Assembly (NCBI RefSeq): GCF_021887715.1
Contig: NZ_JAIQXX010000012.1
Span: 1 to 64,000, forward strand
Length of the DNA: 64,000 nucleotides
Direction: 5' to 3'
Source of the DNA: Winogradskyella immobilis
GTDB taxonomy: Bacteria; Bacteroidota; Bacteroidia; Flavobacteriales; Flavobacteriaceae
Below, piece by piece: positions 1 through 64,000 of the stretch. The translations under genes and the position numbers were made by a program. The notes under the pieces were generated by a model. That model saw only the letters and a program-made list of their open reading frames with translations, ran no database searches and had not been told where the DNA came from. Each line of letters begins with the position of its first letter. Position 1 is the first letter of the stretch.

Positions 1-1
1 C

Positions 2-95
2 TTATTACTTATCCCTTATTACTTATCCCTTATTACTTATCCCTTATTACTTATCCCTTATTACTTATCCCTTATTACTTATCCCTTATTACTTA
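2..95. repeat. 14-bp tandem repeat, about 6.7 copies
   Basis: The 14-bp unit TTATTACTTATCCC is repeated six times without error at 2-85, with a partial seventh copy (TTATTACTTA) at 86-95. The array touches the 3' end of the csaA-like gene, whose stop codon is at 100-102. It may extend beyond the left edge. There are no spacers, so it is a simple minisatellite-type array and not CRISPR. Confidence 0.97.
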
Positions 96-99
96 GATT

Positions 100-435
100 C
101 TAATTCACTGTAGTGCCATTTTTAACTTTAACTTCTGGATTTAGTAAAAATACGTCGTTAGCTTGTACAGCTCCCATGACTAAGCATTCGCTCATAAACT
201 TAGCTATTTGCTTTTTAGGAAAATTAACTACAGCTACAATTTGCCGATTTAAAAGTTCTTCTTTTTTATAAAGTGTTGTTATCTGTGCTGAGGATTTTTT
301 TATACCTAAATCGCCAAAATCTATTTTTAATTGATATGCTGGGTTTCGAGCTTCTGGGAAGTCGTTAACTTCAATAATTGTTCCGACACGTAAATCTACT
401 TTTGTAAAGTCTTCAAATGTTATTATCTTTTCCAT
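100..435 (-). CDS. csaA: CsaA-like tRNA-binding protein
   Basis: A 111-residue protein made almost entirely of one tRNA-binding OB-fold domain of the CsaA/Trbp111 type. Visible motifs are DLRVGTI near residues 12-18, NPAYQLKIDFG and KSSAQIT, and the conserved VVNFPKKQIAKFMSE stretch. Family members are homodimers that bind tRNA and have been described as export-related chaperones. I chose the ATG at 435 because homologues begin with an EKI-TFEDF-like sequence. A longer in-frame extension upstream would run into the divergent thioredoxin-like gene. The gene ends at a tandem repeat array. Confidence 0.9.
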   Translation of the reverse strand: MEKIITFEDFTKVDLRVGTIIEVNDFPEARNPAYQLKIDFGDLGIKKSSAQITTLYKKEELLNRQIVAVVNFPKKQIAKFMSECLVMGAVQANDVFLLNPEVKVKNGTTVN

Positions 436-441
436 TTTATG

Positions 442-478
442 CTGAACTTGTTTCAGTATTTTTTCCGTGAAAACGGAA
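442..478. repeat. paired short palindromes, REP-like
   Basis: Two adjacent inverted repeats lie between divergent genes. The first is CTGAA-CTTGT-TTCAG at 442-456. The second is TTCCGT-GAAA-ACGGAA at 463-478, a 6-bp stem with a GAAA tetraloop. On the plus strand the second is followed by GC and a T6 run, so it resembles a weak intrinsic terminator. From memory, CTGAA/TTCAG palindromes of this kind are dispersed in many flavobacterial genomes. That recollection was not checked. Confidence 0.55.
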
Positions 479-514
479 GCTTTTTTAATTTCAACTAAAA
501 TACTAAAAAATAAC

Positions 515-1072
515 ATGGCCTTAACTGCTTCTAATATGTTACCCTTAGGTACAAAAGCGCCAGATTTTAGCTTAATCGATACTAAAGATGACCAAATAAA
601 ATCGTTAATAGGCCATAAAGGTATAACTGGCACTTTGGTTATGTTTATTTGTAATCATTGTCCTTTTGTAATTCATGTCAATGAGCAATTAGTAGCATTG
701 GCAAATGATTATAAAGCCAAAGGCATTAATTGTATTGCAATTTCTAGTAACGACGTTGAACATTATCCACAAGATGGCCCTGAATTGATGCGGCAAAATG
801 CCTTAGTTAATAACTACCCTTTTCCCTATTTATATGATGAAACTCAAAACGTAGCAAAAGCTTACGATGCGGCATGTACACCAGATTTCTTTTTATTTGA
901 TGCTGATTTAAGTTTGGTTTATGCAGGTCAATTAGACGATTCCAGACCTAGTAATGATATTCCTGTAACTGGCAAAGATTTAAGAATAGCCATGGATCAC
1001 TTAGTCAATAACACATCTATTAATCCTAAACAGAAACCTAGTATGGGATGTAATATTAAGTGGAAGAATTGA
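515..1072 (+). CDS. Thioredoxin-fold (AhpC/TSA-like) protein
   Basis: A 185-residue thioredoxin-fold protein of the peroxiredoxin/TlpA-like superfamily. The redox motif CNHCPFV (a CxxC) lies around residues 46-52, after the LGTKAPDFSL entry typical of AhpC/TSA domains. The conserved TPDFFLFD segment near residue 125 corresponds to the cis-proline loop region. No signal peptide is evident, so it is probably cytoplasmic. The start at 515 (MALTAS) was preferred over an earlier in-frame ATG at 467, which would lie inside the palindromic intergenic element. The exact substrate is unknown. Confidence 0.88.
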   Translation: MALTASNMLPLGTKAPDFSLIDTKDDQIKSLIGHKGITGTLVMFICNHCPFVIHVNEQLVALANDYKAKGINCIAISSNDVEHYPQDGPELMRQNALVNNYPFPYLYDETQNVAKAYDAACTPDFFLFDADLSLVYAGQLDDSRPSNDIPVTGKDLRIAMDHLVNNTSINPKQKPSMGCNIKWKN

Positions 1073-1329
1073 ACCTAGAGAAAAAGAATATAGAGAGAAG
1101 AAAAAATGCTCCTTTAACCAATAAAGAGGCTTTATTATTTTTCTTTTTACCTACTAATTTCGCTAGTTTTGATAATTCTAAAAGTACTGATTTTAATGAA
1201 TCTGAATTAAAGCGCTTTAAAACTCACGGTTTTTACTTAAAATATAAACAGGCCAGAGAATTACAATTTTATGGTAGGATATTCTATGTAGCATTATCTA
1301 TTATAATTAGTTATTTTATTCTTTTTTAA
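1060..1329 (+). CDS. Small single-pass membrane protein
   Basis: About 89 residues starting with GTG at 1060, overlapping the 3' end of the thioredoxin-like gene by 13 bp, which suggests translational coupling. An in-frame TTG at 1069 is an alternative start. The N-terminal two thirds is charged (EKKNIERRKN...). The C-terminal 20 or so residues (YVALSIIISYFILF) form one membrane segment. I do not recognise a domain. The overlap and same orientation favour a real gene co-transcribed with its neighbour. Confidence 0.6.
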   Translation: MEELNLEKKNIERRKNAPLTNKEALLFFFLPTNFASFDNSKSTDFNESELKRFKTHGFYLKYKQARELQFYGRIFYVALSIIISYFILF

Positions 1330-1337
1330 CTCAAAAA

Positions 1338-3491
1338 TTACAAATTATCTAACTGATTATCTGTACCATTCTCGCTAATCGTCCAAAAGAAACCGACAAA
1401 GAAAAACTGATCTGCTGCCGGTCGTAAAGCACGTCTATTAAAAACTCCATTAGCATTTGGTGTATTTGCATATTGGTAACCATTAATATTATTAAACCCT
1501 AATATGTTATTTACCGAGAAATACAGTATTTTTTGTTGACTTAGTAAATAGGCCCAATTAAAACTTAAATTGTTAAACGCTTTTGTACGTTCTCCTAAAA
1601 ATTGTGTGGTATTAGGGTTTGTATATGGACGACCAGAAGCAAAAGAATAGGCCAAACCTATTTGGCTTTTCCAATCTTCTATCCAATACTTTGTTACTAA
1701 AGACAAGTTGTGTTTGGCTGCAAAACTTGGTTGCGCTGCTATCGGAAAATTGCCATCATTACGTTCCGTATCTAAATACGAGTAACTTGCCCAATAATCT
1801 AAATTCTTGACACTTGTATTATCACGCCAAAACACATCTAACCCTTGAGCAAAACCATCACCGTTAGAGGTGAAATTAGTATTAAGACTTTCTAATGGTG
1901 TATCGAATTTAACAAGGTTATCGTAATCCTTTCTATATAATTCTGTTCTAAAGATTTTACCATTATTGACATACTGATAATTAAAAATATAATGTGATGT
2001 CTGTTGTGCTTGTAAGTCGGTTTCAAATTTCAATACATTAGAATTGGGGTTTTGAAAAAAGTTACCATACGCTAAAGACATTTGGCTATTCTTAGACGTT
2101 TTATAGGCCAATGATAATCTAGGCGCAAAATTTGAAGTTTCAAAAATAGAGCTATAGTCTAATCTTACACCTGCTTTAAGTGCTAAGGATTTAGAAAATA
2201 TAATATCTGCTTCTGTAAAAGCTGCTGTTATATTATTATTAAACCCAATAGTAGCATCTATATTAACATCTTGAAAACGCTCAGAGAAATCAGTAAGAAA
2301 TTGTTCTACACCAAAATTAAGTTTAAAACGACTACTAAATCGTTTTTTAATTTTCACTTTAGCATGTAATGAATTTTCTCTACCGGTAATATCGCTAGTC
2401 TCTATTCCTATATCGGTATCTGCTATAGTATAACTTAAACCCGTAGTTAAGCTCCAATCATTTCCCAAAATACCTTTATAAGATGCATTAGCATAAAAAT
2501 TATTATTCTTTAATTGAAATTGCAAACCATCGGTCTGGTTAATGTCTTCTTGTGTTAATTTAAAATTAGCTGTATCAAAAGCTGCGTAAAATTTTAATAA
2601 CCCACTATTGGTTTGTTGACGAAATACGGCTTCTCCTTGTGCTCCTTGATATGGATTTTCCCAATCATTTCTATCATCAAACACTTCTAAATAAGGTGCT
2701 AGATTAATGTATGTAGCGTTAATACTTAACGAAGATTTCTCCCACTTCTGAGTGTTTCCTAAACTGCCACCAAGGGTCATAACACCTACATCTGTTTTTT
2801 CTTGGTCAGGCTCATCAATAGTATTTAAAAGTAGTACACTAGATAATGCTTGTCCGTATTCTGCTGAATAACCACCTGTAGAAAAGGTAATACCATCAAA
2901 TAAAAATGGAGAATATCGACCACGCGTTGGTATATTATTTGGAGTTGGCGAAAAAGGAGTAAATACACGAATGCCATCTATAAAAATCTGAGTTTCATCA
3001 GCTGAACCTCCCCGAACAAATAGACGACCATCTTCAGCCACATTAGAAGTTCCTGGTAAGGTTTGCAATGCTCCTACAAAATCCCCTAAAGCACTTGCCG
3101 TAGTAACCACATCTAAAGAGTTTAAAACAGAAACTTTACTGTTGTCACTAGCCTCAAAAGTACCTGCAGAAATAACTACAGTATCTAAACTACTAACATC
3201 ATCTCTAAGTTTAATGATAAGCTTATTCATTTTAGATACATCTTCTGTTATAGATTTGGTTTCATAAGATAAAAACGAAATTACCAATACTTGTGTGCCT
3301 TTCTCTTCTGTAGTAAAAGAAAATTCGCCCTGTTCATTAGTAGTAGCTCCATCATAAGTGCCTTCTAAATATACATTAACAGATGCTATAGGTAAGTCTT
3401 TAGTATCTATAACTTTACCAGATATGGTAGTTTGCGCAAGAATAAAATTATTTAAAATTAAACTTAAAATAAGGATTACATGTTGTTTCAT
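1338..3491 (-). CDS. TonB-dependent outer-membrane receptor
   Basis: A 717-residue outer-membrane receptor. Residues 1-19 are a signal peptide ending LAQ. Residues 21 to about 105 are a CarboxypepD_reg-like domain (ISGKVIDTKDLPIASVNVYL...TTNEQGEFSF). The plug domain follows, with FVRGGSADETQIFIDGIRV near residues 160-178, then a TonB-type beta barrel to the end. It has no SusD partner, so it is not a classical SusCD pair; the substrate cannot be told. It is divergent from an ECF sigma gene. Its upstream region carries a direct-repeat operator shared with the LytTR operon near 13.95 kb, so it is probably in that regulon. Confidence 0.93.
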   Translation of the reverse strand: MKQHVILILSLILNNFILAQTTISGKVIDTKDLPIASVNVYLEGTYDGATTNEQGEFSFTTEEKGTQVLVISFLSYETKSITEDVSKMNKLIIKLRDDVSSLDTVVISAGTFEASDNSKVSVLNSLDVVTTASALGDFVGALQTLPGTSNVAEDGRLFVRGGSADETQIFIDGIRVFTPFSPTPNNIPTRGRYSPFLFDGITFSTGGYSAEYGQALSSVLLLNTIDEPDQEKTDVGVMTLGGSLGNTQKWEKSSLSINATYINLAPYLEVFDDRNDWENPYQGAQGEAVFRQQTNSGLLKFYAAFDTANFKLTQEDINQTDGLQFQLKNNNFYANASYKGILGNDWSLTTGLSYTIADTDIGIETSDITGRENSLHAKVKIKKRFSSRFKLNFGVEQFLTDFSERFQDVNIDATIGFNNNITAAFTEADIIFSKSLALKAGVRLDYSSIFETSNFAPRLSLAYKTSKNSQMSLAYGNFFQNPNSNVLKFETDLQAQQTSHYIFNYQYVNNGKIFRTELYRKDYDNLVKFDTPLESLNTNFTSNGDGFAQGLDVFWRDNTSVKNLDYWASYSYLDTERNDGNFPIAAQPSFAAKHNLSLVTKYWIEDWKSQIGLAYSFASGRPYTNPNTTQFLGERTKAFNNLSFNWAYLLSQQKILYFSVNNILGFNNINGYQYANTPNANGVFNRRALRPAADQFFFVGFFWTISENGTDNQLDNL

Positions 3492-3548
3492 TTTTGATTG
3501 ATTTACTGTTCGTTTTTTGTTACTGAAACTAATTCAGTGTAAATTGAT

Positions 3549-3624
3549 GGAGCAAACTTCGTGTAGTTAGCAATATTTAGAAATTCTATATGACCGAACT
3601 GTAAAATTTTAATGATGAATTGCG
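3549..3624 (-). promoter_or_regulatory. Putative LytTR-type operator and promoter of the TonB receptor
   Basis: Two direct repeats, ACCGAACTGTA at 3593-3603 and GATGAATTGCG at 3614-3624, are phased 21 bp apart. Read toward the receptor, they precede GAAGTTTGCTCC (3560-3549), a one-mismatch form of the Bacteroidota -7 motif TAnnTTTG, with 32 bp in between. The same arrangement with identical spacing occurs at 13943-14018 in front of the signalling operon. Across the 32 bp of the repeat region 23 positions match. Paired sites about two helical turns apart are typical of LytTR regulators. Confidence 0.6.
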
Positions 3625-3777
3625 CTTAGCTGATTAGATATATAATTAGTTATCATACTTCTAAAAATTATTTTTATAATTCAAAGATTAAACTGTAACA
3701 TTGTAGGTGTTTTTACTACCAATAGATAATCAATCATCATAAACCGAACGAGCTTCGGTTAAAAATCTAACTAACTA

Positions 3778-4272
3778 TTGACCAAGGAACTTGAACATAG
3801 CTTTGTAGAGCAGCTTCAAACGCATCAAAACATTGTGCATAAAGTATGTAGACTTTATACCAACAATCAAGATGCGCATAACGACTTGTTTCAGGAAATC
3901 ACGATACAATTATGGCGTGCTTTCCCGAAGTTTAGAGGTGACTCAAAGTTTAGTACATGGATGTATCGTGTGGGATTAAACACGGCGATAACTTTGTATA
4001 GAAAATCGAAACGTCGCATACAAACTGATGATTTTGATGCTATACAATTTAAAATTAAAGCTGAAGAGTATGACAATACTGAAGAAGAGCAATTAAAACT
4101 GTTATACAAAGCGGTACATCAGTTGAATGATATTGAGAAAGCTTTAGTTTTTTTGTATTTAGAAGACAAAGATTATAGAGAAATAAGTGAAACTTTAGGT
4201 ATATCTGAAGTTAATGCACGTGTGAAAATGAATCGTATAAAAAAGAAATTAAAAACAATATTAAATCCGTAA
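3778..4272 (+). CDS. ECF-type RNA polymerase sigma factor
   Basis: A 164-residue sigma-70 family protein. Region 2 lies at about residues 10-80, with DLFQEITIQLWRAFPKFRGDSKFSTWMYRV-like residues for core and -10 binding. Region 4 lies at about 105-160, with the helix-turn-helix YREISETLGISEVNARVKMNRIKKKL. It starts with TTG at 3778. No ATG lies in frame nearby, and the MTKELEHSF beginning fits the normal N-terminus of the family. A 7-bp hairpin (AACCGAA/TTCGGTT, 3742-3760) lies 17 nt upstream. The next gene is 12 bp downstream and encodes a membrane protein that could be its anti-sigma partner. Confidence 0.92.
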   Translation: MTKELEHSFVEQLQTHQNIVHKVCRLYTNNQDAHNDLFQEITIQLWRAFPKFRGDSKFSTWMYRVGLNTAITLYRKSKRRIQTDDFDAIQFKIKAEEYDNTEEEQLKLLYKAVHQLNDIEKALVFLYLEDKDYREISETLGISEVNARVKMNRIKKKLKTILNP

Positions 4273-4284
4273 TGCATAATTACT

Positions 4285-4899
4285 ATGGATGAATTAGAAT
4301 TACTAAAAAAAGACTGGCAGAGCGATAAGCCTATTTACCCTGAGCTCTCTTATGATGACATTTACAAAATGTTGCATGCCAAATCTTCAAGCATTGTAAA
4401 GTGGATATTTTACATTAGCATTATAGAGTTAAGTTTAGGGATAGCTTTAACGTTAATAAATCCAAAAATAGAGTCACCAGCTCAATTTCCTAATTGGATT
4501 GATACTTTATCCTATTTTTCTATCCCATTTATTTTAGTCTTTATGTATCTTTTTTATAAAAACTACAAAACCATTACCACTACAGATAATGTAAAATCAC
4601 TTATTAATAGTATTTTAAAAACACGACGCACAGTTAAATATTACGTATTATTTAATTTAATATTAGCAGGTATTTTCTCATCTGTACTCACTTACGTAAG
4701 CTATGTAGAAGTTAATGGCGGTCCCGATGTTTTTGAAGCCAGCGCACACTTTAAAGAATACGCTGTTCTTGGTGTTGTTATAGTCGTAGCTACTATAGGT
4801 ATTACTGCTATAATCTTTGGTATCTATTATTTAATCTATGGAATTCTTTTAAAACGTTTAAATAAAAATTATAACGAATTAAAAAAACTAGAAGTTTGA
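4285..4899 (+). CDS. Four-TM membrane protein, possible anti-sigma partner
   Basis: A 204-residue protein with a soluble N-terminal stretch of about 36 residues (MDELELLKKDWQ...), then four predicted membrane helices at about 38-58, 75-93, 118-140 and 158-188. It directly follows an ECF sigma gene in the same orientation. An N-terminal cytoplasmic tail followed by membrane helices is compatible with an anti-sigma role, but I see no recognised anti-sigma motif (no zinc-binding HxxxCxxC). The function is an inference from position only. Confidence 0.72.
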   Translation: MDELELLKKDWQSDKPIYPELSYDDIYKMLHAKSSSIVKWIFYISIIELSLGIALTLINPKIESPAQFPNWIDTLSYFSIPFILVFMYLFYKNYKTITTTDNVKSLINSILKTRRTVKYYVLFNLILAGIFSSVLTYVSYVEVNGGPDVFEASAHFKEYAVLGVVIVVATIGITAIIFGIYYLIYGILLKRLNKNYNELKKLEV

Positions 4900-4918
4900 A
4901 ATTATAAATTCTGAATCT

Positions 4919-5941
4919 ATGAATACAACATCACTCTTTAAAAGAAACTTAGTTATATTCGGAATACCAGTATTACTTATTATTAGTTTAATATTTCTTA
5001 CAAAAACTTCGGTTTTTATTGATTATACCAATTCATTATCTAATGCAATTACTATTGATATTCTATTAATAGTCCCTTTTATTTATTATCTACTCATTCG
5101 AAAGACTAAAATTCCTAAAACTACAGTCGTTCCATTTATAATTTTGGGTATTGTTATATGTTCGTTTATTCTCCCAAAAGAACATCAAAATTACCTCAAC
5201 CTCTTTAAAAGCTATATTTTACCAGTTATTGAATTGTCATTAGCTTCATTTATTATTTACAACGTTAGAAAAGCAATTATAAAGTTTAAAGCTGAAAAAG
5301 TCCACGCTTACGATTTCTATACTACATTAAAAAACACATGTTACCAAATGCTTCCTAGGGCTATTGTTATTCCTTTTATTACTGAAATTGCAGTGTTTTA
5401 TTACGGTTTTATCTATTGGAAAAAACGACGATTAAACTCTAATGAGTTTTCTTATCATAAGGATAGTGGCGGAACAGGTTTATATATTGCTATTCTTTTT
5501 TTAATTGCTATTGAGACAGTTGCTTTTCATTTATTATTAATGCAATGGAACCATACTGCTGCTTGGATTTTAACGCTTATAAGCATCTATTCTGGCATAC
5601 AAATTTTTGGGTTTTTGAAATCAATTTACAAACGACCAATAGCTATTGAAAACAATACTATTTATTTGCGCTACGGCATATTAAAAGAAACGAATATTGC
5701 TATAGATTCTATTGCTTCAATAGAGTTGTCATCTAAAGAAATAACTACAGAAGATTCTGTTGCTAAACTTTCTATTTTAGGAGATATGGAAAGTCATAAT
5801 GTAATTATTAGACTTAAAGAAGAAAATACCTTAACTGGCCTTTATGGTAAAAAGCGAGCTTACAAAACGCTTTTGCTTCATGTCGATGAAAAAGTAGAAT
5901 TTAAGTATAAAATAGATACTTATATTTCTACCAATCTCTAA
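4919..5941 (+). CDS. Polytopic membrane protein with PH-like tail
   Basis: A 340-residue protein with about seven hydrophobic helices in residues 8-240, followed by a soluble domain (about 250-340: IAIENNTIYLRYGILKETNIAIDSIASIEL) that resembles a small bacterial PH-like fold. It is 19 bp downstream of the four-TM protein and could be co-transcribed with the sigma factor. Its 3' end overlaps the convergent acyltransferase gene by 14 bp. No function can be assigned. Confidence 0.72.
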   Translation: MNTTSLFKRNLVIFGIPVLLIISLIFLTKTSVFIDYTNSLSNAITIDILLIVPFIYYLLIRKTKIPKTTVVPFIILGIVICSFILPKEHQNYLNLFKSYILPVIELSLASFIIYNVRKAIIKFKAEKVHAYDFYTTLKNTCYQMLPRAIVIPFITEIAVFYYGFIYWKKRRLNSNEFSYHKDSGGTGLYIAILFLIAIETVAFHLLLMQWNHTAAWILTLISIYSGIQIFGFLKSIYKRPIAIENNTIYLRYGILKETNIAIDSIASIELSSKEITTEDSVAKLSILGDMESHNVIIRLKEENTLTGLYGKKRAYKTLLLHVDEKVEFKYKIDTYISTNL

Positions 5942-6728
5942 GCTCTTTATTAAGCTTCTCTTTCTCTAATAATTCTTTTTGAGGAATTACCTTTAAAAAA
6001 GATTTATGCTGCTCAATAGCAAATTCAATCTTCTCTACAATTTCAGCTATAGATTCGTTATCGTAATCAATATCTAAAGGTTGTTTTATTTCAAAAGATT
6101 GATAAATATTTTTCTTTTTAATTCGAAGTCCTTTTTTATCAAAAGAACGCCTAAACCCATCAATTACAATTGGCACAACAATAGGCTTATATCGTTTTAT
6201 AATATGAGCCGTTCCTTTTCTAATAGGTTTAAATGGTGTGGTTGTACCTTGAGGAAACGTAATAACCCAACCATCATCTAATGCTTTTCCTATGCTAGAA
6301 ATATCACTCATTTTAACCTGTCTATTAACACTCTGTCCTTCAGAACGCCATGTACGTTCTATACTTACAGAACCTACATAAGCCAAAATTTTAGGCAACA
6401 GCCCAGATTTCATAGTTTCTTTAGCCGCAACATAGTACATGTTTAATTTAGGGTTCCACAAATAACCTACATTTTTAATGTTATCTAAACGTCCACTTAA
6501 ACTGGCATTAAACACATGAAACATTGCAATTACATCTGCAAAATAAGTTTGGTGATTAGAAATAAACAAGACATTTGTATCAGGTAGATCCTTAATAATT
6601 TCAGATCCTTCTATTTTTAATTCATTAAAACCTCTAAAACGACGGTGTGTTAATACACCTAAGATTCTAATCAACCATTTTTTAATAAAAAGTATATGTC
6701 CAAAAGGATTCTTTTTGAATAATCCCAT
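5928..6728 (-). CDS. 1-acyl-glycerol-3-phosphate acyltransferase-like protein (PlsC domain)
   Basis: A 266-residue PlsC-family acyltransferase. It has an N-terminal hydrophobic segment and the catalytic block SNHQTYFADV near residues 80-88. The substrate loop FPQGTTTPFKPIRKGTAH corresponds to the FPEGTRS motif. Both blocks deviate from the textbook form: His and Asp are separated by five residues rather than four, and Glu is replaced by Gln. The enzyme would act at the inner membrane on lysophospholipid or a related acceptor. I chose ATG at 6728; a TTG nine bases further upstream is possible. Tail-to-tail overlap with the preceding plus-strand gene. Confidence 0.83.
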   Translation of the reverse strand: MGLFKKNPFGHILFIKKWLIRILGVLTHRRFRGFNELKIEGSEIIKDLPDTNVLFISNHQTYFADVIAMFHVFNASLSGRLDNIKNVGYLWNPKLNMYYVAAKETMKSGLLPKILAYVGSVSIERTWRSEGQSVNRQVKMSDISSIGKALDDGWVITFPQGTTTPFKPIRKGTAHIIKRYKPIVVPIVIDGFRRSFDKKGLRIKKKNIYQSFEIKQPLDIDYDNESIAEIVEKIEFAIEQHKSFLKVIPQKELLEKEKLNKELRDW

Positions 6729-6776
6729 AGTTTTCAATCACATTTGCTAGAACACAAATGTAATAAATAAAGGCAC

Positions 6777-7418
6777 TTATAAAAGCGCTTTTAGTAAGAC
6801 TTTAATTTCACTAAGCATCATTGCTGTTGCTCCCCAAACCACATAATCATTTAATATAAAAGCAGGCACCTCAACTTCAACGTTATAACTAGTAGGTACT
6901 TTAGTTTGCTGCACTTTAGTTTCATCTAAAAGATCTTGAAGTGATACTTCAATAATTGCATTGACTTCTCCATCGTCTTTTATAAATTGAAGTGGTTTCT
7001 TTGAAATGCCCATAAATGGATGTACTAAGAAATTGCTAGGAGGAATATAAAGCGGTGACATTTCTTTTACAATCTCTATGCTATGCTGCTTTACCCCTAT
7101 TTCTTCTTCAGTTTCTCGCAGTGCTGTTGCTTTTAAATTAATATCCGAAGCTTCTACTTTTCCACCAGGAAATCCAACTTGTGCAGAATGCACACCTTTA
7201 TATGTGTTTCTTAAAATTAAAACTAATGTTGTATCATTATTTACATTTGGATAAAACAAAGCCAATACCGCTGCTATTTGCGCTTCTTTTTGTTTTTGTT
7301 TCATCTTCTCTGCCATTTTTAAACGATATGAAGGAGACATTTTAGCATGTGCTATTTCGCCTAAAAGGTCTATATGTTCTATATTTACAATCGATTCTAA
7401 AAACGTATTAAATTTCAT
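6777..7418 (-). CDS. Nudix hydrolase, CoA pyrophosphatase type
   Basis: A 213-residue Nudix hydrolase. The Nudix box is seen as FPGGKVEASD followed by ALRETEEEIGV (about residues 88-113). It is preceded by the LVLILRNTYKGVHSAQVGFPGG region, which matches the extra signature of the NudL/CoAse subgroup that hydrolyses coenzyme A to phosphopantetheine and 3',5'-ADP. The C-terminal VWGATAMML also fits that subgroup. The start codon is only 2 bp from that of the divergent PPIase gene. The N-terminus (KFNTFLESI) looks native, so this start is favoured. Confidence 0.9.
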   Translation of the reverse strand: MKFNTFLESIVNIEHIDLLGEIAHAKMSPSYRLKMAEKMKQKQKEAQIAAVLALFYPNVNNDTTLVLILRNTYKGVHSAQVGFPGGKVEASDINLKATALRETEEEIGVKQHSIEIVKEMSPLYIPPSNFLVHPFMGISKKPLQFIKDDGEVNAIIEVSLQDLLDETKVQQTKVPTSYNVEVEVPAFILNDYVVWGATAMMLSEIKVLLKALL

Positions 7419-7420
7419 TT

Positions 7421-8116
7421 ATGAGGATTCTATTAATCTTATGTCTTTGTCTTGTATTTAATTGTGAAGATAAACAAACTTCAAAACAAAAATCATCGGT
7501 AGTTAAAGATTCATTAGCGTCTGAAAAAAAAGCAAAGCAAGCAAAAACACAAGAACGAAAATATCCTAGATTAACAGATGCTAATGCTATGGAGTTTTTC
7601 TTGAAGTTTCGTGAAGAAAATAAAGAAAATAAAGTGCGGATTACTACAGATTTTGGAACTATTGACGTTAAGCTCTATGAAAAAACAAGTTTTCATCGAG
7701 CAAATTTTATTTTCTTAATTAAACAAAATTACTTTGATGGTACTCAGTTTTATAGAGTTATTAATAATTTTATCATTCAAGGAGGAGGCAGTGATGATTA
7801 TAGAGTGGCAAAACACCGTTCTAAAATTGGAAAATACCTTTTGCCACCAGATACTAAAAAAGGATTTAAACATAAACGTGGCGTATTATCTATGCCAAGT
7901 AGCGAAATAGAAAACGCATACAAATTGGCAACACCATATCAGTTTTTTATAGTACAAAATAAAGATGGAGCACCTCATTTAGATGGAGCTTATACAGCCT
8001 TTGGAGAAGTAACTAAAGGTATGGATGTTGTTGATAAAATTGCTACTGTAGAAACCGATGAAAGAGATTGGCCTGTACATAACGTTTATATTAAAAAGAT
8101 TGAAATTATAGACTAA
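7421..8116 (+). CDS. Cyclophilin-type peptidyl-prolyl isomerase lipoprotein
   Basis: A 231-residue protein with a short lipoprotein signal (MRILLILCLCLVFNC, lipidation Cys at residue 15) and a polar linker, then a cyclophilin domain from about residue 65. Visible motifs are RVINNFIIQGGG for the active-site strand and PYQFFIV for the FF(I/V) core. It probably assists folding of periplasmic or outer-membrane proteins. Its ATG is only 2 bp from the divergent Nudix start, so its promoter must lie inside the Nudix coding sequence. Confidence 0.9.
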   Translation: MRILLILCLCLVFNCEDKQTSKQKSSVVKDSLASEKKAKQAKTQERKYPRLTDANAMEFFLKFREENKENKVRITTDFGTIDVKLYEKTSFHRANFIFLIKQNYFDGTQFYRVINNFIIQGGGSDDYRVAKHRSKIGKYLLPPDTKKGFKHKRGVLSMPSSEIENAYKLATPYQFFIVQNKDGAPHLDGAYTAFGEVTKGMDVVDKIATVETDERDWPVHNVYIKKIEIID

Positions 8117-8170
8117 TTAAGATCTATAATCTTATAGTTTTAATATCTTATATTTATAAAAAATCAATAC

Positions 8171-9343
8171 ATGAATCCATCAGCATTTGGCTGGATAAAA
8201 AAATTACTTCGTAGTCTTTCTAAAAGCGATTATCTCCAATTAGAAACGCTAGACTTTTACCATAACTTAAAAGAAACAGGTTTTATATATGGCAGTAATA
8301 TAAGCTGCCTTTGTAGTGCTACAGACGATTTAGATTTTAACGAAGAAGAACGTTGTAAAGTTAACCTTATCTCTGCGTTTTATTACATCTATAAAACCGA
8401 AAATAGTTCTGAAAATTTTATAGAAAGTGTTATTGATTTTTATAAAGCTATTGATGAGCATAAACGTTCTTTTTTATCTGAATTATTTGGCGAAAGTAAA
8501 TCGGATAGTTTATTAGAAAATATTATACATAAACGTATACATATCGATGATAACTTTATTACTAAAAACTTTAATTACTTTTTAATTAATGCACTCTTAT
8601 TTATTGACGTACTAGGTTACAAACATTATATAAAAGGAAAAGGCAATACCAAAAAATACATTAATACGTTTGAGTCTACATTAGAAACCATTGTCTTTAC
8701 TGTACTAAACTCTAAAACAACTAAAACAGAATATGACCATAATCTCGTAAGGCTTTTTGAAGCTTCATTACGACATAAAGAAGACGATTGTAATGATTGT
8801 TCAGATGTTACAAAAACCATCACGCAACCGCTAGAAAAACTATACATTATAGATTCTGTGTGTATGGCTTCTTGGAGTGATAAACATATAGACAAAGAAG
8901 AATATCTATACCTAAATCAGTTGAAGAAAGATTTAGATATAGATACCAAAATCTTAATAAATTCGGTTGATGATATCAATCGTTTTTATGAAAACAACAA
9001 AAACAATATTGCTTTTTTAAGTGCTAAAAATTTAGCTCAAAGTTTTTACGATAACAGCAGTAGTATTGTTTCGCGATTAATAAAACGGAATAGTAAACGT
9101 TTACTTAAAGAATTATCTCAAAGTAAAGAAGCTATGGTACTGCTTACAAAATCTACAACACGTCATCTTACAGACGAAGAACAAAAAAAGGTTCAGAATC
9201 AGCTTTTAGATATATTTAAGTCCATACCTAGCTTGGCCATATTTATGCTTCCTGGCGGCATGTTATTATTACCTTTATTTGTAAAGTTTATACCTAAGTT
9301 ATTGCCTTCTGCTTTTGATGATAATAGAATTGAAGACGAATAA
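8171..9343 (+). CDS. LETM1-related protein
   Basis: A 390-residue protein. The last 80 or so residues (about 300-385) form a LETM1-like region: RNSKRLLKELSQSKEAM, then a charged HLTDEEQKKVQNQL stretch, a hydrophobic SLAIFMLPGGMLLLPLFVKF and PKLLPSAF. That ending is the hallmark of LETM1-like ribosome-binding domains. The rest is mostly helical and includes a CxxC pair (DDCNDCSD, near 205). Family members in Flavobacteriaceae carry the name LETM1-related biofilm-associated protein in public annotation, as I recall it. The molecular function is unknown. Confidence 0.82.
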   Translation: MNPSAFGWIKKLLRSLSKSDYLQLETLDFYHNLKETGFIYGSNISCLCSATDDLDFNEEERCKVNLISAFYYIYKTENSSENFIESVIDFYKAIDEHKRSFLSELFGESKSDSLLENIIHKRIHIDDNFITKNFNYFLINALLFIDVLGYKHYIKGKGNTKKYINTFESTLETIVFTVLNSKTTKTEYDHNLVRLFEASLRHKEDDCNDCSDVTKTITQPLEKLYIIDSVCMASWSDKHIDKEEYLYLNQLKKDLDIDTKILINSVDDINRFYENNKNNIAFLSAKNLAQSFYDNSSSIVSRLIKRNSKRLLKELSQSKEAMVLLTKSTTRHLTDEEQKKVQNQLLDIFKSIPSLAIFMLPGGMLLLPLFVKFIPKLLPSAFDDNRIEDE

Positions 9344-9359
9344 AACAACCTATAATGCT

Positions 9360-9929
9360 ATGAAATATATAAAGTTAGTTGCCTTTTTATGTATTACATT
9401 AATTATGGCTTGTTCTAAAACCAAAAAAACACAAAAGCTCTTTGTAGAAAATGACACACAATGGAAAACTATAGGCGATGCCAATTGGTCTTTTGTTAAA
9501 GGCGAGCTTAAAGGCGTGGCAGATAGCTCTATGGGTTTTATTGTAACCAAATCTGTATACAGTAATTTTGAATTAAACCTAGAGTTTAAACCAGATAGTA
9601 CTGTTAATTCTGGCGTTTTTGTGCGTTGTAATAATGATGCTATTTCTGCTGCAGGTTGTTACGAAATTAATATTTGGGATCTTCACCCTAACCAAGATAA
9701 CAGAACTGGAGCCATTGTAACACGCCAAAAACCTTTTAAAAAAGTAGAAACTTTAAATCAGTGGAATACTTATAAAATTATATGTAAAGACAATGTCATT
9801 AAAGCTTGGGTTAATAATGTACTAACTGCTGAGTTAATAGATGACCAACATATAGAAGGGAAAATTGCATTGCAAGCTTTTGAAACTGGTATTATATGGT
9901 TTAGAAATATATCTATAACTCCGTTATAA
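9360..9929 (+). CDS. DUF1080 (3-keto-disaccharide hydrolase-like) lipoprotein
   Basis: A 189-residue lipoprotein (signal ending LIMAC, Cys at residue 18). It contains one DUF1080/laminin-G-like domain: NSGVFVRCNN, GCYEINIWDLH and WNTYKIICKDNVIKAWVNN. This fold is found in 3-keto-glycoside hydrolases and carbohydrate-binding lipoproteins. It is probably exposed in the periplasm or on the surface. The start at 9360 gives a normal signal peptide; an earlier in-frame start would overlap the LETM1-like gene. Confidence 0.87.
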   Translation: MKYIKLVAFLCITLIMACSKTKKTQKLFVENDTQWKTIGDANWSFVKGELKGVADSSMGFIVTKSVYSNFELNLEFKPDSTVNSGVFVRCNNDAISAAGCYEINIWDLHPNQDNRTGAIVTRQKPFKKVETLNQWNTYKIICKDNVIKAWVNNVLTAELIDDQHIEGKIALQAFETGIIWFRNISITPL

Positions 9930-10000
9930 AATCCGTTACGGTTAAAGTTGTAACAAATTTAGTATAGCAACGTCATATAACAAAACATCATTATATAGCT

Positions 10001-10425
10001 ATGACACTGACAAATTATTAAAAGTTTCGCCACATAGCGATCTAGAAACTATTAAAATAGCCTTTAGAAGAGAAGTGTCTTTGTATCACCCAGACAATAA
10101 CAAATCTCCAGAAGCTAAACCTATATTTGAAAACCTTATTGAAGCTTTTGATGTATTATCTAACCCAAAGAAGCGAAAGGTTTACGATGACATGTTACTT
10201 AATACTGAAGCTAATAATAAGCCCGTCATCATTACAGAACAACAAGAAGAAACTTATAAAAAATGGAAAAAAGAAGCTAAGAAAAAATCAAAAACTTCTT
10301 GGGAAAATCCTTTAACCGATTTACTGTTATTAGATTTGTTTTTTGGCGTAGGTTTCTTTGATATATTTGATGATATCGGCGATGGCATTGGTGATGTTCT
10401 AGGTGATGTGTTTGATTTGTTTTAA
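10001..10425 (+). pseudogene. J-domain protein with apparent 5' frameshift
   Basis: From 9946 one frame reads through a J-domain: KLLKVSPHSDLETIKIAF, then the HPD motif (SLYHPDNN), then FENLIEAFDVLSNPKKRKVYD. No ATG, GTG or TTG precedes the domain in that frame. An ATG at 10001 in another frame reads MTLTNY and then stops at 10019. If one extra 10-bp copy of AAATTATTAT were present at 10012, the gene would read MTLTNYYKLLKVSP, a normal J-domain start. Only GTG at 10075 is usable as the sequence stands, and it removes helix I and most of helix II. A sequencing error is possible. Confidence 0.6.
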
Positions 10426-10429
10426 TCTT

Positions 10430-11185
10430 CTACTCCAACCAGTTTTTAAAATCTTTTACACGTTCTCTAGCCACAATAACATCTTGCTCGTTGTAGTGGT
10501 TTAACTTTATTTGAAGGCGAGAATTTGTGTAACTCACCATATCTTTAATGGCATTAATATTAACAAAGAATTTACGGCTAACTCTAAAAAATGTATGTGG
10601 CTCTAATTCGTCTTCAAGTTGATCTAAAGTATGATCTAGAAGATAATTTCTGCCTTCCTTAGTATAAGCATAAGTGCCTTTATTTTCGCTATAAAAACAT
10701 TCTATATCTTCAATATTAATCAACTTTAAATGCTGACCTACTTTTACAGAAAATCTTTTTTTATACTCGCGTTCAATAGGGTTGATTAATAACTTTTTAA
10801 TGTCATTAAAATCTAAAGTTACGGCCTGTTTTTGCGGAGTTAATTCTTTAAACTTTGTTACCGCTTTTTTAAGATCGTCTTGATCTATAGGCTTCAACAA
10901 ATAATCTATACTATTAAGTTTAAAAGCTTGTAATGCATACTCATCGTAAGCTGTTGTAAAGATTACTGCTGAGTTGATATCTATAGCTTCAAAAATCTCA
11001 AATGACAATCCATCACTCAACTGAATATCTAAAAATATTAAATCTGGATGTTCATTATTCTGAAACCATTCAATAGATTCTTCAACAGAATGTAACATGG
11101 TGTTGGTTTCAAAATCTAAACTTGTTAGCATTCGTTGTAAGCGTCTTGCTGATGGTTTTTCGTCTTCTATGATTATAATGTTCAT
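10430..11185 (-). CDS. LytTR-family response regulator
   Basis: A 251-residue response regulator. The receiver domain (about 1-115) has acidic E7/D8, phospho-acceptor Asp53 (LIFLDIQLSDG), Thr77/78 and Lys98 (LLKPI). The LytTR DNA-binding domain occupies about 145-250 (FSVKVGQHLKLINIEDIECFYSENK...FFRVSRKFFVNINAI). It is the last gene of a five-gene operon with a LytS-type kinase, its presumed partner. LytTR proteins bind paired direct repeats. A fitting pair lies in front of this operon and another in front of the TonB receptor at 3.5 kb. Confidence 0.95.
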   Translation of the reverse strand: MNIIIIEDEKPSARRLQRMLTSLDFETNTMLHSVEESIEWFQNNEHPDLIFLDIQLSDGLSFEIFEAIDINSAVIFTTAYDEYALQAFKLNSIDYLLKPIDQDDLKKAVTKFKELTPQKQAVTLDFNDIKKLLINPIEREYKKRFSVKVGQHLKLINIEDIECFYSENKGTYAYTKEGRNYLLDHTLDQLEDELEPHTFFRVSRKFFVNINAIKDMVSYTNSRLQIKLNHYNEQDVIVARERVKDFKNWLE

Positions 11186-11238
11186 TAATAATTTTATTTA
11201 TAAGGTATAATACTTTGCTATTATTTAAAGATTGTCAA

Positions 11239-11583
11239 CTACTCCCAACGTTTTTCTTCTTTATCCATATACTCCTTTACTTTACGTTCTTCCCAATTTT
11301 TTCCGAATAAAAAATCGGGACCAAATACACCCAGAAAGTGAAAGAATAAACCAATACCCCAAAATATAGCTGTTGAAAACGAAGCAAAGCTAAAATAACC
11401 TTCGCCTGAATTTGAGCCAATTACAATAATTAAAAAGATGTTGACAATAACATAACTTACTAAATGCCAGTAAAATCCTTTAAGTTTATCAAGTTTCTTT
11501 TTAGCTCTAATATAAGCTTCTTCTTTATAATAACGTTTTTCATCTGTATGATCGTTATAGGGTTCTATATTATATTTTTTCAT
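11239..11583 (-). CDS. 2TM domain protein
   Basis: A 114-residue protein of the 2TM-domain family: charged N-terminus (RAKKKLDKLKGFYWHL), two membrane helices at about 40-56 and 67-90, then the conserved FLFGKNWEERKVKEYMDKEEK tail. Such domains are common beside Bacteroidota LytS/LytTR systems. It is paralogous to the next gene and to the C-terminal domain of the kinase. Its role is unknown and may be in membrane sensing or assembly with the kinase. Confidence 0.85.
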   Translation of the reverse strand: MKKYNIEPYNDHTDEKRYYKEEAYIRAKKKLDKLKGFYWHLVSYVIVNIFLIIVIGSNSGEGYFSFASFSTAIFWGIGLFFHFLGVFGPDFLFGKNWEERKVKEYMDKEEKRWE

Positions 11584-11588
11584 CTGTT

Positions 11589-11921
11589 TTAGTTGTAATG
11601 TTTTAAATTTTCATCTTCTTCATCCATAAATTTACGTAATTGTTCTTCCTCCCAATTCTTGCCTAAAAAATAATCAAACCCGTAAACCGAAAAGGCATGA
11701 AATCCTATACCAACTCCCCAAGTTAACCATAGTGCTATCGTTGCAAAATCGAATATGGCTTCGTTTAATGTTTCTCCATTTTCTAGGTTCTTTACTATTT
11801 TAATAGCTGTTATAACTGCATTGACACAAACATAAACGATAACGTGTATATAAAAACCTCTTAGTCTATCGACCTTTGTCTTTGCTCTTAAATATTTTTG
11901 ATCTTCAATATATCTTCCCAT
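11589..11921 (-). CDS. 2TM domain protein
   Basis: A 110-residue paralogue of the neighbouring 2TM protein, with RAKTKVDRLRGFYIHVIVYV, a second helix near 68-88 and the terminal FLGKNWEEEQLRKFMDEEDE. It lies 5 bp upstream of the second 2TM gene and 12 bp downstream of the kinase gene. The three 2TM units of this operon share the same helix-loop-helix and (G)xxWE tail, so they arose by duplication. Confidence 0.85.
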   Translation of the reverse strand: MGRYIEDQKYLRAKTKVDRLRGFYIHVIVYVCVNAVITAIKIVKNLENGETLNEAIFDFATIALWLTWGVGIGFHAFSVYGFDYFLGKNWEEEQLRKFMDEEDENLKHYN

Positions 11922-11933
11922 AACTATTGCTTT

Positions 11934-13283
11934 TTAATTCCAGCGTTTTTCTTCTTCTTCCTCTTGCATAAATTTTTCAATTTTACGCTTTTCCCATTCG
12001 CTTCCTAATACACCATCATTAACATAGACTTTATAGGCATGAAAACCTAACCCTAATCCCCAACCTAACATTGGAAACCAAAACCATTGAATTGTATGCG
12101 GTGTATAACGGTACCATATAAATACAAGAAATGGTATAACTAAACAGTATGAGATTAGACTGTAATAAAATTCTTTTAATTCTTCTACACGTTTACGTGC
12201 GCGGACATAACTACTGTCGTATGCTGATTTAGGCTCTATTCTTTTCATAATTGATAATTGTTTTGTGAGCATTGGTATTGCAACTGCAAAGTGCTTTGCT
12301 CCTTGATTGATGTTTACTTTTTTATCTGATAATAATTGGTAGCGCTGTTTAATATTATCTAGACCTACTCCACTGCTCTTTTTAACAATTTGCTTAGGTT
12401 GTAAATTATTTTCTACAACTAAGCTACCACTGTCTTCGTATATTTTAATATGTAATGGTTTACTACTCGTCACCATATTGTGTTTTACCGCATTCTCTAA
12501 CAATAATTGCAACGATAAAGGCACTACTTTACTCTCTGGATTAGATGCGTGTTCTGGGATTTCAAAAATAATACTGTCTTCAAATCGCATTTTTAATAAT
12601 GACATGTACGTCCTAGCAAAATCTAACTCTTCATCCACAGTAATTAAATCTTTATTTTTTTGTTCTAAAACATAGCGATATACTTTAGATAAAGATGTTG
12701 TAAACTGTTGCGCATTCTCAGGGTTTTCTTCTATTAAACTCGTTAGTACATTAAGACTATTAAACAAAAAATGCGGATCTAATTGATTCTTTAAAGCATC
12801 AAACTTAGCACTTGCTGTACCCGCAATAACTTTCTGTTCTTTGATTTTATTTTTTTGATAACGATTATAGAAATAAATAATATGAAAAACTGAAACAACA
12901 CTCAACGTCATCCATAATCCAAAAGAATAACCACTCCAACTTTCATTCTTTATAAAATCATCGAATGAGTTATTATGAATAATCATTGATATTCCAGCTC
13001 TTAAAATGAAAATACCTATTAATGTAATTATTGTAGATCCGATAATCCCAGACACAACACGTTTAACCGTTTCTCCTTTTTTCCATTGCCGTTTTTCCAT
13101 ATAATTAAAAAACGCCATATTACTATATCCTAATACAAAAGAATAAACTTGGTAAAGAACAAAATCAAATAAAAATTCATTTACACTTTTAAAATTAAAT
13201 CCACCAAAGATTCCATTACCTATAACAAAAACTAGGCACCCAATAATGAAAGTTAAAATGATATCTTGAGTTGATTTTTTCAT
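11934..13283 (-). CDS. LytS-like sensor histidine kinase fused to a 2TM domain
   Basis: A 449-residue kinase with four membrane helices in about 10-140. The His_kinase block has the phospho-acceptor in QLDPHFLFNSLNVL (His171). The HATPase_c domain shows LLLENAVKHNM (Asn263) and a G box around GVGLDNIKQRY. After residue 345 a complete 2TM domain is appended (MKRIEPKSAYDSSYVRARKRV to the LGSEWEKRKIEKFMQEE tail). The junction contains an internal Met346 that looks like a former start codon, so the fusion may be recent. It pairs with the LytTR regulator at the end of the operon. Confidence 0.93.
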   Translation of the reverse strand: MKKSTQDIILTFIIGCLVFVIGNGIFGGFNFKSVNEFLFDFVLYQVYSFVLGYSNMAFFNYMEKRQWKKGETVKRVVSGIIGSTIITLIGIFILRAGISMIIHNNSFDDFIKNESWSGYSFGLWMTLSVVSVFHIIYFYNRYQKNKIKEQKVIAGTASAKFDALKNQLDPHFLFNSLNVLTSLIEENPENAQQFTTSLSKVYRYVLEQKNKDLITVDEELDFARTYMSLLKMRFEDSIIFEIPEHASNPESKVVPLSLQLLLENAVKHNMVTSSKPLHIKIYEDSGSLVVENNLQPKQIVKKSSGVGLDNIKQRYQLLSDKKVNINQGAKHFAVAIPMLTKQLSIMKRIEPKSAYDSSYVRARKRVEELKEFYYSLISYCLVIPFLVFIWYRYTPHTIQWFWFPMLGWGLGLGFHAYKVYVNDGVLGSEWEKRKIEKFMQEEEEEKRWN

Positions 13284-13290
13284 AATATTT

Positions 13291-13923
13291 TTATTTACAT
13301 GTTTTTAAAACTTGTTCAGCACGTTCTTTTCCCCAATTAGGATGCAACTTACTTTCTGATTTAAAGTTAGTAAAAAGTTCTATGGACCTTTCAATTTCTA
13401 TGCAATAAGGTGCTGTGTCCTTACCAAAAAACTTTGCACTTCCCATATCCCAATCTACTTTTCCAAAAACAGCTCTAGGGTTTTTAGCATCAATAGCCAT
13501 AGCTTTAGCATATAATTCTGAAACTTTATTGGCGTACTTCATTCCATATTTCATACCATCAAAAGCAACCCAATTAGTAAACACTTGTGCTTGCATTACT
13601 AATAGTTCTGCATTATTTTCGCTTCTGCTAAATGCAATATCTAAGTGCTGTTGTGCTTTGTCTAACTGTGCTTTAAGAACAGCTTCATCTTTCTCATTCC
13701 AACTCTTTAAACTATTAATTTGAGCAATGTAATAATTTGGCAACCATGCTTCGGTTTCTGCTTTAGAAATACGCTCAAATAAATTTTGTGCTTCTTCTAA
13801 CTTATTGGCTTTCCATAATTCAAAGGCTTTTTGCATGCCTTTTTCGTAATTAGATTGTGCTTCAATATTAGGTGTTACTGCTCCTAAGATTATTACGACT
13901 AAAATTTTCACTAAACTGTTCAT
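13291..13923 (-). CDS. TPR-like periplasmic protein, first gene of the signalling operon
   Basis: A 210-residue protein with a signal peptide (MNSLVKILVVIILGAVTPNIEAQ) and TPR-like helical repeats, for example KAFELWKANKLEEAQNLFE (about residues 31-49). It lies 7 bp from the kinase gene and is the first gene of the operon. It probably sits in the periplasm and could sense or relay a signal, though this is inference. The operator pair and -7-like element lie 20-95 bp upstream of its start. Confidence 0.82.
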   Translation of the reverse strand: MNSLVKILVVIILGAVTPNIEAQSNYEKGMQKAFELWKANKLEEAQNLFERISKAETEAWLPNYYIAQINSLKSWNEKDEAVLKAQLDKAQQHLDIAFSRSENNAELLVMQAQVFTNWVAFDGMKYGMKYANKVSELYAKAMAIDAKNPRAVFGKVDWDMGSAKFFGKDTAPYCIEIERSIELFTNFKSESKLHPNWGKERAEQVLKTCK

Positions 13924-13942
13924 TTTTTTCTTGATTTAATTT

Positions 13943-14018
13943 GAAGCAAATATCTTTTTAAAGTCAAATTTTAAAAAATAGGAATTACCGAATTGTAGAA
14001 AATTATGGACGAATTGTA
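13943..14018 (-). promoter_or_regulatory. Putative autoregulatory LytTR operator and promoter
   Basis: Direct repeats ACCGAATTGTA (13987-13997) and GACGAATTGTA (14008-14018) are spaced exactly 21 bp. Read toward the operon, GATATTTGCTTC (13954-13943) resembles the Bacteroidota -7 motif. It is separated from the repeats by 32 bp, the same distance as at the TonB receptor promoter (3549-3624). In both places a TTG lies 10 nt upstream of the -7-like element. The repeats also lie upstream of the divergent serine hydrolase gene and could serve both directions. Confidence 0.62.
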
Positions 14019-14100
14019 ATTCTTTTGAAAATAGATTGAAAAATTGGTAACTTATTCACGTTTAATAGGACTCATAGTCATTAACAAAAATCAACCAAAA

Positions 14101-15900
14101 ATGAAACGCTTTTTATTACTACTAATCACTCTTTGTTTTGCATCATCTTTTGCGCAAACCGATAAACGTCTTAAAGGTTTAGAGGATGAACTTAATAAAA
14201 TATTAGAAATTACAAAAACTGCTGGTTTTGCCGTAGCAGTTGTTGAAGGAGATAAAGTAATCTACAATAAAGGTTTTGGTTACAGAGATTACGAAAATAA
14301 GATCCCTGTAGATGCTAATACCTTATTTGCTATTGGGTCATCTACCAAAGCATTTACTTCTGCCATATTAGGAAAATTAAGAGCTGACGACAAATTATCT
14401 TTTGATGATAGTCCAAGAAAATATATTCCTGAATTAGAGTTTTATAATGATAATTTAAACAACAATATTATCATTAAAGATTTAATGCGTCATAGCACAG
14501 GAATTCCAAGGCATGATGGAGCTTGGTATTTCTTTCCTTCGCATAATAAAGACAGCTTAGTACAGCGTATTAAATACCATGAGCCATTTACAGGCTTACG
14601 CCAAAGATGGTATTACAATAATTTTATGTTTTTAACCCAAGGAGTTATTGCTGAAAAGATTACAGGTAAATCCTGGGAAGACAACTTAGACGAGATGTTC
14701 TTTAAACCATTAAATATGAATAGAACCAACTCCGATATAAAAGCTATGAAGTCTGCCTCTAATGCATCTATAGGTTATGAACTTAAAGACGATAAAATCT
14801 CTAAAATGGATTATTACGACATTGCTGGAATGTCTCCTGCAGGTTCTATAAACAGTAGTGTTAATGATATGACTAAATGGATGACACTATGGCTTAATAA
14901 AGGAAAACATAATGAAGAAGAGCTGTTACCAGAAAGTTACATACAAGAAGCTACAGGTTCTCAGATGGTAGTGTCTTCTGGTATTCCTAGTAAAGAATTA
15001 CCAGACATGCATTTTGCTAATTACGGTTATGGATGGTTTACACACTCGTATAAAGGACATTACGTAGCTGAGCACGGAGGTAATATCGACGGATTTTCTA
15101 CCAATGTTGCTTTATATCCTACAGATAGCCTAGGCATAGTTGTTTTAGCCAACCAAAATGGATCTGCTACACCTAACTTAGTCCGTAATACTGTTGCAGA
15201 TTATGTTTTAAAACTAAAGAAAACAGGATGGGCTAGTAAACATAAAAAAGATCTTGAAGAAGCTGAAAAAGCACAAGAAGAAGTTGAAGAAAGTAGTGAA
15301 AGCGCACAGATACCAAATACAAAACCTTCGCATAGTAATGTTGATTATACAGGTGTATATTCTAACAAAGGTTATGGTGCAGTAACTATTACTACTAAAA
15401 ACGATTCTTTATTTACCATTTTAAATAAAAAACTTAATTATCTACATCATTTTCATTACGATACTTTTGAACTTATTAGTGTCGTAAAAGGTAAAGTAGA
15501 CACAACAGATTATGGACAATCGCTTAAAGCAACATTCAGCACTGGTGACTCTGGAGATATCGATGGTTTTAAAGTTGCTATTGAACCTACAATAGATCCT
15601 ATTTTCTTTAAACGTTCACCAATTGCATTAGATGTAGATTCTAGTGATTTAGAACCCTATACTGGTGATTATGAGATTTCTGGTGCTACTATCAAATTTT
15701 ATCTCAAAGGAGGAAAAACATTGTTTCTCTTTGTCCCTGGTCAACCAGAATATGAATTATTACCAACAGACAAACATAAATTTACACTTAAAGGTATAGA
15801 TGGCTTTAAAGTAGAATTTATAGAAAATGATAAAGGAACTATTAAAGAAGCAAAATTATTTCAACCTAATGGTACATTTACTGTAAAACGAAAAGAATAA
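14101..15900 (+). CDS. Serine hydrolase (class C beta-lactamase/DD-peptidase fold)
   Basis: A 599-residue protein with a signal peptide ending SSFAQ (1-19). The beta-lactamase-fold domain at about 25-380 shows SSTK (residues 80-83, the SxxK nucleophile motif), YYNN (171-174, the YxN motif) and EHGGN (the KTG-equivalent HxG). A charged coiled linker follows near 385-415, then a C-terminal DUF3471-like region. It is probably a periplasmic or surface esterase or peptidase. ATG at 14101 is chosen because it starts the signal peptide. It is divergent from the LytTR operon and shares its operator region. Confidence 0.92.
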   Translation: MKRFLLLLITLCFASSFAQTDKRLKGLEDELNKILEITKTAGFAVAVVEGDKVIYNKGFGYRDYENKIPVDANTLFAIGSSTKAFTSAILGKLRADDKLSFDDSPRKYIPELEFYNDNLNNNIIIKDLMRHSTGIPRHDGAWYFFPSHNKDSLVQRIKYHEPFTGLRQRWYYNNFMFLTQGVIAEKITGKSWEDNLDEMFFKPLNMNRTNSDIKAMKSASNASIGYELKDDKISKMDYYDIAGMSPAGSINSSVNDMTKWMTLWLNKGKHNEEELLPESYIQEATGSQMVVSSGIPSKELPDMHFANYGYGWFTHSYKGHYVAEHGGNIDGFSTNVALYPTDSLGIVVLANQNGSATPNLVRNTVADYVLKLKKTGWASKHKKDLEEAEKAQEEVEESSESAQIPNTKPSHSNVDYTGVYSNKGYGAVTITTKNDSLFTILNKKLNYLHHFHYDTFELISVVKGKVDTTDYGQSLKATFSTGDSGDIDGFKVAIEPTIDPIFFKRSPIALDVDSSDLEPYTGDYEISGATIKFYLKGGKTLFLFVPGQPEYELLPTDKHKFTLKGIDGFKVEFIENDKGTIKEAKLFQPNGTFTVKRKE

Positions 15901-15906
15901 AGAACA

Positions 15907-16743
15907 TTGTCAAACAATGAAAATATACATGTTAGCGACACAGCATTTGTAACCTGTGCCTTTAGGCGTTTGAATGAATCATTAAGTCAAGATTATTATG
16001 CTAAGCTTTGGTATAATGACAAGGCTGAACTTATTCTTAAAGATTACCTCAGTAAAGTGTCAACCGAAGAAGTGCAAACTCATTGCATTCGTAATCGTTA
16101 TTTTTTAGAACAATTAAAAAGGCTAATTACTGAACATAAAATAGAAGTACTTATTAATTTTGGAGCTGGATTTAGCATGTATCCTTTTCTTTTAGAACAA
16201 AACATTACCCATATAGAAATTGATAAACCTGAGGTTGTTGATTATAAAAAACTTCAGGTAGATCAATGGATTTCTGAAAACAAATTACCTCAACGACATA
16301 TTAATTTTATAGGCGTGGATTTTAGCACTGATTATCGTGATGATTTAATTGTTAAAATCAATGCTTTAAAGGGAAATAAATCGTGTTTTATACTCTTAGA
16401 AGGAGTGCTTTTCTTTTTAAATAGGTCTGAATCTGAAAAACTTTTTGAAGTATTCAGTACAATTCAGCAATCAAAAGATTACATCGGCAGTGTATCTTAC
16501 ACCAATGAAGTTCATAAAACTAAAGCTTATAAACGGTTACTTAAATATGCCAATAAAGAGCTCGACGATGCTAGCGATAATGGACTACAAACCGTTGAAA
16601 ATAGTTTTTATGAAAATCTAGAAAGTTATCAACTAATAGATCATCAAGATTATTTTTCGTGCTCAAAATTATTTCAAAATACACCAGAATGTGAAGCCAC
16701 ACATATTTTGAATGAGCATTTCTATATTTTACAAAAAGATTAA
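15907..16743 (+). CDS. Leucine carboxyl methyltransferase-family (LCM) methyltransferase
   Basis: A 278-residue SAM-dependent methyltransferase of the LCM/PPM family. The SAM-binding region is INFGAGFSMYPFLL (about 82-95) with acidic residue IEIDKPEV, and LLEGVLFFL (about 161-169) matches the family's conserved EGxxxYL block. It starts with TTG at 15907, 6 bp after the serine hydrolase stop, so the two are probably co-transcribed. In bacteria such enzymes O-methylate small molecules; the substrate here is unknown. Confidence 0.85.
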   Translation: MSNNENIHVSDTAFVTCAFRRLNESLSQDYYAKLWYNDKAELILKDYLSKVSTEEVQTHCIRNRYFLEQLKRLITEHKIEVLINFGAGFSMYPFLLEQNITHIEIDKPEVVDYKKLQVDQWISENKLPQRHINFIGVDFSTDYRDDLIVKINALKGNKSCFILLEGVLFFLNRSESEKLFEVFSTIQQSKDYIGSVSYTNEVHKTKAYKRLLKYANKELDDASDNGLQTVENSFYENLESYQLIDHQDYFSCSKLFQNTPECEATHILNEHFYILQKD

Positions 16744-16759
16744 TCTGAATACCTTATTT

Positions 16760-17452
16760 CTATTTAGCTTCATAGATTTCTATAAACTCCTTAGCTCTTT
16801 TATTTCTAGAATTTAAGTCATAAGACTTTAGATAATTATTATAAGCATTTAAACTGTCTCCAGTAGCCAAGTAACCATCACCTAAACTATCGTAAACATT
16901 AGGACTATTAGGATGCAAAATAGTATTCATTTTAAATATGGCTACTGCATCTTCATGTTTTTTATCTCTTAGAAATCGGTATCCTATGCGATTAAATTTA
17001 TATTGCTGAATAAATTCACTGGTAGAGTCTTTTTCTTTTATTTTAAGAAAGCCTTCTAATGCTTTTTCATAATTTGCTTCTTTAAGATATGTGCTCGGTG
17101 TTTTATAATCATCTGCTACTTTTAGGTAATCATAAGTAATAGAATCTGTATTTTCTTCTTGTATTACAGACAAATATTTTTCTTTAGATGAAGAATTCTC
17201 CACAAAATGAAGCTTCTTATACATATCTGCCACAAAAAATTCATTATCGCCAGTAGTTACAGATTTCATCTCTCCTTCTCTCCATTTTAAGTAAAGGTCA
17301 TTACCTTTATAGTAAACTTCTATAACATCATCCGCATTGTATAAATATTTACCAGATGTTTCTGCTTTAAACTCTTCTGTAAACTCAACAGAGTTGCAAC
17401 TTAACATGATTAAAGCAAGTAAAAAGCTAGTGAGAAATGATTGGGTTTTCAT
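16760..17452 (-). CDS. TPR-repeat lipoprotein
   Basis: A 230-residue lipoprotein (signal ending LIMLSC, Cys near residue 19). A beta-rich segment (SGKYLYNADDVIEVYYKGNDLYLKW) is followed by TPR repeats at about 120-225, for example HEDAVAIFKMNTILHPNSPNVYDSLGDGYLATGDSLNAYNNYLKS. The ATG at 17452 gives a good signal peptide. It is convergent with the methyltransferase gene with 16 bp between them. It is probably a periplasmic or outer-membrane protein of unknown function. Confidence 0.84.
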   Translation of the reverse strand: MKTQSFLTSFLLALIMLSCNSVEFTEEFKAETSGKYLYNADDVIEVYYKGNDLYLKWREGEMKSVTTGDNEFFVADMYKKLHFVENSSSKEKYLSVIQEENTDSITYDYLKVADDYKTPSTYLKEANYEKALEGFLKIKEKDSTSEFIQQYKFNRIGYRFLRDKKHEDAVAIFKMNTILHPNSPNVYDSLGDGYLATGDSLNAYNNYLKSYDLNSRNKRAKEFIEIYEAK

Positions 17453-17484
17453 GATTGAATTTTTGATTGGTTGTAATATGAGCA

Positions 17485-17523
17485 AAAAAAAGTCTCATTT
17501 AGCAATGAGACGATTTTTTTTAA
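17485..17523 (-). terminator. Intrinsic terminator of the dual immunophilin gene
   Basis: A perfect 8-bp stem, GTCTCATT (17492-17499) and AATGAGAC (17504-17511), has the loop TAGC. On the minus strand it is followed by eight consecutive T residues (plus-strand A run, 17484-17491). It lies about 85 bp past the stop of the immunophilin gene. On the plus strand GA and then a T run also follow, so it could act in both directions. Confidence 0.88.
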
Positions 17524-17595
17524 ATTTTGTTACGTGCCTTATATAAGTATAAGCAATTTATTCACTTTTGCTAAAATACAAAAGTGATGCTCTGC

Positions 17596-18528
17596 TTATT
17601 TTATATCCATCAACTCAACATCAAAAACTAAAGTTGCTCCTCCAGGAATGACTCCTCCTGCACCAGCACTACCATAACCTAAATCACTAGGAATAACTAA
17701 ACGTGCTTTATCACCAACATTAAGTAAACAAATACCTTCATCCCAACCAGCAATTACCTGACCAACACCAACCTGAAAATCAAGTGGTTGATTACGTTTA
17801 TATGAAGAATCAAATACAGTACCATCTGCTAATTGTCCTTTATAGTGTACAGAAACCATATTTCCTTTTTCTGCTTTTTTACCAGAACCTTTTTGAATAA
17901 CTTGGTAACGTAATCCGCTAGCTGTTTCTTCAAAACCAGAAGCTAATTTATCCAACTCTGCCTTAGCAGCTTCACGTTCTGCTTCAATACGTTTTTCTCT
18001 TGCTCCCTCAAAAGTTCTAAAAGCTTCAACTGCATTAAAAGCTTCTGCTTCTGATCCTTGACGAATAATTTCTAGGCTTTCTATAAGATCTCCTTGTGCT
18101 ACTGCATCAACAACATCTTGTCCTTCTACAACTTTACCAAAAACAGTATGCTTACCATCTAACCAATCTGTAGCTATATGTGTAATAAAAAATTGACTCC
18201 CATTAGTTCCTGGACCTGCATTTGCCATTGATAATACTCCTGGGCTATCGTGTTTTAAATCTGGATGAATTTCGTCATCAAATTTATAACCAGGATTACC
18301 TGTTCCTGTACCTTGAGGACAACCTCCTTGAATCATAAAATCTGGAATAACTCTATGAAATTTTAAACCATTGTAATATGGTGTTCCTTGAGGCTTTGCT
18401 GAATTCTCTAAATTACCTTCTGCTAAAGCTACAAAATTACCAACTGTACCTGGAGTTTTCTCTAACTCTAAGTTTACTAAAATTGCACCTTTACTTGTAT
18501 TAAACTTTGCGTATAAACCGTCTTGCAT
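17596..18528 (-). CDS. Dual-family immunophilin: cyclophilin fused to FKBP
   Basis: A 310-residue protein with two different prolyl isomerase domains. Residues 5 to about 150 are a cyclophilin ([33 protein letters not shown]). A charged helical linker follows near 165-200. Residues 205-310 are an FKBP domain ([52 protein letters not shown]). Cyclophilin-FKBP fusions (CFBP) have been described in Flavobacterium. There is no signal peptide, so it is probably a cytoplasmic folding factor. The promoter and terminator are both visible. Confidence 0.95.
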
Positions 18529-18553
18529 TGTTTTATCATTTTATTTAAGGCTG

Positions 18554-18561
18554 CAAAGATA
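18554..18561 (-). promoter_or_regulatory. -7 promoter element of the dual immunophilin
   Basis: Read on the minus strand this is TATCTTTG, a perfect match to the Bacteroidota -7 consensus TAnnTTTG. It lies 26 bp upstream of the immunophilin ATG at 18528. No clear -33 TTG was seen at the expected distance. Confidence 0.6.
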
Positions 18562-18597
18562 GGCAATGATTTATGATTTACGAATTTAGATTGAAGA

Positions 18598-18628
18598 TTT
18601 GAGAATTAGTTTTTTAAAGTTAGTTTTG
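18598..18628 (+). promoter_or_regulatory. Promoter of the gene at 18645
   Basis: TTTG at 18598-18601 is followed by a 19-bp spacer and TAGTTTTG at 18621-18628. This matches both the -33 TTG and the -7 TAnnTTTG of Bacteroidota housekeeping promoters. The -7 box ends 16 bp before the ATG, so the transcript leader would be very short. Confidence 0.65.
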
Positions 18629-18644
18629 CCTAAATTTAAAACGC

Positions 18645-19088
18645 ATGGGATTCTCATTAACTAACATTTTTGGCAAAAAGGACACTAAAACCAAAACAGA
18701 AGATAATATTACTGCTATTTTAAATGATATTGAAAGTGAACCTTTTGGAATCTCTGAACATAATGTACTCTTTGCAGGACTTAATGAATTAGGCGGTTAC
18801 TCCTTTTTTCAGACTGTAATTGTAGGTCAATTTCATATAAAAACAGTAAAAGGTATATCTATAACACTCAAAAGTGAATCTACTGTAATGACATTAAAGT
18901 CTGATACTGATGAGTTAGAATCTGACGCTACTTCAATAAAAGGAAGGCATATTACTAAAGTTGATTTTGAAATTGAAAATTCTGATTTAGAACAATTACA
19001 AAACGAAAAAACAACTCAAATTATAATCTCCGACAAATCTCAGAATATTGTGTTTACTAGGTATGTTGCTTTGGATGAGGAAGAGTGA
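18645..19088 (+). CDS. Hypothetical cytosolic protein
   Basis: A 147-residue protein without signal peptide or membrane segment. After a short basic stretch (GFSLTNIFGKKDTKTK) it looks beta-rich and acidic (LGGYSFFQTVIVGQFHIKTVKGISITLKS...) and ends in EEE. I do not recognise a family. The well-formed promoter immediately upstream supports a real, separately transcribed gene between the immunophilin and recQ. Confidence 0.75.
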   Translation: MGFSLTNIFGKKDTKTKTEDNITAILNDIESEPFGISEHNVLFAGLNELGGYSFFQTVIVGQFHIKTVKGISITLKSESTVMTLKSDTDELESDATSIKGRHITKVDFEIENSDLEQLQNEKTTQIIISDKSQNIVFTRYVALDEEE

Positions 19089-19169
19089 AATAAAACTATT
19101 TTCTTATAAATATTGATAGACATTCTTATTAAAATAATTAATCATGACTTTATAATTGTTATTCGCATA

Positions 19170-21371
19170 TCAATTCGCCACCTCGCTCATAAATTTAATA
19201 CGGTAAAGACGTAGTTCTTCCTCTTCATAATCTCCATCAAATTCTTCAATAGCATCTTCTATTTTATCGGTTTCAGATTCCATAAAGTAATCGTGGATTT
19301 CTTCTTGTTGATCTTCGTCTAAAATTTCATCAATCCAATAATTGATATTGAGTTTAGTTCCTGAAAATACAATGACCTCCATCTCCTTAATAAAAGCTTG
19401 CATATCCATACCTTTTGAAGACGAAATATCTGTAAGTGGTAACTTTCTATCTACGTTTTGTATAATGTATAGTTTTAATGCAGAATTACTCCCAGTAGAT
19501 TTCACTATCATATCTTCTGGGCGAATAATATCATTGTCTTCTACATAATCTTGAATTAATCCTATAAAGTCTTTTCCATATTTTTTGGCTTTGCTTTCTC
19601 CTACACCATGTACATTAGAGAGTTCTTGTATGGTTATAGGGTATTTTAACGCCATATCTTCTAAAGATGGGTCTTGAAAAATAACAAATGGCGGAACACC
19701 TAGGTGTTTAGCATTAGATTTTCGTAAATCTTTTAGCATGCCCATTAATTTTTCGTCAGCCGAAGCACCACCAGATTTTGAATTGGTAATAATACCATCG
19801 TCAGTACCTTCATCAAAGACATGGTCTTCAGTCATCATAAAAGATTCTGGAGTATCAATAAATGCTCTACCTGCTTCAGACAATCTTAAAACTCCGTAAG
19901 TTTCTATATCTTTTCGTAATAATTTAGCCACTAAAACTTGACGAATTAAGGCCATCCAATATCTTGACTCTTTAGCTTTACCTACTCCAAAAAAAGGTTG
20001 TAAATCGGTTTTATGTGAGGATATTAATGCGTTAGATTTCCCTATTAAAACTTGTACTAAGTCTTTAGATTTATACTTTTCATTAGTCTTAGCAACAGTA
20101 TCTAATATAATATGCACATCATCTTTGGCTTCTTTCTTTGGTTTTGGATAGCGTATGTTATCATCCATATCTCCTCCTTCACCCGTTTCATTATCAAACG
20201 CTTCACCAAAATAATGCAATATAAATTTTCGTCGAGACACCGAAGTTTCAGAGAAAGCAACCACTTCTTGTAAAAGCGCATGCCCAATCTCTTGTTCAGC
20301 CACAGGTTTGCCAGACATAAATTTTTCTAGTTTCTCTATATCTTTATAAGCATAATAAGCCAAACAATGACCTTCACCTCCATCTCTACCAGCTCTACCT
20401 GTTTCTTGGTAATAACTTTCTATACTCTTTGGAATATCGTGATGAATTACAAAACGTACATCGGGTTTATCGATTCCCATACCAAACGCAATCGTTGCAA
20501 CAACGACATCAGTATCTTCCATTAAAAACATGTCTTGGTGTTTCACTCTCGTTTTTGCATCTAAACCTGCATGATAAGGCACAGCTTTAACACCATTAAC
20601 CTGTAAAACTTGTGCTAATTCTTCAACCCGTTTGCGACTTAAGCAATAGATAATACCAGATTTACCTTCGTTCTGCTTTACAAAACGAATAATATCTGCA
20701 TCTACATTTTTAGTTTTTGGACGTACTTCGTAATATAAATTAGGTCGATTAAAAGACGCTTTAAACGTTACCGCATTAGGCATACCCAAACTCTTTAATA
20801 TATCTTCTTGTACTTTAGGTGTTGCTGTTGCGGTTAAACCTACAATTGGAATATTATCTCCAATCCGCTTTATAATATGTTTTAAGTTTCTGTATTCTGG
20901 TCTAAAATCGTGTCCCCATTCGCTAATACAATGTGCTTCATCAACCGCTAAAAAAGATATAGTTACCGTACGTAAAAACTCTACATATTCTTCTTTAGTT
21001 AAAGACTCTGGTGCAACGTATAACAATTTAGTTATACCATTAGTAATGTCTTCTTTTACCTGCTTAACTTCAGTTTTATTTAATGAAGAGTTGAGTACGT
21101 GTGCAACGCCTTCATGCTCAGAAACTCCTCTAATGGCGTCGACCTGATTTTTCATTAAAGCTATCAAAGGAGACACCACAATAGCTGTACCTTCTTTAAT
21201 TAAAGCTGGTAATTGGTAGCATAAAGATTTTCCGCCACCTGTTGGCATAATAACAAAGGTGTTATTACCAGCAACTACATTTTTAATAACGTCTTCTTGA
21301 AGTCCTTTAAATTTTGAAAAACCGAAGTATTTTTTTAATTCAGAATGCAAGTCAATTTCTATAGTACTCAT
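19170..21371 (-). CDS. recQ: ATP-dependent DNA helicase RecQ, zinc-less variant
   Basis: A 733-residue 3'-5' DNA helicase acting in recombination and repair. Motif 0/I is FKGLQEDVI and MPTGGGKSLCYQLPA. Motif II is DEAHCISEWGHDFRPEYR and motif VI is YQETGRAGRDG. A RecQ C-terminal winged-helix region follows, then an HRDC domain near 550-620 and an acidic tail. The Cys residues that form the RecQ zinc-binding module are absent: SVSRRKFILHYFGE and TGEGGDMDDN stand where Cys-rich sequence is expected. A divergent promoter region of 224 bp separates it from kdsD. Confidence 0.96.
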   Translation of the reverse strand: MSTIEIDLHSELKKYFGFSKFKGLQEDVIKNVVAGNNTFVIMPTGGGKSLCYQLPALIKEGTAIVVSPLIALMKNQVDAIRGVSEHEGVAHVLNSSLNKTEVKQVKEDITNGITKLLYVAPESLTKEEYVEFLRTVTISFLAVDEAHCISEWGHDFRPEYRNLKHIIKRIGDNIPIVGLTATATPKVQEDILKSLGMPNAVTFKASFNRPNLYYEVRPKTKNVDADIIRFVKQNEGKSGIIYCLSRKRVEELAQVLQVNGVKAVPYHAGLDAKTRVKHQDMFLMEDTDVVVATIAFGMGIDKPDVRFVIHHDIPKSIESYYQETGRAGRDGGEGHCLAYYAYKDIEKLEKFMSGKPVAEQEIGHALLQEVVAFSETSVSRRKFILHYFGEAFDNETGEGGDMDDNIRYPKPKKEAKDDVHIILDTVAKTNEKYKSKDLVQVLIGKSNALISSHKTDLQPFFGVGKAKESRYWMALIRQVLVAKLLRKDIETYGVLRLSEAGRAFIDTPESFMMTEDHVFDEGTDDGIITNSKSGGASADEKLMGMLKDLRKSNAKHLGVPPFVIFQDPSLEDMALKYPITIQELSNVHGVGESKAKKYGKDFIGLIQDYVEDNDIIRPEDMIVKSTGSNSALKLYIIQNVDRKLPLTDISSSKGMDMQAFIKEMEVIVFSGTKLNINYWIDEILDEDQQEEIHDYFMESETDKIEDAIEEFDGDYEEEELRLYRIKFMSEVAN

Positions 21372-21529
21372 TAATCCCTATTCCTATTTTATATTTACAT
21401 TTCTTCTGTAAGAAATTAAATTTTATTTTAAAAAAGCACAAAATTTAATTTTACATCAGTAACCATTTTATTAGCTCAAATATTTTTTTTCATTAGGCTT
21501 CATAAAATTTTCTAATGAAAAAAATCATG

Positions 21530-21537
21530 TACTTTTG
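21530..21537 (+). promoter_or_regulatory. -7 promoter element of the kdsD operon
   Basis: TACTTTTG is a perfect match to TAnnTTTG, 58 bp upstream of the TTG start of kdsD. A clear -33 TTG was not seen, only a T-rich stretch about 20 bp upstream. Confidence 0.6.
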
Positions 21538-21595
21538 CAATAAGTTTAAAGATAACAATTTCTTTAAACTAGAAAAAAACAAAAATCAATAAATT

Positions 21596-22561
21596 TTGAA
21601 CACAACGCAATCCATTCTTCAGATCGCTAAAAGCACAATAACTCTTGAAAGTGAAGCTATTACAAATTTAGTAAATCTGCTTACTGAAGATTTTGCAAAA
21701 ACCACCGAGATAATATACAAATCTAAAGGTCGTGTTATTATAACTGGGATAGGTAAAAGTGCCATTATTGCCAATAAAATTGTGGCTACTTTAAACTCTA
21801 CAGGAACACCTGCTGTATTTATGCATGCCGCTGATGCTATTCATGGAGATTTGGGGCTAATTTTGGAAGATGATGTTGTTATTTGTATTTCTAAAAGTGG
21901 AAATACGCCCGAGATAAAAGTACTTGTTCCTTTAATTAAGAATGCTAAAAATACCATGATTGCTATTACCGGAAATACAGATTCTTTTTTAGGGCAACAA
22001 GCGGATTATGTTCTTAACACTTTTGTTGAACAAGAAGCTTGTCCTAATAATTTGGCACCTACAACAAGTACTACAGCTCAATTAGTTATGGGAGATGCAC
22101 TTGCTGTTTGTTTATTAAAATTACGTGGTTTTTCTAGTAATGATTTCGCAAAATATCATCCTGGAGGTGCTTTAGGAAAACGTTTATACCTTAGAGTTAA
22201 CGATTTATCGTCTATAAATCTAAAACCCGAAGTCTCTTTAAGTGCAGGTTTAAAAGAAGTGATTGTAGAAATTTCTGAGAAAATGCTTGGAGTTACAGCT
22301 GTTACTGAAAACAATAAAATTGTAGGCATTATTACTGACGGAGATTTAAGACGTATGCTAAGCAAAAGTGATGATATTTCTGCTTTAACTGCTAAAGATA
22401 TAATGAGTAGCAATCCTAGAAGAATTAATGAAGATGCTATGGCTGTTGATGCTAAAGCAATTATGGAAGCTCATGGAATCTCTCAATTACTAGTTGAAAA
22501 AGACGGTAATTATGCTGGTGTGGTTCATCTTCACGATTTAATAAAAGAAGGAATCATCTAA
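21596..22561 (+). CDS. kdsD: D-arabinose-5-phosphate isomerase (KpsF/GutQ/KdsD)
   Basis: A 321-residue enzyme that interconverts ribulose-5-phosphate and arabinose-5-phosphate, the first step toward Kdo for lipopolysaccharide. The SIS domain is at about 30-175 (GRVIITGIGKSAIIANKI, SKSGNTPE, ACPNNLAPTTSTTAQL). Two CBS domains follow at about 205-320. It starts with TTG at 21596; the MNTTQSIL beginning suits the family. Its stop overlaps the tatC start by one base. Confidence 0.94.
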   Translation: MNTTQSILQIAKSTITLESEAITNLVNLLTEDFAKTTEIIYKSKGRVIITGIGKSAIIANKIVATLNSTGTPAVFMHAADAIHGDLGLILEDDVVICISKSGNTPEIKVLVPLIKNAKNTMIAITGNTDSFLGQQADYVLNTFVEQEACPNNLAPTTSTTAQLVMGDALAVCLLKLRGFSSNDFAKYHPGGALGKRLYLRVNDLSSINLKPEVSLSAGLKEVIVEISEKMLGVTAVTENNKIVGIITDGDLRRMLSKSDDISALTAKDIMSSNPRRINEDAMAVDAKAIMEAHGISQLLVEKDGNYAGVVHLHDLIKEGII

Positions 22562-23382
22562 TGGCAAAAAAGAATATCAATGAGATGTCTTTTCTCGATC
22601 ATCTCGAAGATCTAAGATGGCATCTTATTAGAGCAACACTCGCCATTGTCATTGCTGGTATTGTTGCTTTTATGTTTAAGACGTTTCTTTTTGAAGTTGT
22701 CATTTTTGGGCCATCTAATATGGATTTTGCTACGTATAGATGGCTATGTAGTATGGCTAATCTGGTTGGTGTAGAAACTTCTTTTTGTGCTGAAGAGTTA
22801 CCATTTACTATTCAAAATAGAACAGTAGCTGGGCAGTTTTCTGCACATATTTGGACCTCAATTTATGCTGGCCTTGTTATTGCCTTTCCTTATGTTATTT
22901 ATCAATTATGGAAATTTATTAGTCCAGGGTTAAAAACTAATGAACGTAAAAACTCAAAAGGATTTATTATTATTTCTTCGCTGTTATTTTTTATTGGGGT
23001 ACTTTTTGGATATTATGTTATTGTACCCTTATCACTTAATTTTTTAGCTAATTATAGTGTAAGTGATAAAGTCATTAATGAGTTTGATCTCAGTTCTTAC
23101 ATAGCTATTGTACGCTCATCTGTATTGGCTTCTGGTTTAGTATTTGAACTGCCTATTATTATTTACTTTTTAACCAAAGTTGGTTTAGTTACTCCTATTA
23201 CGCTTCGTAAGTATCGTAAGTTTGCATTGGTTATTGTTTTAATACTCGCGGCGATAATCACTCCACCAGATATTACAAGTCAAGTGATTGTAGCTATTCC
23301 TATTTTAATATTATATCAAGTAAGTATATATATTTCTGCAATTGTGGTAAGGAATCAAAAACGGAAACAACAAACAGCATAA
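22561..23382 (+). CDS. tatC: Sec-independent protein translocase TatC
   Basis: A 273-residue inner-membrane component of the twin-arginine translocase with six predicted helices. The N-terminal signature FLDHLEDLRWHLIRA corresponds to the twin-arginine recognition site. An enlarged first periplasmic loop with several Cys residues (near 50-80) is a known type of variation in Bacteroidota. Translation is coupled to kdsD (TAATG overlap). No tatA is seen next to it. Confidence 0.95.
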   Translation: MAKKNINEMSFLDHLEDLRWHLIRATLAIVIAGIVAFMFKTFLFEVVIFGPSNMDFATYRWLCSMANLVGVETSFCAEELPFTIQNRTVAGQFSAHIWTSIYAGLVIAFPYVIYQLWKFISPGLKTNERKNSKGFIIISSLLFFIGVLFGYYVIVPLSLNFLANYSVSDKVINEFDLSSYIAIVRSSVLASGLVFELPIIIYFLTKVGLVTPITLRKYRKFALVIVLILAAIITPPDITSQVIVAIPILILYQVSIYISAIVVRNQKRKQQTA

Positions 23383-23394
23383 AAATTAAAAGAC

Positions 23395-23742
23395 ATGTCT
23401 GATATTGTAAAAGAATTTAATGCATATCGTACTAAAATGAATGATAAAATTTTAGCCGATAATAATAAAATTATAAAACGCATTTTCAATTTAGATACTA
23501 ATGCTTACCAAGCTGGCGCATTAGATGTAAAAACTAAAGAATTGTTAGGTTTAGTAGCTTCTGCTGTATTACGTTGTGATGATTGTATACAGTACCATTT
23601 AGAAACTGCTTATAACGAAGGTTTATCTAAAGAAGAAGTAAGTGAAGCTTTAGGTATTGCTACTTTAGTTGGTGGCACTATTGTAATACCACATTTAAGA
23701 CGTGCTTATGAGTTTTGGGAGGCTTTAGAAAATCAAAGTTAA
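23395..23742 (+). CDS. Carboxymuconolactone decarboxylase-family (AhpD-like) protein
   Basis: A 115-residue protein of the CMD/AhpD family with the redox motif CDDC followed by IQYHLE (about 62-71), which matches the AhpD-type CxxC...H active site. It probably acts as a small peroxidase-coupled thiol protein. It is 12 bp downstream of tatC. Its stop codon begins a structured region leading to lptB. Confidence 0.9.
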   Translation: MSDIVKEFNAYRTKMNDKILADNNKIIKRIFNLDTNAYQAGALDVKTKELLGLVASAVLRCDDCIQYHLETAYNEGLSKEEVSEALGIATLVGGTIVIPHLRRAYEFWEALENQS

Positions 23743-23802
23743 ACGTTAAGTCTTTTTAAACCTATAGACTGTTCTGTACTATTTTAGTACTTTTAACGTT
23801 TA
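23740..23802 (+). promoter_or_regulatory. Potential three-way-junction RNA between the CMD gene and lptB
   Basis: Outer arms TAAACGTTAA (23740-23749) and TTAACGTTTA (23793-23802) are perfect 10-bp reverse complements. Inside are GTCT/AGAC (23750-23753, 23766-23769) and GTACTA/TAGTAC (23776-23781, 23785-23790). The structure starts at the CMD stop codon and ends 18 nt before the lptB ATG. It could be a terminator-like barrier, an RNA-processing site or a leader element. No T run long enough for a standard terminator follows. Confidence 0.5.
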
Positions 23803-23820
23803 GTTACAGAAATATAACGC

Positions 23821-24561
23821 ATGAAGTTACACGCCGAAAATTTAATGAAGTCCTATAGCGGACGAAAAGTTGTAAAAGATGTTTCTCTTGAGGTTAACCA
23901 AGGAGAAATTGTAGGTTTACTTGGCCCTAATGGAGCCGGAAAAACCACTTCTTTTTATATGATTGTTGGTATCATTAAACCAAATGGTGGAAATATTTTT
24001 TTAGACAATACCAATATCACTAAATTTCCTATGTACAAACGTGCACAAAATGGTATTGGATATTTGGCACAAGAAGCTTCTGTATTTAGAAAGTTGAGTA
24101 TTGAAGATAATATTTTAAGCGTTTTACAACTTACCAAATTATCTAAAAAAGAACAGCTCTATAAAATGGAGTCTCTTATTGAAGAATTTGGATTAGGGCA
24201 TATAAGAACTAACCGCGGTGACTTACTTTCTGGTGGTGAGCGTCGTAGAACCGAAATTGCACGTGCTTTAGCTACTGACCCTAATTTTATTTTATTAGAT
24301 GAGCCTTTTGCTGGTGTTGACCCTGTCGCAGTAGAAGATATACAACGTATTATCGCAAAATTGACTAAAAAAAATATTGGTATTTTAATTACCGATCATA
24401 ACGTACAAGAAACTTTAGCCATTACAGACAGAACCTATTTAATGTTTGAAGGTAGTATTCTTAAAGCTGGTGAACCCGAAGAATTAGCTAATGACGAAAT
24501 GGTACGTAAAGTATACCTTGGACAAAATTTTGAATTGCGTAAAAAGAAGTTAGAATTTTAA
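23821..24561 (+). CDS. lptB: LPS export ABC transporter ATPase LptB
   Basis: A 246-residue ATPase that powers lipopolysaccharide extraction from the inner membrane with LptFG. Walker A is [10 protein letters not shown] (about 34-43), the signature is [15 protein letters not shown] and Walker B is [13 protein letters not shown], followed by the H loop ITDHNV. The length and the [12 protein letters not shown] region fit LptB. It is in the same direction as kdsD, which also serves LPS assembly. It is convergent with the TerC-family gene, 19 bp apart. Confidence 0.95.
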
Positions 24562-24580
24562 ACGCTAAAATATTATTTAA

Positions 24581-25393
24581 TTATTTCTTCTTTTCTATCG
24601 TATTATTTTCCGCTATCAATTTCTTTTGATATCGACCTTGAACAACATCTACAATAATTAAAACGACAATCACAAAATAGAAAGTTGTTTTACTCATAGG
24701 TACAATTTCATTACCAAAGATTTTTAAATGTGCTAAATGACCACCTTCAGTAACTAACATAATACCAACTATAAATAATATAAACAATCCTAAAACTTCG
24801 TACATTCTATTTTTAGCTAAAAAAGCTGATATTTTATCTGCCATAATAAGCATTAACAATCCACTCGCTACTATAGCTATTGCCATAACTATAAAAGCTG
24901 TTGTAGAATTTTCGATTTCGTTAGTAAGTCCAATAGCTGCTAAGATAGAATCAAAAGAAAATACCAAATTCATAATAACGATACTTGTAATTACAGCGTT
25001 AGATGATTTGGTGTGTTTACTGCCTCCTTCGACATCATGGTTTAAATCTTTAGTAGAAATCATATGCCAAATTTCTTTAATGGCCGTGTAAATAATAAAT
25101 CCTCCACCTGCTAATACAATTAGACTATGACCGTTAAAAGCAAACTCTAAAACCTCATCAATATGACCTGTTAAAAATGAAAAAGGATCTTGAAAAAAAT
25201 CGATTATAGATACTAATACAAATAACAATACAATTCTAAGAATAATAGCAATTAATATCCCAACCTTACGAACACGCTTTTGATCGGATTGTGGAGCTTT
25301 TTTAGACTCTAAAGAGATATATAGTAAATTATCAAATCCTAAAACAGCTTGTAATAAGACAAGCATTAGTAGTGTAAAAATAATTTGACCCAT
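24581..25393 (-). CDS. TerC-family integral membrane protein
   Basis: A 270-residue protein with about seven membrane helices. The two conserved acidic blocks of the TerC family are present: QAVLGFDNLLYI (about 15-26) and VFSFDSILAAIG (about 144-155). Members of this family export Mn2+ or other cations, or take part in metal homeostasis during secretion. The C-terminus is basic (NTIEKKK). It lies 3 bp downstream of pssA in the same direction. Confidence 0.9.
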   Translation of the reverse strand: MGQIIFTLLMLVLLQAVLGFDNLLYISLESKKAPQSDQKRVRKVGILIAIILRIVLLFVLVSIIDFFQDPFSFLTGHIDEVLEFAFNGHSLIVLAGGGFIIYTAIKEIWHMISTKDLNHDVEGGSKHTKSSNAVITSIVIMNLVFSFDSILAAIGLTNEIENSTTAFIVMAIAIVASGLLMLIMADKISAFLAKNRMYEVLGLFILFIVGIMLVTEGGHLAHLKIFGNEIVPMSKTTFYFVIVVLIIVDVVQGRYQKKLIAENNTIEKKK

Positions 25394-25396
25394 AGT

Positions 25397-26155
25397 TTAG
25401 TTGATTTGTTTTTGATTAAATAATGATATTAAAACATATAATATAATAATAGCAGGAATTGCTATAAACTTTAATGTAATAAGTAAGACTACACTTAATA
25501 TTAAAAACAGATAACGCATAGCATTAGATTTAAAACTCCAATCCTTAAATTTTAATGCAAACAACTTAATGTTAGAGTTTAATAAATAGCAACTTACTAG
25601 TGTAACACCTATTAAAAACCATGTGTTAGTAAATAAAGCGGCAACTGTTACAGAATATTGATAATACAAAATTAGTGGCATTGATAGTATTAAAAGTGTA
25701 TTTGCTGGAGTTGGTAAGCCTTTAAAATACATTTGTTGATCTTCATCAATATTAAATTTAGCTAAACGATATGCAGAAGCTAACGTAATTAATAAACCTA
25801 TAGAAGCAATTAAACTTATTTGGCCACCACCTAAGTTAATAATTTTATTCCAACCTTCTTCTACCACAAAAACACCATTGGCATTTGTTGCTGAGGCAAT
25901 AAGCTTATACATTATTATTCCAGGCACCAACCCGCTAGTTACCATATCTGCTAAAGAATCTAATTGAAGCCCTAAAGCGCTTTGAACATTAAGTTTACGA
26001 GCTAAAAATCCATCAAAAAAATCGAAACATATTCCTATACAAACAAATAATGCTGTGGCAATAAAATGATCATTAACAGCAAAAATAACTGCTATACAAC
26101 CTGATAGTAAATTTAAAAGCGTTACAAAGTTTGGAACGTGTTGTTTTATACTCAT
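25397..26155 (-). CDS. pssA: CDP-diacylglycerol-serine O-phosphatidyltransferase
   Basis: A 252-residue inner-membrane enzyme making phosphatidylserine, the precursor of phosphatidylethanolamine. The CDP-alcohol phosphatidyltransferase motif DG-x2-AR-x8-G-x3-D-x3-D is clear (DGFLARKLNVQSALGLQLDS, about 48-67). It starts HVPNFVTLLNLLSG and has about seven hydrophobic helices, as in class II (Bacillus-type) PssA. Confidence 0.93.
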   Translation of the reverse strand: MSIKQHVPNFVTLLNLLSGCIAVIFAVNDHFIATALFVCIGICFDFFDGFLARKLNVQSALGLQLDSLADMVTSGLVPGIIMYKLIASATNANGVFVVEEGWNKIINLGGGQISLIASIGLLITLASAYRLAKFNIDEDQQMYFKGLPTPANTLLILSMPLILYYQYSVTVAALFTNTWFLIGVTLVSCYLLNSNIKLFALKFKDWSFKSNAMRYLFLILSVVLLITLKFIAIPAIIILYVLISLFNQKQIN

Positions 26156-26276
26156 AAATTAGATTTATGTAAAAATATAAAAGTATTTAGTATTATGGCT
26201 TCTATAAGGCAATAAGTCTATATTTTTACTGTTTAATAGATAAAAATATTGTGCATCTTTGTAAAAAAATTAGCTA

Positions 26277-27347
26277 TTGAAAAATTACTATATAGTATTT
26301 TTAACATTAGTAACATTATCTTCTTTTGGGCAAACTTCTAGAAAATACTCAAATGAATTTTTGAATATTGGCGTAGATGCTGCTGCTTTAGGAATGAGTA
26401 ATGCTGTGGTGTCAACAACTTCTGACGTTAATTCGGGGTATTGGAATCCTGCTGGTTTAGTTCACCTTGAAGATAATCAACTCGCTTTAATGCACTCGAG
26501 CTACTTTGCTAACATAGCTAACTACAATTACATTGCTTTTGCTAAACCACTAGATGACCGAAGTGCTATTGGCATTTCTTTAATTCGGTTTGGAGTTGAT
26601 GATATTTTAGATACGACGCAACTTATAGACGACCAAGGTGCTATTAACTTTGATCGAATAAGTACTTTTTCTACTGCAGATTATGCGCTTACTGTATCTT
26701 ATGCTAGAAAATTACCTCTTGATGGATTAAACTATGGTATTAATGCTAAAGTTATAAGACGTGTTATTGGTGATTTTGCATCTGCATGGGGATTTGGTTT
26801 AGATGCTGGTATTCAGTTTGAAACCAATAACGATTGGAAATTTGGGTTTATGGCCAGAGATATTACAACAACCTATAATACGTGGACGTTTGATGAAGAT
26901 AATTTTGAAAAAATTAGTGGAGCTATTGAAGGTCAAAACCAAACTTTACCTGAAAAAACAGAAATTACATTACCTAAACTAGAATTAGGTTTATCTAAAT
27001 CTTGGTTGTTCCATTACGATTATTCATTATTAGCTGCTTTTAATTTAAATGTTCGTTTTGCTGAAACTAATGATATTATTTCTACAAGTGCTGCTAGTAT
27101 TGCTCCCGCATTAGGATTTCAATTTGGATATACTGATTTAGTGTTTTTAAGAGCTGGAGTAGGAAATTTTCAAAACGAATTACAAATAGATAATTCTGAA
27201 AACTTAACATTTCAGCCTAATTTTGGAGTTGGCTTTAAGTATAAAGGCATTGAGGTTGATTATGCATTTACAGATATCGGAGATCAAAGTGCAGCACTAT
27301 ATTCAAACGTATTCTCATTAAAATTAGATTTTAGTATTTTTAGGTAA
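26277..27347 (+). CDS. PorV/PorQ-family outer-membrane beta-barrel protein
   Basis: A 356-residue protein. The signal peptide ends SSFGQ (about 1-18). Next comes EFLNIGVDAAALGMSNAVVS and SGYWNPAGLVHLEDNQLALMH, the typical opening of FadL-like barrels of the PorV/PorQ group linked to type IX secretion. It ends in an aromatic/basic residue pair after a beta strand (SLKLDFSIFR). It starts with TTG at 26277. Close homologues are named as a PorV-like sorting component, as I recall; a direct role in secretion is not shown here. Confidence 0.85.
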   Translation: MKNYYIVFLTLVTLSSFGQTSRKYSNEFLNIGVDAAALGMSNAVVSTTSDVNSGYWNPAGLVHLEDNQLALMHSSYFANIANYNYIAFAKPLDDRSAIGISLIRFGVDDILDTTQLIDDQGAINFDRISTFSTADYALTVSYARKLPLDGLNYGINAKVIRRVIGDFASAWGFGLDAGIQFETNNDWKFGFMARDITTTYNTWTFDEDNFEKISGAIEGQNQTLPEKTEITLPKLELGLSKSWLFHYDYSLLAAFNLNVRFAETNDIISTSAASIAPALGFQFGYTDLVFLRAGVGNFQNELQIDNSENLTFQPNFGVGFKYKGIEVDYAFTDIGDQSAALYSNVFSLKLDFSIFR

Positions 27348-27358
27348 TTTCAAAAAAA

Positions 27359-28531
27359 ATGAAGAAATACAGTTTATTCGCAATTTTGCTTTTCTTGTGT
27401 TTATCAGTTTGGAGTCAGATTCCTATTTCTCCTCAATGTGAAATCTCTGTAATCACCATTGGACCAGGAACATCATTAAACGATGCATTTGGACATAATG
27501 CTTTTCGTATTAAAGATGAAACAAGAGGAATTGATACTGTTTATGGTTATGGTGAATACGATTTTGATACTCCAAATTTCTATTTAAAATTTGCTCAAGG
27601 GAAACTCAATTATCTGATTAGTAAAGAGGCTTTTTCTAGATTCTATCGTCGTTACACATATTTTGATAGGACTATTGAAGAACAGGTTTTAAACCTTACA
27701 ATTAAACAAAAACAAGATCTATACAATTATTTAACCACTAATTATAAACCAGAAAATAGAGCTTATTTATACGATTTCTTTTTTGATAATTGTGCTACCA
27801 AGATTAGAGACGTTGTACAAACCTCAACAGATGAAACTACTATGTTTCATACTCCAAAAGATTATACATCTAAAACGTTTAGGCAATTAATACATCAACA
27901 TACTGGGCATAATACTTGGGGAAGTGTTGGTATAGATATCGCTTTAGGCTCAGTGATTGATAGAAAAGCTACTCCTGATGAGTTCATGTTCTTACCTAAT
28001 TATATTCATAGTTTTTTTAGTGAAGCTAAGATGCTTAATGATGCTCCTTTAGTAAAATCATCTAAAGCTATATATAAAAGTAGTTCTTTAGGTTATAAAA
28101 CATTTTCTTTTTTTAGTCCTTTTATAGTTTTAAGCATTATAGGATTGTTAATACTATACAGAACCTACTTAGACTATAAAAAAGGTAAACGTACAAAATG
28201 GCTAGATACATTGATTTTTTTTATAACTGGTTTTATTGGTATTGGCATACTCTTTTTATGGTTTGGCACAGACCATTCAGCTACAAAATACAATTACAAT
28301 TTACTCTGGGCTTTTCCTTTAAATATTATTTTAATTTTTAATTTTTCTAAAAAACTAAAAACCAATTGGATTAAAGGATTTCTTAAATTTTTAATTATTC
28401 TAATGACATTGATGACGCTTCACTGGATAATTGGTTTGCAAATTTTCGGTATTACATTAATACCACTTCTATTTGCTTTTTTATTACGTTATATATTTCT
28501 ATTACGCTTAACTAAAGTTGAAAATAATTGA
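27359..28531 (+). CDS. DUF4105 membrane protein
   Basis: A 390-residue protein with a signal peptide (ending SVWSQ). The periplasmic DUF4105 domain at about 20-235 has GHNAFRI, a conserved FDNCATKIRDVV with a Cys (about 141-152) and GSVIDRKATPDEFMFLP. Four to five C-terminal membrane helices follow (about 245-385). DUF4105 resembles the N-terminal domain of Lnb-type periplasmic proteins with a Cys/His active site; a lipoprotein-modifying or amidase-like role is possible. It lies 11 bp downstream of the PorV-like gene. Confidence 0.85.
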   Translation: MKKYSLFAILLFLCLSVWSQIPISPQCEISVITIGPGTSLNDAFGHNAFRIKDETRGIDTVYGYGEYDFDTPNFYLKFAQGKLNYLISKEAFSRFYRRYTYFDRTIEEQVLNLTIKQKQDLYNYLTTNYKPENRAYLYDFFFDNCATKIRDVVQTSTDETTMFHTPKDYTSKTFRQLIHQHTGHNTWGSVGIDIALGSVIDRKATPDEFMFLPNYIHSFFSEAKMLNDAPLVKSSKAIYKSSSLGYKTFSFFSPFIVLSIIGLLILYRTYLDYKKGKRTKWLDTLIFFITGFIGIGILFLWFGTDHSATKYNYNLLWAFPLNIILIFNFSKKLKTNWIKGFLKFLIILMTLMTLHWIIGLQIFGITLIPLLFAFLLRYIFLLRLTKVENN

Positions 28532-28538
28532 ATTTAAA

Positions 28539-29933
28539 TTATTGACCTCTATAGTACAATACTGTACTTAACGTTTTTAGAATAATATTAGCATCTAAAA
28601 AAAAACTTCGGTGCTTTATATAGTATAGATCGTATTGTAATTTAGTTAAGCTGTCTTCTACAGAAGCCCCATATCTTGTATTTACTTGTGCCCAACCTGT
28701 AAGCCCTGGTTTTATGATATGTCGCGTTTCGTAAAATGGAATTGAACGTGACAACTCAGCTACAAAAAATGGACGCTCAGGTCTTGGTCCAATTATACTC
28801 ATATGTCCCATTAACACATTAAAGAATTGTGGAATTTCATCAATACGAGAACGTCTTAAAAACTTACCAAATTTAGTAACTCTTGAATCGTTTTTTTGAG
28901 CCCATTGTGCTCTATTACTTTCTGCATCTACTACCATTGTCCTAAACTTGTATATGGTAAACAAGGTACTATTTTGCCCAATACGTTCTTGTATATAAAA
29001 TAAAGGTCCTTTATTAGAAATTAGGTTGCCAATAAAAATTAGAGGCAGAATAGCTAACCCAAATACAATTCCGATTAGAGAAACAATAATATCGAACATA
29101 CGGTGAAAAAAACGATAAAGTTGGTTTTCATTATTTCTACTAAATGGGAAATACTTGTAAAAATCTTTTCCTACAAATTGAATCGGGACCTTATTAGTAA
29201 CCTCTTCATAAACCTGTGTATATTCTCTTATTTTAAAACCACGTTCTAACAACAACATCAATTCATGATACAAGTCTGCTGTAATATGCTCTACATTAGT
29301 CGTTGCTACTAAAATTTCAGAAATATGTTCTTCTAAAATAATTGTAGCTAAATGTTGTGGCTGATATTCTTTGAGACCTTTATAAGTGATAGAATCTTCA
29401 GATGTTAATTCGCTATTAATAAAACCTACAAATTTATAATTAGGATCCGCTGAAGATAATGTATTTACAACCTTTTCTATATTAGATAGTTCACCTACAA
29501 CGAGTACATTTTTATAAAAACGAGGGGATTCAATTAATGTGTTATATACAACTCGCCAAATAAAAACAAAACCAACCAGTGCTATAAAAAAATATACGAT
29601 CTGCAAACGTGCTTCTGGTAAAAAAGGGGTTACAAAAGGGGTCAATAAATAGAATAATAATACCGTTGACATGCAGAGCACAATATTTCTAAAACTAATA
29701 TCTAAGCGACTGGATTGCTGTAAATCATATAGTTCAAAAATAGTCCCAAATATAGAAATGTATATTGCAAGTACTGCTAAAGGTGTGGCGTTAGCCATAC
29801 TAATTGTAAGATAATCAAATTCAAAATATCGGCATAGAATAAAAATGCCTAAAAAAGTCATCAAAATATCTATAATACGTAATAGGATTTTACGTTCAGA
29901 TATTTCAAAATGAATTCCGTTTTTTTTTGTCAT
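28539..29933 (-). CDS. Undecaprenyl-phosphate sugar phosphotransferase (WcaJ/WbaP type)
   Basis: A 464-residue polyisoprenyl-phosphate hexose-1-phosphate transferase that starts repeat-unit assembly on undecaprenyl phosphate. Four N-terminal membrane helices (about 10-125) are followed by a Rossmann-like region near 140-250 (NVLVVGELSNIEKVV). The catalytic domain (about 270-464) contains KFRTMVVDAE, DSRVTKFGKFLRRSRIDEIPQFFNVL and GPRPERPFF. It is the last gene of the minus-strand glycan block and is separated from the others by an inverted repeat. It is convergent with DUF4105, 7 bp apart. Confidence 0.95.
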   Translation of the reverse strand: MTKKNGIHFEISERKILLRIIDILMTFLGIFILCRYFEFDYLTISMANATPLAVLAIYISIFGTIFELYDLQQSSRLDISFRNIVLCMSTVLLFYLLTPFVTPFLPEARLQIVYFFIALVGFVFIWRVVYNTLIESPRFYKNVLVVGELSNIEKVVNTLSSADPNYKFVGFINSELTSEDSITYKGLKEYQPQHLATIILEEHISEILVATTNVEHITADLYHELMLLLERGFKIREYTQVYEEVTNKVPIQFVGKDFYKYFPFSRNNENQLYRFFHRMFDIIVSLIGIVFGLAILPLIFIGNLISNKGPLFYIQERIGQNSTLFTIYKFRTMVVDAESNRAQWAQKNDSRVTKFGKFLRRSRIDEIPQFFNVLMGHMSIIGPRPERPFFVAELSRSIPFYETRHIIKPGLTGWAQVNTRYGASVEDSLTKLQYDLYYIKHRSFFLDANIILKTLSTVLYYRGQ

Positions 29934-30045
29934 TACTTCAGATTAATAGCAGGGTAAATATAAGTCTCTTTTAAGACATAGAAAAACATAGAGGTCAGTA
30001 GTTGGTTACCTATTCTATATAATAGAACAATCTATATTTACATCT

Positions 30046-30102
30046 GGTTGAGCGCAGTCGAAACTTCATTTTATGTTGAATAGTTCTCGACTGCGCTCGA
30101 AC
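30046..30102. repeat. Large inverted repeat, REP/terminator-like
   Basis: GAGCGCAGTCGA at 30050-30061 is the perfect reverse complement of TCGACTGCGCTC at 30087-30098, with a 25-nt loop. It is unusually GC-rich for this genome. It lies in the 176-bp gap between the glycosyltransferase and the WcaJ-like gene. From memory the same CTCGACTGCGCTCGA core recurs in many flavobacterial genomes, which would make it a dispersed element rather than a locus-specific one. Confidence 0.75.
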
Positions 30103-30109
30103 AGCCATA

Positions 30110-31120
30110 TTAACGCAATACGTTATTCCATTGTTGTTTCACAACAGACCAGGCAAAGGTTTCTGCTTTTCTACGTCCATTTGTAATTAAAGTATCTCGC
30201 ACTGTTTTTTCTTTATAAATCTTAACTATAGCTTCTACCATCGCATCAACATTGCTCTTTTCAACTAATAGCCCTTCTTTTTCATTCTCAATTAAAAATG
30301 GCATACCACCAACATTAGTAGATACAATCGGTAATCCAAGTGCCATTGCTTCAATAAGACTTACTGGGGCATTATCGAAATTTGTGGTATTGATAAATAT
30401 GTTACTGTTCTTAGATTTTTCGACCCATTCTGTCTTTGAAAGCTTTCCTGTAAACTCAACATCTACATTCAACGCTTTAGCCAGTGCTTTTACTTCTTTT
30501 AAACTACCATCACTATCAGGACCTATCATACAAAGTTCAGCAGCATATCCCATATCCATCAATTTCCGCTGCACCTTCACCGCCATTTGGGGGTTGTAAA
30601 TTTTAGAAAACGAACGTACCCAAAGTAAACGTATGGAATTAAAATTTTTTGAGATTACAGGATAATTTTTTAACTCTATGGTGTTTGAGATGTATTTCAT
30701 ATCCAAATAGCCTTGTGCTTCAAACTCCTTTTTTAAATATACCGATGGGCTTATATTTTGAGCGGCATTATTAAAAATAAAACCGCTAAATCTAGGATTA
30801 TTTTTTAAGCGTTGTGGCAGATTGCCTCCATTTAAAGAGGTGAAATAGGGCAAACGCAGTAGACGACACAGCTGGCTACAAAACAAGGCATAATAAAAAT
30901 TTTGTGTACTATAAGTATCGATAATCACTATATCGGCCCAGCGCTTAAACCTTATACATGCCAATAACATATCTAGCAACCTCAACACTTTGTTTACGTA
31001 TTTTGATGCGTAGCGCAACTGATACCCCTCAGATTCTAACAAACGCCCTAAGCTTTGTATGGAAGAGGTGTTATTTTTTTTAGTGCTTAAGTTGTTTCCT
31101 ATGTATAGGAGGTTTTTCAT
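30110..31120 (-). CDS. Glycosyltransferase family 4 protein
   Basis: A 336-residue GT-B fold glycosyltransferase. The C-terminal donor domain shows LLWVRSFSKIYNPQMAV and the family-1 ending NAPVSLIEAMALGLPIVSTNVGGMP (about 250-274). The first Glu of the usual EX7E pair is replaced by Asn. Its 5' end overlaps the O-antigen ligase-like gene by 41 bp, so translation is coupled. It adds a sugar to the lipid-linked repeat unit; donor and acceptor are unknown. Confidence 0.9.
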   Translation of the reverse strand: MKNLLYIGNNLSTKKNNTSSIQSLGRLLESEGYQLRYASKYVNKVLRLLDMLLACIRFKRWADIVIIDTYSTQNFYYALFCSQLCRLLRLPYFTSLNGGNLPQRLKNNPRFSGFIFNNAAQNISPSVYLKKEFEAQGYLDMKYISNTIELKNYPVISKNFNSIRLLWVRSFSKIYNPQMAVKVQRKLMDMGYAAELCMIGPDSDGSLKEVKALAKALNVDVEFTGKLSKTEWVEKSKNSNIFINTTNFDNAPVSLIEAMALGLPIVSTNVGGMPFLIENEKEGLLVEKSNVDAMVEAIVKIYKEKTVRDTLITNGRRKAETFAWSVVKQQWNNVLR

Positions 31121-32453
31121 AGGTGACGTTTAATAAACAAAGTGCATATATAAATGATGGAGCTGCTATTCTTAAACCAGAATGATTAATGGTTGCAAAC
31201 CAAAAACAAAAAAAGGATAAGAAATAAATGTTTTTTTTATTTTTTAGATAAATAGATAACGGTTTAATTATTAATATCATAAGTATAATTATCCCTAAAA
31301 ACCCATGTTCGGATAATAAACGACCGATTTCATTATGGGAAGGCAAATGTCCCACGCCGGCTTCAACTCTCCTATCTTTAACACGACTAGCACCTATACC
31401 AAGGAATGGGCTACTTAAAAAACCCTCAATTTCTTCTTTGAATAAATCAACTCTGCCTGTTGTTATATCTTTCTTTTCTACACCCCTTGCGTTTTGATTA
31501 GCATACCGTTTATCTATTAAACCATTTGTTTCGTTAGAACTTACAGTCCATGTTCCCATTATAATTAATATCATAGATATAAAAGACACCGTCATTTTGA
31601 TTCTTTTGCGAGATCTAGATCGCATATATAATACGCCTAAAAAAACAGTTACTATTATTATTGATGCAACTACACCTCCTCTACTAAAAGTAACTATAGC
31701 CCTATATGACATAGCACCTAAAACAATTAAGTTAATGATTTTTAAAAATAACGTTGGCGAATTTAAAAAAAACCTAACTACAATAATAAATATTCCTAAA
31801 CCTAGAATAGTAGCGACTTGATTTGGGCCAAAGCCACCTGAGGCGGCAAGATTTGATGCTGTACCAGACAAAGTTGCTTTTATGCTTGGGTTATATAAAA
31901 ACAAGTAAGTCGTTGTTGAGATTATTGGCAAAACCATATAGGCTAATACCCTATTCAAATCTTTAAATGTCACTTTTCTATCATAGCAAAATAACGCTGC
32001 TATGCCTAAACAAACTGGACCGCTTAATACAAAAGCAATATTAGTTCGAAATCTTGCATCAAAAGTTAAGGTCACAGAGGCCACAAGAATTGAAGGTACT
32101 AATAAAATTAAGTATATAAAAAAAGGATACCCTTTTCCTGATAGGCCTTTATAGAACATGCCCATTAAAACAAATAAAATCACTAAATATTTTGAAGCTT
32201 CATAAGCTATTCCTCCTTTGGTCATACGAAATAATATTTCTGCCCCGGCAAAATAAGCACACCCCAACAATACATTAATAGTTACCTTAGAAGGTGGGGA
32301 TAATACAATCTTGATCAAGAAATATCCCATTATGATTAAGAAGAATACTTTTGAAAAAGGTTTAAACATAAAAAACAAAATACCCATTCCTATATGCAAT
32401 AACACAAGTTGGAGGAAAGGATCTGCTTCTCTTATACGTCTTTTAATTGACAC
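31080..32453 (-). CDS. O-antigen ligase/polymerase (Wzy/WaaL)-like protein
   Basis: A 457-residue polytopic protein with about 11-12 membrane helices. A large loop near 320-375 contains the conserved FLGIGASRVKDRRVE and GVGHLPSHNEIGRLLSEHGFLG block, with the His that marks the Wzy_C/O-antigen ligase family. It could polymerise repeat units or ligate them to lipid A core. It starts with GTG at 32453. It overlaps both neighbours (41 bp and 11 bp). Confidence 0.9.
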   Translation of the reverse strand: MSIKRRIREADPFLQLVLLHIGMGILFFMFKPFSKVFFLIIMGYFLIKIVLSPPSKVTINVLLGCAYFAGAEILFRMTKGGIAYEASKYLVILFVLMGMFYKGLSGKGYPFFIYLILLVPSILVASVTLTFDARFRTNIAFVLSGPVCLGIAALFCYDRKVTFKDLNRVLAYMVLPIISTTTYLFLYNPSIKATLSGTASNLAASGGFGPNQVATILGLGIFIIVVRFFLNSPTLFLKIINLIVLGAMSYRAIVTFSRGGVVASIIIVTVFLGVLYMRSRSRKRIKMTVSFISMILIIMGTWTVSSNETNGLIDKRYANQNARGVEKKDITTGRVDLFKEEIEGFLSSPFLGIGASRVKDRRVEAGVGHLPSHNEIGRLLSEHGFLGIIILMILIIKPLSIYLKNKKNIYFLSFFCFWFATINHSGLRIAAPSFIYALCLLNVTYEKPPIHRKQLKH

Positions 32454-33585
32454 TTTTAAGGTTTAGTATTATGTTCATAATCCGGTTATTATAATGTTCA
32501 TAGCTAAAGGGTTCAACAAATGTAGTTCTTTCTTTCAATAACAATTGATAGTCTACACTTGCTAGCTCAAGTATTTCATTGAGTTGTCTTGTTACACCTT
32601 CACTAGTAACAGGAGTCACTATAAATCCATTGAATTTGTGTTTCACATATTGAGAAATCGCAGATACATCTGATACTATTGGAATACATCCAAAATTATA
32701 AGCTTCTGCAATCACTTTTGGAAAGCCTTCAGAAGCTGTTGTTGGCATTAGAAAAAAGTGCGATTTTTTATAGATCTCAAAGACTTTATGACGCGATAAA
32801 AAACCATGAAATTGAATATCAACTTTTGTTTCCTTTGCCATATTGATAAACGCTTCCTTTTCAGCTCCATCACCAACTAGATGAATGGTTCCTATTCGTT
32901 TTTGTACTTCAGAAGATAATCCAATAACTCCTTTAATTATTCGCTCTACTCCTTTTGGACGTTCCAAGCGACCAACATAACAAAAATTGAATTTATCCTT
33001 AATTGTCTTAGTTACTATAATACTTGTTCCAGATTTTATATCTGCTTGAGTTAAACAAGGGTTTTCAAAAGTAATACAGTGGTCTGCTTGGTTTGGCCAA
33101 TTGCCATTTATAGTAACTTTACGTTTTTGCCTATTAAGCATTGTTCTTTGAAGTCGATAACCCAAAGGTGGATTCTCTTGATTCCAATTTCCAGCATATT
33201 TATACCAGCCCTTATTTTTTACAAATAGAGTTAAATAAGGTATTAAAAAAACACCTATTCCTGTTGGTGTTCGAAGCTGAAAATAATCTACTTTTCGCAG
33301 TGTCTTGTTCACCACAGAAATAACTTTTGGTGCATTCCATACTGTACTTAACTTGGCACCAAATGTTTGCCCACCTAAAGCAGGCAACTCAATAAATTTA
33401 ATCTTAGAAGACCTATAAGGCAGGGCGCTTGGTGGTGCTTCGCCTTTATGTAACATGGCTACATGGTAAATTTCGTCAAAAACAGAGGTTAAGTGATTAA
33501 TTTCTCCAACAGTTGGTCCCCAACCTACAATATACCCTTCATGGGTTTTATAATGTTCTGTATGTGAAATTATACAAAGCTTCAT
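32443..33585 (-). CDS. Glycosyltransferase family 4 protein
   Basis: A 380-residue GT-B glycosyltransferase. The donor domain shows FCYVGRLERPKGVERIIK, the linker HLVGDGAEKEAF and the EX7E motif TASEGFPKVIAEAYNFGCIP (about 283-302). Its ends overlap both neighbours (11 bp with the polymerase-like gene, 4 bp with the next glycosyltransferase), so the group is translationally coupled. Confidence 0.92.
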   Translation of the reverse strand: MKLCIISHTEHYKTHEGYIVGWGPTVGEINHLTSVFDEIYHVAMLHKGEAPPSALPYRSSKIKFIELPALGGQTFGAKLSTVWNAPKVISVVNKTLRKVDYFQLRTPTGIGVFLIPYLTLFVKNKGWYKYAGNWNQENPPLGYRLQRTMLNRQKRKVTINGNWPNQADHCITFENPCLTQADIKSGTSIIVTKTIKDKFNFCYVGRLERPKGVERIIKGVIGLSSEVQKRIGTIHLVGDGAEKEAFINMAKETKVDIQFHGFLSRHKVFEIYKKSHFFLMPTTASEGFPKVIAEAYNFGCIPIVSDVSAISQYVKHKFNGFIVTPVTSEGVTRQLNEILELASVDYQLLLKERTTFVEPFSYEHYNNRIMNIILNLKSVN

Positions 33586-34688
33586 GATTCAATAACTTTT
33601 ATATACTTCACTATAATTTGCTCCCAAGTATGCTTTAAAGCCCATTGCTTGGACATTTCGCTAAACGTCTGTGTATTCTGTCTAATTTCTTTAACTGCAG
33701 AAATAAATGCTTCAGAAACTGAATGGTTAACTAAGATTCCGGATTTATAATTATCGATGGCATCTTCAATTCCGCAACCTAATGCACCAATTGTTGGTAA
33801 CCCAAAATAGTTTGCTTCAATTAAAGCAATTCCGAAGCCTTCTACATCTCCTGTTTTAGTTTCGCTACTTAACATTACAAAAATATCAGACGCCTTATAA
33901 AACTGTTCAAGTTCGCCATGTGTTGCTCTACCATGAAACGTAATACTATCCTCAACAGCTAATACAGTGGCAATGGCTAAGAAGTCTTCCTTTTGAGTTG
34001 GAAAACCAACACAATGGTAATGCGCATCAGGAAACTGTTTTTTTAATTCGGATAAGTGCTTAATAACATTAAGCTGTCCTTTTCGATCCGTAACATTCCC
34101 TACGGTTAGAAGACTCGGATTCCCTTCTAATCTCAGCACTTTATCAAAATTTAAACTCCATTTAGAATTATCAAAACCATTTGGGATAACTGTTATGTTT
34201 TTAAGATTAAGATGAGACACTAGCTGCTTCGTATAATGAGATACAGCTATGATTTTATGATATCTTTTTAGTGAGAAATTTATCGATTTATTCAAGACGC
34301 TGTCTGTAAAATTAACTTCACTTCCATGAATTATTGCTAGAAATCGCTTTCTAAAAAAAAACGTTGCTATCGCTCCTAACCACAAAGGAAATTTACCAGA
34401 AACAATCACTAAATCATTTTTCCTTATAAGATTAAAAAAAAATAAAATACGCTTAAAGTACATTAAAACTCGAAGCTTCTTAAGCTGAACTCTAAATACC
34501 TTAAAATTTAAATCGGTGTCAAAGTTTCGTTCTTCTTCAGAAATGTCTCGCTGATCTGCAATAACAGTTACTTCAAAATTATTATTCTGAAGTTGTTTCG
34601 CTAAATTATAAGCATGATTACCTATACCTCCTGGTAATGGTGGGAATTCAGACACTAACAAAAGAATGTTTTTAACTTGCTTTATCAA
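33582..34688 (-). CDS. Glycosyltransferase family 4 protein
   Basis: A 368-residue GT-B glycosyltransferase. The N-terminal acceptor domain begins LLLVSEFPPLPGGIGNHAYN. The C-terminal donor domain has LLTVGNVTDRKGQLNVI and VEGFGIALIEANYFGLPTIG (EX7E). The glycine-rich N-terminal loop is typical of GT4 mannosyl- and galactosyltransferases, but substrate prediction is not safe. Confidence 0.92.
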   Translation of the reverse strand: MIKQVKNILLLVSEFPPLPGGIGNHAYNLAKQLQNNNFEVTVIADQRDISEEERNFDTDLNFKVFRVQLKKLRVLMYFKRILFFFNLIRKNDLVIVSGKFPLWLGAIATFFFRKRFLAIIHGSEVNFTDSVLNKSINFSLKRYHKIIAVSHYTKQLVSHLNLKNITVIPNGFDNSKWSLNFDKVLRLEGNPSLLTVGNVTDRKGQLNVIKHLSELKKQFPDAHYHCVGFPTQKEDFLAIATVLAVEDSITFHGRATHGELEQFYKASDIFVMLSSETKTGDVEGFGIALIEANYFGLPTIGALGCGIEDAIDNYKSGILVNHSVSEAFISAVKEIRQNTQTFSEMSKQWALKHTWEQIIVKYIKVIES

Positions 34689-36014
34689 TTAATTTAGTCT
34701 TTCAATTAATTCACCTTCTCTTAGCTTTATATTTGACATTCGCCAAGATTTTAAAACTTGTACTATAACTATAGGCAATATAAGGATTGATACTAATGCT
34801 CCAATTATAAGCATCGCCTTATTTTTTTTAAACTGGTAAGGCATTATAGACAATGGCACTGTTCTCATTAATGCATACTTCGCGGCTTTGTTACCAAAAT
34901 ATTTTCTAAAGAAATAAAGCACACTAGGAATTGGTCTCGGTGCGAACCATTTTTTAGTTCGAAATGCATCCCAACTTCCCATTTCACGTAAACCACCAAC
35001 GTCTGCCTTTACATCTATACATGAAGCTTCTGGATTAGAAATACTTTTAAACCCATTTAAATAAGCTCTTAAACCAAATTCGCCATCTCCCATTCGTTGT
35101 TTTTCAAATTGCCTATCAAATAAACCAATCTCTTTGAATACACTTTTGTAAAGCATTGCATTTCCAGTTGCAAATTGTGAAGCCATCATAAAAAACGAAC
35201 GTGCTTTTGGTAGATTTTGCCCTTCAGGATAGAATACACCCGCAGAAATATCTGCTTTAAAAAAGTCGATACACTTAAGGTGTTTTGAAATCCAATCACT
35301 TTCAATTCTTACATCATCCTCAGATAGCGCTATAAATTTGCCAGATGCATTTCTAATTGCGGTATTTCTAGCTAGCCAAAGTGCTTTTTCCGCCTGCTTA
35401 ATAACGTTTATGTTTAGTTTAAATTCGTCGTAAAAACCGCTATTAAAAGGTTCGGATTGATCTACTACAATAATTTCAAAATTCGTATAATCTTGCTTTT
35501 CAAAGTCCTTTAAAACATCTTTTAAGTAGTGATAACGATTAAGTGTTGGAATAACCACACTTACTTTAGGGCTTTCTGCAATTAACTGCGATTGAAATTG
35601 TTCCCAACCATCATGCACAATAGTATCTTCTATATAACGAAAGCGATTAGTAGATCTTGTTATAAACCAATTACGAAATTCTTTAAAAGGTTTTTTAAAA
35701 CTGAAAATTCTAATTAACAACACATAAAAGACCCAAACCGAACTAAAATTTTTTCTTATAAAAACATATTCATCGTGCAAAGGAATTGGAGAAATAGTTT
35801 GAATTGTATTCGCATCAGAAATATAACCTTTATGTATAGCTTGCCATGCTAGATCATAGCTCTTTGCTATTTCACTTTTGTATGTTGCATCTCCTTGAAG
35901 ATGTTCTAAAACAGATTTCGGAATAGATTCTATTATAGGAAAAACATAGCCTTTACTATTTCTTGATAAGGAAAAATAACTCGTTGGCTGTAAATATTTT
36001 AAAAATGTAAACAC
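34689..36014 (-). CDS. Glycosyltransferase family 2 protein with C-terminal membrane segment
   Basis: A 441-residue protein. An unusual 140-residue N-terminal extension precedes the GT-A domain (VSVVIPTLNRYHYLKDVL, about 151-168), with DQSEP and the metal-binding SEDDVRI (about 230-236). A membrane helix lies near 405-425 (MLIIGALVSILILPIVIV). It is probably inner-membrane attached and faces the cytoplasm. It abuts the next gene without a gap. Confidence 0.9.
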   Translation of the reverse strand: MFTFLKYLQPTSYFSLSRNSKGYVFPIIESIPKSVLEHLQGDATYKSEIAKSYDLAWQAIHKGYISDANTIQTISPIPLHDEYVFIRKNFSSVWVFYVLLIRIFSFKKPFKEFRNWFITRSTNRFRYIEDTIVHDGWEQFQSQLIAESPKVSVVIPTLNRYHYLKDVLKDFEKQDYTNFEIIVVDQSEPFNSGFYDEFKLNINVIKQAEKALWLARNTAIRNASGKFIALSEDDVRIESDWISKHLKCIDFFKADISAGVFYPEGQNLPKARSFFMMASQFATGNAMLYKSVFKEIGLFDRQFEKQRMGDGEFGLRAYLNGFKSISNPEASCIDVKADVGGLREMGSWDAFRTKKWFAPRPIPSVLYFFRKYFGNKAAKYALMRTVPLSIMPYQFKKNKAMLIIGALVSILILPIVIVQVLKSWRMSNIKLREGELIERLN

Positions 36015-36023
36015 GTGGCTATT

Positions 36024-36857
36024 TTAAAGTGTTTTAGGTAATGCCGCTTTCTGTTCTATACCTATTAGGTAGTCTGGATATGGCTTATCTTCTGGTAACA
36101 ATAACAAGTGACATTTACCACGATCTTTAATTGTTGAAGCCGTTTTTAATTCCGTTCCAGTTTTTAAATACCATGCTCTATATTTCGCCTTATCACACCA
36201 ATCTAACATAAGTTGACCTGCTTTTTCCATACCAAGACCTTCTACATTATGCATTTCTATAAAAAAAGCACATTCGGTTTTATTAGCTACTGTGTAAGCA
36301 CCTTCCATTACCAATGTTTCTGCTCCTTCTACATCAATTTTTATAATATCTGGTTTTAAATCATAGAGCTTATATAAATAATCTAGCGTTACTGTACTAA
36401 CCTCAGTAAAGCTATTTGTAGCAGCAGCAGATTTAGCGTGCGAAGCATACATACTACCTGCCGCACCAGATCCAATAGTGTAAAATTTCATATTACTGTT
36501 GTCATTATCGCTAACAAATCCAGAAAAATATTGAGCCTTAAGCCCTAAGTTATTTATAGTAAGGTTAAAATGTGCTTCGTTTAACGCCTGAGGGTTGGGA
36601 TCTACCAATATGTAGTCTCTTTGAGGGTTTTGAATCATAGCCAATAAAGCTGTATAACCAACATTACAACCAATATCAAAAATAACATCGTTGTGTTTAG
36701 CTAAGTAAAAAAACCAAGTATCGTCTTGATCTACCGCTTCTCTAATAGTTCCTGGTGTTGCTTTAATTGAAACGCCACAAATATTGGATACCACAAGTTT
36801 TCGCTCCTTGTTTTCGAGCTTATACTTTATTCCTGAAAGAAACTTTTTAATCTTCAT
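36024..36857 (-). CDS. FkbM-family methyltransferase
   Basis: A 277-residue SAM-dependent methyltransferase of the FkbM family. The SAM motif is FDIGCNVGYTALLA (about 57-70), followed by LVDPNPQAL and the conserved DIIKIDVEGAETLVMEGA (about 168-185). Such enzymes O-methylate sugars in glycan loci, so one residue of the polysaccharide is probably methylated. It overlaps the exostosin-like gene by 11 bp. Confidence 0.92.
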   Translation of the reverse strand: MKIKKFLSGIKYKLENKERKLVVSNICGVSIKATPGTIREAVDQDDTWFFYLAKHNDVIFDIGCNVGYTALLAMIQNPQRDYILVDPNPQALNEAHFNLTINNLGLKAQYFSGFVSDNDNSNMKFYTIGSGAAGSMYASHAKSAAATNSFTEVSTVTLDYLYKLYDLKPDIIKIDVEGAETLVMEGAYTVANKTECAFFIEMHNVEGLGMEKAGQLMLDWCDKAKYRAWYLKTGTELKTASTIKDRGKCHLLLLPEDKPYPDYLIGIEQKAALPKTL

Positions 36858-37866
36858 TAAAAAATGTATTAAAAAAAGGATACAATTGTAATTGTTCTTC
36901 CCATAATTTTCTATTTGCTAAAAATAGATTATTTAAGGATGTATTATCATGCTTTTTATGAAACTTATAAACTTTTTCTGCAACTAAATGTCGCTCATTA
37001 TACGCGACCCAAACCACATGTTCTTTCCAATTAATTTTGCTTTCTAAAGGTAATAAACAATCTGTATTAACAAATACAGGAATACGCCCCATTGCTAATG
37101 TTTCATAAAATCGTGTCGAAAAATTTCCAGCACCTCTCATGCAAATAACATAATCTGAATCTTTAATATTGTTATAAAACTCTATAGAGGTAGAAAGCCT
37201 ATCTTTTTCTGATGCAACTCCTGCTCTATATGCTTTCCTTAAAATAAAATTACTGATAACTTTATCCGACTTTTGAAGATTGTTTAAAATTTTCCACCTA
37301 AAATAAGTTGTTGAAATCAGCTGTTCTGTATCACGTTTAGTATACCCAATGCTAGAAAGCATATTTTTTACTGCTGTTTTTAAAACTTCTTTAATACTAT
37401 TCTTACCTAATTTAATTGCTTGTCCACAAAATCCAACTGTTGCTTTATTAGATGTCGCTTTTGGAATGGCATCCTGATTAGGGAAATATTTTAATATAGG
37501 GTCTTCTATGAAAACTGGAAGGCCTTTATGGTTTGAACTCTGTTTGGATTTCCCCCCATTAGAGCGAAACACATAACCACTAAACGTCTTTGGTACTTTA
37601 ACTCCAAAATCTCCAAAAACAAATGACACAATTGGGCGGTTATTAGGAAGGTTCTTATAATAATTTAGAACCTCTTGAATATTATTGTGTGTATGATAAT
37701 AATTCCAAGACATTGGCAATATAACACAATCGGCTTCATCTATATTTTCTGTGATAGATAAATTTTTCGCCCAATTATTCTCTTCCTTCATTAATGACTT
37801 TAATAAAGGAAAAATGTGCCATCTTGCAGAATTATCGTAAAGCGATTTTGGGTAATAAAATATCAT
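36847..37866 (-). CDS. Exostosin-like glycosyltransferase
   Basis: A 339-residue protein with an exostosin-type ending: DYVICMRGAGNFSTRFYETLAMGRIPVFVNTDCLLPLE (about 234-271) followed by INWKEHVVWV. This matches the conserved C-terminal block of exostosin/GT47-like proteins, where the bacterial members occur in capsule and EPS loci. The N-terminal half is less conserved. Donor and acceptor are unknown. Confidence 0.85.
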   Translation of the reverse strand: MIFYYPKSLYDNSARWHIFPLLKSLMKEENNWAKNLSITENIDEADCVILPMSWNYYHTHNNIQEVLNYYKNLPNNRPIVSFVFGDFGVKVPKTFSGYVFRSNGGKSKQSSNHKGLPVFIEDPILKYFPNQDAIPKATSNKATVGFCGQAIKLGKNSIKEVLKTAVKNMLSSIGYTKRDTEQLISTTYFRWKILNNLQKSDKVISNFILRKAYRAGVASEKDRLSTSIEFYNNIKDSDYVICMRGAGNFSTRFYETLAMGRIPVFVNTDCLLPLESKINWKEHVVWVAYNERHLVAEKVYKFHKKHDNTSLNNLFLANRKLWEEQLQLYPFFNTFFNED

Positions 37867-37878
37867 CTCTTATGTTAA

Positions 37879-39048
37879 TTAACGATTATTCTCATAAAAT
37901 TCATAAAATTTTTGCTGTTGCTTATTCACATTAAATTCATGTTTTACGCGATCTTTTGCTCTTTGAATGATGCCGTCTTTTTCGGTTTGAGGTAAACTAA
38001 TTACACTTCTAATTTTTTCTACTAGTAGCTCTGGTTTTCGTAAAGGTACAACCCAACCTGTTTCATTGTGCAACACATTTTCCGATAATCCTTCAGCATC
38101 ACTAACAACACAAAGTAAACCCATTGCTTGGGCTTCTAAAACAGCATTACAAAAACCTTCTTGCACGCTATATTGCAAATAGATATCTGCTTCGCTCAAT
38201 GCTTCTTTAATCTTATCGTGCCCTAACTGACCTTTAAACGTCACGCTCGAACTTAAGTTTAATTGATGCGCTAAAAACTTAAAATATTCTTCTTGAGGGC
38301 CATTTCCAATTATCGTGTAATGAAATGTAACTCCCTGTTTTTTTAATAAAGCTAATGCTTCTAGCGTATAATCCAACCCCTTTTTCCAGTGTAATCTGGC
38401 GACCGTTATAAATTGAATTGAATCATTTTCTTTATTTTGAGTTGTCGTAAAAAAATCGACATCTATTGCTGGTGTAATTTTTACTACTGGAGCTTGATCT
38501 TTAAAGTTATTACTATAGAGAAGTGTCTTTATATCATTAGAAATGACATGAATTTTATCTACTTTATTCCAAAGTTTAGCATAACAATTTGGATGTTTTA
38601 ATGGGTAAATACCAATGTCGAAACCTCTAAAACTCACAGCCAATTTAGCATCAATAGCTTTTGCTAGGTTTTCTCTTCCTATAGATAAGGTTCCAAACCC
38701 AAAATGTAACCAATCTAACTTCTCTTTAAAAAATGCTGCGTTTAAGTATACTTTCTTCATTATTTGAAAAACAGACACACCCTCTTTTCGTTCTAGTTTA
38801 TAATATTTAATAACACAATTAACATGCGGAATTAAACTTAAATAAGCTATTATAAGCTTAAAAAGTAGTGCCCCTTTTCGAATAGAAACAGATGGTAGCT
38901 TTCGCACTTCACATAACGAAAAATCTGGATTGCTTTTTTGACAAAACAAAAGCACAGAATGTCCTTTTTCTTTTAAGCCTAAAATTTTAGACTTAAGAAA
39001 AGTTTCTGAATAACCCGGCGACGCCGAAAGTATAAGCCCTATTCTCAT
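37879..39048 (-). CDS. Glycosyltransferase family 4 protein (WcaL-like)
   Basis: A 389-residue GT-B glycosyltransferase. It starts LILSASPGYSETFLKSKI, like the colanic acid WcaL/AmsK group, whose members read SETF near the N-terminus. The donor domain has ITVARLHWKKGLDYTLEAL and EGFCNAVLEAQAMGLLCVVSD (EX7E, about 305-325). There is a 12-bp gap to each neighbour. Confidence 0.92.
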   Translation of the reverse strand: MRIGLILSASPGYSETFLKSKILGLKEKGHSVLLFCQKSNPDFSLCEVRKLPSVSIRKGALLFKLIIAYLSLIPHVNCVIKYYKLERKEGVSVFQIMKKVYLNAAFFKEKLDWLHFGFGTLSIGRENLAKAIDAKLAVSFRGFDIGIYPLKHPNCYAKLWNKVDKIHVISNDIKTLLYSNNFKDQAPVVKITPAIDVDFFTTTQNKENDSIQFITVARLHWKKGLDYTLEALALLKKQGVTFHYTIIGNGPQEEYFKFLAHQLNLSSSVTFKGQLGHDKIKEALSEADIYLQYSVQEGFCNAVLEAQAMGLLCVVSDAEGLSENVLHNETGWVVPLRKPELLVEKIRSVISLPQTEKDGIIQRAKDRVKHEFNVNKQQQKFYEFYENNR

Positions 39049-39060
39049 TGTAAATTTGTA

Positions 39061-39852
39061 TTACAAATTACCCTTAGTTGCATTATCTAAAAGTCTTCTG
39101 TTTTTGTAAGTGTACAACTTTCGTTTATTTGGATTATATAAAACCCACTCAAAATGTTGTCTTAAAGCTCGAGAAAAACGTTTTATTTTCTTTCTAATTT
39201 TAGATTTATTAATATAGAGACCTTGTCCTAGAGTTGATTCAACATCGATTGCATGAAAATAATTAATTTTAGTTATTCCAATTTTTGCAGTACTTTTCAT
39301 TATTCTAATAGCAAACTCTGTTTCTCCATAACCTACACTAGTATTTTCTAAATAATATCCATAGGTTTCATAAAAAGTTTTAGTGGTTAAAAATGGATGA
39401 TCACTATATTGAAATGTATTTATATTAAAATTTGAGAATGAAAACTTTGGAATTCTGAAAATATTATCCGAACACTTTATTAATTTACTAAACACATAAT
39501 TTGCTCTATATCTTACCATATCTAAGATCCCCTTTTCTAATAATACTAAACCTTCTAAAAATACTTCATTAAATTTTGAGTCAATTAAAAAATCTTCTTG
39601 TACATATAATATGTTGGCCCCAATGCAAGCTTTTAATCCTTTATTTATATTTGCTGCTAACCCTTGATTTACTTTTGTGGTAACTAATGTATCTATTTGA
39701 AAGTCTTTAAGTTTTTCTATATTTTCAATATTACTTCCATCATCACTAACTACAATTTCATAATTAATATTAAAATTAAAATCACGTAAAGTATTAATAC
39801 ATTTTTTTAATGCCTCTGGTCTATTATAGTGTGTTATTAATATGCTTAACAT
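39061..39852 (-). CDS. Glycosyltransferase family 2 protein
   Basis: A 263-residue GT-A glycosyltransferase: SILITHYNRPEALKKCI (about 3-19), VVSDDGSNIE and a YVQEDFLID block (about 89-97) in place of the usual DxD. It is strongly AT-rich even for this window, as judged by eye from its Lys/Asn/Ile-rich content. It probably transfers one sugar of the repeat. Confidence 0.88.
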   Translation of the reverse strand: MLSILITHYNRPEALKKCINTLRDFNFNINYEIVVSDDGSNIENIEKLKDFQIDTLVTTKVNQGLAANINKGLKACIGANILYVQEDFLIDSKFNEVFLEGLVLLEKGILDMVRYRANYVFSKLIKCSDNIFRIPKFSFSNFNINTFQYSDHPFLTTKTFYETYGYYLENTSVGYGETEFAIRIMKSTAKIGITKINYFHAIDVESTLGQGLYINKSKIRKKIKRFSRALRQHFEWVLYNPNKRKLYTYKNRRLLDNATKGNL

Positions 39853-39873
39853 AAAATTATAACTTCTTTTTTA

Positions 39874-41049
39874 CTAATTATTTAATACTGTTTTGTATAG
39901 ATTCAACATACCAGAAACCATTTTTTCATGTGAATGATTCTGTTCAATTTTTAACCGTGCCTTTTTTATAATAGTGTTATAATCGCTTTCCGAGAGGTTT
40001 TTTACTTCCATAATACAATTTGCCATTGCATTTATATCTCTAGGTGGTACTAAAAATCCATTTTCTTCATTTGTAATAACTTCATTCATTCCTCCACAAT
40101 TGCTACTAACTACCAAAATTCCTAAAGCCATAGCTTCTAATACAACATTAGCAATACCTTCTTCTATACTAGATAATAACAAAACATCCGCATCTTTAAG
40201 TTCTTCTTTTACTTTAGAAAAAGATACCGATTCTTTTAAGGTAACCTCTTTTTTTAATTGTAATTGTGACCGTTGATGTATTAGCTTTTCATCTTCTTCT
40301 ACTCCAATAATTGTATAATGAAATGCAGTTTTCTTTTCTTTCAATATTGCCATTGCATCTAAAGCAAAACTATAGCCTTTAGAAAAATGTGACCTCCCTA
40401 CAGAAATAATTTTCAACGGTTTATATATCTGTTTTTTAGATTGAAATTGAAAACTCTCAAGCAGTAAACCACTTTTCACAACGTTGATTTTATCAGGATC
40501 TGCGTTATATTTTTCAGCTTCTTTTGAAATAGATTCAGAAACTGCATGAAACGCAGTAACTTTCGGAAACAATTCTAAATACAAATCTTTATAAAACGGA
40601 TTTGCTTTAGGGCTAATGGTAATATGTGTACCTCTTAGACTAACCACTAGTTTCATTCCAAATTCTTGAACCCACATCCAGTCCTTGATACTTTTTGCCC
40701 ACTGTAAATGAAAAATGTCAGGTTTGTAATATAAAACAGGGTAATATTTTAAGCGCAACACACGTTTAGGTTCAATAGTATTTGATTTAATAATTTCATC
40801 TAGCCTAATTTTGTCTTTAGGTTTAAATAACGATAACAATAAAGTGTACTTACAGAGCCTTATAAGTTTATTTAACTTACTGCCATAACAATGATATTTA
40901 ATTGATTTTGACTGAAAACATTTGCCATTAGCAACACCAAAAACTAACACATTTACATTTTTTTTTACTAAGCCCTTAATTAAACGCTCAATAAACGTAG
41001 TGCTTTTACTAACCCCTGAATATACAGCTACTGTTATTCCTTTCTTCAA
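39874..41049 (-). CDS. Glycosyltransferase family 4 protein
   Basis: A 391-residue GT-B glycosyltransferase. The donor domain shows ISVGRSHFSKGYSFALDAM and SSIEEGIANVVLEAMALGILVVSSNCGGMNEVI (EX7E, about 295-327). A conserved FHLQWAKSIKDW block near 114-125 is shared by related EPS transferases. Spacing to the asparagine-synthase-like gene is 2 bp, so the two are co-translated. Confidence 0.92.
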   Translation of the reverse strand: MKKGITVAVYSGVSKSTTFIERLIKGLVKKNVNVLVFGVANGKCFQSKSIKYHCYGSKLNKLIRLCKYTLLLSLFKPKDKIRLDEIIKSNTIEPKRVLRLKYYPVLYYKPDIFHLQWAKSIKDWMWVQEFGMKLVVSLRGTHITISPKANPFYKDLYLELFPKVTAFHAVSESISKEAEKYNADPDKINVVKSGLLLESFQFQSKKQIYKPLKIISVGRSHFSKGYSFALDAMAILKEKKTAFHYTIIGVEEDEKLIHQRSQLQLKKEVTLKESVSFSKVKEELKDADVLLLSSIEEGIANVVLEAMALGILVVSSNCGGMNEVITNEENGFLVPPRDINAMANCIMEVKNLSESDYNTIIKKARLKIEQNHSHEKMVSGMLNLYKTVLNN

Positions 41050-41051
41050 AA

Positions 41052-42464
41052 TCAGTTATTAGTGGTTTTTAATTCTTGTGTTGAAAATAAAGATAATGTG
41101 AGTAACATACTCACTGAATGCGAATAAAAAACTTGGTCTTTATTCTTAAATAAATCGTAATATTTTTGTGTCACTTCTGCAGAAATCATAGTCGTAAACA
41201 TTGGATTATTAAAGAGCCTATTCTCTAGTTGTTTTTCATTTTCGCTACCTAAAAATTGTAGTTCCCAATTGCGTTGTATATATTTTTCATTAGAAGTTAT
41301 ATGCCTCAATTTGTTATAAATACGGTATGGTAAATTCCATGGTGAACGATTGTATGTATATGAGTATAAATTAAAAGGGCGTTGTGCTTGCCAAGTTAAT
41401 TTTGCTAATGTAGGTCTGCGTTTTTTGATATATGCAATCTGAATTTGTCTGCCTGCTAAATACTTTTCTGGTACAGTACAAATAAATTCGCACATTCTGT
41501 TATCGTAATAAGGTAAAGTTATTGGTTTTTTGCTCTGAAATATTGATAAATTAATACTCGTCCAGCGTGGTGCCCAATACAAACTTTTAAATGCTCGTAT
41601 TTGTGCATTTGCACTCTGAGGTATATTAATGGCTGCTAATAAACCTGAAACTCTTTTTCTAAGGTAATCTTTAAATGAGCCTTTAAGTTCCCAATCTTGC
41701 CATAAAGACTCTGCTAACTCTAAGCCTCCTTTCTTTACAATTTTATTTGCCAAAAACGATACTTGGCTCTCAAAAGATAAATCATCTTCAACATTCATAT
41801 CATCAAACAATACGTCTCCCCAATGACCAAGACTAAAAACATCTCCTAATGCTTCATACTGATTTATAAAAGCCATTTGACGTGAGTGCGTAAACTCTGA
41901 GTAGCAACTTGTAATGTTTGCTAGTTCATCTACGGAATTCCATAAATAACCTTTAGGCACAGTCATCGCTTGAAAGGGGAAGTCGCAAATTTTGGCTATT
42001 TGTTTTCCGTAATACGTTTCATCGTGGCCATTTTGAAACTTATAACTATATGAATTTACAGGAATATTAAGATACTTTAAAGCTACAGCTTGAGTTCTGC
42101 TGTCTAAGCCACCAGATAGTGGTAAAATAACCTTGTTATCCGAAATTTGTTCTTTAATGATCGTTTCAAATAGTTCAGCAAACTCATCTACGATTTGTTT
42201 AAACGGTCTATCAACTGGTGAATAATGCCACTTAAAATAAGCCTCCTCAGATAAAATTTTTTGAGTAGTCGTATTAATCTCATACTTACACCCTGGCTTT
42301 AACACCTTCTGTTCCTTATAATAGGTGTCTTGATCCAAGAAAAAACCTGTAGCCATAAAAATACAAATTGCGCGTTTATCAAGTGTCTGTTTATAACCTA
42401 CAAATGTTGGCTCAATTGGAATTATTCCTGTTTTAAATTTTGATATGTTATCTATTTCTTGCAA
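41052..42464 (-). CDS. Asparagine-synthase-like protein without a glutaminase active site
   Basis: A 470-residue protein whose centre is an asparagine-synthase ATP-pyrophosphatase domain: PP-loop LPLSGGLDSRTQAV (about 132-145) and GHWGDVLFDD. The N-terminal Cys2 of a class II glutaminase is missing, and the first about 110 residues are only vaguely related. It therefore probably forms an amide or ester bond using ammonia or another amine rather than glutamine. In glycan loci such proteins are thought to amidate uronic acids. It overlaps the next gene by 17 bp. Confidence 0.85.
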   Translation of the reverse strand: MQEIDNISKFKTGIIPIEPTFVGYKQTLDKRAICIFMATGFFLDQDTYYKEQKVLKPGCKYEINTTTQKILSEEAYFKWHYSPVDRPFKQIVDEFAELFETIIKEQISDNKVILPLSGGLDSRTQAVALKYLNIPVNSYSYKFQNGHDETYYGKQIAKICDFPFQAMTVPKGYLWNSVDELANITSCYSEFTHSRQMAFINQYEALGDVFSLGHWGDVLFDDMNVEDDLSFESQVSFLANKIVKKGGLELAESLWQDWELKGSFKDYLRKRVSGLLAAINIPQSANAQIRAFKSLYWAPRWTSINLSIFQSKKPITLPYYDNRMCEFICTVPEKYLAGRQIQIAYIKKRRPTLAKLTWQAQRPFNLYSYTYNRSPWNLPYRIYNKLRHITSNEKYIQRNWELQFLGSENEKQLENRLFNNPMFTTMISAEVTQKYYDLFKNKDQVFYSHSVSMLLTLSLFSTQELKTTNN

Positions 42465-43530
42465 GGTTTGAATATAAGGTTTCGTGAGCGCTGATAAAAG
42501 AATTTAAAGAAAAATGTACTTCACTGTAATTACGAAGTTCTTTTCCTATTGTGGTTCTCTCTTCTGAAGACTTGTGGTACATCATTAGAATTTTTTCACT
42601 CAGCATATCATCATTTTCAACTTCAAATAATAAGTTTTCAAAATCTTTTAAAATATAATGTATCCCTGGAATGTTAGAACCTAAAACTGGCACTTGCATC
42701 GCCATCGCTTCTATCAAAGCCATTGGCATACCTTCCTTTTTACTCGGTATTATATATAAATCTGCTTGTGCTAAAAAAGAACGCACATCATTTTCTTTTC
42801 CTAAGAAAGAAATTTGATTCTCTAAACCTAAGCCCTTCACTAGGTTTTTTAAATAATTAGCATACTCATTTTTATCATCGCCAATCACTTTTAAAAAGAT
42901 ATCAGATTTCTGAGTGTTTTTAATCGCTCTAACCAGGGTTTCGATACCCTTTACGGCAACAAGATTAGCAACAGTTATAATCTTAAACACTGAACAGTCA
43001 TCGTCTTTTAAAAATAAATCTGAATTGTAATATGCTGTATCTAAACCAAACGGAATAAGTTGTTGCTGCTTTTTATAAGGAAAGAACATCTTCATTTCGG
43101 TATTTACTGTAATAATAAAATGACTTAAAAAACTTCGCAGTTTCCAATGCATATTTCCCCAACTCATTGCTTTTTTTGTAAACACAAACTTAGCGTTTGC
43201 AAACCTCGATGCCAATACTTCACTCCAATCGCTACTCCAATGCCAAGAATGCACAATATCTATAGACTGCTCTTTTAAAAACAACTTAAAAGGTTTTACA
43301 CGAGATATTAAACTAAAATAAGGTCGTAAAGGCACTGTAGCATCTATAATATGCATTGGTAAACCTAAATCTTCAACTTCCTTAAAGAAAGCACCTTTGT
43401 TGTGAGTACAAGCAATAATGACTTCAAACTTAGTTTTATCTAAACCTTTAGCTAGATCGTAAAGTACTTTTCCGCTTCCAGCAGTATCAAAATTTGGGAT
43501 TGTATATAAAACTCTAGTTTTTTTAGTCAT
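42448..43530 (-). CDS. Glycosyltransferase family 4 protein
   Basis: A 360-residue GT-B glycosyltransferase with VLYTIPNFDTAGSGKVLYDLA at the N-terminus (glycine-rich acceptor loop) and IVHSWHWSSDW. The donor domain has ITVANLVAVKGIETLV and SKKEGMPMALIEAMAMQVPVLGS (EX7E, about 277-300). It is one of a run of coupled transferase genes. Confidence 0.92.
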   Translation of the reverse strand: MTKKTRVLYTIPNFDTAGSGKVLYDLAKGLDKTKFEVIIACTHNKGAFFKEVEDLGLPMHIIDATVPLRPYFSLISRVKPFKLFLKEQSIDIVHSWHWSSDWSEVLASRFANAKFVFTKKAMSWGNMHWKLRSFLSHFIITVNTEMKMFFPYKKQQQLIPFGLDTAYYNSDLFLKDDDCSVFKIITVANLVAVKGIETLVRAIKNTQKSDIFLKVIGDDKNEYANYLKNLVKGLGLENQISFLGKENDVRSFLAQADLYIIPSKKEGMPMALIEAMAMQVPVLGSNIPGIHYILKDFENLLFEVENDDMLSEKILMMYHKSSEERTTIGKELRNYSEVHFSLNSFISAHETLYSNLARNR

Positions 43531-43531
43531 T

Positions 43532-44473
43532 TTATAAAACTTTAGTTTTAAAATAAAAACGATTACATCTTAAAAAAAATGCATCTGTTAATAACCCACT
43601 TTTGTATAACTTTAACAGAGATAACCCTTTAATGTAATCTAAAAAACTAAAATAGTTTTTATCATAAAATATTTTCAATGTTGACTTTACGTATTTTGTA
43701 TTACTTATATCTCCAGATCGTTCTAGATACTTTACACACATATAATAAAAAGCTTTAACGTAGTTTTTTTGATCTCGTGATAATTGGTAATTATCTAAAA
43801 CATTTATAACTAAGTAATCTACAGACTCACAAACAGGCTGTACAAACTTTTTTCGTTCTCTTATCGACTGAACATTGTAATAAAAATCAATCGAATTATC
43901 TAATACTACATAATCATCAGTGTTAAATAATGCACGAATAGAAAGCTCTACATCCTGCAGTCGTTCTAGTTTAGGATTAAAAGCACCTAATTCTATTAAA
44001 AATCTTTTATTCCAAACTATAGCTGTAGTTTGCCAAATAAAATTTGCATTAAAAAAGTGATTTAAATAATTTGATTTTGGCGGTGTTGTCGGTATAGAAT
44101 TGCCTTTATGATCTACAACCATCATATTTTTATACACTATAAAACTCAATGTTTTAACAGAGCGATTTTCAACAAAATCTTTAGAAATACCATCATCAGA
44201 ATCTAAAAACACAACCCTATCATGTCTGCTTCGAGTTAATCCTTTATTTCTACATACCGAAGCATTGGTTTTTTTAGAATCTCGAAAAAACACAACTCTA
44301 GTGTCTTCAAATTCTTTAAAAAAAGTTTCGATAGTATTTACATGATTTTTATCTGATTTGTCATCTACTATAATCCATTCCCAAGTATTAACCGTTTGAT
44401 TACACAATATATCATAAAGGTTTTTAATGCCCTCAGAATTATTAAAATGTGGTGTTATAATACTTAAGCTCAT
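43532..44473 (-). CDS. Glycosyltransferase family 2 protein
   Basis: A 313-residue GT-A glycosyltransferase. It opens LSIITPHFNNSEGIKNLYD, followed by WIIVDDKSDK and the metal-binding VVFLDSDDGISKDFV (about 87-101). It sits between asnB (6 bp) and a GT4 gene (1 bp). Donor unknown. Confidence 0.92.
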   Translation of the reverse strand: MSLSIITPHFNNSEGIKNLYDILCNQTVNTWEWIIVDDKSDKNHVNTIETFFKEFEDTRVVFFRDSKKTNASVCRNKGLTRSRHDRVVFLDSDDGISKDFVENRSVKTLSFIVYKNMMVVDHKGNSIPTTPPKSNYLNHFFNANFIWQTTAIVWNKRFLIELGAFNPKLERLQDVELSIRALFNTDDYVVLDNSIDFYYNVQSIRERKKFVQPVCESVDYLVINVLDNYQLSRDQKNYVKAFYYMCVKYLERSGDISNTKYVKSTLKIFYDKNYFSFLDYIKGLSLLKLYKSGLLTDAFFLRCNRFYFKTKVL

Positions 44474-44479
44474 CTACTA

Positions 44480-46321
44480 TTAAACTAAATCATTATTAAT
44501 GGCCCATTTTTGCCAAGCGTATAAATGCCAAAGCCCCCAAGGGTCAATTTTTTTTGTATTGGAATAAAAGTCTTGTAATAAGCTATGTAAAACCTTTTCA
44601 TCAATATGTTCTCCCCCATAAAAAGAGGAGTCAATAACCGTTTTTATAAAGTTTTCTTTTAAATCGGTCTCTAGCCATTGTTTTATTGGAATTGAAAATC
44701 CTTTTTTTTGTTTTTCTACTTTTTCAATGGGTATAAATTGATATAAGGTGTCTTTTAAAATTAATTTTGGTCGGTCATGGTTTATTGTAAACTCTGAAAT
44801 TATAGAATTACTAAAACCAATCATGTGTTTATCTAAAAAAGGCACTCTTACCTCTAAGCTATTTGCCATACTGGTTAAATCAACCTTTCTAAGCGTACGT
44901 TGCATGTGTCCAAAAAATTCATTCCTTTTTAGATATTGAAGTACATTAGATTTAGAAAAAGCATTATCATATTGATAAATATGGTATAATTCTGAAGAGA
45001 AATCAACATTTACCATAAGTGCATCAAGCCTAGTAAAATGGATTTGTTTTTCTAATATCCAATCTGAAAATCGTTTAGTTACAGTTAATGCGGCAGATAA
45101 ACTCTTATCCTTCTTTCTTAAAAACGGAACAATTAACTTTCTTAGCCACAAAGGATACTTAAAATAATGTGCTTGATTTAAAGATTTTCTAAATCTAGGA
45201 TAACCCCAAAATAGTTCGTCTCCCCCATCTCCAGATAACATTACTGTAGCGTGTTTTTTAGCCTCTTTGGTGATTAAAAATGATGGAACGGAACTATAAT
45301 CTCCAAAGGGCTCAGACATATTCTTGAAATGAATATCTACGCTATTAAGTAATTCTTTTCTATGAACCTTAGATACCACATGAGAAACCTTCATATGTTC
45401 GGCATACACTTTAGCATCTTCAGATTCATCGAGCTCAGAATCATTCAATCCAAACGTGAATGACTTAATATCACTTTTCTGCTTTTTGGAAAAAGCAGTC
45501 ACCAAAGAACTATCATAACCTGAGCTTAGAAATGTTGCAATTGGAACATCAGATTGCAATTGGTTTTTTATAATCTTATTCATACTTAAAGAAAACATTT
45601 CTCTTGTTTCCTTTGCAGAATCTAAATGTTTTGCTTGTACTTGCCAATTGTAATACAGGCGTTTTTCTTTTACTATCTTTTCATTAAAATCCCAAATGAC
45701 ATATTGACCAGGTTCAACCTGAAAAATATTTTGAAAGACTGTATTAGGCGCAGACATATAGCCTAAACCAAAAAATTCTTTCATAATTTCTGGTCGCAAT
45801 TCCTTTTGCTTAAAAGAAGGATGTTTAAATATTTGATCGAATTGAGATGCAAATACTATTCCTGAATCACTTAAACCATAATACAATGGTTTTATACCTG
45901 AAAAATCACGAATTAAACTTAATTGCATATTCTCAGTATCCCAAATAGCAATAGCAAACATGCCATTAAGTTCTTTAGCGAAAACATTGAGTGGTATCTT
46001 TTCAATAAGATGCCTTATAATTTCACTATCAGAAGTTGACTTTAAATCACTATCAGAAATTTTATATTTGTGCTGTAATTCTTTGTAATTATAAATTTCG
46101 CCATTAAATACAATAACAAATTTATCTGAAGGGCTTATTAGAGGTTGCATTCCATTTTCTGTAACGTCTAAAATTGCTAGTCTATTAAAACCCAATTGAC
46201 AAACAGAATCTCTATAAGATTTTTGTTGATCAGGGCCACGATGGACACTTAAGTTTAATAATTCTATAAAATTATTTTCACTTAATATACTTGTAGATAT
46301 TTCCCCTAAAAAACCACACAT
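44480..46321 (-). CDS. asnB: Asparagine synthase (glutamine-hydrolysing)
   Basis: A 613-residue full-length AsnB-type enzyme. The class II glutaminase starts MCGFLGE with catalytic Cys2 and contains HRGPDQQ and FNGEIYNYKEL. The synthase domain follows with the pyrophosphatase loop FLSSGYDSSLV (about 260-270), where Ser replaces one of the usual paired glycines, then MLSGDGGDELFWGYPRF. It would make asparagine or, within this locus, amidate a sugar acid. The position inside the glycan cluster favours the latter, but this is inference. Confidence 0.88.
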   Translation of the reverse strand: MCGFLGEISTSILSENNFIELLNLSVHRGPDQQKSYRDSVCQLGFNRLAILDVTENGMQPLISPSDKFVIVFNGEIYNYKELQHKYKISDSDLKSTSDSEIIRHLIEKIPLNVFAKELNGMFAIAIWDTENMQLSLIRDFSGIKPLYYGLSDSGIVFASQFDQIFKHPSFKQKELRPEIMKEFFGLGYMSAPNTVFQNIFQVEPGQYVIWDFNEKIVKEKRLYYNWQVQAKHLDSAKETREMFSLSMNKIIKNQLQSDVPIATFLSSGYDSSLVTAFSKKQKSDIKSFTFGLNDSELDESEDAKVYAEHMKVSHVVSKVHRKELLNSVDIHFKNMSEPFGDYSSVPSFLITKEAKKHATVMLSGDGGDELFWGYPRFRKSLNQAHYFKYPLWLRKLIVPFLRKKDKSLSAALTVTKRFSDWILEKQIHFTRLDALMVNVDFSSELYHIYQYDNAFSKSNVLQYLKRNEFFGHMQRTLRKVDLTSMANSLEVRVPFLDKHMIGFSNSIISEFTINHDRPKLILKDTLYQFIPIEKVEKQKKGFSIPIKQWLETDLKENFIKTVIDSSFYGGEHIDEKVLHSLLQDFYSNTKKIDPWGLWHLYAWQKWAINNDLV

Positions 46322-46337
46322 AAACTAGCTTAAATAA

Positions 46338-47360
46338 TTATGACAAGATAAACTCTTCTGTGGTTTTAGCAATATGTTTCCAATCATATTTTTCTGCCAA
46401 GTTTCGTTGTAATTCACTTATGTTTCTAAGGTAATCTTTATTAGATAAGAGTTTAACAACATAATCTATTGTTACCTCTATATCTAAATTATCAAAAACT
46501 GGTATTCCACTTTCTCTGGGTATATAATCAGTGACAGCACCTACATCGTTAACAATTAAAGGACAGCCACAAGATAATGCTTCTAATATAGAGTTAGATG
46601 CTGTACAATCTTTGAGAGATAATAATAAGCCTTTTGACTCTTGATAATACTTCAATAGTTGTGCATCAGAAATATTGTTCGTAACTATAGTTACATTTTT
46701 TATGTTTCTGTAGAGTTCTGAGAAATCTTCAGTTATCACTATAATAAAATGTGTATCTATCACCCTATTAACACCTTCTATAATCTCTATGTTCCTTTTG
46801 TGATCGCGATGAGAAACACCAATTAATAATATTTGATTTAATCGTTCTTTATCAACGTTATACTTAAAATAGTCTGTGTTTATTCCATGAGGAATAAATT
46901 TAAAATCTGCATCAGTATATTGCTCTAAAAATGAGATCTGATTTGGTCCCATAACAATTATTTTATCTAATGCACTAAGTACTTTTGAGCGATTATATTG
47001 CAATCGTTTTTCTAATTCGGAAGGTGGATGATGAAATGTAGCAATTAACTTATTATCTCTTAAATTGAATGGAAATTGTTTTAGGTAATGCAGATAATAG
47101 TAATCCATATCACCATACAAAATGTGTATTTTTTTCTTTTTAAAAATTTGAATCAGAATAAGCAACTCTTTTATAACAGTAGTACTCTTATAGTTGATTA
47201 ATTGAGTTCTTTTTGCAAAACAACTAACGAATCTGTAGGGCAAATTTAGTTTTTTTGCATAAATTATAGGGAAAGACATGTGGTTCATAAGTCGCTCATA
47301 ACCAGAGTACAGCCCATGTCTTACCCAATCTTTAGTTAAAACTATGAACTTTGTTGTCAT
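46338..47360 (-). CDS. Glycosyltransferase family 4 protein, first gene of the minus-strand block
   Basis: A 340-residue GT-B glycosyltransferase: HHPPSELEKRL and VMGPNQISFL in the N-terminal half, FIPHGINTDYF at the hinge and CTASNSILEALSCGCPLIVNDVGAV (about 261-285) as the donor motif. It is the first gene of the block that runs to 30.1 kb. Its 158-bp upstream region is shared with the divergent MBOAT gene. No perfect -7 motif was seen there. Confidence 0.9.
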   Translation of the reverse strand: MTTKFIVLTKDWVRHGLYSGYERLMNHMSFPIIYAKKLNLPYRFVSCFAKRTQLINYKSTTVIKELLILIQIFKKKKIHILYGDMDYYYLHYLKQFPFNLRDNKLIATFHHPPSELEKRLQYNRSKVLSALDKIIVMGPNQISFLEQYTDADFKFIPHGINTDYFKYNVDKERLNQILLIGVSHRDHKRNIEIIEGVNRVIDTHFIIVITEDFSELYRNIKNVTIVTNNISDAQLLKYYQESKGLLLSLKDCTASNSILEALSCGCPLIVNDVGAVTDYIPRESGIPVFDNLDIEVTIDYVVKLLSNKDYLRNISELQRNLAEKYDWKHIAKTTEEFILS

Positions 47361-47518
47361 AAATTTTTTTTCGTTTTTTATTATCTGAATTTAAAACTCA
47401 AACATGAATTGTAAATTTAGAATTTTATTAAACAAGTATTATAATAAAACAATAAATGTTGATTTATTTTTTTTCCTTAGATTAGCATAATCAACCAAAT
47501 ATCTAGGCAACTAAACAA

Positions 47519-48955
47519 ATGCTTTTTAATTCTCTTGACTTTGCTATTTTCCTACCTATAGTGTTCATCCTCTATTGGTTTGTTACAAAAAAAAATCTCA
47601 AGCTACAAAACCTACTCATTGTTATATCTAGTTATGTGTTTTATGGATGGTGGGATTGGAGGTTTTTAAGCTTAATCCTTTTTAGTACAATTATTGATTA
47701 TTGGGTTGGAATTTCTCTTTCAAAACAAAGCAATGAAAAGAAAAGAAAACTGTTACTCTGGACAAGTATATTTGTTAATCTTGGATTTCTTGCCTTTTTT
47801 AAATATTACAACTTTTTTATAGATAATTTTATTGGTGCCTTTTCATTTTTTGGAATGGACGTATCCGCAAATTCATTAAATATTATTCTGCCTGTTGGTA
47901 TTAGTTTTTACACCTTTCAAACTTTAAGCTATACTATTGATGTATATCGAAAAAAATTAAAACCAACTGAAGATCTCATTGCGTTTTCAGCTTTTGTAAG
48001 TTTTTTTCCTCAGTTAGTTGCTGGCCCTATAGAAAGAGCAACAAATTTACTTCCACAGTTTTATAAAAAGAGAGTTTTTGAATATAACAAAGCTGTTAAT
48101 GGTCTTCGCCAAATACTTTGGGGGCTTTTTAAAAAGATCGTAATTGCCGATAATTGTGCGGTCTATGCCAATCAAATATTTAATGATTCTGACAACCTTT
48201 CTGGGAGTACGCTTGCCGTTGGTGCTATTTTATTTGCTTTTCAAATTTATGGTGATTTTTCTGGTTACTCAGATATAGCTATAGGAACTTCAAGGCTTTT
48301 CGGGTTTAATTTAAAACAAAATTTTGCTACTCCATATTTCTCAAGAGATATTGCAGAATTCTGGAGACGTTGGCATATATCACTATCCACTTGGTTTAGG
48401 GATTATTTATACATTCCTATAGGTGGAAGTCGCGCTAGTTTCACTAAAACTATCAGAAACATCTTTATCATTTTTATGGTCAGTGGTTTTTGGCATGGTG
48501 CCAATTGGACGTTTATTATTTGGGGTGCTTTGAATGCCCTTTATTTTTTACCCTTATTACTTTCAAAGAAGAATAGAAATCATTTAGATCATGTCGCAAA
48601 GGGGAGTTATTTTCCTTCTTTAAAAGAATTTGCAGCAATGCTATCAACTTTTATATTGACGTGCTTTGCTTGGATATTTTTCCGTGCAGAAAATATTGGT
48701 CATGCCTGGGCTTATATCTCTAAGATTTTTTCTATGTCTTTGTTTACTATACCTGAAGTTAGACCGAGTGATGTTTCAATCTTAGTTATTATATTTTTAA
48801 TTATTGAATGGATTGGAAGAGAAAGTCAATATGCTATTGAAAAAATTGGTTTGCAATGGAAAAAGCCGATACGTTATTTATTTTATTATACCATTATCTT
48901 TGCCATATTTTGGTTTAGCCGTAGTGAGCAAGAATTTATTTATTTTCAATTTTAA
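47519..48955 (+). CDS. MBOAT-family O-acyltransferase (AlgI-like)
   Basis: A 478-residue polytopic acyltransferase of the MBOAT family that carries acyl groups across the inner membrane for polysaccharide O-acylation. The two conserved histidine sites are present: FWRRWHISLSTWFRDY (His286) and SGFWHGANWTF (His326). The length matches AlgI/PatA. It starts with ATG at 47519 (MLFNSLDFAIFLP), as in AlgI homologues. SGNH-type partner genes follow directly downstream. Confidence 0.95.
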   Translation: MLFNSLDFAIFLPIVFILYWFVTKKNLKLQNLLIVISSYVFYGWWDWRFLSLILFSTIIDYWVGISLSKQSNEKKRKLLLWTSIFVNLGFLAFFKYYNFFIDNFIGAFSFFGMDVSANSLNIILPVGISFYTFQTLSYTIDVYRKKLKPTEDLIAFSAFVSFFPQLVAGPIERATNLLPQFYKKRVFEYNKAVNGLRQILWGLFKKIVIADNCAVYANQIFNDSDNLSGSTLAVGAILFAFQIYGDFSGYSDIAIGTSRLFGFNLKQNFATPYFSRDIAEFWRRWHISLSTWFRDYLYIPIGGSRASFTKTIRNIFIIFMVSGFWHGANWTFIIWGALNALYFLPLLLSKKNRNHLDHVAKGSYFPSLKEFAAMLSTFILTCFAWIFFRAENIGHAWAYISKIFSMSLFTIPEVRPSDVSILVIIFLIIEWIGRESQYAIEKIGLQWKKPIRYLFYYTIIFAIFWFSRSEQEFIYFQF

Positions 48956-48957
48956 AA

Positions 48958-49908
48958 GTGAAAAAATTTCTCCTAAATATCATTCTATTTATTATACCTA
49001 TTGCTATTACTTTATATCCTTTTGATGTATTTATATCGAAATCTTTAGCTAAATCTAATAAATACCCTGGAAACTATACAGCTTGGAACGACATCTATAA
49101 CGGCAAAGCTAGTTCTGATGTTTTAATTTTTGGATCTTCTAGAGCAACACATCACATAGATCCAGATATTTTAAAAGATTCTTTAAATCTTAAAGTTTAC
49201 AATTTTGGTGTTAATGGACATGGTTTTTGGTTACAGTATTTAAAATATATCGAATATTTAAAGCACAATAAACCCCCTCAACATATAATTATTGGTGCCG
49301 ACTGGTTTAGCTTAGAAAAACGACCCGATTTGTATCAATACAATCAGTTTTTACCCTATATGTTATGGAATAGAACAATTAAAGACTATACAAATAGCTA
49401 CATCGGCTTTAGATACCTTGATTATTATGTTCCTGCTTTAAGGTATTTCGGGAATTCTACTGCTAAAGAACGTACAATAACTTATGCGTTTAAAGATGCT
49501 AAAAAAATTAAACCTTATAAAACAAGAGGATATCGTGCTCTGTATGATAGAAAAAAGCAAGGTAATACTGAGAATTTATCTATTAGAGAAAACTATAATG
49601 TAAAAATTGATGGTGAAACAGTAGATTTACTCAATTCGTTTTTAACAGATTGTAAAGAAGAAGGTATACAAGTAAGTTTGGTTTACACACCTGAATATTT
49701 TGATGAACAACGTTTTATTATAAATAGAAAAGATGCTATTAAAATATATACTGATTTATCCATTAAATACAACATCCCTTTTTTAGATTATTCTAGTGGT
49801 GAAATTAGTCGTGATATAAATTATTTTAATAGCACAATGCACTTAAATAGCTCAGGTGCTGAATTATTTTCAATGAAATTAGTTCATGATTTATTGCAAA
49901 ATAAATAA
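48958..49908 (+). CDS. SGNH-type (AlgJ/DltD-like) acylation partner
   Basis: A 316-residue protein with an N-terminal signal anchor (about 1-25). FGSSRATHHID (near 57-67) carries the candidate nucleophile Ser, and the C-terminal block MHLNSSGAELFS holds the conserved His. The Asp expected three residues before this His is Ser (NSTMH). It starts with GTG at 48958, 2 bp after the MBOAT stop. It is probably the periplasmic partner that receives acyl groups from MBOAT and hands them to the glycan. Confidence 0.8.
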   Translation: MKKFLLNIILFIIPIAITLYPFDVFISKSLAKSNKYPGNYTAWNDIYNGKASSDVLIFGSSRATHHIDPDILKDSLNLKVYNFGVNGHGFWLQYLKYIEYLKHNKPPQHIIIGADWFSLEKRPDLYQYNQFLPYMLWNRTIKDYTNSYIGFRYLDYYVPALRYFGNSTAKERTITYAFKDAKKIKPYKTRGYRALYDRKKQGNTENLSIRENYNVKIDGETVDLLNSFLTDCKEEGIQVSLVYTPEYFDEQRFIINRKDAIKIYTDLSIKYNIPFLDYSSGEISRDINYFNSTMHLNSSGAELFSMKLVHDLLQNK

Positions 49909-49911
49909 AGT

Positions 49912-50861
49912 ATGAATAAATTCTTAAAAAAAAGCATCTTATTTATTGCTTATTTTTATAGCTGCCTATTACTACTCATATGTGTAAGCAATTATTGCAT
50001 TAATAAACATGTAAATTTAAAACTCGATAGAAATATTAAACACATAGTCATAGGTAATTCAAAGCCAGAATGCGCATATAATGATTCATTAATTTCTAAT
50101 TTTAAAAACCTATCGCGATCTGCTGAATCGTATTTTTATAACTATATAAAGCTAAAGCAAGTTTTAAATCAAAACTCACAAATTGAAACTGTTTTTATTG
50201 AGTTTTCAAACGCTAATATATTAATACGTGAAGACCAAAAAATATGGAGAAATCGATTTCTTAATCACAACCTTCCTCAATACTTTCCTTTTTTAGAAAT
50301 TAATGATCATAAATTATTAGCCTATAAAAATGCTTTAGGTTATCAACAGAACATTCTTAAAAGCCTTTCTTATAATTTTAATAGAATAGTATCAAGTAAT
50401 TATAACTATATAGATTCCCTTGGAGGGTTTCTAGCTTTAAAACGTCAAAAGGTTAAAACCATATTAGACACTTTATCTTATAACCCTATAAAACAAATTG
50501 CACTTAACCCCAAACAAATATCTATTAACGACCTTGGGTATTTAGAAGAAATGATTCAATTATGTCGCAGAAAAAAATTGTAATATATTTAATTCGCAGC
50601 CCTTATCATAAAAAATTCAGCGGTAATAGTTATGAAGAAGATTATTTAAAAATTAAACAATTAAAATTCTATCAAGTTCCTTTTATAGATTTTAAAAACT
50701 TTCCGTTAGCTAATTCTGATTTTAGCGATTTGCAACATTTAAATTATAAAGGGGCTTCAAAACTCTCGAAGAGTTTTAATCGATTACTCAAAAACGGCTT
50801 ACTTAAAAGTGCTAATAAGCAAGAGTTAATTAATGCCGAGATATTGTGTTTATCAAAATAA
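49912..50861 (+). pseudogene. Second SGNH-type acylation protein, split by a frameshift at an A7 tract
   Basis: The first part (49912-50583) has a signal anchor and IVIGNSKPECAY with the candidate nucleophile Ser. It ends at a stop just after the run of seven A residues at 50571-50577. The frame that continues (50562-50861, -1 relative) reads KIVIYLIRSPYHKKF and ends with SDLQHLNYKGASKLS, the DxxH site of the family. Together they form one protein of about 315 residues similar in layout to its upstream neighbour. One extra A would restore the frame, as would -1 slippage on A AAA AAA. It may be a pseudogene, a phase-variable gene or a programmed frameshift. Confidence 0.75.
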
Positions 50862-50913
50862 TTATCTTTTTTTTGTAATAGATAAAATTAAATAACTAGT
50901 AAATTTGGTTATT

Positions 50914-51597
50914 ATGACAAAGAGAACGATAACTCCTAATAAAATTTTAAACTTATTATATACCGAACACCCAAAATTTCATGGTCGTGAAGAAGCTGGA
51001 TCGCAAAGCTATGCTATAAAACCAGAGGTGCTAAAATGGATGGCAAATAATATTCCTACTGGTAGTAACACATTAGAAACTGGTTGTGGGTATTCTACCG
51101 TTTTATTGACCTTATTATCAAAAAAACATATTGTTATATCCCCTTTTCCTCAAGAACATAAATTAATTAGAGAATGGTGTAATAGTGAAGGTGTAAATAA
51201 TGATCATGTTAAAATGATTGCCGAAACATCTCAAGATGTTGTTCCAAATTTAGAGTGCAATGATTTAGATTTTATATTAATAGATGGGGATCATGCGTTT
51301 CCAGCTCCTTTTATAGATTGGTATTATACAGCAGACAAGTTAAAGGTCGGAGGCACCCTTGCAGTCGACGATACTCATATTCCTACTGGTAAAATTCTAA
51401 GAGATTTTTTATTAAAAGAACACACGAGATGGAGTTTAATTACTGATATTGGAACTACTGCTTTTTTTAAGCGTATTTCTAAAGAAAATGTTGCACGTGA
51501 CATTATTTGGGTACAACAAAAGTATTGTGAGCTTCCAAAATCATCTCTGTCTAAGCGAGTTATTAATAAATTGAAAAGGACCCTAAGGTTAAAGTAA
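50914..51597 (+). CDS. Class I SAM-dependent methyltransferase-like protein
   Basis: A 227-residue protein with a Rossmann SAM-binding site NTLETGCGYSTVLLTLL (about 52-68) and acidic FILIDGDHAFPAP, which matches motifs of sugar and TDP-sugar methyltransferases. I used ATG at 50914 (MTKRTITP); a TTG nine bases upstream is in frame. TAAATTTG at 50900-50907 resembles a -7 promoter box, which would make the transcript nearly leaderless. The next gene's ATG follows the stop directly. Confidence 0.82.
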   Translation: MTKRTITPNKILNLLYTEHPKFHGREEAGSQSYAIKPEVLKWMANNIPTGSNTLETGCGYSTVLLTLLSKKHIVISPFPQEHKLIREWCNSEGVNNDHVKMIAETSQDVVPNLECNDLDFILIDGDHAFPAPFIDWYYTADKLKVGGTLAVDDTHIPTGKILRDFLLKEHTRWSLITDIGTTAFFKRISKENVARDIIWVQQKYCELPKSSLSKRVINKLKRTLRLK

Positions 51598-52311
51598 ATG
51601 AAAGTAATTATTAGCTTTACAACAATCCCTTCTAGAATTGGCAAGATACAACCAATGATAGATTCTATCTGTAATCAAACCTTAAAGCCTGATAGTATTA
51701 TACTATGGTTACCAAAAACCTATAAAAGAATTAAACAACAAATTGTTATTCCAGATTTTATAAAAGACTCCCCAATTACTATTAAAATTTGTCATGATGT
51801 AGGCCCCTTTACAAAACTATATTATTCATTAAAACAAGAATGGAACAATAAAGAATGCTTAGTTGTAACTGTCGATGATGATGTGTATTATCCTCCAAAA
51901 TTTTTAAAAACGTTGGTGAAGTCCGCTAAAAAACATCCTGAAAAAGCCATTGGTTTTAGAGGTCGAGTATTGAAGGATAAATTAAACTATTCTGATAGTG
52001 ATTTGTTTTTTGGTTCACCTTCTAGAAAACCATTGAATGTTGACATAATTACCGGGACTTGGGGGGCTGTATATCGCGTAAAATTCTTCGATGAAGCTAT
52101 TTTTAATGATGATATTATAAAAAGTAATTTTATGGTCGACGATATCTGGATTACCGGAAACTTAGCAAAAAACAATGTCGAACGTATTATTATAAAAAAT
52201 ATCGGTATTAAGCTAATAAACGATATTCATGATATTGATCCTCTTTGGGAAATAAATAAAGAAAATGATAGTAATAACAAACTATTAGAATACTTTAAGG
52301 ATTATATTTAA
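51598..52311 (+). CDS. Glycosyltransferase-like protein (GT-A fold)
   Basis: A 237-residue protein. It opens VIISFTTIPSRIGKIQPMIDSI, and VVTVDDDVYYPPKFLKTLV (about 86-104) gives the DxD motif. It has TGTWGAVYRVKFF and FMVDDIWITGNLAK near the acceptor side. It is a known type of small glycosyltransferase in capsule loci. Convergent with the GT-methyltransferase fusion gene, 20 bp apart. Confidence 0.87.
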   Translation: MKVIISFTTIPSRIGKIQPMIDSICNQTLKPDSIILWLPKTYKRIKQQIVIPDFIKDSPITIKICHDVGPFTKLYYSLKQEWNNKECLVVTVDDDVYYPPKFLKTLVKSAKKHPEKAIGFRGRVLKDKLNYSDSDLFFGSPSRKPLNVDIITGTWGAVYRVKFFDEAIFNDDIIKSNFMVDDIWITGNLAKNNVERIIIKNIGIKLINDIHDIDPLWEINKENDSNNKLLEYFKDYI

Positions 52312-52331
52312 ATCTCTTTAAGCAGTAATTA

Positions 52332-53888
52332 TCATATTATTTTATAAATATAAAAATCTGCCATAGACGTATTATTGGGGTCACTTTCTTGAAATGGATA
52401 CTTATTTTTAATAACATCGACTAATTTCCATTCTTCAGACTTATTTTTATCTATCCAATCTGTAAATTTTCGAGAGCGAACATGAGCAGCAGATCTTTTA
52501 TTGTAGTTGCTTGAGAAGACAATAACATAATTAGTAGATGCCATAAATAATTGCTGCATATAGCTTTCGAAGACCGTATCTTCAATTAAGTGATAAATAA
52601 CATCTAGTGACATTGTAAGGTCTGCTTTTAAGCCCTTATGCTTATCATCAAATGAATTATAAAATGTCTTTGTATCATCATCTCTAAACTTCGCTTTACA
52701 TATTTCGAGCGCTTTCTCTGAGACATCAAATCCAATATAATATGGATAGTTTGCCAAACTTAATTGATTACCATCTCCACAACCGAGCTCAATAACGGTT
52801 TTAATATTATTTTCTTCTACAAATTGATTAAGAACCTCAGCTTTAAAATCTGCTAATCGTCCGTAGCTTCCAGATCCCGAATTTTTATCTGATTGGTATC
52901 GTTTTTCCCAATAATATTCAGACCCTTCAAACTCTTTAATCTTTTTCTTCTTTCTAAAAAATGATTTAAGTTTTAAAACTATGATATTTGACTTCATTAT
53001 TTTCTTTAGCATTTTGGTAACAAACGTTGAGTCTTTTAGCTTAAATCCAAAAGTAAATGTTTTTAGCACTACTTTTAAATAAGAACGATTCTTAATGAGT
53101 TCTTCTATATAATTTTGAGCAAAATAGGTGTACTTAATCTTTAAAGCATCAACTTTAAGATTCTGCATATATAATTCTTGATAGCAATTTACTGCTGTTT
53201 TTGCTTGTTGTAATTTTGAAAGTGAATTATGTTGGCCTTTATCATGTACTCTATAAACTGCACTAATAAAATTCTGACAAATACCAAGGCCTTTTTTTAA
53301 GAGCTCAGTATACAAGTGAACATCTCTAAAATAGTTATACCTATTAAATATTTCAACGTCTATTGCTGCGGTTCTAAACATTAATGTTAGTGTACCACCA
53401 TACCAGCCTTTGGTAAACATTTCAAAATTGTAAATAACATCTAGATCGTCTTTAAAAAAACGATCGTTTTCATCTTTTAGACTCTTATCTGGTCTAAGTG
53501 CTAAAAATCGAGTCATACTAAAAGTATACGCTTTGTTTGCTTCAAGAAAATCGACTTGTTGTTGTAGTTTTAAAGTATCCGCCCAATAATCATCTCCTTC
53601 AAGCAGCGCAATGTAATTTGGTTGGTATTGGAAGCATCTTGCATAGGTATTCCTTGCATTTTGCGTAGATCCTAAGTTTTCCTGATTTAAAATTAATTCA
53701 ATTTTATCTGGAAATTCTGCTTGAAGTTGTTCACAGATGGATTTCGTCTTATCTGTAGAGCAATCTTCGCCAATAAAGAGCTTAAGATTAAAAGTGGTTT
53801 GTTGCTGCATTACAGAACGTATTGCTTGTTCTATATAATCTTCGTGGTTATAAGTAACCATCCAAATTGCAACAGTAATAGAAGACAT
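52332..53888 (-). CDS. Fusion of a GT2 glycosyltransferase and a class I methyltransferase
   Basis: A 518-residue fusion. Residues 1 to about 240 are a GT-A domain (TVAIWMVTYNHEDYIEQAI, FIGEDCSTD, LLEGDDYWAD with the DD metal site). After a basic linker (about 290-318), residues 325-515 form a methyltransferase with IELGCGDGNQLSLANY and FDVSEKALEICK. One protein could add a sugar and methylate it or its neighbour. It is the last gene of the right-hand block and lies 4 bp from the dioxygenase gene. Confidence 0.9.
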   Translation of the reverse strand: MSSITVAIWMVTYNHEDYIEQAIRSVMQQQTTFNLKLFIGEDCSTDKTKSICEQLQAEFPDKIELILNQENLGSTQNARNTYARCFQYQPNYIALLEGDDYWADTLKLQQQVDFLEANKAYTFSMTRFLALRPDKSLKDENDRFFKDDLDVIYNFEMFTKGWYGGTLTLMFRTAAIDVEIFNRYNYFRDVHLYTELLKKGLGICQNFISAVYRVHDKGQHNSLSKLQQAKTAVNCYQELYMQNLKVDALKIKYTYFAQNYIEELIKNRSYLKVVLKTFTFGFKLKDSTFVTKMLKKIMKSNIIVLKLKSFFRKKKKIKEFEGSEYYWEKRYQSDKNSGSGSYGRLADFKAEVLNQFVEENNIKTVIELGCGDGNQLSLANYPYYIGFDVSEKALEICKAKFRDDDTKTFYNSFDDKHKGLKADLTMSLDVIYHLIEDTVFESYMQQLFMASTNYVIVFSSNYNKRSAAHVRSRKFTDWIDKNKSEEWKLVDVIKNKYPFQESDPNNTSMADFYIYKII

Positions 53889-53892
53889 ATAC

Positions 53893-54702
53893 TTATTTAA
53901 AATTAATCAATCCAATATTTTTTTCACGCCTAGACTCTAAAATTAAAGTGCCTTTGTTAAGTGATCGTTGTCCTTTATGTGAAGCAAAATAAGAGTTCCG
54001 ACCATGAAGCACTAATTCGTCATGAAAAAACACAACATCATTTTTATTCAATAATACCTCTGTTAAAAGTCCAGATTTTACAACGCGTCGTTCTAAAAAT
54101 TCATGAAATTCCTCTTGTAGATCTAACACCTCTTGGCTATTGTCTTTACTTACACAATAGTAATTCCAGTTCACTCTATAATCATCCCCATCCTTTATTA
54201 AGATTTTTGAGATACGCTCTCGACCACCTTTACTAAAAATTACATCTAAGTTCATTAGTTTTTCCTTAAGCGCGCCTGCATTTGCCAAATCTAATAACTC
54301 TACTAATCGTAACGTGTCGATAAACACAGTACTACCACCTAATTCTGCCTGACTTACACAATAAAAAAATTGTACATTATCTCTTATATTAATATATGAA
54401 AAGTCTGTATGCAAAGGTTGTGCATACGCAGCAGAACGGTAACGATCTTGTCTTGCAGGATCGTATGTGATGTCGATCCAACGCTTTCCTGTTGGCTTAC
54501 CAGTAACAATATCTTCATCTATATTATAAATAAAGCCAATACCATCCGAAAACCCATTAAAAAAGGATAAGCTATCTTCAGGTAAGTTATAAGCTCTCAA
54601 AACAACAATTTTGTTCTGGTCTAACAACGCTTCCATTCTTTTTGGATCGTATTTAAGAGCATCATATGTTGTTTCTACTAGGTAATTCATAATATCAATC
54701 AT
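53893..54702 (-). CDS. TauD/TfdA-type Fe(II)/2-oxoglutarate dioxygenase
   Basis: A 269-residue oxygenase. The iron-binding HxD motif is LHTDFSY (His98, Asp100). The distal His is LHGRNSYF (His233), and Arg246 (QRSLNKG) is a candidate for 2-oxoglutarate binding. Such enzymes hydroxylate small amino acids or alkylsulfonates. In a glycan cluster it could hydroxylate an acyl or amino-acid decoration. The start could be ATG 54702, which directly follows the upstream stop, or ATG 54690. Cytoplasmic, no signal peptide. Confidence 0.85.
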   Translation of the reverse strand: MIDIMNYLVETTYDALKYDPKRMEALLDQNKIVVLRAYNLPEDSLSFFNGFSDGIGFIYNIDEDIVTGKPTGKRWIDITYDPARQDRYRSAAYAQPLHTDFSYINIRDNVQFFYCVSQAELGGSTVFIDTLRLVELLDLANAGALKEKLMNLDVIFSKGGRERISKILIKDGDDYRVNWNYYCVSKDNSQEVLDLQEEFHEFLERRVVKSGLLTEVLLNKNDVVFFHDELVLHGRNSYFASHKGQRSLNKGTLILESRREKNIGLINFK

Positions 54703-55635
54703 TTAATTTTGAATAGCATAACCAAATCCTGATTGTCCAAAACCGTTGCCATTATAAAACATATATTTTTTGTTTTTATAGTGGATTACATTTGGGTAAG
54801 ACATCATAAAATTATCCCAGCCCTCTTTAGATAAATCAATTCCAATTTTATCATCTAAACGTTGCCATGAAATCCCATCATGAGATTCAGCATATCCAAT
54901 TCTGAACGATTTAGAAACACGATCTCTGTAGCCTTCAATATCGCGGTAAGCATACCACATTTTATAAATATTATCTTCTTTTAAAACGGATGCGCTTGCA
55001 ATACCGCCTTCTGTTAGTGTTTTGAAATCGATAGCGACTGTTCCTTGTCTTTCCCAATCAATTCCATTTTTTGATTCGGCATATTTAAGGTGATAAAAAG
55101 GTTCTGGAATTTCGTTTATAATTTCCCATTTCGTACAAGACAAATACCACATTCTCCATACCCCCTCTTCTTTAATAACATAAGATGTACCTGTAAAATA
55201 GGGTTCTAAATAAGTTGAAGGCATAATTGAACCTTCAAACATTCGTGTAAATGTTTTACCATTATCTGTACTTTTTGCTAATCCTATTGAATTATGATAA
55301 GGCACATGTTTTTTAACATTCCAACCAATATAATATAAGTACTTGGTAGTACCATCTGTTACAATAGACGATGGCATTAATCCAGATTCATCAAAGGTTC
55401 CAAGCTTTCCAAAATCGAACAAATACTCTGAATGCTTATATAAAATGTTTTCTGGGTTTCCTGCTTCAACTTCAATATAGCTTATTTGGCTTTGGCTCTT
55501 GGCATTTCTAGTTGCGTAATAAATTCGCCATACCTTGTCATCTACAACATCTACAACTGGACATTGTGCATGCGTTTTATTCCATTCGTGGTTGCCATCA
55601 ACAGTAAATATCAATCCTTTTTTCTCCCAACTCAT
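54703..55635 (-). CDS. Five-bladed propeller glycosidase-like protein
   Basis: A 310-residue protein with repeated beta-propeller blades (KVWRIYYATRNAKSQ, TKYLYYIGWNVKKHVPYHNSIGLAKSTDNG, YKMWYAYRD, FRIGYAESHDGISWQRL). This is the GH43/GH130-like fold. It has no signal peptide, so it probably acts in the cytoplasm on nucleotide- or lipid-linked sugars rather than as a secreted glycosidase. Similar proteins occur in O-antigen loci. Overlaps the acyltransferase gene by 4 bp. The reaction is unknown. Confidence 0.8.
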   Translation of the reverse strand: MSWEKKGLIFTVDGNHEWNKTHAQCPVVDVVDDKVWRIYYATRNAKSQSQISYIEVEAGNPENILYKHSEYLFDFGKLGTFDESGLMPSSIVTDGTTKYLYYIGWNVKKHVPYHNSIGLAKSTDNGKTFTRMFEGSIMPSTYLEPYFTGTSYVIKEEGVWRMWYLSCTKWEIINEIPEPFYHLKYAESKNGIDWERQGTVAIDFKTLTEGGIASASVLKEDNIYKMWYAYRDIEGYRDRVSKSFRIGYAESHDGISWQRLDDKIGIDLSKEGWDNFMMSYPNVIHYKNKKYMFYNGNGFGQSGFGYAIQN

Positions 55636-56294
55636 AATTCAACGTCTTTACTATGTTTATTTTCTAGACGCTTTGCAGGGTTCCCTATATAAACACCCCA
55701 AGCTTCGGTATCTTTAATTATGGTTGCAGACATACCAACAAAAGTACCTTCTGCAATGGTAATACTATCTCTTATGGTTGCATTTACTCCAAAAAACGAA
55801 TAACGTTCTATCTTACAATGGCCTGAGAGCACAACATGAGACGTAAAATTAACATAGTCTTTTATAACGCTATGATGCCCTATATGATTACCACTCCACA
55901 TCACGACACAATTACCAATTGTAACAAATGGCTGAATGGTATTATCTTCTAAAATAAAGCAATTTTCCCCTATAGAATCTGTAAGTACTGTCGCTTTTGA
56001 GCTTATATAGCTAATAAATTGATAGCCTTTATGCTTCACTTCCAAATATACAGCCTCTCGTAAGGTGTTCATCTTTTTTGGATCCATAGGAACGAAAAAA
56101 AGAAATGCGCTAACAGGATAAAGTTCTTCAACAGTTTCAAAGGCAACAATTGGTACGCCTTTAAATGTTTTTTCTTCTGGTAAAAATTCTTGATGCACTG
56201 TAAAAGCAACAACGTCGTAATCGCTATCATTAGTCAAATAATAATGTGCGAGTTCTGCAAAATCCTTTAAACCAAAAATTACAACTTTATTCAT
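55632..56294 (-). CDS. NeuD/PglD-like sugar acyltransferase (left-handed beta-helix)
   Basis: A 220-residue protein. Residues 1 to about 85 form an N-terminal Rossmann-like part (VVIFGLKDFAELAHYYL). The rest is a left-handed beta-helix with hexapeptide repeats (GENCFILEDNTIQPFVTIGNCVVMWSGNHIGHHSVI). It ends VYIGNPAKRL, as in NeuD/PglD N-acetyltransferases. It probably acylates the amino group made by the DegT aminotransferase encoded in the same operon. Confidence 0.88.
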   Translation of the reverse strand: MNKVVIFGLKDFAELAHYYLTNDSDYDVVAFTVHQEFLPEEKTFKGVPIVAFETVEELYPVSAFLFFVPMDPKKMNTLREAVYLEVKHKGYQFISYISSKATVLTDSIGENCFILEDNTIQPFVTIGNCVVMWSGNHIGHHSVIKDYVNFTSHVVLSGHCKIERYSFFGVNATIRDSITIAEGTFVGMSATIIKDTEAWGVYIGNPAKRLENKHSKDVEL

Positions 56295-56296
56295 AT

Positions 56297-56923
56297 TTAC
56301 TTATATATGTAGACTGTATATTCATACAATCCATAATCATTTCTTATTATAAAATTACGTGATAATTCTTTTGTCATAAAATCTATTAAAAGATCTGTAG
56401 GCAAATGAAACAGATCCCAACGCTCCCAGTCTACGGCTTTAGACATGACGTTGAATGCCATTCCTTTTTCAGTTTTATTAAAAATCGCTGTTAACATATT
56501 CTTCGTGTAGGCCCACATCTCATCAAAAGATAATTCTCGCTTTTCTGTAAAAATGCCATTACAAATAACATAATCGAAATTGGGAAGCGCATTATTCTCT
56601 TCTAAAATATCTAAGCAATAATAAGTGTTTTCCGGAAATTTCTCTTTAGATAAATCTACAAATGCTTTAGAGATATCTAAGCCATTATATTCAACATTTA
56701 GTGTAGTTTGCTCTTTAATGAATTGAAATAAATGCGATGCTCCGCAACCAAAATCTAATAGTGAAAAATTGTTTTCATTCTCTTTAAGGTCAAGAAGTTC
56801 TAACATCACTTTATAACGCTTAAGGGCATCTTCAATATTTGGCCAATCGACACCCAAATGTGTATCTCCGTGTTCTGCTAAACAGGCTTCATAATGTTCT
56901 ATTATGGCTTTATAGTTTTTCAT
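56297..56923 (-). CDS. Class I SAM-dependent methyltransferase
   Basis: A 208-residue methyltransferase: SLLDFGCGASHLFQFI (about 54-69), NGLDISKAFVDLSK and FDYVICNGIFTEKRELS (about 116-132). It is coupled to the WbqC gene by a 4-bp overlap and lies 2 bp from the acyltransferase gene. It probably methylates a sugar or the acyl group it carries. Confidence 0.85.
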   Translation of the reverse strand: MKNYKAIIEHYEACLAEHGDTHLGVDWPNIEDALKRYKVMLELLDLKENENNFSLLDFGCGASHLFQFIKEQTTLNVEYNGLDISKAFVDLSKEKFPENTYYCLDILEENNALPNFDYVICNGIFTEKRELSFDEMWAYTKNMLTAIFNKTEKGMAFNVMSKAVDWERWDLFHLPTDLLIDFMTKELSRNFIIRNDYGLYEYTVYIYK

Positions 56924-57627
56924 ACCAACGTATACGAATTTAAGAACTTAAGTATGGTTTCTTTATCGTTAAACATCATGACATCTACAATAGACAACCA
57001 AGGTACAAACTTGGTGTTAAATTGTGAATAGTTAATGGCATTACTTTGTAAAAAAAGCAATTCTAAAGACTGCGCATTAAATTGGGCTTTTGTATACAAC
57101 TCTTGTCCTCCAATAGCATTGATATATGTTTTTGCTTGTGCATCAGAAGACATTGCAATTAAGCGATCTGCCTTTTTTAAGTGTGCTGTATCTGCATAAC
57201 GTTTTGAACTAATTTCAAACTGGGTTGATAATTCTAAATATCCAGCAACTAATTGTACACTATGCATTGCCATTTGTGCTATAGACGCATAGGCCAGTGC
57301 TTCTTTAAAAAAATCGTTTAATACTGGCATTACAGCATCAAAAAACGGTGCCTTTTTGTAATTAACAACTATAGACTCTTCAAGTTTCTTCAATGCATTT
57401 GATGACCTATCAATTTCTATTTCGTTTATTTTTTTATTTTGGCTTACCGCTTTACATGGAATAGTAAACCGTTGTTTTTCATTGTTGATTAGTAGATTAT
57501 TTCTATTAATGAATCCTTTTTTAATAAAGTTTACATCGTCATAAAACACAAAAGTATCGACAGCATTAATGAGTTGAAAATAACCAATATAAGGAAACAG
57601 ATAAGGCTGCATTATTGCTATTTTCAT
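56920..57627 (-). CDS. WbqC-family protein
   Basis: A 235-residue member of the WbqC-like family. It opens KIAIMQPYLFPYIGYFQLI, followed by FVFYDDVNFIKKGFINRN and the C-terminal SIVDVMMFNDKETI. Such proteins are found in O-antigen loci next to sugar aminotransferases and are believed to take part in attaching amino-acid-like acyl groups to amino sugars; the exact reaction is not established. It lies between the methyltransferase (4-bp overlap) and the DegT gene (10 bp). Confidence 0.9.
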   Translation of the reverse strand: MKIAIMQPYLFPYIGYFQLINAVDTFVFYDDVNFIKKGFINRNNLLINNEKQRFTIPCKAVSQNKKINEIEIDRSSNALKKLEESIVVNYKKAPFFDAVMPVLNDFFKEALAYASIAQMAMHSVQLVAGYLELSTQFEISSKRYADTAHLKKADRLIAMSSDAQAKTYINAIGGQELYTKAQFNAQSLELLFLQSNAINYSQFNTKFVPWLSIVDVMMFNDKETILKFLNSYTLV

Positions 57628-57637
57628 TGTAATAACT

Positions 57638-58711
57638 TTATAAATTTGAAAGAATAGTATCGATTATTTTGTCTTGATCTAAGGTACCTAAACCAACATA
57701 TAAAGGCAAACATAACACTCTTGAAGCTACAGATTCTGAAATTGGGCAAGATTGCTTGCCTACATAATCTAGAGTATTTAATGAAGGATAAAAATAACGT
57801 CTTGGATAAATTTCTTCACTGTTTAAAGCCTCTTGCACTCTATCTAGTTGTGCTATATCTTTAAAAATTATTGGATAATAACTATTATTCCAATGTGTTC
57901 CTTCTCGTATGGCTAATATTTGAATGTCTAGGTTTTCTAAAACAGCATTGTAACGCTGTACAATAGATTCGCGTTCTTTAAAAATATCATTTATATATGG
58001 AAAAACGGCTAAGCCCATTGCTGCTTGCAGTTCGCTCATTTTACCGTTTATACCAATGCCTTGAAATGCTTCATTTCCTTTATGCCCAAAATTATGATGC
58101 GAAAACAAGGCATCATATAAGGTTTCATCGTTAGCAACAATTGCACCACCTTCTCCTGTATGAAACAATTTTGTAGCATGAAAACTACAGGTGCTTACAT
58201 CTCCGTAACTCAAAAGTGATTTTCCTTTATAGGCAACTCCAAAGCAATGCGCAGCATCATAAATTACTTTTAAATTATGTTTTTTTGCAATTACTTCAAT
58301 AGCTTCAACTGCACAAGGATTACCAAAAACATGTGTCGCTAAAATTGCTTCTGTTTTTAATGTTATTGCTGCTTCAATTTTAGTTTCGTCGATAGTTAAA
58401 TATTTGGGATCAATATCGACAAAAACTGGTGTACACCCTTCCCAAGAAATACTAGATGTTGTTGCTACATAACTAAAAGGTGTTGTAATAATTTCGCCAG
58501 TAATATTTAGCGCTTTAATTGCAATTTGTAATGGCAAAGTACCATTGGCCATCGCTAAGATATTTGGGACCTTTAAATAATTTTTAAGTTTCTCCTCTAA
58601 CTCTAAAACCAATACTCCTCTATTGGTTAACCATGCTGTTTCCCATACCCGCGTTAGAATATTTTGATACTCTTCTTGTGGTGGTAAAAAAGTTTTGGTT
58701 ACGTAAATCAT
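57638..58711 (-). CDS. DegT/DnrJ/EryC1/StrS-family sugar aminotransferase
   Basis: A 357-residue PLP-dependent aminotransferase acting on nucleotide-linked keto-sugars to give amino sugars such as Qui4N or perosamine. PLP-binding Lys181 lies in SFHATKLFHTGEGG, and Asp152 in IYDAAHCFG contacts the pyridine nitrogen. The N-terminus (MIYVTKTFLPPQEEY) and ending suit perosamine- or Qui4N-type enzymes. No dehydratase gene lies in this window, so the keto-sugar must come from elsewhere. Confidence 0.93.
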   Translation of the reverse strand: MIYVTKTFLPPQEEYQNILTRVWETAWLTNRGVLVLELEEKLKNYLKVPNILAMANGTLPLQIAIKALNITGEIITTPFSYVATTSSISWEGCTPVFVDIDPKYLTIDETKIEAAITLKTEAILATHVFGNPCAVEAIEVIAKKHNLKVIYDAAHCFGVAYKGKSLLSYGDVSTCSFHATKLFHTGEGGAIVANDETLYDALFSHHNFGHKGNEAFQGIGINGKMSELQAAMGLAVFPYINDIFKERESIVQRYNAVLENLDIQILAIREGTHWNNSYYPIIFKDIAQLDRVQEALNSEEIYPRRYFYPSLNTLDYVGKQSCPISESVASRVLCLPLYVGLGTLDQDKIIDTILSNL

Positions 58712-58720
58712 GAGCTAAAT

Positions 58721-59362
58721 TTAGGCATCAGCTGTTTTATTTTTCCAAGGAAAGTCTGTTGCGCTAACTGGTTTATTTAAAAATAGACACAATTTAGCAT
58801 AATCGGAAGCATTAGACACGTTTATAGTTAACAATTTTTCTGGTCGACTTTTAAAATAGGCTTTTACAGCTTGGTTGTGTTCGTTATAAAACTTTAGCAT
58901 AAGTGCTTTGTTGTATGGATCGTTTTCTGGTGTATTATAGATATATCTATTGGCTCTATAAGTATAACCAGGTGCTCTATAATCCGCTTTCTTTAAATCT
59001 TCTATAGTTGGTATGCGTTCTCCATCTGCCCAAAGTTTAGAATGGAATTTCGTGAGTGATTTATACCATTGCTCTGCAGAATCTCTTTCAGTTAAAATAA
59101 ACTTTGCGTTTTTAAAATTTTCGTCTAGAGCTTGGTATGTACCTGGCAAAGAGAACGGAATATCTTGAAATGCTTCTGCCGTTTTTGAGTACTTAATTAT
59201 TGGCTTAAAATCTCGAGCATTCCATGCTTCTAAAAGCAACTCAGCTGTTATTTGATTTCCTAAACTATAATCAAACGATTTTAAAACAGTTTTTAACGTT
59301 GTTGTACCCGTTTTATTTAGTCCAATACAGAAAAGCTTAGTTTTAGGTTTTTTAAATAACAT
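58721..59362 (-). CDS. Sulfotransferase-family protein
   Basis: A 213-residue PAPS-dependent sulfotransferase-like protein. The 5'-phosphosulfate loop LFCIGLNKTGTTTLKTVL (about 10-27) and the 3'-phosphate site FILTERDSAEQWYKSL (about 88-103) are visible. It is cytoplasmic and would sulfate a lipid-linked or nucleotide-linked sugar. It lies 9 bp upstream of the DegT gene. Confidence 0.87.
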   Translation of the reverse strand: MLFKKPKTKLFCIGLNKTGTTTLKTVLKSFDYSLGNQITAELLLEAWNARDFKPIIKYSKTAEAFQDIPFSLPGTYQALDENFKNAKFILTERDSAEQWYKSLTKFHSKLWADGERIPTIEDLKKADYRAPGYTYRANRYIYNTPENDPYNKALMLKFYNEHNQAVKAYFKSRPEKLLTINVSNASDYAKLCLFLNKPVSATDFPWKNKTADA

Positions 59363-59381
59363 TACTAATAATTATATTTAT

Positions 59382-60338
59382 TCAAAGGTTTTGGTTTAGC
59401 AAATATGGTTTAAACTTATAACCTTGTGTATTAGTCCATAATATAAGATACAAACTTGATTTTATTTTAAAAAATAATAGTGGTTTTACGTGCTTTTTTA
59501 AATAACGTAATATTTCTTTAAAAAGCATAGTATCTTTAGCTCTAATAGTCTCAAATAACAATATAATTATTTTTTTATAACAATACTTAATAATTTCCTT
59601 GTCTTTGATTATTATTGCTTGATTCCAATTAGTTTGATGCACTAAAAAATGAGCTTTTTTATAACCAGAATTATAAGTGTTGTCTGTAAAAGATTTTGTT
59701 TGTTGATGTTGTCTGTAAAGAAATCCAATTTCTGGAATTTGTTTATATTCTGATGTATTCAAATTAAAAAAAACTCGTGAAAAAAACTCTGCTTCTTGAC
59801 TTCTAAATAATGCTTCATTAAACAAAACCTTTTTGTTTAAAAACTGCCTTTTAAACAAAACAGAAGGCGATAATATTTCAGATAATTTTAATACATACTG
59901 CCTATAAAGCGTATCATCATTAAACCACTTCAAATCGCGAATATCATTTTTATATTCATCTACAAGTTTTCCGGATAGCATACATAAGTTAGTAGAAGTG
60001 TCTATAACGGACATTCTTGAGCTTAAGTAATTGGGCAACATAATATCATCATCATCAAACCACTGTATATAGTAGCCTTTACTTAATTCAAAACCATAAT
60101 TTCTAGCTGCATTGCCCCCAGGCAATCTGTCTTTTGGTCTATGAAAATATTGAAAACGAGTATCTTTTACACAATATTTAGCTAATACTTTATCTGTATG
60201 ATCGGTAGAATCATCATCTACAACTATACACTCCCAATTAGTATAAGTCTGTGCCAAAATACTATCCAAAGTTTCGCCTATTAAATGCGCTCTATTATAG
60301 GTAGGAATAATAATGGAAACTAAAGGTTGTTCTTTCAC
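59382..60338 (-). CDS. Glycosyltransferase family 2 protein
   Basis: A 318-residue GT-A glycosyltransferase: VSIIIPTYNRAHLIGETLDSI (about 6-26), CIVVDDDSTDHTD and the DDD motif in YIQWFDDDDIMLPNYL (about 90-105). It has a long hydrophobic-basic C-terminus (YLKKHVKPLLFFKIKSSLYLILW) that may touch the membrane. Confidence 0.92.
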   Translation of the reverse strand: MKEQPLVSIIIPTYNRAHLIGETLDSILAQTYTNWECIVVDDDSTDHTDKVLAKYCVKDTRFQYFHRPKDRLPGGNAARNYGFELSKGYYIQWFDDDDIMLPNYLSSRMSVIDTSTNLCMLSGKLVDEYKNDIRDLKWFNDDTLYRQYVLKLSEILSPSVLFKRQFLNKKVLFNEALFRSQEAEFFSRVFFNLNTSEYKQIPEIGFLYRQHQQTKSFTDNTYNSGYKKAHFLVHQTNWNQAIIIKDKEIIKYCYKKIIILLFETIRAKDTMLFKEILRYLKKHVKPLLFFKIKSSLYLILWTNTQGYKFKPYLLNQNL

Positions 60339-60373
60339 TTTTAATATTTAATAGATTAATATACAATGAAGAA

Positions 60374-61486
60374 TTATAATGTGGAATCTTCTATAGCTAC
60401 TTCTAAAATATCTTGAAGTACTTGTATATGCCGTTTCATGTTATAACTTGCTAAAATGTGTGCTTTCCCGGCAGTTCCTAATTGTTTTGCATAATCTGCA
60501 CTATCTAATAGTTTAAGCATATTCATACTCATCATACCTACATCATGTTCCTCACATAATAAACCAGTCTCTCCATGAACAATTACATCTGGAATACCAG
60601 CATGTTTGGTTGCTATTACAGGCAATCCTGAAATACTAGCTTCTAAAACAGCCACAGGTGTGCCTTCCATATCACCATTTGCAGCAGTAATGGAATGCTG
60701 TATAAAGGCTAACGATTCTGATAATATTTCACGATACCGCTCTGGTGTAATAACACCCAAAAACTGCACCTGCTTTTCAAGTCCATAGTGTTTAACCAAA
60801 TTCTGACACATATTTAACAAAATACCATCTCCAGCCAATAACAAGGTCGCGTCTGGATGTTTAGAAACCACATCTTTAAAAGCCATAATAGTATAATAAG
60901 GTGCTTTCTTATCTGTAAAACGGCCAATACCTATAAACTGTTTTTTTGAAAAATTGACTTGTACTTTTTCAAATTCTGGCTGTGGTCCATACACGTTATA
61001 GATAAGCTTTTCACTTGGACATCCAAGCTCTAACAACATCTGCTTCATTTTTCTTGAAACAGCAATCACCTTTGTTGCTAAACTAAAAACTTCTTTGTAT
61101 TGATTACATTGTTCTATAACTAACTCTACACTAGCATCATATCCATGAAAATGAACTACCACTGGCAAACCGCTAGCCTTTAAGAGGCTTAATAAGTTAT
61201 AAGCGTGCGAACCATACTCTACTAAAACAACATCGATGTCATTCTTTTTTAAAGACGTTAATACCGATTGTTCTTTTATATAAGAAAATGGATACTTGTT
61301 GAGTTTACGAATAAAACGAAAACGCCATAGCTTAGATTTAGACACTAAACGATTAGAACCCTCCAATTGTAAGCGTCCCTTCGCGCCATAATAATAAAAA
61401 ACCTCTCCTTTCAAATAGTTCTTATGTGCCTGAATAAAAGTTTCAGAATACGGGTTTTTATTTGGTGAAAAAATTGCTGTGTTCAT
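60374..61486 (-). CDS. Glycosyltransferase family 4 protein
   Basis: A 370-residue GT-B glycosyltransferase. It starts MNTAIFSPNKNPYSETFIQAHKN, like WcaL-type enzymes (SETF). The donor domain has IGRFTDKKAPYYTIMAF and NGDMEGTPVAVLEASISGLPV (EX7E). I used ATG at 61486. An earlier in-frame start (61507) would overlap the neighbouring methyltransferase gene and looks less likely. Confidence 0.9.
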   Translation of the reverse strand: MNTAIFSPNKNPYSETFIQAHKNYLKGEVFYYYGAKGRLQLEGSNRLVSKSKLWRFRFIRKLNKYPFSYIKEQSVLTSLKKNDIDVVLVEYGSHAYNLLSLLKASGLPVVVHFHGYDASVELVIEQCNQYKEVFSLATKVIAVSRKMKQMLLELGCPSEKLIYNVYGPQPEFEKVQVNFSKKQFIGIGRFTDKKAPYYTIMAFKDVVSKHPDATLLLAGDGILLNMCQNLVKHYGLEKQVQFLGVITPERYREILSESLAFIQHSITAANGDMEGTPVAVLEASISGLPVIATKHAGIPDVIVHGETGLLCEEHDVGMMSMNMLKLLDSADYAKQLGTAGKAHILASYNMKRHIQVLQDILEVAIEDSTL

Positions 61487-61490
61487 TATT

Positions 61491-62282
61491 TTATTTTTTC
61501 TTAACACGTTTCAATAACGATTTAAGAGTAGTGGTTTTCTTTTTTCTTTTAACCTGTTCCACTTTAATCCCCAACTTTGAATTCACCCTATCCGCTCTTT
61601 CTTTTCTTTGCTCTATATCTATGGGTTGATGTTTTAATCCATTAACATTATTACCATAAAGAGGATTCAATTCAATTACGGCATATAAATAGTCGTAATT
61701 ATTCCATATATTTTGATATTCAAAGTAAATTACTTCACCACTAATTTGCTTTGCAATCATTTGTATCGTACCAAAATCTACATCTTCATCAACAGGTTGC
61801 AAACCTGTCGGATTATTATTTTTTAAATGATCTTGATGATATTTAGAAGGGCAAGCCAAAATGAAACGACCATTTTTAGCTAAAACACTTTTTATAGATT
61901 TATGAAATTTAGCTCTATCGGCAATCGGGATGTGCTCATAGACATCTATCATCACAATTGCATCATACATATCTACAGGTAATCCTTGAGTTAAATCATA
62001 AGATTTAAAAGTTAGGTTTTCTTGAGTATCAAAAAGCTTAGAAGCAGTATTAATCAGCACTGGACTTAAATCTACAGCTAATACTTGCGAATTCGGAAAA
62101 GCTTTTGCGAATTCATGACTACTCCAGCCCAAGCCAGAGCCAATATCCAATATATTATTTGAGTTTTCCGGAATGAATGACCCTAAATTCTCAATGGCAT
62201 TAATTATACGTTTATTCCCTAAAACATAATCATTAATAAGCTTTTTGTCAAATTGGTTATAATATTCTAAAGATTCTTTCAT
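61491..62282 (-). CDS. Class I SAM-dependent methyltransferase
   Basis: A 263-residue methyltransferase with ILDIGSGLGWSSHEFAK (about 44-60), LAVDLSPVLI and IVMIDVYEHIPIADR (about 110-124). It has a basic C-terminal tail (KRKKKTTTLKSLLKRVKKK). It abuts the sulfotransferase gene without a gap and lies 4 bp from the glycosyltransferase start. Confidence 0.88.
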   Translation of the reverse strand: MKESLEYYNQFDKKLINDYVLGNKRIINAIENLGSFIPENSNNILDIGSGLGWSSHEFAKAFPNSQVLAVDLSPVLINTASKLFDTQENLTFKSYDLTQGLPVDMYDAIVMIDVYEHIPIADRAKFHKSIKSVLAKNGRFILACPSKYHQDHLKNNNPTGLQPVDEDVDFGTIQMIAKQISGEVIYFEYQNIWNNYDYLYAVIELNPLYGNNVNGLKHQPIDIEQRKERADRVNSKLGIKVEQVKRKKKTTTLKSLLKRVKKK

Positions 62283-63083
62283 TTAGATTTTAATATTTAA
62301 TTCTGGATAATATGAAATCAAATATTTGATTTTGTTTAATTGATTTGTTGTAAACTCATAGTCTATTTTTGAAACGACACTGTTAAAACGTAATGCTTCT
62401 TTTTTACTATAAGATATATCTAAAGCAGATTCTATATTCTTTTTATAATTATCTAACTCGTAGAAAGTTAAAATCTTATTTATGGTTTCTGCATTGCTAT
62501 TTTTAAAATCATCAAAATCAATTTCTAAAATATCTAATTCCTTTTTTTTTACTTCAATTTTCCAAGATGTTAAAAAATTAATATACCACGGAATTATTAA
62601 ATCAATTAAGAAATCAAATTGCTTCTCAATTTCCCATTCCCTAAATTCTTTAGCTACAGTAAACATAAACCATTTATCATTTTCAGTAATTATATGATTA
62701 TAAAATGATTTTAAAGAAGATCTTATATCTCTATATAGAAAAATGATTTTTATATTATATCGCTCCATATAATATTTATTAGACTCATTTGGCTTACTAT
62801 GTAATTGTGTGATAGTATTTTTATTTAAACTTTCATAAAAAACACTTGGATCTATATTATGATCATTTGTCCCTCTTATAGGTTGAAACTGGACAAACTC
62901 AAACCCAGTAATATTGACTAGCACATTTGCTAAAAATGTACTTCCAGATTTAGGAAGACAAGCAATAAAAATATGAATCTCATCACCTTTAACTCTAGAG
63001 ATTAAATGATTATTAAACGATTTTAAAGAAGTGCATTTTAATAATATATCTTTTATTGTATTTTTTATTTTTGAAACAACCAT
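62283..63083 (-). CDS. Sulfotransferase domain protein
   Basis: A 266-residue PAPS-dependent sulfotransferase. The 5'-phosphosulfate loop is FIACLPKSGSTFLANVL (about 38-54), and the 3'-phosphate site is IIFLYRDIRSSLKSFYNH (about 113-130). It is the second sulfotransferase of this operon. With the ABC ATPase next to it, sulfation of the exported chain is likely. Strongly AT-rich. Confidence 0.88.
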   Translation of the reverse strand: MVVSKIKNTIKDILLKCTSLKSFNNHLISRVKGDEIHIFIACLPKSGSTFLANVLVNITGFEFVQFQPIRGTNDHNIDPSVFYESLNKNTITQLHSKPNESNKYYMERYNIKIIFLYRDIRSSLKSFYNHIITENDKWFMFTVAKEFREWEIEKQFDFLIDLIIPWYINFLTSWKIEVKKKELDILEIDFDDFKNSNAETINKILTFYELDNYKKNIESALDISYSKKEALRFNSVVSKIDYEFTTNQLNKIKYLISYYPELNIKI

Positions 63084-63088
63084 TAAAA

Positions 63089-64000
63089 TTAATTTATTTT
63101 TGCAGGTATTATAGCCAAAGGATAAGTTCTGTTTAACTTACCTGAATCGTAAAAATCACCTTGAAGTACATTAATATCAAAAGCCATTTCTATTCTATCA
63201 ATATGATTCAAAGAAGCAGTTGAATACCCTGATAGTAAAACAGTTGCATTATAAACACCTCCTCTCATTAAAAAACTATTAAAATCAACAATTATATATC
63301 CTCTCGAAATTAAACTATTAATATCAATATTCATTTCATCGGAAACTATCATAGATTTTATTATATCATTATTATCCTTAATAGAAATTGCAAAAATTAA
63401 ATTATCTTCAATTTTATCATTAATTGAAAAATGCAATTTTATTCTTAAAAATTCACCTGATATAACAGATTCTACAACTTCATTTTTTGAATTTAAAATT
63501 TCAACATTTGATAAAAGTGCTTTTCCATTTCCGCTTCTATCCTTTCTATTCTTCAATAATATTAATTCTTTGACTTTATTACTTTGCAAATAAAAATCAA
63601 CTGCTTCATCAGTATCCCCTTCAAAAACATTGCTACCGTGCTCTAGTACAATAGCACGTGTACACAAACTCTTTACTGCTGCCATGCTATGGCTCACAAA
63701 CAAAACAGTTCTCCCTTCACCTCTGCTAATGTCTTGCATCTTACCAATAGCCTTTTTCTGAAACTCAGCATCACCAACAGCTAAGACCTCATCTACCACC
63801 AAAATATCAGGCTCCAAATGGGCTGCTACTGCAAAAGCCAAGCGTACTCGCATTCCACTGCTATACCTTTTAACAGGAGTATCTATATACATTTCGCAAC
63901 CTGAGAATTCTATAATTTCATCTATTTTGGCACTAATCTCAGCTTTGGTCATTCCTAAAATAGCGCCATTTAAATAAATATTTTCTTTACCCGTAAGCTC
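63089..64000 (-). CDS. Polysaccharide ABC transporter ATPase, Wzt-like (5' part beyond the window)
   Basis: At least 303 residues, open to the right edge. The frame reads ELTGKENIYLNGAILG before the first internal Met at 63952, so the N-terminus with Walker A lies outside. Visible are the signature YSSGMRVRLAFAVA, Walker B ILVVDEVLAVGDAEFQKKA and the H loop VSHSM. A C-terminal domain of about 150 residues resembles the glycan-binding domain of Wzt. It would export the finished or capped polysaccharide. Confidence 0.93.
   Translation of the reverse strand, partial: ELTGKENIYLNGAILGMTKAEISAKIDEIIEFSGCEMYIDTPVKRYSSGMRVRLAFAVAAHLEPDILVVDEVLAVGDAEFQKKAIGKMQDISRGEGRTVLFVSHSMAAVKSLCTRAIVLEHGSNVFEGDTDEAVDFYLQSNKVKELILLKNRKDRSGNGKALLSNVEILNSKNEVVESVISGEFLRIKLHFSINDKIEDNLIFAISIKDNNDIIKSMIVSDEMNIDINSLISRGYIIVDFNSFLMRGGVYNATVLLSGYSTASLNHIDRIEMAFDINVLQGDFYDSGKLNRTYPLAIIPAKIN

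Follow-up and report, generated by a model that had tools for sequence, protein, structure and literature searches.

In the ComDE system of Streptococcus pneumoniae and S. mitis, the ComE box has the form aCAnTTcaG-12-aCAgTTgaG, and 31-32 bp lie between it and the -10 box in most of the rows presented, with distances of 38 and 42 bp elsewhere. At P2/P3 of Staphylococcus aureus, AgrA is described as a dimer that occupies two direct repeats at about -60 of the promoter of its own operon, and the residues that contact DNA are R198, N201 and S202. The LytTR Regulatory Systems HdrRM and BrsRM activate their own operons via repeats that are mostly 12 bp apart and situated just upstream of -35, and similar operons of Bacteroides carry 11-bp repeats 11 bp apart and encode regulators with transmembrane segments. 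In Flavobacterium, the -7 box recognized by sigma-A spans -12 to -5, and in Flavobacterium johnsoniae the neighboring genes FJOH_RS09515 (LytTR regulator) and FJOH_RS09520 (histidine kinase), possible orthologs of the regulator and kinase described below, were repeatedly mutated in laboratory-evolved lines (PMC10197871). This background is taken from the literature (PMC10197871, PMC11237479, PMC5395568, PMC6193735, PMC9723704, PMC4227749, PMC6001120). In the open-access full text that was searched, no description of the operator or regulon presented below was found, nor was any paper on a LytTR regulon in Flavobacteriaceae; the three papers found on DUF2141 concern, by their titles, Sphingomonadales, Qipengyuania and marine metagenomes.

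The window analyzed here is a stretch of 64,000 nucleotides from Winogradskyella immobilis, in which open reading frames of at least 80 aa were listed. The initial annotation of this stretch had described two repeats 21 bp apart with a -7-like box at 32 bp upstream of a LytTR operon, and had noted that the same layout recurs at 3549-3624; the positions and distances were exact at both places. The repeat copies ACCGAATTGTA (13987-13997) and GACGAATTGTA (14008-14018) have a period of 21 bp, and 32 bp (13955-13986) separate the repeats from GATATTTGCTTC on the minus strand (13954-13943). At the second site, ACCGAACTG is found at 3593, GATGAATTG at 3614 and GAAGTTTGCTCC on the minus strand at 3560-3549, again with a gap of 32 bp. 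Two direct repeats of about 9 bp with a 21-bp period, as expected of a LytTR-type operator, are therefore present upstream of the operon. The first gene of this operon, ahead of the kinase, is the TPR-like gene, which had not been included in the initial annotation. The receiver and LytTR domains of the regulator both score above the Pfam cut-offs, as in a LytTR two-component response regulator. Its FhRhHRS-type motif reads FFRVSRK, in which R201, R204 and K205 are invariant among 21 orthologs and match, by eye and through the shared motif, the positions of the three AgrA contacts. When solved structures were searched with the regulator alignment, the 60 matches listed of 62 were all confined to the receiver end. 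The coordinates are collected in Table 1.

Table 1. Features of the two sites, the LytTR operon and the second-site target in the window.
Feature	Position	Strand	Remark
Distal repeat CAATTCGTC	14008..14016	-	Register ACAATTCGT = 14009-14017
Proximal repeat CAATTCGGT	13987..13995	-	Register ACAATTCGG = 13988-13996
T-tract at about -36 to -31, where the -33 element is expected	13973..13978	-	Numbered from the position of the -7 box
Predicted -7 box GATATTTG, consensus TAnnTTTG	13947..13954	-	32 bp past proximal CAATTCGGT
First gene of the operon, 210-aa TPR-like, putatively exported protein	13291..13923	-	Provisional name; no Pfam match
Histidine kinase (PF06580) with C-terminal 2TM domain (PF13239)	11934..13283	-	Pfam
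2TM-domain protein	11589..11921	-	Pfam
2TM-domain protein	11239..11583	-	Pfam
LytTR response regulator (PF00072 + PF04397)	10430..11185	-	Pfam; probable binder of the site
Distal repeat CAATTCATC, second site	3614..3622	-	
Proximal repeat CAGTTCGGT, second site	3593..3601	-	
Predicted -7 box GAAGTTTG, second site	3553..3560	-	32 bp downstream
717-aa TonB-dependent receptor with CarboxypepD_reg-like domain	1338..3491	-	Predicted target of the second site

When the site is read in the sense of the operon and in the ComE register, it takes the form ACARTTCRT-N12-ACARTTCGG, followed by 33 bp and NAnnTTTG, compared with mostly 31-32 bp to the -10 box for the ComE sites presented. The 9-bp repeats, the 21-bp period and the (here predicted) co-regulation of several operons are shared with ComDE; unlike ComDE, the present system has a Bacteroidota -7 promoter and a PF06580 kinase with a 2TM domain. 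The AgrA sites share the placement of the repeats near -60, but differ in repeat sequence and in the content of the operon. In LytTR Regulatory Systems of the S. mutans type, an inhibitor membrane protein replaces receiver and kinase, whereas the present system is a two-component system in which the regulator has a receiver and the kinase is encoded next to it; it also differs from the Bacteroides operons in the features given for these above. The general consensus for a LytTR half-site is [TA][AC][CA]GTTN[AG][TG]. By eye, either strand of the site agrees with this consensus at about 6 of the 9 positions, and the ComE consensus fits the site more closely.

The pattern ACCGAAYTG-N12-GAYGAATTG, at up to three mismatches, was matched twice in the window, both times with 0 mismatches; because the pattern was derived from these two sites, scans of the genome and the family constitute the independent evidence. 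AT-rich intergenic DNA is rich in short repeats, and although 100 shuffled versions of the window gave a mean of 0.08 matches at this threshold, two matches were reached in one of them, as they would be if the repeats had arisen by chance. That explanation was refuted, and its probability is now negligible. Among 149 Flavobacteriaceae genomes, each from a different genus, the pattern CARTTCRTC-N12-CARTTCGGT at up to one mismatch gave 131 listed matches in 77 genomes, compared with a single match for the reversed control, and the genome and phylum scans agree with this result. When 296 genomes were drawn from the phylum, a longer pattern that includes the -7 box at its fixed place was matched in 16 of them (control, 0). 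All 16 belong to the same family, which supplied 30 genomes of the draw, and none of the other 266 genomes was matched; in G257, one of the matched genomes, the spacer is unusual and the match could be due to chance.

The initial annotation had also proposed a genome-wide search for patterns of this type. In the genome of W. immobilis, ACCGAAYTG-N12-GAYGAATTG at up to three mismatches gave 12 matches, compared with five for the reversed-pattern control, and the expected layout held for part of these: five lie between genes and are followed at exactly 32 bp by a -7-like box (TTTG in four, TAAATTAG in the fifth), whereas the other seven lie inside long frames, are without TTTG at the place of the box and were set aside as chance matches. 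The five intergenic sites precede the operon, the TonB receptor, a DUF2141 protein (L050), a 109-aa ORF (C33) and a 186-aa protein without a Pfam match (L054), the last being the weakest of the five with three mismatches and the box TAAATTAG. The site before the 109-aa ORF (C33:98665), which has no Pfam match, is adjoined by a frame for a LytTR domain (L007, G000:C33:98347-98604) that contains an internal TAA and whose open part is short (122 aa), and the site points away from this frame. Divergent to the TonB receptor of the second site is a sigma-70 family (ECF-like) gene (3778-4899, plus strand, listed with a TTG start), a relative of which is found near the operon in four of a set of 80 loci from the family.

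Conservation of the site at orthologous operons was assessed within the genus and beyond it. The TPR protein is present in 35 of 36 same-genus relatives, and in all 30 loci read from the 36 genomes with a match, that of W. immobilis included, the repeat pair occurs at up to four mismatches upstream of the orthologous operon, where it either precedes the TPR gene directly or sits further up before another gene that precedes the TPR gene. This intervening gene is often of the DUF2141 type, by eye in the same-genus loci and also in the 80-locus set. In other genera, the best-scoring 29 of 87 matches were read, and all 29 loci have the pair, at 0 to 4 mismatches; the marginal case, L077, has four. 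In the 80-locus set, the site lies within 6 kb upstream of the LytTR gene in 77 loci, in two of which the copy picked precedes the TonB gene, and TTTG is at the exact offset in 74 of the 77, with the script favoring candidates that have TTTG. No site was found in L273, which has little upstream DNA, or in L275, and the L295 locus is incomplete. When the 77 loci were aligned on the site, the blocks ACAaTTCaTC and ACAaTTCgGT, a TTTT at about -36 to -33 and GATATTTG stood out, with little conserved between them. In eight of the 80 loci, all without a TPR match, the site directly precedes the kinase-2TM-LytTR genes, and in further genomes without a TPR match, such as G127, G130, G157, G201 and G084, the LytTR gene follows the site on the same strand at a distance of about 2 to 2.5 kb. 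These data indicate that the site goes with the kinase and the regulator, and not with the TPR gene.

To relate the site to the regulator, orthologs were sought in the 149 family genomes. An E-value of up to 1e-50 gave 120 genomes with a LytTR ortholog, of which G066 and G081 were dropped because their best match was 44% identical, and 118 genomes with an ortholog above 240 bits remained. The site at up to one mismatch is present in 76 of these 118 genomes, compared with one of the 31 without an ortholog (Fisher p 1.6e-10). At this threshold the site is missing from 42 of the 118, and in all five of the 42 that were read (G091, G095, G125, G131 and G166) a weaker site with two to three mismatches was found. 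It should be noted that small genomes are common among those that lack the regulator, and the co-occurrence therefore partly tracks lineage. In the sole genome with the site but without the ortholog (G065, L194), a remnant of the TPR gene that contains two stops lies about 3 kb from the site on the same contig and is possibly a decaying copy of the system. The genome of W. immobilis encodes 15 LytTR domains, the next paralog of the operon regulator is 42% identical to it, and some targets are far from the operon; sharing of sites is therefore conceivable, and another LytTR paralog or activator could bind the operator while the LytTR protein of the operon acts elsewhere. This is quite unlikely, however, because the site accompanies the operon of this regulator across genera, even in loci without the TPR gene, and its presence tracks the ortholog of the operon regulator, the one protein compared in this way.

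The genes downstream of the site were then grouped for 92 of the 131 family matches, namely the 79 that are not within 6.5 kb upstream of a LytTR gene on its strand and 13 that are more than 4 kb upstream. The ORF rule gave a downstream gene for 79 of the 92 sites and none for 13, of which 11 are within coding frames. Target groups were defined as single-linkage blastp clusters; Pfam searches covered one or two representatives of the DUF2141, DUF2807, PF00144 and ABC groups, as well as the TonB receptor of the window. The largest group comprises 35 sites in 35 genomes that precede relatives of the 717-aa TonB receptor, so that the second site in the window, which is included, represents one case of a recurrent target, a point that had not been recognized in the initial annotation. 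The other groups are DUF2141-type proteins (19 sites), DUF2807-type lipoproteins (eight) and membrane-anchored PF00144-type proteins (three); ABC ATPases, TPR genes and a 205-aa family account for two sites each, and eight targets are singletons. The 13 sites without a downstream ORF and the singletons L171 and L190, which are inside long frames, are considered chance matches or unclear. Of the 62 TonB, DUF2141 and DUF2807 sites, for which there was no selection for TTTG, 50 have this motif exactly 32 bp on, one has it at 33 bp and one at 24 bp, and the remaining offsets between 20 and 51 gave no further case; 12 of these sites outside the operon are thus without TTTG at the 32-bp place. In the 80-locus set, a TonB gene lies within the examined DNA in 17 loci and a DUF2141 gene in 30.

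A beta-lactamase-family serine hydrolase (Pfam) is encoded divergently to the operon, and the initial annotation had suggested that the site possibly acts on this gene as well. Such a bidirectional operator would be in keeping with the conservation of the arrangement in some lineages, where the hydrolase is the divergent neighbor in 16 of the 80 loci (a 17th match, L287, was discounted at 20% identity), and with the three-protein target cluster found elsewhere, which is also of the PF00144 type according to Pfam on one member. The suggestion nevertheless fared poorly and is improbable: the site is present in 77 of the 80 loci, at least 60 of the 80 have it without a hydrolase neighbor in the examined DNA, and neither the window nor 15 of the 16 loci have a TAnnTTTG on the hydrolase strand between the site and the start of the gene. 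What recurs ahead of the hydrolase instead (by eye) is another element, GTAACTT and then a TACTAA-like sequence, and separate control of this gene, perhaps via another sigma factor, is likelier. The element is found at 14017-14103 on the plus strand and in the 16 hydrolase loci, its second half being weaker in the window, and it may be a promoter for an alternative sigma factor of the ECF type.

When numbered from the predicted -7 box, the repeats in the ACA register lie at about -75 to -67 and -54 to -46, with their center near -60. The two half-sites would be on one face of the helix, about -75 to -46 from the predicted transcription start, just upstream of a -33 region that is rich in T and of a sigma-A -7 box of the form NAnnTTTG. 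This geometry matches that of ComE, AgrA and the LytTR Regulatory Systems, and the best reading is therefore a site for an activator with positive feedback. Autorepression is common among regulators generally, and the LytTR protein might repress its own operon from this site; however, this is unlikely, because the repeats are not over the -33/-7 region but upstream of it, at the place where ComE and AgrA act, and the -33 region appears, as in activator-dependent promoters, to be without a good TTG. The repeat pair is thus very probably the operator of the LytTR regulator at 10430-11185, which would activate its own operon and a small envelope regulon. Conservation, co-occurrence with the regulator and geometry lend good support to the proposal in the initial annotation that the kinase/2TM/LytTR operon has an autoregulatory operator to which its LytTR protein would bind. 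In the mechanism that we propose, the membrane kinase would phosphorylate the LytTR regulator, and the phosphorylated regulator would bind both repeats as a dimer and recruit RNA polymerase. This recruitment would switch on the TPR-kinase-2TM-2TM-LytTR operon, resulting in positive feedback, and from the same type of promoter separate envelope genes, including the TonB-dependent receptor, would be turned on; a role of the regulon in the envelope is suggested by the types of its targets.

Altogether, these data point to a genuine operator that looks functional and to a clean regulon across the family, with a putative mechanism of a known kind. Its fixed 9-12-9-32-box geometry allows targets to be annotated in other genomes of the family, and its close likeness to the ComE box suggests that the same LytTR architecture works with a very different Bacteroidota promoter. 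As a tentative further possibility, the system may act as master switch for an envelope response that is shared throughout the Flavobacteriaceae and has not been described, in which a 2TM kinase and a LytTR regulator, with positive feedback and the geometry of Gram-positive competence and quorum systems, drive a dedicated TonB receptor and the DUF2141 and DUF2807 surface proteins; such a switch could be bistable and produce an all-or-none state of the cell surface. The finding provides an operator that is precise and can be tested, for a two-component system with orthologs of its regulator in 118 of the 149 genera sampled from this large family, and a single predicted regulon would link DUF2141, DUF2807 and 2TM proteins, several of them of unknown function, with a TonB receptor.
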